In this document: positions 1-26,130 of the stretch, one piece after another
Layout of the letters: each line of letters begins with the position of its first letter
Position numbering within the stretch: position 1 is the stretch's first letter
Origin: a virus
Direction: 5' to 3' (one strand)
IMG/VR virus record: IMGVR_UViG_3300042346_000247
Coordinates: 1-26,130 of that record
DNA length: 26,130 nt
Notes under the pieces: generated by a model
Database searches by the model: none
Told to the model about the DNA's origin: nothing
Seen by the model: the letters and a program-made list of their open reading frames with translations, nothing else
Made by a program: the position numbers and the translations under genes

Positions 1-1041
1 AACGACGCGATTCGAGGCAGGCGGACGGCGTGGTTTGCGCCTTCGTACAAGTACCTTGCCGAGCCAGTTCGCGATCTTGAACGCGCTTTGCGTCCGCTCA
101 TCACAAAACATGATCGAGTCGAGAAGCGCATAGAACTCTCGACAGGCGGCTCGATTGACTTCTGGACACTTGAAGACTCTGACGCTGGTCGTGGACGTTT
201 CTACGATCAGGTGGCAATCGACGAGGCCGGATTCGTCGTCGGCCTTCTCGACATCTGGCGAGCGGCGATTCGACCGACTCTCGCCGATCGAAAGGGAAGC
301 GCGATATTCGCCGGAACGCCGAAGGGTACAGGCGACTTCCATCGTCTCTTCCTCGAAGCGGAGGGCGACACGACTGGCGCATGGGCAGCGTTCCGAATCG
401 GCTCGATGTCGAATCCGTTTCTCGATCCTGCTGAAGTCGAAGCGATGCGATCGAGTCTGCCGAAGGCAATCGCTGATCAGGAACTCGAAGGTATTCCCGC
501 AGAGGACGGAGGGAATCCCTTCGGCCTCGATGCAATTCGCGCTTGCATCGCGCCGATGTCGACGGCAACTCCAGAGGCTTGGGGAGTCGACCTCGCGAAG
601 TCGCAGGACTGGACGGTCGCTGTTGGCCTCGATGCCGAGGGCCGCGTCTGTCGGCTCGAACGGTGGCAGGCTCCTTGGAACGTCACGCGCGAACGACTCG
701 CGAAAATGATCGGCAACGCTCCGGCGCAGATCGACTCGACCGGTGTCGGAGATCCGATCGTCGAAGATCTTCGCAAGGTTTGTCGCAGAACAGAAGGCTT
801 CAAATTCACAAGCCAGAGCAAGCAGCAACTCATGGAAGGCCTACAGATCGCGATCTCGACTTCGGATATTCGCTTTCCCGATGGTTGGCTTCGGAGTGAA
901 CTCGAATCGTTTGGCTTCCGATACTCAGGGAGAAACGTCTCATACGAGGCAACGGTCGGTCACGACGACGGAGTTTGCGCTCTCGCGCTTGCCGTTCTTG
1001 CGCGTCGAGCGCGAAGGCCTCTCATGGTGAAAGTCATCTGA
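1..1041 (+). CDS. terL: Terminase large subunit, C-terminal part (5' end outside window)
   Basis: DNA-packaging motor subunit that translocates genomic DNA into the prohead and cuts the concatemer. The frame is open from base 1, so the start and Walker A lie upstream. Seen here: WFAPSYK near the start, then a Walker B-like YDQVAIDEAGF (about 205-237), then the coupling-type motif IFAGTPKG (about 304-327). These belong to the ATPase. The RuvC-like nuclease follows: GVDLAKSQDW (first acidic residue, about 583-612), DSTGVGDPIVEDL (about 730-768) and a terminal HDDGVCALALA (about 961-993). The stop overlaps the portal start by one base. Residue pattern and position before portal leave little doubt. 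The apparent internal start at 88 (TTG) is not the real start. Confidence 0.95.
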   Translation, partial: NDAIRGRRTAWFAPSYKYLAEPVRDLERALRPLITKHDRVEKRIELSTGGSIDFWTLEDSDAGRGRFYDQVAIDEAGFVVGLLDIWRAAIRPTLADRKGSAIFAGTPKGTGDFHRLFLEAEGDTTGAWAAFRIGSMSNPFLDPAEVEAMRSSLPKAIADQELEGIPAEDGGNPFGLDAIRACIAPMSTATPEAWGVDLAKSQDWTVAVGLDAEGRVCRLERWQAPWNVTRERLAKMIGNAPAQIDSTGVGDPIVEDLRKVCRRTEGFKFTSQSKQQLMEGLQIAISTSDIRFPDGWLRSELESFGFRYSGRNVSYEATVGHDDGVCALALAVLARRARRPLMVKVI

Positions 1042-4000
1042 TGAATCTACTCGCACGAATCAAAGCGGCGTTCACTCCGGAGAAGTTCTTCAATTCTTCG
1101 ATGACGATCCTTCGCGGCGAGCCATCGAAGCGATCGCCGTTTGACTATCGCTCCGCCGTGAATGCGTACCGATCATGGATCTACGCGGCGGCGAATTTGA
1201 ACGCCGTCGCTGTCGCAAGTCAGCCTCTTCGCTTGTACGTTCGGAATAAAAGCCAGTCGACGAAACTCTGGAACACTCGCAAAGCCTCGCGCCGCACGAA
1301 GTCATATCTCTTCGGAGATCTCGAACAGCGTCCGAGCCGATACGCGCTCACGAAGGCCGCAGAGTACGGCGACGATTTCGAGGTCGTTGACGACGCGCAC
1401 CCGATCCTTCAGTTGCTCTCGAAGGTCAACCCATACCAAAACGGATTCGACGCGACCGTCCTTCGCGTTCTGTACGGCGAGTTGACGGGCAACGCCTACA
1501 TTCACCCCGTCATCGATCAGCGTCTCGGCGTTCCGGTGCAACTCTGGAATATGCCTTCGCAATTCGTCGAAGTCGTCCCCGGTCAGCAAGGCGAAGACTT
1601 CATCAAGGAATATCGCTACGGAGCGACCGAAGAGCAGAAGCGCGAGAACACATACGCGCCGGATGAAGTGATCCATTTCAAGCGACCGAATCCGGCGGAT
1701 ATGTACTACGGGATCGGCAAGGTCGAGGCCGCTTGGGGCGCGATCATGGCGAACGAGGCGATCCATGAGATGGATGTCGCCTTCTTCGCGAACAAGGCGC
1801 GGCCTGACTATCTCCTCGTCGTGAAGTCGCCTGCACACGACGACGAACTCGAACGGCTCGAAGTCTCGATCGACGAGAAGTTGCGCGGATCGAAGCGGAC
1901 TGGCCGCTTCCTCACGACGACGGCAGACATCGACCTCAAGCCCCTCTCTTTCCCTACGAAGGATCTCGCAGGCCGCGATCAGATCGTCGAAGAGATCGCC
2001 GCAGTCTTCGGCGTTCCCGTCTCGATGCTGAAGGCGAACGATCCGAATCTCGCGAGCGCGACGGTTGGATTCGCATCATGGAAGCAGACGACGATCTTGC
2101 CGCTGCTTCGCATGGATGAGGAGACTCTGAATCAGAATCTCCTCCCTCTCTTCAACATCGAAGAGGATGCGTTCCTCGCGTATGACAATCCGGTTTCCGA
2201 GGACGAGCGATTCGCCTTCGAGAAACTCCGCTCGATGGTCGCAGGCGGAATTATGACGGCGAACGAGGCGCGAATGCGCGAAGGCCTTGAGCCAGTCGAA
2301 GATCCGATGGCCGACGCTCTTCTCGTGAACGGACAGCCTCTCGGAGGGCCTGCACCTGCCGCTCCTATCGGTATGGCTTCGAGTGCGCCGGACGGCCTCA
2401 CGGGGCCTCTGGACGCCTCAAACGAGATCGAGGAGCCTCCGATGCTTCCGACACAGCCAGAGCAGAAGGACGCGCTCTCAGATTGCGTCTCGGAGAAGAT
2501 TCCGAAACTGATCGCGGAAGGCTATCCGCAAGATCAGGCAGTCGCGATCGCCTATTCGATGTGCGCCGAAGGGAAGACGCTCGACGAGATCGAGACGAAG
2601 GCAATCGGCGACATTGACACTCGGCCTCCGCAGTCGGTGGCCGACAATGCTCGCCGCGCTCTCGAAGTTCGCGCACGGAAGCCAGAGAGCGAGCGCGGAA
2701 TGACGGCAGTCGGAATCGCTCGCGCTCGCGACTTAATGAATCGAGTGCGACTCTCGGAAGACACGATCCGCCGCATGGCTTCGTACTTCGAGCGTCATGA
2801 AGTAGACAAGCAAGGCTCCACTTGGGATGAGCAGGGTCGCGGATGGCAGGCGTGGTACGGCTGGGGCGGCGACGACGGCTTCGCTTGGGCAAAGCGCAAG
2901 ATCGAGGAGTTCGATCGAGAGCGCGAGCGCAACTCGGAGCGGAAGAAGAAATGCGCCTGCGGATGCGGATCGTGCGATCCGTTTGAAGGCCTCTCGATCG
3001 ACGACGCTTGGACGAAGGCACTTGAAGCCATTGCGGAAGAGATCGACTGCATCGACGGGAAGAACTGCGGTGTCGGCTCTGAAGGATTCGAGGAAGGCAA
3101 CACTTGCGGAGGATCAAGCGGCGGCGGCGGATCGAGCGAATCGTCTTCGGCTCCGAAGGAATCGAAGCCTTCGAGCGACAAGCCAAAGGCTCCGAAGAAG
3201 CCTCGCTCGTCGAAGCCTGCGAAGGGATCTCCTCCGGCAGAAGGCATGGCAAAGCCACAATCGCACTCGGTCGAACTCCCTGCGAAGCCTTCGAGGATCA
3301 CGATCGACGTCGCGGAGAATGCGTTTCGCGCGATGGGCTACCAGATGACAGCATGGAAGCCATCGGCGACCGGAACGACGGTCACGCTGAAGGATGACTC
3401 GGGCAAGGAATCGAAACTACCGATCTCCGATGCGGTGAATCTCATCTATGCGAATTCGAGCGATCCGAAGGCGAACGCGGCTCCGGCGATGAAGCCAAAG
3501 AAGTCTCTTCTCTCCGATCTCTGGACGAAGATGATCGAGGCCGACGAGATCGAGCCGCCGCACGTTCTCACGAAGGATCTCGGCAAGGACGCGCTGAAGG
3601 AATTCGACAAGATCACGAAGCGCGAGGATGAACTCGGGAAGAGCGTCGGTCGCATCTTCGATCGACAGGTCAAGGCCGTCCTCGAACGCATCGCGAAGCA
3701 GGATGCGCCGACGCAGGAACTCGCCGCAGAAGTTCAGTCTCTTCTTGAATCGAAGAAGTGGCGGAAGGACATCGTCGACGCGCTTCGACCGTATCTCGAA
3801 GACTCGCTCGCGGCAGGGATCATCCTCGGAAAGACGACGCTTGAGAAGATGAAGGCTCTTCCGGTGAACTTCGACAAGCACGGCGAGGATCTCAAGGCAT
3901 ACGCTCGAACCGAGTCGATCCGTCTCGCGAATCGCGCGGCAGACTCGACGAATCGTTGGACGGCAGTCAAGTTCTCGAAGGTCATCGGCGACGGAGTTGC

Positions 4001-4526
4001 GAACGGCGAGACGATTCCAGAGATCGCGGAGCGCGTGAAGACTTGGGCGATCAAGGACGGAGACGCTGAACGCGCAACGACTCGCCGCGCTCTGACGATC
4101 GCTCGAACGGAAGCGCAACGCGCGAGCCGACGCGCTGAGGTCGAAGCATGGAAGGCATCCGGCGTAGTCAGCGGGAAGACGTGGCTCCTCGCGCCTGATC
4201 CTTGCGAATTCTGCGAGGCCGCGAGCGATGCGTTCTCGAAGAACGCAGTCGGCCTCGAAGACTCTTTCTACGGTGAAGGGTCGGAGATCATCGGCAAGGA
4301 CGGAGGAGTCATGGTCGCCGATTATGAAGCGATCGACGGGCCTCCGCTGCATCCAAACTGCCGATGCGCTCTTCAGCCTCGGCTCGATGACGAGTTCGAA
4401 GCAGAAATGCAACAAGCAGAGCGCGAACTCGCCGAAGCGGAAGCAGAGAATCTGCGTCAGATCATTGCGGAGAATGCAGAAGAAATTGCAGCGATTGACG
4501 CGCAAGTCGAAAGGATCATGCGATGA
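1041..4526 (+). CDS. Portal protein fused to MuF-like head morphogenesis domain
   Basis: Predicted 1161 aa, more than twice a normal portal. Residues 1-440 look like an HK97/SPP1-class portal, the dodecameric DNA channel: an SWIYAAANLNAVAVAS start, LYGELTGNAYIHPV, DEVIHFKRPNPADMYYGIGKVEAAWGAI, and a C-terminal AGGIMTANEARMREGLEPV. The middle (about 480-740) is an insert with a CVSEKIPKL...AIAYSMC motif, an ARDLMNR...YFERHEVDKQG...WGGDDGFAWAKRK segment, a CACGCGSC cluster, a CGVGSEGFEEGNTCG motif and a Ser/Gly/Pro/Lys linker. The C-terminus (about 930-1130) has the MuF signature ARTEAQRASRRAEVEAW, DPCEFC and PPLHPNCRCAL. The ATG overlaps the terminase stop, and the tail overlaps the protease start (ATGA). 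No frameshift or stop splits the fusion. Confidence 0.9.
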   Translation: MNLLARIKAAFTPEKFFNSSMTILRGEPSKRSPFDYRSAVNAYRSWIYAAANLNAVAVASQPLRLYVRNKSQSTKLWNTRKASRRTKSYLFGDLEQRPSRYALTKAAEYGDDFEVVDDAHPILQLLSKVNPYQNGFDATVLRVLYGELTGNAYIHPVIDQRLGVPVQLWNMPSQFVEVVPGQQGEDFIKEYRYGATEEQKRENTYAPDEVIHFKRPNPADMYYGIGKVEAAWGAIMANEAIHEMDVAFFANKARPDYLLVVKSPAHDDELERLEVSIDEKLRGSKRTGRFLTTTADIDLKPLSFPTKDLAGRDQIVEEIAAVFGVPVSMLKANDPNLASATVGFASWKQTTILPLLRMDEETLNQNLLPLFNIEEDAFLAYDNPVSEDERFAFEKLRSMVAGGIMTANEARMREGLEPVEDPMADALLVNGQPLGGPAPAAPIGMASSAPDGLTGPLDASNEIEEPPMLPTQPEQKDALSDCVSEKIPKLIAEGYPQDQAVAIAYSMCAEGKTLDEIETKAIGDIDTRPPQSVADNARRALEVRARKPESERGMTAVGIARARDLMNRVRLSEDTIRRMASYFERHEVDKQGSTWDEQGRGWQAWYGWGGDDGFAWAKRKIEEFDRERERNSERKKKCACGCGSCDPFEGLSIDDAWTKALEAIAEEIDCIDGKNCGVGSEGFEEGNTCGGSSGGGGSSESSSAPKESKPSSDKPKAPKKPRSSKPAKGSPPAEGMAKPQSHSVELPAKPSRITIDVAENAFRAMGYQMTAWKPSATGTTVTLKDDSGKESKLPISDAVNLIYANSSDPKANAAPAMKPKKSLLSDLWTKMIEADEIEPPHVLTKDLGKDALKEFDKITKREDELGKSVGRIFDRQVKAVLERIAKQDAPTQELAAEVQSLLESKKWRKDIVDALRPYLEDSLAAGIILGKTTLEKMKALPVNFDKHGEDLKAYARTESIRLANRAADSTNRWTAVKFSKVIGDGVANGETIPEIAERVKTWAIKDGDAERATTRRALTIARTEAQRASRRAEVEAWKASGVVSGKTWLLAPDPCEFCEAASDAFSKNAVGLEDSFYGEGSEIIGKDGGVMVADYEAIDGPPLHPNCRCALQPRLDDEFEAEMQQAERELAEAEAENLRQIIAENAEEIAAIDAQVERIMR

Positions 4527-5191
4527 ACGATCTTAAGCGGAAGTCACTCGGCGCGGAACTTACTTCGACAGCGAAGGGATTCACCGCAGTCATCACGGCA
4601 GAAACGCTCGATCGCGATGGCGAAGTCTTGATCCCTGCCGGAATGAACTCGAAAGAGTTCGAGCAGAATCCGACGCTCTTCTGGAATCACGACTACGCAG
4701 AGCCAGTCGGAACGACGGTCGGCCTCAAGCGTCGAGAGCGCGACATCGTCGGAGACTTCGTCTTCGCGAAGCGGCCTGACGGATACTCCGGCGACTTCTT
4801 CCCCGAGGTCGCCGCTGCTCTCGTCGGTCAAGGCATCGTTCGCGCAGTCTCGATCGGATACGTTCCAGAGGCCGGAGGAGTGCGCCGCGCGACGGACATC
4901 GACAAGAAGAAATACGGCGAGGATGTGAAGACGATCTACTCGCGGTGGAAGTTGCTCGAAGTCTCGCTCGCTCCATTGCAGGCGAATCCGGAAGCACTCA
5001 TCACAGCCGTGAAGAAGGGCATTTGCTCTCCTGCTTCGGCGCGTAAATGGTTTGGCATCGAGCCTCCGAAGCGGACAGTCGTTTCTATTTCGATTCCCGC
5101 GCACTCATCTACAAAGGCGGCGCGGTCGATCATGCTCTCTGAAACCGTAGAGCGCGAAATTGCTCGCGCTCGCGGTCGGCTCTGGCTCTGA
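4523..5191 (+). CDS. HK97-family prohead protease
   Basis: 222-aa serine protease expected to cleave the capsid delta domain (and itself) during head maturation. The herpesvirus-assemblin-like triad can be placed by family pattern: His56 in FWNHDYAEPVG, Ser110 in VRAVSIGYVPE, and Glu146 in WKLLEVSLAPLQANPEA. The N-terminal ITAETLDRDGEVLIPAGM is typical of the family. The last about 40 residues, rich in Ser, Arg and Ala, are less conserved-looking. The start ATG sits inside the portal stop (ATGA), so translation is probably coupled. The next gene is the capsid protein, the expected substrate. Confidence 0.95.
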   Translation: MNDLKRKSLGAELTSTAKGFTAVITAETLDRDGEVLIPAGMNSKEFEQNPTLFWNHDYAEPVGTTVGLKRRERDIVGDFVFAKRPDGYSGDFFPEVAAALVGQGIVRAVSIGYVPEAGGVRRATDIDKKKYGEDVKTIYSRWKLLEVSLAPLQANPEALITAVKKGICSPASARKWFGIEPPKRTVVSISIPAHSSTKAARSIMLSETVEREIARARGRLWL

Positions 5192-5278
5192 CGTTCGGCA
5201 ACGCTCACGGCACTTCGCTTGAAACGCGGCCTCGCTCGGAAGAGAAGAGTTGTCTCTTTGAATTCGAAAGGTACAGAC

Positions 5279-6643
5279 ATGAAGACGATGAATCTCGATC
5301 AGTTCAAGAACGCGCTTGAAAAGGCCGCTCGCATCAAGGGTGCGGACGGCGTGGCAATGCAGAAGAAACTCATCCTCGAAGGCTACATGGTCACCGATGC
5401 CGAAGGCATGGCCGTCGATCCAGACACGCTCGACGTGACGATCGCTGCCGCTGCTCCGTCGACCGACATGATGAGCGATGAGGAGAAGGAACAGATGTCG
5501 AAGTCGATCCGTCGCGAAGTCTCTTCTCGTCTCGACGCAATGCCGCGCGGCCTCTCGGCAGTCGCCAACGTCGACGACAAGCCTTGGGAACGCGCTCGCG
5601 TTTATAGCGCAGGCCGCAAGGCTTTCTCCTCGAAGGAGATGGCGTGGAAGTTCGGCACGTGGTGTCTCGCAACTCTCGGCCACAAGAAGTCAGTCGAGAA
5701 TTGCAAGAACTTCGGAATCGCGATCAAGGCTCACACCGAAGGCGTGAACTCGCAAGGTGGCTTCCTCGTTCCTGACGAGATGGCCGCTGAACTCGTCACG
5801 CTTCGCGAGCAGTACGGTGTCTTCCGTCGCAACGCGAAGATCTACCGAATGACGAGCGACACGCTCCGCATTCCTCGCAAGAATACGGGCCTCACGGCGT
5901 ATTGGGTCGGCGAAGCGATCGCCGCGACCGAGTCGACGATGGGCTTCGACAACGTGCAACTCGTCGCGAAGAAGTTGACCGCGCTGACGACCGTATCGAA
6001 CGAACTCCTCGAAGACTCGGTGATCGACCTCGCGAGTGATGTCGCGAACGAAATCGCGTACCAGTTCGCGTTCAAGGAAGACGATGCAGGCTTCAACGGC
6101 GACGGCACGTCAACCTACGGCGGCGTGGTCGGCCTCGCAACTGCGCTCTCGAACGCGACATACCAAGTCAGCGATTCTGGTGCATCTACGGATTATTCAA
6201 ACATCACATCGGCGCAAGTTTCGAAAGCATTCGCATTGCTTCCGGCTTGGGCGTTCAATCGAAACAACGTGAAGATCTTCTGCAACAAGTCGACCTATCA
6301 CGATGTCTTCGAGCGTCTCGCGTTTGCCGCAGGTGGCGCGACCGCAAGCGAGATCGTCAATGGCATCTCTGCGCCGAAGTTCTTCGGTACGCCAGTCGAA
6401 TTCACGCAAGTGATTCCGTACACGCGAGCGACTGGCGATTCGGTCGTCGCCTATATCGGCGACCTCTCGCAATCCTGCTATCTCGGCGACCGCCGAGCGA
6501 CCTCGATCGCGTTCAGCGATTCGGCTCTCAACGCCTTCGAGCAAGATGAGCGCGTCGTTCGTGGCACCGAGCGCGTGGACATCGTCTGCGCGAACGTCGG
6601 ATCGTCGTCCGCAACTGGTGGCATCATCAAGTTCACCTTCTGA
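5279..6643 (+). CDS. HK97-fold major capsid protein
   Basis: 454 aa starting at the ATG preceded by GAAAGG about 8 nt upstream; a longer reading from 5219 has no better ribosome site. Residues 1-130 or so form a charged, helical delta-domain-like region (scaffold). The mature domain probably begins near EGVNSQGGFLVPDEMAAEL, a typical processing junction. HK97-type features follow: YRMTSDTLRIPRKN, AYWVGEAIAATEST, an LTTVSNELLEDS segment, FKEDDAGFNGDGTSTYGGVVGL, and a C-terminal GTERVDIVCANVG. It should build the icosahedral shell after protease action. An 87-nt gap separates it from the protease gene, the largest gap in the head module, which suits independent high-level translation. Confidence 0.95.
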   Translation: MKTMNLDQFKNALEKAARIKGADGVAMQKKLILEGYMVTDAEGMAVDPDTLDVTIAAAAPSTDMMSDEEKEQMSKSIRREVSSRLDAMPRGLSAVANVDDKPWERARVYSAGRKAFSSKEMAWKFGTWCLATLGHKKSVENCKNFGIAIKAHTEGVNSQGGFLVPDEMAAELVTLREQYGVFRRNAKIYRMTSDTLRIPRKNTGLTAYWVGEAIAATESTMGFDNVQLVAKKLTALTTVSNELLEDSVIDLASDVANEIAYQFAFKEDDAGFNGDGTSTYGGVVGLATALSNATYQVSDSGASTDYSNITSAQVSKAFALLPAWAFNRNNVKIFCNKSTYHDVFERLAFAAGGATASEIVNGISAPKFFGTPVEFTQVIPYTRATGDSVVAYIGDLSQSCYLGDRRATSIAFSDSALNAFEQDERVVRGTERVDIVCANVGSSSATGGIIKFTF

Positions 6644-6662
6644 TCCAAAGGAGATTAAACAC

Positions 6663-7103
6663 ATGAAAGCGAACTACAAAGTCATCACCGTTGCAGGCGC
6701 ATCGACTGCGGCGAGCACGACTCTGACAGCAGAATTCGACACGCTCGGCTTCTCATACGCATCGATTGCCTTCGTCGACGGAACGAGTCCGACGACTCAC
6801 GGCCTTTCGACAGTTGTTGCCAATCACCTTGTTCAGCACAGCGATACTTCCGGATCTGGCTTCTCTGCCATCTCTGGATTCACCGCAGGAACGGACTGGA
6901 CTCCATCGAGCGCAGCACTCACAACGAACGTTGCGAAACTCGTTTACAACGTCGATCTTCGCGGCCGCAAGCGATACCTGAAGATTCAAGTGTCTCCGAA
7001 CGGCGCGATCACGACTGGCGCACTTGTTTGCACTCTGACGAATCCTGCGGATGGTCGCACGACTGCCGCAGAAATCGGCGCAGGCGCAGTCGTTAACGGC
7101 TGA
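6663..7103 (+). CDS. Small head-associated protein, paralogue 1 (decoration candidate)
   Basis: 146 aa with a strong AAAGGAGA ribosome site at about 6648-6655. No confident family name. The sequence is rich in Ser, Thr, Gly and Ala and looks beta-stranded. It is homologous to the next gene: DTLGFSYASI matches DTQGFRFCRI, QHSDTSGSGFSAI matches EHSDDNSTYTPI, LRGRKRYLKIQV matches LQGKKRYLKAKC, and TLTNPADGRTTAAEIG matches TLLNPVDGLTTGLERG. Position directly after the major capsid gene suggests a capsid decoration or stabilisation protein; that is inference. There is no signal peptide or membrane segment. Confidence 0.8.
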   Translation: MKANYKVITVAGASTAASTTLTAEFDTLGFSYASIAFVDGTSPTTHGLSTVVANHLVQHSDTSGSGFSAISGFTAGTDWTPSSAALTTNVAKLVYNVDLRGRKRYLKIQVSPNGAITTGALVCTLTNPADGRTTAAEIGAGAVVNG

Positions 7104-7123
7104 TCGATGAACCGCTGATCCAT

Positions 7124-7149
7124 GAGAGGGGAGGGAAACCTCCCCTCTC
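7124..7149 (+). promoter_or_regulatory. 11-bp stem-loop with GAAA tetraloop between the paralogues
   Basis: Perfect inverted repeat (7124-7134 pairs with 7139-7149) closed by a GAAA, GNRA-type tetraloop. The following TCTCTTT tract is only weakly T-rich, so it may be a leaky terminator, an RNA-stability or processing element, or a translation-control structure. The ribosome site GGAG (about 7155) and ATG (7164) of the second paralogue lie just downstream. Confidence 0.75.
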
Positions 7150-7163
7150 TCTTTGGAGAAAAA

Positions 7164-7574
7164 ATGCGAGACGTTCAAAACATAAAAACCGTCGTGATGG
7201 CGGAAAACTCTGGCGGCACGGTCGAGGGAACAGTTGATACGCAGGGATTTCGATTCTGCCGAATCATCTGCGCTCACGCGACGAATGTCGTCGTGAACAC
7301 AAATGTCTTCGTTGAGCATTCAGACGACAACTCAACGTACACGCCGATTCCGAACATTGTTGCCGGAGTCGACTACACGCTAACGACGGCGACGAACTCA
7401 ACGACGAAAGCAAAAGTCATTTGGGATATCAATCTTCAAGGGAAGAAGCGATATCTCAAAGCCAAGTGCGGGACAGGAAGTGGAAGAACTTTCTTGGTGG
7501 CAACGCTTCTCAATCCGGTTGATGGCCTGACGACAGGACTTGAGCGCGGCACGGATATCTACGCTCAAGGATGA
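7164..7574 (+). CDS. Small head-associated protein, paralogue 2
   Basis: 136 aa; start chosen at the ATG after TTTGGAGAAAAA. A longer reading from 7122 would run through the stem-loop and is unlikely. It is a diverged tandem copy of the 6663-7103 product, sharing the KRYLK core and the NP-DG-TT C-terminal motif, while its N-terminal half has drifted. Probably a beta-rich virion protein; possibly forms hetero-oligomers with paralogue 1 on the capsid, which is speculation. It is separated from paralogue 1 by a stable hairpin, so the two may be made in different amounts. Confidence 0.78.
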   Translation: MRDVQNIKTVVMAENSGGTVEGTVDTQGFRFCRIICAHATNVVVNTNVFVEHSDDNSTYTPIPNIVAGVDYTLTTATNSTTKAKVIWDINLQGKKRYLKAKCGTGSGRTFLVATLLNPVDGLTTGLERGTDIYAQG

Positions 7575-7597
7575 TCGAGCCTCTTTCTTTTTCCGGT

Positions 7598-7622
7598 GGG
7601 GAGGCGGCACGTCCGTCTCCCC
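7598..7622 (+). promoter_or_regulatory. 10-bp stem-loop upstream of the glycosyltransferase gene
   Basis: 7598-7607 pairs with 7613-7622 (one G-U pair) around a 5-nt loop CACGT. It is preceded by a pyrimidine run (about 7580-7594). Composition resembles the 7124-7149 hairpin (GGGGAGG against CCTCCCC). No proper T-tract follows, so terminator function is uncertain. Confidence 0.55.
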
Positions 7623-7657
7623 TCTATCATTCCAGAGCCTCACGGCAAGGAGACATC

Positions 7658-8707
7658 ATGGAAGAACTGAAGGACGGCGCGGACATCGGCTCGGGCTTAA
7701 CGCAAATTGGCACAGAGGACGCGGTGCAATGGCTTCGCTCGATCGCATCGCAACTCAAAGACGGAGGCGAACTCAGGCTCGAAGTTCCTGATCTCGACGG
7801 AGTGATGAAAGCCTACAACGACGGCGAGCCAGAGACGGAGAAGATGCTCATCGGCGAAGGCGTGAAGTCGCTTTGGAATCGCGAAAAACTCTCGCGCGTT
7901 CTGAATCTCGCAGGCTTTGAAGTGTCTCGCGGAAAGAATGGTTGGGCGTGGAACGAAACGAAGACGAAGATCTCAGTCGTCGCTCGCAAGTTCGCGCGGC
8001 CTGCTCCTTCTTTCCCGATGAATGATATTCATGGCATCATGTCTCTTCCGCGAGTTTGTTGGACAGATACACAAGGAGAACTCCACAGCGCGGCGTCAAA
8101 ACTAGGCTTCAACGTCACGCGAGCGACTGGAGTCTTCTGGGGACAATGCCTCGAACGTCTTCTCGAAACTTGCCTCACGATGGAAGGCGTGAAGTACGCT
8201 CTCACGGTCGATTACGATTCGATATTCGACGCTGAGGACATCATCCGATTGTGGCAAGTGATGGAAACGCGACCAGACGTTGCCGCGCTCTGTCCGCTTC
8301 AGATCGGACGAGACAAGGATCTTCCGCTCTTCTCTGTGAGGAATCCAGATGGATCTCTCGCTCGCGAGATGAGCGAAGATCGGCTCTACACAGACGCGCT
8401 CGAAATGAACACAGGGCATTTCGGCCTGACGCTGATTCGCCTCGATGCAATTCGAGATCTTCCTCGTCCTCTCTTCCTCGGAGTTCCGAACAAGGAAGGC
8501 AACTGGGGAGAAGGCCGAGTCGATGACGACATCCATTTCTGGAATCGCCTTCGAGAAGCAGGCAGGAAAATTTGCCTCTGTCCTCGCGTTCGCATCGGGC
8601 ATCTTCAAAACGTCGTGACTTGGCCATCGGAGAATTGCACGGCAATCACGCAATACCTTTCGAAATACCATGATGACGGGAGGCCGACCGAATGCATGAC
8701 ATTCTGA
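7658..8707 (+). CDS. Methyltransferase-remnant / GT-A glycosyltransferase fusion
   Basis: 349 aa; start at the ATG after CAAGGAGACATC. Residues about 1-115 look like the distal half of a class I SAM methyltransferase: LKDGGELRLEVPDLD, then WNREKLSRVLNLAGFEV and KISVVARK. The glycine-rich SAM loop is absent, so this part may be non-catalytic. Residues about 125-349 look like a GT-A glycosyltransferase: a metal-binding-type D-Y-D at 185-187 (LTVDYDSIF), MNTGHFGLTLIRLDAIRDLPRPLF, an acidic VDDDIHFW at about 288-295 and a late RIGHLQ histidine. It likely transfers a sugar to a virion protein, host surface or DNA; the acceptor is unknown. It sits between head and connector genes, suggesting glycosylation of a structural protein. 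Confidence 0.75.
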   Translation: MEELKDGADIGSGLTQIGTEDAVQWLRSIASQLKDGGELRLEVPDLDGVMKAYNDGEPETEKMLIGEGVKSLWNREKLSRVLNLAGFEVSRGKNGWAWNETKTKISVVARKFARPAPSFPMNDIHGIMSLPRVCWTDTQGELHSAASKLGFNVTRATGVFWGQCLERLLETCLTMEGVKYALTVDYDSIFDAEDIIRLWQVMETRPDVAALCPLQIGRDKDLPLFSVRNPDGSLAREMSEDRLYTDALEMNTGHFGLTLIRLDAIRDLPRPLFLGVPNKEGNWGEGRVDDDIHFWNRLREAGRKICLCPRVRIGHLQNVVTWPSENCTAITQYLSKYHDDGRPTECMTF

Positions 8708-9021
8708 TCGTCCTTCGCAACTGTGCGATCCATGAGAACGGCGTCGGTCGGCGCGATCTTCGGCCCGGAACGATCGTGAATGTGACTCCAGATGTCGCGA
8801 AGATCCTCGTCTCGAAAGGCTACGCGAGGCACGTCGTCGAGCCTGCTCCGCTCTTCGTGGATTCGACTCGATTGATTCAAACGCCGAAGAAGAAGGCAAG
8901 GAGAGCCGATGGCAGTAGCAACGAACTCGCTGACGACCTTGACAAGCCTCAAAGCGTATCTCGGCGTGACGACGACGACCGACGACGCGCTGATGGAGAG
9001 CCTGATCGACCGGGCGAGTGA
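8692..9021 (+). CDS. Small hypothetical head-tail region protein
   Basis: 109 aa; ATG with GGGAGG about 8 nt upstream, overlapping the end of the glycosyltransferase by 16 nt. The first about 60 residues hold a recurring phage small-protein pattern, RPGTIVNVTPDVAKILVSKGYARHV, resembling short proteins found beside connector genes. The last about 37 residues are extremely charged (runs of Asp and Arg) and are encoded in the 113 nt that overlap the adaptor gene, so their sequence is probably dictated by the other frame. Function unknown. Confidence 0.65.
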   Translation: MHDILIVLRNCAIHENGVGRRDLRPGTIVNVTPDVAKILVSKGYARHVVEPAPLFVDSTRLIQTPKKKARRADGSSNELADDLDKPQSVSRRDDDDRRRADGEPDRPGE

Positions 9022-9724
9022 CTACATTCAGCGATACTGCGCTCGAAACTTCGTCTCTCAGCGATACTACGAGTGGTACGACACATACGGCGCAGATCGA
9101 ATCGCTCTGAAGCAGAATCCAGTCGAGCACGTTCGATTCGTCGGAGTAGGCTACGACAACGCTGTCTCCGTTCAATCAACAATCTCAAGCGATATCTCCG
9201 TGACGATCGGAGTCGATAGCGATCACGTTCATCTCCATCGAATCAATTCGTCAGGAGTCGAGACATCGAGCCAAGCCGTTTTCGCAACGTATCCCTCGAC
9301 CAATCTCCTTGCGGCGGCGATCTCTGGCGTGACTGGCTTCTCGGCAAGCGCGGTCTTGAATTTGCCGACGAAGTACCTTCGCAAGATTGCAGGCGCGGAT
9401 CTTAAGCAGAAGACGATCTACCTTCAGGCTCCAACGGATTCGCTGACTGACTACATGATCGACGATGCGAGGGGAATCATTTACGGCCCTACGCTTACGC
9501 AGTATCGTTCGTTCTTCGTTGACTATGAAGGCGGATACGCGACAGTTCCTTTCGATCTTCAGCAAGCGACGATCGAGATGGCATCTCGTCTTCTGAACTC
9601 GAGGAAGCGAGATCCGAGCCTCCAGAGCGAATCGCTCGGTGGATACTCGTACTCGCTTCGATCTGTTTCCGATCTCGATTCTTCGACGAAGTTGGTTCTC
9701 GATTCGTATCGGAGGCTTCGATGA
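8909..9724 (+). CDS. Head-tail connector / adaptor (gp6-like)
   Basis: 271 aa. The N-terminal pattern LTSLKAYLGVTTTTDDALMESLIDRASDYIQRYC and the C-terminal PFDLQQATIEMASRLLNSRKRDPSLQSESLGGYSYSL match the helical HK97 gp6 / SPP1 gp15 adaptor family, which docks under the portal. Between them lies an insertion of about 150 residues, partly beta-like, making this longer than the usual 100-200 aa. Start ATG is preceded by AAGGAGAG. The stop overlaps the next gene by 4 nt. Confidence 0.8.
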   Translation: MAVATNSLTTLTSLKAYLGVTTTTDDALMESLIDRASDYIQRYCARNFVSQRYYEWYDTYGADRIALKQNPVEHVRFVGVGYDNAVSVQSTISSDISVTIGVDSDHVHLHRINSSGVETSSQAVFATYPSTNLLAAAISGVTGFSASAVLNLPTKYLRKIAGADLKQKTIYLQAPTDSLTDYMIDDARGIIYGPTLTQYRSFFVDYEGGYATVPFDLQQATIEMASRLLNSRKRDPSLQSESLGGYSYSLRSVSDLDSSTKLVLDSYRRLR

Positions 9725-10116
9725 GCATCGCGAGCATGATCTCGCAGTTCGGAATCGTCGTTCAAATTCGCGTTCCGGTCTACGCTGTCGCGACGGACGG
9801 AAGCGTCACCCGATCGTATGGCCGTGAGTTCGAGGCTCGCGGATTCATTCAGCCAAGCGGACAATCGGATCAAGTCTTTCAAGGCCGAATCAACGGCAGA
9901 CGCAATGTGACGATCTACTTTGAAGGCGCACTCGATATCTCCGTCGATGCTGAGATTCACGATTCGCTCTTTCTTCCTGCTCGACAATGGCGAGTCACAG
10001 GCACGACGAATCCCGGCGAACTCGGCCAGAGCGGCGCATCGCAGCATTTGAATATGACCGTTGTCGACGCTGTCGAGATTAATCCTGAATACGATGAGAG
10101 TGAAGTGACTCCATGA
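9721..10116 (+). CDS. Head closure / head-tail joining protein
   Basis: 131 aa, ATGA-coupled to the adaptor. The small beta-barrel-like sequence (VPVYAVATDGSVTRSYG, then GFIQPSGQSDQVFQGRING, FLPARQWRVTGTTNP) and its slot between adaptor and gp10-like gene fit the SPP1 gp16 / HK97 gp7-type head closure protein that seals the packaged head. The assignment depends mainly on gene order plus length. Confidence 0.65.
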   Translation: MSIASMISQFGIVVQIRVPVYAVATDGSVTRSYGREFEARGFIQPSGQSDQVFQGRINGRRNVTIYFEGALDISVDAEIHDSLFLPARQWRVTGTTNPGELGQSGASQHLNMTVVDAVEINPEYDESEVTP

Positions 10117-10598
10117 GCGGCGCGAAGTTCAATCACGACGCGATCCTCGAAACGATGCGAGTCGGCCTTCGCGAAGGAATGAACTTGTCTCTCGTGAGGG
10201 CCGCTCGATTATTGCGCGGTCAACTATCTCATCCGGGACGAGGATCGCTCTATCGAGTTGCACAGGGAAAGGCGAAAGGTCGCAATCTTCGAGCGCGTGG
10301 CTACCATCGTGCATCTTTCGCCGGTCAATCTCCTGCGGTCTTGACAGGAAGCCTCCGCGCTTCGTGGAGCGTCGAGACGGTCGGCAATCGTCCAGACGGA
10401 TTCGCGAACATCTTCGAGGACGGACGAGATGTCATCCTTCGATTCGGAAGCAATTTGCCATACGCTCCGATGCTTGAATACGGAACTCGCCGGATGAAGC
10501 CTCGTCCGTATGTGAGGAAGATCCTCCCTCGTCTCGCGGCATTCTCGAAGAAAGACATTGTCTCTGCACTTGAAAGAGCATTCGCGAGGACTCCATGA
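10113..10598 (+). CDS. HK97 gp10-like neck/tail-completion protein
   Basis: 161 aa. The family hallmark is near the C-terminus: FGSNLPYAPMLEYGTRRMKPRPYVRKILP. A basic, Gly/Arg-rich N-terminal half precedes it, and VLTGSLRASW in the middle is also typical. Proteins of this family occupy the head-tail interface or assist tail joining. ATGA overlaps on both sides show tight coupling with the head closure and tail terminator genes. Confidence 0.85.
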   Translation: MSGAKFNHDAILETMRVGLREGMNLSLVRAARLLRGQLSHPGRGSLYRVAQGKAKGRNLRARGYHRASFAGQSPAVLTGSLRASWSVETVGNRPDGFANIFEDGRDVILRFGSNLPYAPMLEYGTRRMKPRPYVRKILPRLAAFSKKDIVSALERAFARTP

Positions 10599-10987
10599 GC
10601 AAGGCAATTCTCGACGCGATTAAAGGTCGGCTGTACGCGACGACTGCGCTGACGACCGAACTGACTTCGCGCATTTACTACAACTCCGCTCCGGCAGACG
10701 CGAGGCTTCCGCTTCTCGTCTATACGGCGACCGTGAGGACGACTCCGTACTTTGGCTCGATCACTCGGCACGAAGTCGAGATCGAGTTCGCCACTCAGTA
10801 TGACAATCGCGGAGGCACAGACATCTATCTCATATCGGATGGACTGGCGACGGCCTTCTCGACTCCGATCACGGTCACAGGATTCGACGCGCTTCGAGGC
10901 GTTCGCATCGAGCGCGGTGTGCCATCATTTGCGGATGATGGTTGGACGATGATTGAGCGGTGGCGTTTCATCGCGCACGACACATAA
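10595..10987 (+). CDS. Tail terminator / tail-completion protein (DUF3168-like)
   Basis: 130 aa, ATGA-coupled to the gp10-like gene. The pattern SRIYYNSAPADARLPLLVYT, then HEVEIEFATQYDNRGGTDIYLISDGLATAFS and a C-terminal WTMIERWRFIAHD resembles the DUF3168 / SPP1 gp17 tail-terminator family, which caps the tail tube and joins it to the head. Position immediately before the tube protein agrees. Confidence 0.78.
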   Translation: MSKAILDAIKGRLYATTALTTELTSRIYYNSAPADARLPLLVYTATVRTTPYFGSITRHEVEIEFATQYDNRGGTDIYLISDGLATAFSTPITVTGFDALRGVRIERGVPSFADDGWTMIERWRFIAHDT

Positions 10988-10996
10988 GGAAACCTC

Positions 10997-11458
10997 ATGC
11001 CTATCGATACCTACGTCATCGGCAACGACGGAAACGTCGCGTACACTATCGGCACGAATACGGCCGCACAAACCTTCTTCAAGGTGCAGAGTTACGCTGC
11101 AACTTTGCAGCGTCCAGTCTCGACTCTGACGGCCTTCGGCGATACAGGACAGCGCAAGCGTCTCGGTATGCTTGATTTGACTGGTTCGCTGAATGCGGTT
11201 GTCGGAATCGATTCGACAGGCTCCACAAGTCAAACGAATACATCAATCATTCTCATCTCGTCGCAAGACACGACGTCAACTCGTCCGACGATTTCGCTGA
11301 CGATTTACGACACTACGGCCACCACCGATGCGAAGATCACATCGAATGCAGTCTTCTCCTCGTTTGCGTTCAATTCGTCGAAGACTGGCGACACGACGAT
11401 GACCGTCAACTTCGAGAACGCAGACGGCGCGGCACCAGTTGTCACTTGGCTGATCTGA
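10997..11458 (+). CDS. Major tail (tube) protein
   Basis: 153 aa, own ribosome site (AAGGAAA, about 10986-10992). The Thr/Ser-rich beta-type sequence, with RPVSTLTAFGDTGQRKRLGMLDLTGSLNAVVG and a C-terminal FNSSKTGDTTMTVNFENADG, fits siphovirus tube proteins, which stack as hexameric rings around the tape measure. Support is from gene order (after the terminator, before chaperones and tape measure), length and composition rather than a single diagnostic motif. Confidence 0.75.
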   Translation: MPIDTYVIGNDGNVAYTIGTNTAAQTFFKVQSYAATLQRPVSTLTAFGDTGQRKRLGMLDLTGSLNAVVGIDSTGSTSQTNTSIILISSQDTTSTRPTISLTIYDTTATTDAKITSNAVFSSFAFNSSKTGDTTMTVNFENADGAAPVVTWLI

Positions 11459-11730
11459 TGAGCATCTCTCCTTCTCAAGTCATTCCTCTATTCGGGCCTT
11501 CAGATGCCGACTGGATCGTGACGCTTGTCACGAAACAGGGAAGGATCGTCTCGCGCCGAGTCAGTCCCGGAAGGCTCGATGAGGAAACAGCAGTCAGAGT
11601 CGCGATGAACGCGAGCGAGATCGGCATTGCGAATCTCGACTCGTATTCCGTGCGTCGCGCATCCGATCGATCACTCGTTGCCAACGGCGACGAGTTTCTC
11701 GCACATCTCAAATCGAAGAAGAGGAACTAA
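11458..11730 (+). CDS. Small protein between tail tube and tail chaperone genes
   Basis: 90 aa; ATG overlaps the tube gene stop (TGATG). Not recognised. It has a short beta-like N-terminal part (DWIVTLVTKQGRIVSRRVSPG), a helical middle (DEETAVRVAMNASEIG) and a basic tail ending KSKKRN. The location fits an accessory tail-assembly factor. The next gene begins inside its TAA stop. Confidence 0.65.
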   Translation: MSISPSQVIPLFGPSDADWIVTLVTKQGRIVSRRVSPGRLDEETAVRVAMNASEIGIANLDSYSVRRASDRSLVANGDEFLAHLKSKKRN

Positions 11731-12104
11731 TGGTTCATCCTTGGAACGAGACGCTTCCAGACGGTCGCGTCGTCGCGATTCGGCCTTTGACCGTTCGTCA
11801 GCGTATCGCGCTCACGAACGAACTCGCAGACATACGAGCAAGTGAAGCGCGGAAGGCGGCAGAGATTGCAGGCCTTCCCGTTTCGCTTCAGGCCGTCGAG
11901 AAGGCTCGCAGAGACGCTCTCGTCGCTTCGGCCCTAGTTCTCGACTGCTACACGCTCGCAGGCTCCCTGCGCGTTCTGTGCGCCGCGAGCGAGTTCGGCG
12001 AGTTGATCGCGGATTCGGTCGACGCGAAGCGATCGACGGAGATCGCGCTTCGTGCGCTCGGATTCGGTGGAGACGATCGAGAAGAGAAGCAAGCGGGAAA
12101 CTGA
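11730..12104 (+). CDS. Tail assembly chaperone, short (G-type) product
   Basis: 124 aa; the start overlaps the previous TAA (TAATG). It opens with RVVAIRPLTVRQRIALTNELAD and is mostly helical. This is the zero-frame product before the tape measure gene, the usual slot of lambda gpG-like chaperones that hold the tape measure during tail assembly. It ends one codon after a slippery heptamer, so a portion of ribosomes should continue in the -1 frame (separate entry). No catalytic motif is expected. Confidence 0.75.
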   Translation: MVHPWNETLPDGRVVAIRPLTVRQRIALTNELADIRASEARKAAEIAGLPVSLQAVEKARRDALVASALVLDCYTLAGSLRVLCAASEFGELIADSVDAKRSTEIALRALGFGGDDREEKQAGN

Positions 12105-12319
12105 CCGGGCCTCCGCGCGAGCCGATGCCGCGCGACTATCTCGCGGAGGCGCATCTCATCGCTCGAACTGCCGCAGGCCTCGGGAATCCGCTCGATCTCA
12201 CGTGCGCCGAATTCGATCGTCATCTCCTGCTCTGCCTGAAGGGATACGAATCGAAGACGGATGCGCCGACTGATTCGCGCGACTGGGCGCGACGATATGT
12301 GGAGCGGAGCATCACATGA
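11730..12319 (+). CDS. Tail assembly chaperone, -1 frameshift (GT-type) product
   Basis: Predicted 196-aa transframe protein: 124 codons in the first frame, then a one-base backward slip at 12095-12101 and 72 residues read from 12101 to 12319. The added segment begins LTGPPREPMPRDYLAEAH and contains NPLDLTCAEFDRHLLLCLKGYE, a compact helical domain. The second frame has an internal ATG at 12125 without a convincing ribosome site, so an independent small protein is a less likely alternative. The GT stop overlaps the tape-measure ATG, as in many siphoviruses. Confidence 0.8.
12095..12150 (+). other. Programmed -1 ribosomal frameshift signal
   Basis: The heptamer GGGAAAC (12095-12101) has the exact X-XXY-YYZ phase for the upstream frame (G, GGA, AAC) and lies directly before the TGA stop (12102-12104). 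After 7 nt a perfect 9-bp stem follows (12109-12117 with 12142-12150, GCCTCCGCG type), a suitable stimulatory structure. Phage lambda uses the near-identical GGGAAAG at its G/GT junction. The new frame stays open for 72 codons. Confidence 0.9.
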
Positions 12320-13395
12320 AAGGCGGCGACATTTACATTGACGTTCGCGCGAACTACTCCGCAATGGAGCGCGATCTCGTCGAGGCAGAGTCGAAGGCCG
12401 CCGCGTCAGCCGAAGGCGCGGCAAAGCAATACGAATCGAAGTTTGGCGCATGGCTTCAGAAGAGTTCAGGAAGCGTCACGAAGAAGATCGAAGGCTTCCT
12501 CAATCCGATTCAACTCCTCGATCGAGTTGCGGATTTCGCGGAGCGAGCCGGAGAGGAAGGCATCGGCTCCGCGCTCGATGGCCTCGCGAAGTCTACGCCG
12601 ATCATCGGCGCGGCCTACCGAATCGGAACGGCGATCGGTACGTCGCTGATGAATGCCTTCGGCGCGGAGACGAACGAGCAGTTCGCCGCGCGTGTCGAGC
12701 AGGAACTCGCAGACGCGCAGGCTCGCGCGGATCGTCAGCGCAAGATCGCGCAGGGACAGGAAGCCGAGGCTCGCCAGACGTTCGGGCTTGAGCAGGAGGC
12801 AGGCGCGGCGGAGTTCGAGGCACAGATGCGCCAGTTGGAGCGCACGGGCCAAGCGGAACGCGCGATCTTCCTTCGAGGCTTGAACGAAGAGGAGCGTCTC
12901 CAGACTGAAATGGAATTGAGAGTCGCCGATGCCGCGAACGAAGCGCAGGCTGACGCGATTCGTCGACTGTATGAAGCGAAGATCCAATCGAACGCCGACG
13001 AGACGCGCGACAAACTCGACAAGCAGAAGGCCGCAGACAAGGCCGCTGCTGAGGCTCGAATCGCAGAAGAGACTCGCGCGGCAGATGAGATCGCGAAGGC
13101 CGAGGCCGATGCCATCGCGAAGGCGCAACGTGAGCAGGAGAAGGCCGATCAGGAGGCCGCTCGCGCTCGCGAGAAAGCAAACGCCGATCAGGAGCGACGA
13201 TTCGCGGAGGCTACTCGCCTCGAAGAAGAGCGCATCTCTTCGCAGGCCGCAGGCATCACCGGCGCGAATACTGCGCTCGGTACTTTCCGCTTCGATGCGT
13301 ATCCGGACAACGACAAGCGGCGCAACGATGAGCGCATGGTTCGAGGCATCGAGACGCTCGTCGCGAACTCTGGAACTGGTGGAGGATTCGTCTGA
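12316..13395 (+). CDS. Short tape-measure protein
   Basis: 359 aa. The N-terminus GGDIYIDVRANYSAMERDLVEAE is typical of tape measure proteins. A hydrophobic stretch follows (about 90-115: TPIIGAAYRIGTAIGTSLMNAF), then an almost uninterrupted charged coiled coil of Ala, Glu, Arg, Lys and Gln (about 120-315), and a short globular end (FRFDAYPDNDKRRNDERMV). It should set tail length. At about 0.15 nm per helical residue this implies a tail of only around 50 nm, unusually short for a siphovirus. Alternatively it could be a tape-measure-like inner tail protein with another rod elsewhere, but no other candidate is in the window. ATGA-coupled to the chaperone transframe product. Confidence 0.75.
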   Translation: MKGGDIYIDVRANYSAMERDLVEAESKAAASAEGAAKQYESKFGAWLQKSSGSVTKKIEGFLNPIQLLDRVADFAERAGEEGIGSALDGLAKSTPIIGAAYRIGTAIGTSLMNAFGAETNEQFAARVEQELADAQARADRQRKIAQGQEAEARQTFGLEQEAGAAEFEAQMRQLERTGQAERAIFLRGLNEEERLQTEMELRVADAANEAQADAIRRLYEAKIQSNADETRDKLDKQKAADKAAAEARIAEETRAADEIAKAEADAIAKAQREQEKADQEAARAREKANADQERRFAEATRLEEERISSQAAGITGANTALGTFRFDAYPDNDKRRNDERMVRGIETLVANSGTGGGFV

Positions 13396-14198
13396 TGGCT
13401 TTCGAGTTTGTCGAGTTGCAGGAAACGCGAGGATTCAGCGACAGCGGAGGCCGCGTCAGCGCGAGCCGAACTTTCCGTTGTTGGGACGATGCCGCGCCGC
13501 TCACATCTCCGAAGATGGTCAAGGATCATTTCGGAGTCGAGTTGCCGGACATCCGCGAAGAGTTTCCCGATGAGAAATTGATCTTCGCGACGGCGTTCTC
13601 GATCAAGCACATTCCAGAATCGCGCAACGTGTGGGAAGTGCAATTCACCTACGAGAACTCGGAGCCGGGAGACAAACTTCCAAACGAAGAAGGCTACGTC
13701 CAGATTACGATCGACTACGCTTCTGAGTTTCGCGATGCGTGGCGAACAGGCCCAACGATTCCCGCGAATGGAACGCAGACGGGCCTCGATTGCGGAGGAA
13801 CTCCGATCGACAAGGCCGGAGTGCCTCTTTCGATTCTCGTTCGCATGAGTGATATCACGATCACAGAAACCGTCTCTGCGGCGAGTTTCCCCGAGCGATC
13901 GCTGAGGATTCGGCAGGCGCGAGGCCGTCGCAATTCAACGATCTTCCAAGGCGCACCGATCGGCCAAGTGTTGTATCTCGGCGCGAATGCGTCGCGAATC
14001 GGACTTGAGAAGTTCTCGATCACGCACAAGTTCCGACAGGACGAGTTCCTTCACATGATCCAGAGCCCGAGGCGAAATCAACTCGGCATTGTCGAGCCAG
14101 TGGCAGACGCTCAAGGAATCTTCAGAGCAGACAAGGTCGATCTCGTTCAGCCTTTCCCGAACTTCGCAGACTTCAATCTTCTTTCGGAGAATTTCTAA
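13395..14198 (+). CDS. Tail tip / distal tail protein candidate
   Basis: 267 aa; ATG overlaps the tape measure stop. No family recognised. Features: a mixed alpha/beta N-terminal part with FRCWDDAAPLTSPKMVKDHFG, a central YVQITIDYASEFRDAW, and a C-terminal half with ITHKFRQDEFLHMIQSPR and VDLVQPFPNFADFNLL. First gene after the tape measure is normally the distal tail or baseplate hub protein, so a tail-tip role is inferred from order only. Confidence 0.6.
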   Translation: MAFEFVELQETRGFSDSGGRVSASRTFRCWDDAAPLTSPKMVKDHFGVELPDIREEFPDEKLIFATAFSIKHIPESRNVWEVQFTYENSEPGDKLPNEEGYVQITIDYASEFRDAWRTGPTIPANGTQTGLDCGGTPIDKAGVPLSILVRMSDITITETVSAASFPERSLRIRQARGRRNSTIFQGAPIGQVLYLGANASRIGLEKFSITHKFRQDEFLHMIQSPRRNQLGIVEPVADAQGIFRADKVDLVQPFPNFADFNLLSENF

Positions 14199-14563
14199 TG
14201 GCTCGCGAGATCACGGTCAATCTCAAGATCTCAACTCTCAAGGGAGATCTCAATCACACAGAGAATCCCGGAACGCTCTTCGTCGATCTCACAGGAACGA
14301 CGGCAGTCGGTGGCGCGGCAACCGTGACGACGACAGCCGCCGCGCTCGCGATGGGAAGCGTCTCGTCCGCAGGCTATGCGTATTTCAAGAATACAGGCCC
14401 GACCAACTTCGTCGAGATCGGAACTGGAACTGGTGGATCGTTTGTCGCGTTCCTGAAGTTGAAAGCAGGAGAGGCCGCGATATGTAGGCTCGGAACAAAC
14501 ACCCCGACAGCCAAAGCCAATACGGCGAGCGTCGCGCTTCAATACTACATTCTGGCGGACTGA
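14198..14563 (+). CDS. Small beta-rich tail-tip protein
   Basis: 121 aa, starting within the previous stop (TAATG). It holds a pattern I associate with small phage structural proteins near tail genes: VTTTAAALAMGSVSSAGYAYFKNTG, then FVEIGTGTGGSFVAFLKLKAGEAAICRL. Ser, Thr, Gly and Ala dominate, predicting a jelly-roll or beta-sandwich that may form part of the tip or a fibre base. Function otherwise unknown. Confidence 0.65.
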   Translation: MAREITVNLKISTLKGDLNHTENPGTLFVDLTGTTAVGGAATVTTTAAALAMGSVSSAGYAYFKNTGPTNFVEIGTGTGGSFVAFLKLKAGEAAICRLGTNTPTAKANTASVALQYYILAD

Positions 14564-15285
14564 TGACTCTTCCAAAGTTCACCGCAGGCCAAGTCGGAAA
14601 ACTTGAATTCCATCATCTCAACGAGGCGTTCGAGCGCATCGAGAGACTGGATGGAAATCCTGCGCTCGTCGCGGCATCCGGGCCAGTTCTTGGCCGAGTG
14701 ATCCTTGTTCGGATCACGGGACAAAGCGGAAGCGGAAACGCAATCAAGGGAAGTTTCCAAGAAGTTGCGCTCTCGACTGTCGGTTCGAATTCATACGTCG
14801 CCGTATCTGGCGGCGTGACTTCGGCAGTCTCGGGAGATACATACGGCGCACCGATCGTCTTTCCTTGCTCCGCAATCGGCACGATTGTTCCGGTGCTTGG
14901 ACACATTGCTCATAATGGAAAACTCTATTTCCGAGAGTGCGCCGGAGTTTCTTCTGCCGCAGGAGTTCGCGCCGGACGAATCACAGCCTCGACGCAGATC
15001 ACGGCGAATACGAAATGGCTCTACACGCTGACCGACGTTCGAGTCAATACGATCGCCGCAGGAACGTATACGGCGACCGGAGTCGGATCATTTCAGGCAT
15101 TGAACGGATGCGAAGAAGCAGTCGATAGCGTGGCGAATCGAAACATAGGAGTCGGAACGATTCACGTCGTTGGATCGACTGCGACTCGTCAGCCGATCAA
15201 GAACGACACGATCGTCGTCTGCACAGAAACTCTCGGCGGATTCGTCTTCTCTGTACCGAATGGATATGCCTTCACTTGCACATGA
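14563..15285 (+). CDS. Tail fibre/appendage protein candidate
   Basis: 240 aa, ATG directly coupled to the preceding TGA (TGATG). A short helical start (KLEFHHLNEAFERIERLDG) may be an oligomerisation segment. The rest is beta-rich and Thr/Gly/Val-rich (GSGNAIKGSFQEVALSTVG, ITASTQITANTKWLYTLTDVRV). No enzymatic motif seen. It is probably a trimeric fibre or host-recognition protein from its place in the tail-tip block. Confidence 0.6.
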   Translation: MTLPKFTAGQVGKLEFHHLNEAFERIERLDGNPALVAASGPVLGRVILVRITGQSGSGNAIKGSFQEVALSTVGSNSYVAVSGGVTSAVSGDTYGAPIVFPCSAIGTIVPVLGHIAHNGKLYFRECAGVSSAAGVRAGRITASTQITANTKWLYTLTDVRVNTIAAGTYTATGVGSFQALNGCEEAVDSVANRNIGVGTIHVVGSTATRQPIKNDTIVVCTETLGGFVFSVPNGYAFTCT

Positions 15286-15644
15286 GCGCGATACCTTCAA
15301 CCATCAACTCGATGACGCGCTTCAACGAACGAAGGCGAATCGTCTCCGCGCTCGCAAAGACATCGACTCTCGTCGTCTATGAAGTTCCGGCAGGTAAGAC
15401 GCTTCGCATCGAGTCGATGAGCGTTTGCAATGTCGCGACGACGACGGCGACTTTCCGATTCCACGTTGTCGGAGCGAATGAATCCATCGCGTCATCGAAT
15501 GCTGTGTACTACGACAATCCGCTCCGAGGGAATGCGACACTCCTCGATGATTCGATTCGGTATCTGAACGCCGGAGATCGGATCGCGATTCGATCGGACA
15601 CGGCGAGCGCGATCGTCATCCAGATCCACGGAGTCGAAGAGTGA
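15282..15644 (+). CDS. Small beta-sandwich-like appendage protein
   Basis: 120 aa; ATG chosen in the ATGA overlap with the previous stop (a TTG two codons upstream is possible). Sequence pattern: TSTLVVYEVPAGKTLRIESMSVCNVATTTATFRFHVV, then LLDDSIRYLNAGDRIAIRSDT and a C-terminal IVIQIHGVEE. This alternation of strands with a central PAGKTLRI is typical of small beta-sandwich virion proteins. Unknown role; possibly part of a fibre or adhesin. Confidence 0.65.
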   Translation: MSAIPSTINSMTRFNERRRIVSALAKTSTLVVYEVPAGKTLRIESMSVCNVATTTATFRFHVVGANESIASSNAVYYDNPLRGNATLLDDSIRYLNAGDRIAIRSDTASAIVIQIHGVEE

Positions 15645-16636
15645 GCGTCGACGCGGCCTGCACCGCTTGTTGCTGTGGCGGATCTGTCTCGTGCTGCTTT
15701 CCTGACGCATCGAAGCCTATCGAGATCAACTATGTGACTCGAAAATCGACGTTCGCAGGCGCGACGGAAGTCGAGAGATATCTCGTTTCCGTTTCGATCA
15801 CGACGACGATGATCCGGAATTCGATACCGGGATCGCCATTTGTTGCATTCATGCAATCAAGCGGAGGCACTTTGCTTGCGCGAGTTGAAAGTGTCGCGCT
15901 CGAAGGAAGAAGCCCGGTTCCCGGTGTCATCTGCCCGGGACAGCCGAATCCGTACGAGTGTCCTCCATGCAATTCCTTCGTGAATTGCAACTCATACGAC
16001 TGGGTGTATTCCGGCCCTCTTCCAAATGGATCGGTCGTCATCAACTGTATTGATCTCTGTCCTGCTCCACCGTCGCCAGTCATACAGAGGCCTGCGTATA
16101 GGCTCGGCGTCTTGATCGGCTCGAATGTGCTTGGAACTCTCACCGAAAGAAATGGCAACAACGAGACATTCTCTCTTTGTGGGCCGGAGACGATCACAAG
16201 CACTCCGAACGTGGCTTTGTTGAATGGATTCAATTTCCAAGTTTACGGATCGAGTGCTTGCCTTGATTCATCGACTTTCTCGAATGGCTACGCGACAGGC
16301 GGCGATCCGCTCGGAGGGAATGGTGTTCCATGCTCTTCGCATCCATGCTATGACCCGAACTTCTCGCTAGCCTCGATCTGTCTGAACGGGAATCCTATTC
16401 CCGCTTGTATGGGTTACTCCGTCTCTACTTGTCCCGAGTTGCGTTGCAATCCATTCGGAGGAGCAATCGCGGGAAATGCGTATGAATGCTTCGGTGTGGA
16501 TTGCTTCGGAAATGGAATTTCCTTCGGATGGCAAGGATGCGATTCATTCCCCGGACAGACGGTGAACGAGGGAACTGCTTGTGAAATTTCAGTACGCAAC
16601 GAAGCGACAAAATCTTGCTCGGTGATTTATGGCTGA
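15641..16636 (+). CDS. Cysteine-rich appendage protein (unknown)
   Basis: 331 aa with a GTG start in a GTGA overlap. Not recognised. About 25 cysteines are spread through the chain, including CTACCC and SCC at the N-terminus, then pairs such as YECPPC, CIDLC, CSSHPC, CPELRC and CFGVDC. There is no signal peptide. Gly, Pro, Ser and Asn are also abundant, as in an extracellular rather than cytoplasmic protein. It lies within the fibre block and is followed by another CxxC protein, suggesting disulfide- or metal-stabilised parts of the virion. Extreme cysteine use is rare for tail proteins. Confidence 0.7.
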   Translation: MSVDAACTACCCGGSVSCCFPDASKPIEINYVTRKSTFAGATEVERYLVSVSITTTMIRNSIPGSPFVAFMQSSGGTLLARVESVALEGRSPVPGVICPGQPNPYECPPCNSFVNCNSYDWVYSGPLPNGSVVINCIDLCPAPPSPVIQRPAYRLGVLIGSNVLGTLTERNGNNETFSLCGPETITSTPNVALLNGFNFQVYGSSACLDSSTFSNGYATGGDPLGGNGVPCSSHPCYDPNFSLASICLNGNPIPACMGYSVSTCPELRCNPFGGAIAGNAYECFGVDCFGNGISFGWQGCDSFPGQTVNEGTACEISVRNEATKSCSVIYG

Positions 16637-16898
16637 CGGTTGCTTCTTCCTTCGAATCAGCGGTGACATCTGCGAGCATCCGATCCTCGCAGGCCCAACG
16701 AATCCAGAGAAGTGCGCGAGTTGCTCGAAGTATCGAGGCAGGCCGCGAGGCCTCGGCGACGTAGTTCACTCGATCACGACGGCGACGGGAATCGCGAAGG
16801 CCGTCGATACTGTGACTGGCGGCTGTGGAGGATGCGCCGCACGTCGCGCCGCGCTGAACGCGGCAGTTCCATTCTCCGATACTCCGAAGGAGAAATAG
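16629..16898 (+). CDS. Small CxxC protein with CGGC motif
   Basis: 89 aa, overlapping the previous gene by 8 nt. It contains CFFLRISGDIC, KCASCSKYRG, and then GLGDVVHSITTATGIAKAV followed by GGCGGCAARRAALNAAVPF. The combination of GLGD...TGI with C-GGC-xxRR-xxLN is a recurring motif in short phage and bacterial proteins of unknown function, known to me by pattern only. The cysteines suggest metal binding or redox chemistry. It may act with the cysteine-rich neighbour upstream. Confidence 0.7.
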   Translation: MADGCFFLRISGDICEHPILAGPTNPEKCASCSKYRGRPRGLGDVVHSITTATGIAKAVDTVTGGCGGCAARRAALNAAVPFSDTPKEK

Positions 16899-16900
16899 CA

Positions 16901-18286
16901 ATGCCATTTACCTACACAGGCACGGACGGACTCTTCCCGCGACTCGGTGCGCTTGTCTACATGATGGATCAAGTTCGAGCGCATCAGAACAATCTGAAGA
17001 CGCTTCTTGCGAACGTGCAACTTGAGTACTCATCGACCGATGCTTGGATGATCGACGTTCTCTCCGGCAATATCGAAGCGCGAATCGCGGAAGCGGGAAA
17101 CGTACTGAACGACGTTCGCGCGGCGGCAGAGCGAACGATTCTTGAGATGTGCTTCGATGAGGCGACGGCAGTAGGTGCAACGAACACAATGGTTCGAAAG
17201 GACATCCGAGACGCTCTGATCTGGCTGATTCGTCAGATGGATGTCGACATTCAATCAATCGACGGAACGACGATCACGAAGTCGAGTCTGTCCGTTGGCG
17301 GATCGAACAACGGCAACGGCAAGTTCTACTATTTATTCGAGGCTCCGAACATTCTGCTCGGCTCGACTGCCGACTGGCCGAACATTCGCACGGAAGTTCT
17401 TGAAGCGCGATGCATTCAAGACGCAACGTCCGGCGCGATCTCGCGAGGATCTGAGATCTTCGAAATTCGCGGTCAGCCTTCGTATCAAGGCCTTGACTAC
17501 CGATTCCCCGGTGGAAGCGGAACGCTCATGCGTTTGACGACTGCTTGCGCAAGCGTCGACAACGGCATTCCTGGACAGAACATCCTCCACAATTCCGACT
17601 TTGAGGATCAGACCTCGAATCTTTCTGATCGCTTCACGGTCGTAAGCGGAGCGGCAGGCACGGAATTTCTGACGGAGACGACGGCGGCGAATGTCTTCCG
17701 AGGATCAAGCGCGATCAAACTCGCGGTGACGGGATCGACTTTCAATATCCGCCAGAGGCTCGCAGACTTCGACGGAACTCTCGGAAGGCTCACGCCGGAT
17801 CGACCGTACATCCTCGCCGTCGCGATCAAGAAGGACACGACGGCAACCGGAACGCTTCGTCTCTCGGTGAAGGACGCTTCTGGAAATATCATCGACGGCG
17901 GAAGTTTCTTGTTCTCACAATCAATCGCCTCGACAACGACTTCGTTTGCGATTTATGCAACTCAGTTGCGCTCTCCGCGCATCGTGCCAAGCGAGTTGTA
18001 CTTTCACATCGAGACGACAGCGGCGATCGCGACGGATGCTGTCTACATCGACGAGATCGTTCTCGCGGAGATGATGCCGATCGCGAATGGTGGGCCTTCG
18101 CTTGCGATCGTTGCAGGCTCGACGAACTGGAGCGCGGACGACAACGCTCGATACACATTCACGAACAACGGCGAAGGCGCGTTTGCTACGGCGTTCGATC
18201 GCTTGTTCGATATGTACGGGAAGGGCCTCAGCCTTCCTGCGAACTATCTCGGCACCGAGACGATCTCTGATTCTCTGATCGCCTGA
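16901..18286 (+). CDS. Large tail appendage protein with CBM-like beta-sandwich
   Basis: 461 aa; ATG after GAAGGAGAAATAGC. Residues 1-130 are largely helical (FPRLGALVYMMDQVRAHQNNLKTLL; VLNDVRAAAERTILEMCFDEATA), perhaps a trimeric stalk. A middle beta region follows, then from about residue 225 a carbohydrate-binding-module-like sandwich starting NILHNSDFEDQTSNL, with RGSSAIKLAVTGSTFNIRQRL and PYILAVAIKKDTTATGTLRLSVKD. The C-terminus is a separate small domain (NWSADDNARYTFTNNGEG...). Probably host-surface binding. It is the last gene of the structural run. Confidence 0.72.
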   Translation: MPFTYTGTDGLFPRLGALVYMMDQVRAHQNNLKTLLANVQLEYSSTDAWMIDVLSGNIEARIAEAGNVLNDVRAAAERTILEMCFDEATAVGATNTMVRKDIRDALIWLIRQMDVDIQSIDGTTITKSSLSVGGSNNGNGKFYYLFEAPNILLGSTADWPNIRTEVLEARCIQDATSGAISRGSEIFEIRGQPSYQGLDYRFPGGSGTLMRLTTACASVDNGIPGQNILHNSDFEDQTSNLSDRFTVVSGAAGTEFLTETTAANVFRGSSAIKLAVTGSTFNIRQRLADFDGTLGRLTPDRPYILAVAIKKDTTATGTLRLSVKDASGNIIDGGSFLFSQSIASTTTSFAIYATQLRSPRIVPSELYFHIETTAAIATDAVYIDEIVLAEMMPIANGGPSLAIVAGSTNWSADDNARYTFTNNGEGAFATAFDRLFDMYGKGLSLPANYLGTETISDSLIA

Positions 18287-18542
18287 TGAGATCTCCGAGG
18301 ATCGCTGCTCTCGCTTGCGCGACAAGGAAGCGGAGATCGTCTTCCTCGGCGAGATCGACGGCGAGCGTGTAGAGATCGAGCGATTCCCAAGTCGGAGAGA
18401 GAATCGAGCGGCATCGGAGTGCAGCGCGATCGGAGTTGCCTCGCGTGACCGCGAAGGAAAGCACAGTCTCGACGTGTGCTTGGACGCGACGAGATTCGAG
18501 TTTGTGCAGGCCTCTCGGATTTTTTCTCGACATCTCCTTCAT
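18228..18542 (-). CDS. Possible leftward ORF facing the control region
   Basis: 104 aa from the ATG at 18542 (or 101 aa from 18533, next to AAGGAG). Its codons (many CTC, GTC, GAT, GCG) resemble those of the phage genes, and a segment LDLYTLAVDLAEEDDLRFLVAQARAAILGDL looks like a real helix-rich protein. It would be divergent from the RecT-like gene with the triple half-site between them, a classical layout for a phage regulator. Against it: it overlaps the end of the upstream gene, no HTH is obvious, and the opposite strand also has an open frame (18315-18602). Low confidence. Confidence 0.3.
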   Translation of the reverse strand: MKEMSRKNPRGLHKLESRRVQAHVETVLSFAVTRGNSDRAALRCRSILSPTWESLDLYTLAVDLAEEDDLRFLVAQARAAILGDLIRRSENQRSSRCRDSSQEG

Positions 18543-18556
18543 TCTTCCGATATAGT
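18527..18556 (+). promoter_or_regulatory. Putative sigma70-like promoter for the recombination genes
   Basis: TCGACA (18527-18532) and TATAGT (18551-18556) with an 18-nt spacer. The -10 box touches the first half-site of the repeat array, so a bound protein would block RNA polymerase. Transcription would begin near 18563. Confidence 0.5.
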
Positions 18557-18581
18557 GTCCGCAAGCGGACACGGTGTCCGC
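18555..18581. promoter_or_regulatory. Triple half-site operator array
   Basis: GTGTCCGC (18555-18562), its complement GCGGACAC (18565-18572) and GTGTCCGC again (18574-18581). The first two make an 18-bp palindrome with AA between; the second and third make a 17-bp palindrome with one G between. The array overlaps the -10 and likely start site, the expected position for a repressor. In RNA, the second and third copies can fold as a 5'-end hairpin. Confidence 0.75.
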
Positions 18582-18598
18582 AGAAACAGGAGACACAA

Positions 18599-19483
18599 AT
18601 GACAGCAATGATCGTATCGGAGGCCGCGAAGTCGGCCAGTTCTCAACTCGCCATTGCCGGAACAAAGGCTCTCGAAGCCTACATCGCCGCAGGCGATATC
18701 GGCAAACTCGGGCCGGAGCAGCGCATCGCGCTCTATCGGGCCGTATGCGATTCGATGGGGTTGAATCCCCTCACGCAACCGTTTCAGTATCTCACGCTCT
18801 CGGGGAAGACGGTTCTGTACGCGACGAAGAGTTGCACCGAGCAGTTGCGCTCGATTCACGGAGTTTCGGTCGTTCGTATGGAACGCGAGATCATCGGCGA
18901 CATCCTGACCGTCACGGTCGCCGTGACCGAGCGGACGGGCCGCGAGGACATCTCGACTGGCTCGGTCAGCCTCGCCGGATTGAAAGGCGAGAACTTGAGC
19001 AATGCTCACATGAAGGCCGAGACGAAGGCAAAGAGACGCGCGACCTTAAGCATCTGCGGCCTTGCCGTCCTCGATGAATCCGAGGTCGACTCGATCGCAG
19101 GAGCGCAGGCCGTTCCAGTCGAGCAGTTCCACGCCGAGCCAAAGAAGGCATCGAAGCCAACCAAAGAGGAACGGCGGCGCGATCTCGACGAACTCACGAA
19201 TCCGACTCCGATCGCGAATCGAGTCGCCGAGCCAGAGACGGTCGCGGAGGACTGCATCACGATCCTTGCACGATCGCCGATCGGCGTAGTCGAAGGCAAG
19301 TCGGGCCGCCGCGTCTGGCGCATCGACCAAGAAGATCAACCGCTCCCGATCGCCGTTCTCTCCGAGGAGATCGCCTCGGGACTGGAAGCGAATCAGGCGT
19401 TCAGCGTCAATACGCGCGTCCGCGTCAAGCCTCGCGCGAATGGTGGATTCGAGGTCGTCGAGATCATCGGAGACGCTCCATGA
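18599..19483 (+). CDS. RecT/Red-beta-like single-strand annealing protein (putative)
   Basis: 294 aa; ATG after ACAGGAGACACAA. The region LYRAVCDSMGLNPLTQPFQYLTLSGKTVLYATKSCTEQLRSIHG resembles the Red-beta/RecT pattern with GLNPLT, and AHMKAETKAKRRATLSICGLAVLDESEV the later conserved helix. These proteins anneal complementary single strands in phage recombination and replication. The region about 195-235 is a charged linker (KKASKPTKEERRRDLDEL), followed by a beta-rich C-terminal domain (ITILARSPIGVVEGKSGRRVWRI ... VNTRVRVKPRANGGFEVVEIIG) that may be an OB-like fold. RusA at the window end fits a recombination set. The family call rests on pattern memory. Confidence 0.6.
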   Translation: MTAMIVSEAAKSASSQLAIAGTKALEAYIAAGDIGKLGPEQRIALYRAVCDSMGLNPLTQPFQYLTLSGKTVLYATKSCTEQLRSIHGVSVVRMEREIIGDILTVTVAVTERTGREDISTGSVSLAGLKGENLSNAHMKAETKAKRRATLSICGLAVLDESEVDSIAGAQAVPVEQFHAEPKKASKPTKEERRRDLDELTNPTPIANRVAEPETVAEDCITILARSPIGVVEGKSGRRVWRIDQEDQPLPIAVLSEEIASGLEANQAFSVNTRVRVKPRANGGFEVVEIIGDAP

Positions 19484-19839
19484 GTGGCGAGATCGTCGGC
19501 TCGGCAAGCCTTCGATCGCAGATCGGGATCGCGGCGGAAGATCCGAAGATCTTTCGTCCGATCTCGGTCGCGGAGGCTCTCGAAGTTGCGCGAATCATCA
19601 AGGCTGATACTTCGATTGACGAGGACATCCGCGAGGTCGTCGAGGTCGGAATCCCGCTTGATCTGATGCCTGCACATCTCACGCCAAGGAAGGAACTTCT
19701 CGCCGAGGCTCTTCGCGTCTCGGTGCGAACGATCCGCCGGAGAGAACTCGCTTGGGAACTCTGCGACCAGAGAGTTCGATTTGATCTTGTGCATCGAGCG
19801 AGTCGGCTTGTCTTCGCGAATCGCGGATCGCGTCTCTGA
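19480..19839 (+). CDS. Small HTH-like protein
   Basis: 119 aa, ATGA-coupled to the RecT-like gene. Not recognised by family. The C-terminal half has a helix-turn-helix-like stretch, KELLAEALRVSVRTIRRRELAWELC, so DNA binding is possible. The N-terminal half contains IFRPISVAEALEVARIIKADTSIDEDI. It is the last gene before an intrinsic terminator. It could be a regulator acting on the upstream repeat array, which is speculation. Confidence 0.65.
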   Translation: MSGEIVGSASLRSQIGIAAEDPKIFRPISVAEALEVARIIKADTSIDEDIREVVEVGIPLDLMPAHLTPRKELLAEALRVSVRTIRRRELAWELCDQRVRFDLVHRASRLVFANRGSRL

Positions 19840-19850
19840 ATCACTCGTCG

Positions 19851-19883
19851 AGCCTGCCGTGAGAAGTTCGCGGCAGGCTTTTT
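19851..19883 (+). terminator. Rho-independent terminator
   Basis: AGCCTGCCG (19851-19859) pairs perfectly with CGGCAGGCT (19871-19879) around an 11-nt loop and runs into TTTTT (19879-19883). It begins 12 nt after the stop of the HTH-like gene. This is the clearest intrinsic terminator in the window. Confidence 0.9.
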
Positions 19884-19915
19884 CACAATCTTCGGAAATG
19901 TGAAAGTTTCCCCCC

Positions 19916-19946
19916 TTTACAAATCGAAATCCCTCCCCCCTAATAC
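19916..19946 (+). promoter_or_regulatory. Possible promoter in C-tract region
   Basis: TTTACA (19916-19921) and TAATAC (19941-19946) with a 19-nt spacer, longer than ideal. They lie in a distinctive leader with runs of six C (C6 and C5 tracts, about 19910-19952) followed by a T/C-rich stretch (about 19970-19992). It would serve the gene at 20075. Confidence 0.35.
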
Positions 19947-20043
19947 CCCCCTCCCGACTACTTGAATCAAACTTCTTCTCTCTCTTCTTTCTTGGAACCG
20001 GAAGTGAAGAACGTCAAACGTAGTTATGGAGAGGGCCGCGAAA

Positions 20044-20061
20044 CTCTGGCAGGAGCCAGAG
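20044..20061 (+). promoter_or_regulatory. ANGGA-family leader hairpin 1 (loop AGGA)
   Basis: CTCTGGC (20044-20050) pairs with GCCAGAG (20055-20061) around loop AGGA, a one-base-shorter version of the A(N)GGA loop seen in the four downstream leaders. It ends 13 nt before the ATG at 20075. The ribosome site there is only a weak purine tract (about 20061-20069). Confidence 0.6.
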
Positions 20062-20074
20062 AAAGAGAGACACA

Positions 20075-20692
20075 ATGCAATCGAAGACGAACGGCATGAC
20101 GCGCGAGGAACTTGCCGGATTTACTGCGCGAGCGAATCGGTACTTCAAAGGCGAAACCGATCGCGAGTTGTGGTCACTCGCGCTTCCGCGAATCGCCGAG
20201 GAATCCGCCGAGGTCGCGATGGCCGCGCTTGAGAACTACTCGATTCAATGGGGAGGGCCGCGAGCGCGTTTCCTCCCTGCAAAATATTTCGAGTTCCTCG
20301 CCGATGTGAAAGTGCGCCGTCTCGAACTTACGCAGCGCGAGGCTCGCGAGCGCGAGGCTCGGATGCGCTCGATCGCATCGAGTCGAGACGCGGCAGTCTG
20401 CGAGGCCGACTGGCTCTCACGTCGTCGCGAGATCGAGACTGCGAATCCGCTCGAAGTCGGAGAAGCGGTCGACTACCTTCGATCGCTCGGGTGGGGCAAT
20501 CCGCCGGAAGCCTTTGGCGCATGGTCGCGGCCTTGGATTCTGGCCGTCTCGGATCTCGTCTGCCGGAGAACGCTCGCCGGTTACGATCGCGATCGGCAGG
20601 CATTCGAGGATCGCGACCGGAATCCGCTCCGGCCAGTCTCGGCGGCGACGTTCTACCGCGAGGCCGGAAAGGCCGCAGGAAGGCTCACCTAG
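20075..20692 (+). CDS. Hypothetical protein, possible replication/helicase-loader type
   Basis: 205 aa. An in-frame second ATG at 20096 is also possible. The N-terminal half (REELAGFTARANRYFKGETDRELWSLALPRIAEESAEVAMAALENYSIQWGGPRARFLPAKYFEFL) resembles the small helical N-terminal domains of phage replisome organisers or helicase loaders, where a patch ending in F-P-A/S precedes the linker. A basic helical segment (about 85-110) and a C-terminal domain with VDYLRSLGWGNPPEAFGAWSRPW follow. This is a weak resemblance; function stays open. It sits between two control regions and is transcribed alone. Confidence 0.7.
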   Translation: MQSKTNGMTREELAGFTARANRYFKGETDRELWSLALPRIAEESAEVAMAALENYSIQWGGPRARFLPAKYFEFLADVKVRRLELTQREAREREARMRSIASSRDAAVCEADWLSRRREIETANPLEVGEAVDYLRSLGWGNPPEAFGAWSRPWILAVSDLVCRRTLAGYDRDRQAFEDRDRNPLRPVSAATFYREAGKAAGRLT

Positions 20693-20707
20693 GCGTTTGG
20701 CCCGTTT

Positions 20708-20750
20708 GGAGGCCTGCCAAGGCCTTCCGCGCTTCAAGGCCTGTACAGGC
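20708..20750. repeat. Inverted repeats after the 20075 gene
   Basis: GGAGGCC (20708-20714) pairs with GGCCTTCC (20721-20728) with one bulged base around a 6-nt loop, and a perfect 12-bp palindrome GCCTGTACAGGC lies at 20739-20750. Only TGTTT follows, so this is at best a weak terminator. The two share AGGCCT words, so one may derive from the other. Confidence 0.45.
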
Positions 20751-20788
20751 TGTTTCCCGCGATTTGAATATACAATGTCCAAATAACA

Positions 20789-20824
20789 AGAATCTTCAGA
20801 AGATTTCGAGAATCTCTGAAGCAT
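20789..20824. promoter_or_regulatory. Pair of 16-bp direct repeats, operator candidate
   Basis: AGAATCTTCAGAAGAT (20789-20804) and AGAATCTCTGAAGCAT (20809-20824) are offset by 20 bp, close to two helical turns. The first also contains a 7-1-7 palindrome (AATCTTC-A-GAAGATT). They lie 25-60 bp upstream of the TATACT box at 20850, a natural place for an activator or repressor. Confidence 0.55.
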
Positions 20825-20849
20825 TTCCTACTTTGAGCCGAAATATGTG

Positions 20850-20855
20850 TATACT
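20850..20855 (+). promoter_or_regulatory. Putative -10 box for the small-gene cluster
   Basis: TATACT in an AT-rich stretch (AAATATGTGTATACTG). No good -35 at 17 nt, consistent with an activator-dependent promoter using the repeats upstream. Transcription would start near 20862, placing leader hairpin 2 at the extreme 5' end of the mRNA. Confidence 0.45.
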
Positions 20856-20863
20856 GATCACAT

Positions 20864-20880
20864 CAAGGCAAGGAGCCTTG
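20864..20880 (+). promoter_or_regulatory. ANGGA-family leader hairpin 2 (loop AAGGA)
   Basis: CAAGGC (20864-20869) pairs with GCCTTG (20875-20880) around loop AAGGA. Five nt later comes AAGGAG (20886-20891), then ATG at 20898. Confidence 0.75.
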
Positions 20881-20897
20881 GAACAAAGGAGACAGCC

Positions 20898-21080
20898 ATG
20901 AAGAATCAAACCGGCCTTTCAGTCATCGAAAAAGCACAGCAAATGTTTGAGCAGTACGGCATGGAAGAAGCCATCGGAATTGCGAACTCATTCGCAAGCA
21001 ACTCAAAGATTCACAGCGAGCGATTCTTTTACTGGATGGTCGTGAAGGCACTCAAGGAAGTCAAAGCAGACATGGAATGA
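20898..21080 (+). CDS. 60-aa protein with own leader hairpin
   Basis: Starts MKNQTGLSVIEKAQQM, with ideal AAGGAG spacing; a longer reading from 20847 would pass through the hairpin. Fully helical in appearance (EQYGMEEAIGIANSFA; FFYWMVVKALKEVKADME) with no Cys or membrane segment. Unknown function. First of four small genes that, unlike the rest of the window, are not coupled by overlaps but each carry a separate hairpin and a strong ribosome site. Confidence 0.75.
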   Translation: MKNQTGLSVIEKAQQMFEQYGMEEAIGIANSFASNSKIHSERFFYWMVVKALKEVKADME

Positions 21081-21093
21081 GGCACGGAGCCTC
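21079..21093 (+). promoter_or_regulatory. ANGGA-family leader hairpin 3 (loop ACGGA)
   Basis: GAGGC (21079-21083) pairs with GCCTC (21089-21093) around loop ACGGA. The stem begins inside the TGA stop of the upstream gene. AAGGAG follows at 21101-21106 and the ATG at 21114. Confidence 0.75.
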
Positions 21094-21113
21094 GAACACA
21101 AAGGAGACAGCAA

Positions 21114-21410
21114 ATGAAGGTCACGCAAAGACAACTCGAACTCATCCTCGCTCGCGACCGCGCTCTCAAGCAAGTCGCAAACTCTGGAGCGCACTCGATG
21201 CTCCTTCGCGAAGAACTTCGAGAAACTATTGATGCAGGCAATCAAGCAGAATACTGCGCTCAGATTCGTCACCTGCAATGGGACTTGAAGTGGCAAAAAG
21301 AAACGACCGACGAAGGTCGCGCTCGCATCGAAGCAGAAGCGGAAGAGGATGGATCGACTCTCGTCGACTACAACGGATGGACGCGCAATCTTCGCGCTCA
21401 AAGCAAGTGA
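21114..21410 (+). CDS. 98-aa helical hypothetical protein
   Basis: Starts MKVTQRQLELILARDRALKQV after CAAAGGAGACAGCAA. Mostly charged helices (LLREELRETIDAGNQAEYCAQIRHLQWDLKWQKE; EGRARIEAEAEEDG), then DYNGWTRNL near the C-terminus, which echoes the YNGW motif of the protein at 22063. No family recognised. Likely an early, host-interaction or regulatory small protein, based only on size and position. Confidence 0.7.
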   Translation: MKVTQRQLELILARDRALKQVANSGAHSMLLREELRETIDAGNQAEYCAQIRHLQWDLKWQKETTDEGRARIEAEAEEDGSTLVDYNGWTRNLRAQSK

Positions 21411-21417
21411 ACGACTC

Positions 21418-21432
21418 GCGGCATGGAGCCGC
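21418..21432 (+). promoter_or_regulatory. ANGGA-family leader hairpin 4 (loop ATGGA)
   Basis: GCGGC (21418-21422) pairs with GCCGC (21428-21432) around loop ATGGA. AAGGAG starts only 2 nt later (21435-21440), with the ATG at 21447. Confidence 0.75.
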
Positions 21433-21446
21433 AGAAGGAGACAGTC

Positions 21447-21716
21447 ATGCTTGTCACATTCGTCCCACGCAAGTCAAACATCAACTATATCGAAGCCGAT
21501 CTCTTCAAGGCGATCTCCGCTCTCGAAGGTATCGAGGAGTTTGCATCAGATACTCGGATCAGGATTCGCGAGAAACTCGACGAGGCCACTCGTCGCGGAC
21601 TTCGCACGACGATGCGATGGCAAGCATCGAACGTAGACGGACATCACTACTCGATCATCACCTACGCGATCGACCCTGATCTTGGATCGCACATTGCGAC
21701 AGTCTTGATTCGCTAA
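21447..21716 (+). CDS. 89-aa hypothetical protein
   Basis: Starts MLVTFVPRKSNINYIEADLF; the ATG at 21423 lies in the hairpin loop and is not a likely start. Alpha/beta sequence: a helix ISALEGIEEFASDTRIRIREKLDEATRRGL, then strands TTMRWQASN and HHYSIITYAI. No family recognised. Stop TAA is followed by a strong UUCG hairpin. Confidence 0.7.
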   Translation: MLVTFVPRKSNINYIEADLFKAISALEGIEEFASDTRIRIREKLDEATRRGLRTTMRWQASNVDGHHYSIITYAIDPDLGSHIATVLIR

Positions 21717-21728
21717 CGACTCGGATCG

Positions 21729-21752
21729 GAGGAGCCTCTTCGGAGGCTCCTC
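21729..21752 (+). promoter_or_regulatory. 10-bp stem-loop with UUCG tetraloop
   Basis: GAGGAGCCTC (21729-21738) pairs perfectly with GAGGCTCCTC (21743-21752) around TTCG closed by C-G, the extra-stable cUUCGg tetraloop. No T-tract follows. It may be a transcription pause, an mRNA 3'-end stabiliser or a processing site. Confidence 0.75.
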
Positions 21753-21774
21753 GAATCTGCGCCGTAGGCCAGAG

Positions 21775-21791
21775 CCTCGCACGGAGCGAGG
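21775..21791 (+). promoter_or_regulatory. ANGGA-family leader hairpin 5 (loop ACGGA)
   Basis: CCTCGC (21775-21780) pairs with GCGAGG (21786-21791) around loop ACGGA. Here even the inner GGC/GCC of the other hairpins is replaced by CGC/GCG with pairing kept. AAGGAG lies at 21799-21804 and the ATG at 21812. Confidence 0.75.
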
Positions 21792-21811
21792 AGCAGACAA
21801 GGAGACACATC

Positions 21812-22066
21812 ATGCAAGACGAAACCGACATCAAGGAACTCTCAGACCTCGAACTCGATCTCGCGATCTCCGCGATAAACGAACTCATCCGCGAGCCGTT
21901 CCATTGCATTCACGGCGAGTATCCGATGCTCGATCGCGCCTGTTCGGGATCATGGATTCAAGAACTTGAGCAGACTGGCTCGATCGAGATTCCGGCGCAC
22001 TACTCGCGAACCAAGCGTCCAGAGCAGATCAAGCGCGAATCGCTCAAGATCGGAGGCTCGCAGTGA
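21812..22066 (+). CDS. 84-aa hypothetical protein
   Basis: Starts MQDETDIKELSDLELDLAISAINELI. Acidic helical N-terminus, then HCIHGEYPMLDRACSGSWIQELEQTGSIEIPAHYS, and a basic C-terminus with KRPEQIKRESLKIGG. The pattern resembles small phage proteins that adopt a conserved short fold, but no family is assigned. Last gene with an ANGGA hairpin leader; its stop overlaps the next gene by GTGA. Confidence 0.7.
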   Translation: MQDETDIKELSDLELDLAISAINELIREPFHCIHGEYPMLDRACSGSWIQELEQTGSIEIPAHYSRTKRPEQIKRESLKIGGSQ

Positions 22067-22380
22067 CTACATACAACACCTACAACGGATGGCAGAATCG
22101 AGCCACATGGAACGTCGCGCTCTGGCTCGACAACGAATTTCCTAACTTGATTCAAGACGCAATTAAAGATCGGTACGTCAAGGAGCCAAAGCACCTGCGA
22201 TCACGTCTTGAGAGTGAAATCGAGGAACTCGATCTGCACTCATGGTGCTTGAAGACTCCGAACGGTCGATCCGTCGCACACTTCCTCACGCCAGATGCAG
22301 AACGATTCGACGATGCAGACTGGGAGGAGTTGTTCGAAGTTCTGATCGAGACACCACGAAAGGAGCGCGAAGAGCAATGA
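22063..22380 (+). CDS. YNGW-motif phage protein (DUF7249-like)
   Basis: 105 aa with GTG start in a GTGA overlap; GGAGG about 8 nt upstream supports it. The N-terminus TYNTYNGWQNRATWNVALWLDNE is the signature of a widespread small phage family (YNGWxNxxTWNVALW). The rest is helical and charged, with LDLHSWCLKTPNG in the middle. Biochemical role unknown. Coupled to the next gene by ATGA. Confidence 0.7.
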   Translation: MTTYNTYNGWQNRATWNVALWLDNEFPNLIQDAIKDRYVKEPKHLRSRLESEIEELDLHSWCLKTPNGRSVAHFLTPDAERFDDADWEELFEVLIETPRKEREEQ

Positions 22381-22649
22381 TCTATCAACTCAAACAGGCC
22401 ATCGGATCGACTTGGGAAGACGTGCAGAATCTCGACTGGGACGGTTGGTATCCGCTCCTCGAAGTGCGCCGTGCCGAACTCCTCGTCGTCGGATTGATCG
22501 AGGCCGATCGCGAGGATCTCTCCGATCTCGTTCCGATCGCATATCGAAACGGCGAAGCCTGCGCTTGCCTCGCAGGCGATCAAGATGGATTCATGCTCGC
22601 GAGCGAGTATCGGAAGTTCTTCGATCAGCAGACTGGAGGCGAGCAATGA
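22377..22649 (+). CDS. 90-aa hypothetical protein
   Basis: Starts MIYQLKQAIGSTWEDVQNLDWDGWYPLLE in an ATGA overlap, with AAGGAGCG upstream. Alpha/beta: a strand-like RAELLVVGLIEADREDL, then VPIAYRNGEACACLAGDQDGFMLASEYRKFFDQQ. No family recognised. Its stop overlaps the start of the small membrane protein. Confidence 0.65.
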   Translation: MIYQLKQAIGSTWEDVQNLDWDGWYPLLEVRRAELLVVGLIEADREDLSDLVPIAYRNGEACACLAGDQDGFMLASEYRKFFDQQTGGEQ

Positions 22650-22780
22650 AAGATCTTCTCGTCTGTATCGCCTTCCTTTGGTACGTCGCGATCCTCGTCG
22701 GCATCGTGATGATCGAATGGAGACTCTCGCGAATCACACGCTTCCTCGATCGCGAGGAGAAGAAGCGAGGCTCGAAATGA
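22646..22780 (+). CDS. 44-aa single-pass membrane protein, holin candidate
   Basis: A gene of only 45 codons, starting MKDLLVCIAFLWYV. One hydrophobic segment (about residues 4-24: LLVCIAFLWYVAILVGIVMIEW) is followed by a basic tail (RLSRITRFLDREEKKRGSK), the topology of an N-out/C-in small membrane protein. Coupled by ATGA on both sides; the next gene encodes an exported lysozyme-like enzyme. It could be a holin, pinholin or other lysis helper, but size and context are the only evidence. Confidence 0.65.
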   Translation: MKDLLVCIAFLWYVAILVGIVMIEWRLSRITRFLDREEKKRGSK

Positions 22781-23178
22781 CTTCGATCATCATCTCGACT
22801 CTCCTCCTCATCGCTCCACCAAAAGGCACGGATACGCGAGCGATCCTCGATGCGATTCGCACCGTCGAGACTGGCGGCGAAACCGATCCAGATCGAGCGA
22901 TCGGAGACAAAGGCAAGGCTCTCGGCGCGTATCAAATCCATCGAGGCTACTGGCTCGATGCGACAGAGAAAGATCCTGCTCTCCGCGCTCTCGGATACGA
23001 AAGCGTCACGGATCGAGCGATCGCGGAGAAGGTCGTCATCGCGTACCTGACTCGATACGCGCCAGACTGGAAACTCGACACCGTCGCGCGGATTCACAAC
23101 GGTGGGCCTCGCGGTCACAAGAAAGACGGTACTCTGGACTACGCTCGCAGGGTGCGAGCAGCAATGGAGACACAATGA
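22777..23178 (+). CDS. Exported i-type-lysozyme/destabilase-like endolysin
   Basis: 133 aa. A short hydrophobic start (MTSIIISTLLLIAPPKG) looks like a signal or signal-arrest sequence. The body matches the invertebrate-type lysozyme pattern: catalytic-type Glu31 in IRTVETGG, Asp44 in IGDKGKALGAYQIHRGYWLDA, and VARIHNGGPRGHKKDGTLDYARRV. Expected to cleave peptidoglycan glycan chains. Animal family members are cysteine-rich; this one has no cysteine at all, as expected for a bacterial or phage version. Paired with a 44-aa membrane protein as a lysis cassette. Overlaps the next gene by 4 nt. Confidence 0.7.
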   Translation: MTSIIISTLLLIAPPKGTDTRAILDAIRTVETGGETDPDRAIGDKGKALGAYQIHRGYWLDATEKDPALRALGYESVTDRAIAEKVVIAYLTRYAPDWKLDTVARIHNGGPRGHKKDGTLDYARRVRAAMETQ

Positions 23179-23699
23179 ATCGAACCATCTATGACATCAG
23201 CGCGGATCTCGCCGCGCTCGAAGCGATCCTCCATGAGAACAGAGGCGACGTATCCGATCCGCAGGCAGAGGCCGCGCTCGCAGAATGGGAACGCGAACTC
23301 GAATCGGATCTCACGGGAAAGGTCGATCGATACTGCTCGCTCATCGCGGAACTCGAAGCGCGATCGGCAATGCGGCAGGCAGAGGCCGACCGTCTGGCGG
23401 ATCTTGCGAAGGCTGACGACAAGGCCGCGCAAGGCCTGCGCGAGCGTCTGCGATTCATTTGGGAAACGCGGAATCTCCCCAAGATCGAGACAGCGCGATT
23501 CCGAGTCGCACTCACGCGAAACGGCGGCAAGGCTCCGCTCGATCTCCGAGTCGGGCCGGAAGAGTTGCCAGAGTGGGCGATCGAACGAAAGACGATCGTC
23601 ACGGCAAACAAGGACGCGATTCGCGCTCGACTCGAAGCAGGCGAGAATCTTCTATTCGCGAATCTCATGGAACGAGGAACGAGGATCTCGATCAAATGA
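23175..23699 (+). CDS. Siphovirus Gp157-family protein
   Basis: 174 aa. Start in ATGA overlap, with ATGGAGACACA before it. The pattern YDISADLAALEAILHENRGDVSDPQAEAALAEWERELESDLTGKVDRYCSLIAELEARS, then a coiled coil to about 105, then KIETARFRVALTRNGGKAPLDL is that of the Siphovirus Gp157 family (Pfam PF05565). Family members were first linked to phage resistance in lactic streptococci and are often beside recombination genes; the molecular function is unsettled. Helix-rich N-terminus, beta-rich C-terminus. Confidence 0.85.
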   Translation: MNRTIYDISADLAALEAILHENRGDVSDPQAEAALAEWERELESDLTGKVDRYCSLIAELEARSAMRQAEADRLADLAKADDKAAQGLRERLRFIWETRNLPKIETARFRVALTRNGGKAPLDLRVGPEELPEWAIERKTIVTANKDAIRARLEAGENLLFANLMERGTRISIK

Positions 23700-23917
23700 A
23701 CCGACCGTATCTCTCGAAGCGAGCGCGACAAGGCCTCGAATCTCTCCTCTCGCGCTCGATCGCGACGACCGAAGAGGATCTCGTCGCAATGCAATGGATT
23801 CGCGGAATGCTCGATCGTGCTGCTATCATCGCCAGTCCGAAAGCGCAGGACGCGCCGTCTCCTCGGATGGGAGGGAGCAGCAATGCTCCCTCCCAAGGAG
23901 AGGAGGCAACGGTATGA
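23696..23917 (+). CDS. 73-aa hypothetical protein
   Basis: Starts MNRPYLSKRARQGLESLLSRSIATTEEDL, ATGA-coupled. Helical N-terminal 45 residues, then a Ser/Pro/Gly-rich tail (about 50-73) whose composition is forced by the strong hairpin embedded at 23868-23895. Nothing recognised. Confidence 0.6.
   Translation: MNRPYLSKRARQGLESLLSRSIATTEEDLVAMQWIRGMLDRAAIIASPKAQDAPSPRMGGSSNAPSQGEEATV
23868..23895 (+). promoter_or_regulatory. 12-bp stem-loop with GCAA tetraloop inside a coding end
   Basis: 23868-23879 pairs without mismatch with 23884-23895 around GCAA (GNRA type). The hairpin lies in the last codons of the 73-aa gene and directly borders the AAGGAGAGGAGG ribosome site (23895-23906) of the gene at 23914, so it probably affects that start. 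Confidence 0.75.
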
Positions 23918-24117
23918 AACAACCGATCGACAAGCCTGCGAATTTCGGTCGCGTCATCCGGCAGGCCTACGAAGGCGACCGGATCTGGCTCATCGCCGAG
24001 AACGGCGATGATCTCGGATTCCTCGAAATGAAGCGCGTACCAAAGGACGCGAAGATCACCGTCGCATTGTGCTTCGATCGCACGATTCGCATCGAGCGCA
24101 GAGAAGAGGAGCGATGA
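23914..24117 (+). CDS. 67-aa hypothetical protein
   Basis: ATG within the previous TGA; strong GGAGAGGAGG upstream. Sequence MKQPIDKPANFGRVIRQAYEGDRIWLIAENGDDLGFLEMKR, then DAKITVALCFDRTIRIERREEER, appears as a small beta sheet followed by a charged tail. The C-terminal third recalls CsrA by eye but the match is too weak to use. Function unknown. Confidence 0.65.
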   Translation: MKQPIDKPANFGRVIRQAYEGDRIWLIAENGDDLGFLEMKRVPKDAKITVALCFDRTIRIERREEER

Positions 24118-24467
24118 AGCACGATCCGATGATGCGAGCCGGAAACGCTCCGCCGCCTGCCGACTCTCTCTTCTCTCTCGGGATGCACAGAACCAACGAT
24201 CGCGAGACATCGATCGAGGCCGCGAAGCGAGCAGCACCGCGAGCAGGAAGCGGTCGCGCTCTCGCGCTCGAAGCATTGCGAAACAATCCAGAAGGCCTCA
24301 CGGATGAGGAACTCGCGATCGTAACCAAGCAATACATGAACTCGATCGGCAAACGCCGAACGGAACTCACGCAGGCCGGATTCATCGAGGACAGCGGCAT
24401 TCGGCGGATGTCGTCGAGAGGCTCGATGATGATCGTTTGGAGAATCAAGAAGGAGGCGACGACATGA
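24114..24467 (+). CDS. Winged-helix (HTH) phage protein
   Basis: 117 aa, ATGA-coupled. After a flexible start it has HRTNDRETSIEAAKRAAPRAGSGRALALEALRNNPEGLTDEELAIVT, then NSIGKRRTELTQAGFIEDSGIRRMSSRG and VWRIKK. This is a recurrent phage winged-helix type in which a helix-turn-helix is followed by a beta wing. It may bind DNA at a replication or control site. Exact role unknown. Confidence 0.75.
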   Translation: MKHDPMMRAGNAPPPADSLFSLGMHRTNDRETSIEAAKRAAPRAGSGRALALEALRNNPEGLTDEELAIVTKQYMNSIGKRRTELTQAGFIEDSGIRRMSSRGSMMIVWRIKKEATT

Positions 24468-24859
24468 AGGAATTCGAGCGCATCGAAAAGCGGTTCAAGG
24501 AACTTCGAAACTGGCTTCTCGAACTTCAATCGGAAGATACTCACGCTGATCGAGACGACGAGCACGACTCGCACAATCTCGGCCTCATCAATCTGCATGA
24601 GATCAAACTCGCATTCTTCGCTCTGGCGCAGGAAAGAGATCGACTGCGCTTGAAACTGGAAATGTGGCAGGACGGGAACATCATGTCCGAGCAGCATCAT
24701 GAGGAGATCAATCGCCTACGCGCCGAGCGAGACGAGGCGCGGCGGGAGGTGTCGTTCCTCCGACCAAGCGTTTGTCTTGGATCGCAGACCGCACACGAAT
24801 ACGCAGATGCTCGCGGCTGGGACTGCTTCAAGGAGGACGGCAAATGTTCTCATGGATGA
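24464..24859 (+). CDS. Coiled-coil hypothetical protein
   Basis: 131 aa, ATGA-coupled. Helical and highly charged: KEFERIEKRFKELRNWLLEL, KLAFFALAQERDRLRLKLEMW, and EEINRLRAERDEARREVSFLR. The C-terminal 35 residues carry two cysteines (CLGSQT, WDCFKEDGKCSHG gives three in all) and a region with HEYADARGWDCF. The last pattern resembles the ends of other small phage proteins that may bind metal. No family assigned. Confidence 0.65.
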   Translation: MKEFERIEKRFKELRNWLLELQSEDTHADRDDEHDSHNLGLINLHEIKLAFFALAQERDRLRLKLEMWQDGNIMSEQHHEEINRLRAERDEARREVSFLRPSVCLGSQTAHEYADARGWDCFKEDGKCSHG

Positions 24860-25110
24860 AGAAAGTCTCTCTCCTTCCTCCGTGCGTTCATCCTCCAGAA
24901 CTTACCGCGCCTCGAAGCGAAACGTCAGACGAGCCATTCGACGCAGGCTTCGAGGATCGAATGGCATCAAGGCCGATGAGTACGCATCGCGGCATCTATC
25001 ATCTTCCCTGCGGATGCAACCGATGCCGTGAATACCGAGCAGGCTACGATCTCGCAGACAAGAAGCGTATGAAAATGCTTCGCAAGCGAAAGAAGGAGGC
25101 GACCGAGTGA
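24844..25110 (+). CDS. Small CxC-xxC protein
   Basis: 88 aa, starting MFSWMKKVSLLPPCVH and overlapping the previous gene by 16 nt. It contains a compact metal-site-like HLPCGCNRCREYRAGYD near residue 60, followed by a strongly basic tail (KKRMKMLRKRKKEATE). Could bind nucleic acid. No family recognised; GTGA-coupled to the next gene. Confidence 0.6.
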   Translation: MFSWMKKVSLLPPCVHPPELTAPRSETSDEPFDAGFEDRMASRPMSTHRGIYHLPCGCNRCREYRAGYDLADKKRMKMLRKRKKEATE

Positions 25111-25268
25111 CCGTCGTCAAACCGAAACCGTCGCATCCGTGGAACTCTCATATTTCGATCGAGACTCACATCGCGCGAATCCGAGGAGAGATCGAGAAAC
25201 TGCGCGAGGAGATCAAAGCGAAGACAGCGGAGATCCGCGAACTTCAGGCACGGAGGATGAGGAAATGA
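25107..25268 (+). CDS. 53-aa coiled-coil mini-protein
   Basis: GTG start in a GTGA overlap with GAAGGAGG about 10 nt upstream; reads VTVVKPKPSHPWNSHIS, then a long charged helix ARIRGEIEKLREEIKAKTAE, and ends at TGA inside the next ATG (ATGA). The tight coupling on both sides and heptad-like leucine/isoleucine spacing argue that it is real. Role unknown. Confidence 0.6.
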   Translation: MTVVKPKPSHPWNSHISIETHIARIRGEIEKLREEIKAKTAEIRELQARRMRK

Positions 25269-25528
25269 CCGACGACGTTCTCGCATTGCTTGAGGCGCAC
25301 AAGAACCAAACCAACAACATTCATCATCGGCTCGCGCTGCTCAAAGAGTTTCTCCGTCGCGAAAGTATGACAAGCCATGATTTGGCTTTGACGTTTGGTC
25401 ATTTCGCCGCGCAAGTTGCCGATGCGAGTGATCTCATTTCGAGGCAGGAAAAAATCATGTGGTACGCATCGGAAGAGATCAAGCGACTTCGCGAGCAGAT
25501 TGATGCAAAGAACAGAAGGAGCAAATGA
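25265..25528 (+). CDS. 87-aa coiled-coil hypothetical protein
   Basis: Starts MTDDVLALLEAHKNQTNNIHHRLALLKEFL, with GAGGATGAGGAA upstream. Helical throughout; the C-terminus SEEIKRLREQIDAKNRRSK is coiled coil. ATGA overlaps on both sides. Nothing recognised. Confidence 0.65.
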   Translation: MTDDVLALLEAHKNQTNNIHHRLALLKEFLRRESMTSHDLALTFGHFAAQVADASDLISRQEKIMWYASEEIKRLREQIDAKNRRSK

Positions 25529-25788
25529 GGACGCAAGCAACACACTGCAGAGGACGAAACAGCGATGACATGGAAGCCAAAGAAGACATCGAAGGCCTCA
25601 TCCTGCAACTCGCCGAACTCCGGCGGCGGAACTTCACGCTCGTCCGCGAAGCGAACGTCCTCCGGCGCGAAGTCCATGCGTGGCGGAAATGGCGGGAGAA
25701 CAACGACCCGAGCCTCTGGACGCACGTCGTCCGCGCTCGCCGCGCAACCGACGCGGCAGGCGCGTTCCGATGCGTCGATGACTCCTGA
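25525..25788 (+). CDS. 87-aa coiled-coil hypothetical protein
   Basis: ATG chosen for the AAGGAG 5 nt upstream; an internal ATG at 25570 (MEAKEDIEG) lacks a ribosome site. The central helix LILQLAELRRRNFTLVREANVLRREVHAWRKW is coiled coil and basic. The C-terminal part (ARRATDAAGAFRCVDDS) overlaps the start of RusA by about 10 nt. Unknown role. Confidence 0.6.
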   Translation: MRTQATHCRGRNSDDMEAKEDIEGLILQLAELRRRNFTLVREANVLRREVHAWRKWRENNDPSLWTHVVRARRATDAAGAFRCVDDS

Positions 25789-26130
25789 CGGGATGACGAT
25801 CCGTATCGTCCTTCCGCTTCCGGCAAAGCAACTCTCGCCGAACGCTCGCGTTTGTTGGCAAGCCAAGGCGCGAGCCGTCAAGCAGTACCGCTCGATCTCC
25901 TTCTTCGTCTCGCAGCGTTTCCCGAGCCGATGGAAGGCCGCCGAGGTCGAGTCGACGTTCTTCTTCCGCGATCGGCGACGGCGTGACCGAGACAATCTGC
26001 TCGCCTCGCTCAAGGCCGCATTCGACGGAATCGCCTCGGCAGGCATCGTCGACGACGACGCGAATCTCACGCATCTTCCCGTACGGCTAGAAGTCGATCG
26101 AGACGCGCCGAGAGTCGAGATCTCGATCAG
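25778..26130 (+). CDS. rusA: RusA-family Holliday junction resolvase (3' end outside window)
   Basis: At least 117 aa, cut by the window edge. Start either 25778 or 25793 (MTIRIVLPLPAKQLSPNARV); the second matches the usual RusA N-terminus better, but neither has a clear ribosome site. Key family features: LPLPAKQLSPNARVCW at the start, and RRRDRDNLLASLKAAFDGIASAGIVDDDANL, holding the D-x-DN and DD metal-binding acids. RusA dimers resolve branched DNA during phage replication and packaging. Fits with the annealing protein at 18599. Confidence 0.9.
   Translation, partial: MTPDGMTIRIVLPLPAKQLSPNARVCWQAKARAVKQYRSISFFVSQRFPSRWKAAEVESTFFFRDRRRRDRDNLLASLKAAFDGIASAGIVDDDANLTHLPVRLEVDRDAPRVEISI

Follow-up and report, generated by a model that had tools for sequence, protein, structure and literature searches.

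Start-associated elements and leader signals of phages

Start-associated elements have been known in phages since 2011, to our knowledge without a mechanism. Early genes of phage T4 are controlled post-transcriptionally by RegB and RegA, with one signal at the ribosome site that is common to many early leaders. Lambda-type boxB, with a stem of about 5 bp and a pentaloop, also lies in phage leaders and forms part of nut sites together with boxA. The function of the SAS and ESAS of cluster K mycobacteriophages and of similar Microbacterium phage repeats is not established (PMC3203893, PMC7302621). In Microbacterium cluster EF phages the SAS-like sequence is GGGAAAGGACCCC (PMC7302621), and ESAS contain putative SigA promoters (PMC11373665).

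In this study, we closely examined a repeated leader element in an IMG/VR virus record. The window, i.e., the whole analyzed stretch of 26,130 bases, belongs to a tailed phage with genes for the large terminase, the portal, and Mu-F-like and HK97-type capsid proteins. Its non-structural genes follow the structural ones on the plus strand from about 18.6 kb onward, and several of them are preceded by a short hairpin and the pentanucleotide GAGAC. The closest known counterpart of this module is the SAS/ESAS group. Like these elements, the module is present in multiple copies and in one orientation at the starts of uncoupled non-structural genes, is partly linked to promoters, precedes mainly ATG starts of different gene families, and places a G-rich core between short complementary arms. 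Unlike the module, SAS have a fixed primary sequence, lie 3 to 7 bp before the start, and contain the Shine-Dalgarno sequence (SD), whereas in the module the stem is free and covarying, the SD lies 3' of the hairpin, and the loop and GAGAC are conserved. The module does not have the fixed 13-bp sequence GGGATAGGAGCCC that SAS/ESAS place within a few base pairs of the start; its stems vary freely, and its hairpins end 12 to 20 nt before the start codon.

With the T4 RegB/RegA system the module would share a single post-transcriptional signal, placed at the ribosome site of many early leaders, but the hairpin and the motif differ. Lambda-type boxB resembles the module in its stem of about 5 bp with a pentaloop in phage leaders and differs in that it is a nut-site member accompanied by boxA, is not located at each start, and has another loop sequence. 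A nut/boxB-like role was set aside because the element described here sits at each start.

Seven hairpin leaders in the window

Five hairpins with A(N)GGA loops had been reported in a sequence-only reading of this DNA, and we found the coordinates, stems, and loops of all five as described. A search of the whole window for perfect A(N)GGA hairpins with stems of at least 4 bp returned these five on the plus strand and none on the minus strand. The family in the window nevertheless comprises seven members, since two further hairpins (18565 to 18581 and 23143 to 23159) had been overlooked because their fifth loop base is T. A covariance model of the module recovered the seven with 26.9 to 37.2 bits, the next match in the window scoring 13.2 bits.

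All seven leaders lie on the plus strand. Hairpin 1 (18565 to 18581, GCGGAC-ACGGT-GTCCGC, 32.7 bits) precedes a conserved gene starting at 18599, with GAGAC at 18590 to 18594. A -10-like box, TATAGT (18551 to 18556), which is kept in relatives, ends 8 nt 5' of this hairpin and has a -35-like TCGACA 18 nt further upstream. Hairpin 2 (20044 to 20061, CTCTGGC-AGGA-GCCAGAG) gave the highest score, 37.2 bits, and precedes the gene at 20075; the GAGAC of its leader (AGAGAGACA) occupies 20067 to 20071. Hairpin 3 (20864 to 20880, CAAGGC-AAGGA-GCCTTG, 36.0 bits) follows the -10-like box TATACT (20850 to 20855), again at 8 nt, and is followed by GAGAC at 20889 to 20893 and the gene start at 20898.

Hairpin 4 (21079 to 21093, GAGGC-ACGGA-GCCTC, 35.6 bits) overlaps the stop codon of the preceding gene and stands before the gene at 21114, with GAGAC at 21104 to 21108. 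Directly 3' of the next stop codon lies hairpin 5 (21418 to 21432, GCGGC-ATGGA-GCCGC, 36.5 bits), whose GAGAC (21438 to 21442) precedes the start at 21447. Hairpin 6 (21775 to 21791, CCTCGC-ACGGA-GCGAGG, 26.9 bits) and its GAGAC (21802 to 21806) precede the gene at 21812. Hairpin 7 (23143 to 23159, GCTCGC-AGGGT-GCGAGC, 33.5 bits) belongs to a Gp157-family gene (PF05565 match) starting at 23175, with GAGAC at 23167 to 23171.

The module is conserved in related phages and covaries

Relatives were collected with the protein encoded at 18593 to 19480 as query, which yielded 26 phage contigs, 13 of them close relatives and 13 more distant ones; the set was extended later. All relatives are metagenomic contig fragments of uncultured phages, and the locus counts given below include some overlapping contigs. 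Searches with capsid and lysozyme proteins against named phages and plasmids did not find a host, and a host search of genome contigs returned a single weak match, to an uncultured Firmicutes bin. The hairpin module occurs on about 27 related phage contigs, and leaders of this kind are present in nearly all relatives whose contig spans the region.

Across 34 related loci, some of them overlapping, A(N)GGA hairpins with stems of at least 5 bp are strongly biased to the coding strand (85 versus 5 on the other strand), whereas hairpins with other loops are balanced between the strands (1,950 versus 2,031). Stems of at least 5 bp flank 45 of 203 A(N)GGA words located 17 to 34 nt before an SD and a start codon; when the right flanks of these words were re-dealt, the mean was 2.06 and the maximum 9 in 2,000 trials.

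The covariance-model search of relatives that the sequence-only reading had proposed gave 110 matches, every one of them on the coding strand, distributed over 30 clade loci. Several of these were outside the training set (L142:3419, L185:8873, L186:8873, L186:12333, L188:8870, L143:8878, and L133:11613); the E-values of the model are rough. In 53 outgroup loci (0.8 Mb), which have in common with the clade only a related 18593-type protein, the module was not found save for one covariance-model match. Rfam covariance models gave no match at an E value of ≤1 in the window from 18000 to 24500. The hairpin and GAGAC constitute a bipartite RNA module, a new RNA family with no Rfam counterpart. Most of what a broad pattern search of viral contigs returned belonged to another phage group, whose named matches are Pseudomonas phages; their hairpin has a fixed sequence and was set aside as a separate element.

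Among 37 distinct pentaloop leaders, two-sided changes occur in all six stem pairs, and the covariation score is 0.865 versus 0.199 ± 0.031 after shuffling. The alignment rows for the pair counts were preselected as perfect hairpins, so the paired percentage is inflated, and mismatched members are undercounted because most scans demanded perfect stems. Leaders chosen by orthology provide an unbiased check: those of gene 20075, picked by the gene only (31 to 97% protein identity), nearly all have the hairpin with changed stems, and display the loops AGGA, AGGAC, AGGAT, ATGAA, ATGAT, ATGAC, and ATGGA on unrelated stems. Chance hairpins may account for one or two of the 49 distinct leaders (e.g., L134:14169).

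These results support the earlier proposal of an RNA-level signal, with a fixed loop and covarying stems, that is tied to translation starts and kept across related phages. We rejected a role as DNA operator, since loop and orientation stay constant among stems of different sequence. Because compensatory changes reveal the RNA nature and the letters that are kept have been defined (A1 and G3 of the loop, and GAGAC), the module lends itself to a direct test with an RNA bait or a reporter.

Loop letters and GAGAC compared with known readers of GGA

The A(N)GGA loop described for the window turned out to be one part of a wider consensus; in the relatives, the loop is an A-N-G-R-H pentaloop or an A-N-G-A tetraloop. 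A loop-agnostic scan found such loops in 77 of 116 leader hairpins, and A1 and G3 are invariant in all 37 distinct pentaloops, from which the consensus itself was derived. The leader of gene 18599 illustrates the variation, with ACGGT, ATGGT, and ACGGC in the lineage of the window and ACGGA or ACGAA in relatives. Closing of the loop by C-G, which had been noted for the five hairpins, is common (31/37) but not universal among relatives.

The sequence-only reading had also noted AAGGAG behind the last four of its hairpins. The conserved letters there are GAGAC instead, also behind the hairpin at 20044 to 20061. At the ribosome-binding position, 47 of 52 leaders with a hairpin have GAGAC, versus 32 of 395 other starts with an SD; GGAG shows no enrichment (34/52 versus 232/395). 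Part of the conservation of GAGAC may serve ribosome binding, because the motif overlaps the SD.

This consensus bears on three explanations of the loop. As a ribosome standby site or second SD, a loop with AGGAG would catch the 30S subunit near the start. Many loops indeed form GGAG together with the closing G, and the downstream SD is weak in several leaders. However, leaders with ACGAA, ATGAA, AAGAT, or ACGGT loops retain the hairpin without complementarity to the anti-SD, which weakens this alternative, and pairing of a loop of 4 to 5 nt on a stem of 5 to 7 bp with the anti-SD appears sterically doubtful. We regard a standby function as improbable. Still less probable, in our estimate, is that a phage endoribonuclease resembling T4 RegB shuts early leaders off by cleavage at GGAG-like sites. 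By analogy with T4, the distribution at non-structural starts and the purine motif in both loop and SD would fit such an enzyme, but the loop core is not GGAG. Searches for RegB and RegA in 14 fragmentary relatives gave no match, a result of little weight since the control gave no signal either.

The third explanation takes up the CsrA/RsmA proposal of the sequence-only reading: a dimer from host or phage would bridge the GGA of the loop and that of the SD and block translation. There is a likeness: known CsrA/RsmA/RsmE targets also present an apical A-N-G-G-A, mostly on a C-G-closed stem, with a second site at the SD (PMC4005645), and csrA genes exist in phages (PMC7366521). In the CsrA/RsmE target A(N)GGAX, however, GGA is essential (PMC4005645), whereas the loop has no GGA in 20 of the 49 distinct leaders and the downstream segment has none in 15. 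Stem pairing persists even in the four leaders without GGA at either position (L133:11307, L142:5698, L142:5917, and L138:10462). Since a CsrA operator should not tolerate the loss of GGA, recognition by CsrA is unsupported. In addition, the X base that completes the high-affinity A-N-G-G-A-X hexaloop is missing from most of the loops, which have 4 to 5 nt, and the second element is GAGAC. A phage-encoded CsrA did not appear as a match over the Pfam cut-off in the window or in 26 fragmentary relatives. We consider control by CsrA/RsmA about as improbable as a standby site.

Hairpins lie at predicted transcription starts or behind stop codons

Furthermore, we analyzed the sequences upstream of 54 non-redundant leaders. 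Strong -10-like hexamers (five or six matches to TATAAT) end 6 to 12 nt before the hairpin in 13 cases and occur at no other distance up to 37 nt before it. Some have a -35-like partner at 17 to 18 nt (TCGACA, TAGACA, or CTGACA); all these promoters are defined by matches to a sigma70-like consensus. Given the distance of 6 to 12 nt, the hairpin is placed at or near the predicted +1. Many other hairpins begin at most 18 nt from the stop codon of the preceding gene, as do those at 21079 and 21418.

A hairpin at +1 could act as a passive mRNA stabilizer or start-site insulator that, positioned there or exposed by processing, guards the 5' end and keeps the ribosome site open without any regulator. 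The promoter-linked leaders are in line with this role, as are the predicted folds. Folded in isolation, the window hairpins reach -7.0 to -11.3 kcal/mol, and the probability of the stem is 0.99 to 1.00 in six of the seven leaders; that at 18565 has a competing fold. A stabilizer would need neither the invariant A1 and G3 of the loop nor a separate GAGAC, however, and many members are located 3' of a stop codon without a -10 box. We judge this explanation to be unlikely.

A proposed bipartite operator and its candidate reader

The reading we favor, at slightly less than an even chance, is that a single bipartite RNA operator recurs in these leaders, is read post-transcriptionally by a trans-acting factor, and co-switches non-structural cistrons. 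Fixed loop letters on a changing stem, together with another motif in the ribosome-binding region, give the appearance expected of an operator read by a protein. The 5' end of each tagged cistron carries a hairpin of 5 to 7 bp of free stem sequence with an A-N-G-R-H or A-N-G-A loop, and a single-stranded GAGAC a few nucleotides 3' of it, where the ribosome binds directly ahead of the start codon. In this model, the factor, possibly phage-encoded, would recognize loop and GAGAC jointly and switch translation or decay of the tagged messages as one set. As a counterpoint to the operator model, a protein-free structural role such as 5'-end protection would likewise conserve the stem.

The only lead to a reader is a conserved all-beta protein of 67 amino acids encoded in the window at 23914 to 24117 (plus strand). 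It occurs in those clade loci whose sequence spans this position and was not found in the outgroup loci; it is a candidate by this co-occurrence, which common descent alone could explain. The protein was noticed through sub-threshold CsrA matches of its 66-amino-acid counterpart in two relatives, a finding that would suit the CsrA explanation. The Pfam signal is limited to these two relatives (E of about 0.001): no PF02599 (CsrA) match above 27 bits was obtained, the best reached 19.5 bits in one relative, and the window protein gave no match. When the profile of the 67-amino-acid protein was aligned using hhalign, CsrA (P = 0.036) scored no better than an MlaD decoy (P = 0.026). Among the CsrA and decoy sequences used in this comparison, those of E. 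coli and P. aeruginosa CsrA were compared with PDB chains and agree with them along the aligned stretch. Two AlphaFold models (pLDDT of 72 and 78) show five strands as in CsrA, and Foldseek returned no match. The case for placing the protein in the CsrA family is marginal, and we do not assign it there; a match to MCE/MlaD was equally weak.

It is conceivable, though we think it unlikely, that the phages encode an RNA-binding regulator of a new class, possibly this 67-amino-acid protein, which reads the loop and GAGAC as an operator that tags an early regulon and plugs in acquired accessory genes.

Conserved and exchangeable genes behind the module

The module precedes genes of a conserved kind (18599, 20075, and the Gp157-family gene 23175) as well as three small genes for proteins of 60, 98, and 89 amino acids at 20898 to 21716 (plus strand), which carry one module each. 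Most relatives have other genes at this place: orthologues of genes 20898, 21114, and 21447 exist in one, three, and none of the clade loci, respectively. Since the small genes behind it change from phage to phage and the module is retained, a new gene would fall under the same control. The module thereby shows a way in which phages may put exchangeable small accessory genes under common control. The core genes flanking the exchangeable set are about 95% identical in close relatives.

Fixed-sequence hairpin in other phages

A hairpin of fixed sequence, CCGGCATGGAGCCGG, was found in about 60 copies in phage contigs (L019-L132; e.g., L022, L027, L050, and L112), where it follows a conserved GGGGTATTACGGGTGA or GGTATTTGTGTTCGGC and precedes ATCAAGGAG and a start. 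These contigs apparently form a set separate from the clade of the window. Named matches of the set are for the most part Pseudomonas phages, and near matches to the hairpin element occur in Pseudomonas phages phiAH14a and H66. Since the hosts of Pseudomonas phages have RsmA, control of the CsrA type may fit the fixed-sequence hairpin in this set.

Additional features of the window

Positions 20898 to 21716 constitute a hypervariable small-gene site flanked by conserved genes, and relatives that are ~95% identical nearby carry unrelated open reading frames in place of its three genes. A strong GC hairpin, GAGGAGCCTC-TTCG-GAGGCTCCTC, lacking a T run and followed by GAATCTGCGCCGTAGGCC, lies at 21729-21770. 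The same unit recurs 5' of intercistronic leaders in relatives (L001, L009, L134, L135, L138, and L139) and is a putative intergenic module.

The protein encoded at 22063-22380 belongs to DUF7249 (PF23907, PHROG 871). The one encoded at 22777-23178 matches the lysozyme family Destabilase (PF05497; E = 2e-7), and a search with it against named phages and plasmids gave no match.

Immediately 5' of the Shine-Dalgarno sequence of the 67-amino-acid gene at 23914, a 12-bp inverted repeat, TGGGAGGGAGCA-GCAA-TGCTCCCTCCCA, spans 23868-23895. Most relatives have a hairpin of some kind at this site, and the phage contig L010 carries another stem with paired changes at the equivalent position.

Finally, the palindrome GTGTCCGCAAGCGGACAC at 18555-18572 is located directly 3' of the -10 box and overlaps hairpin 1 (the leader hairpin at 18565-18581); it possibly represents a repressor operator and an alternative RNA fold.
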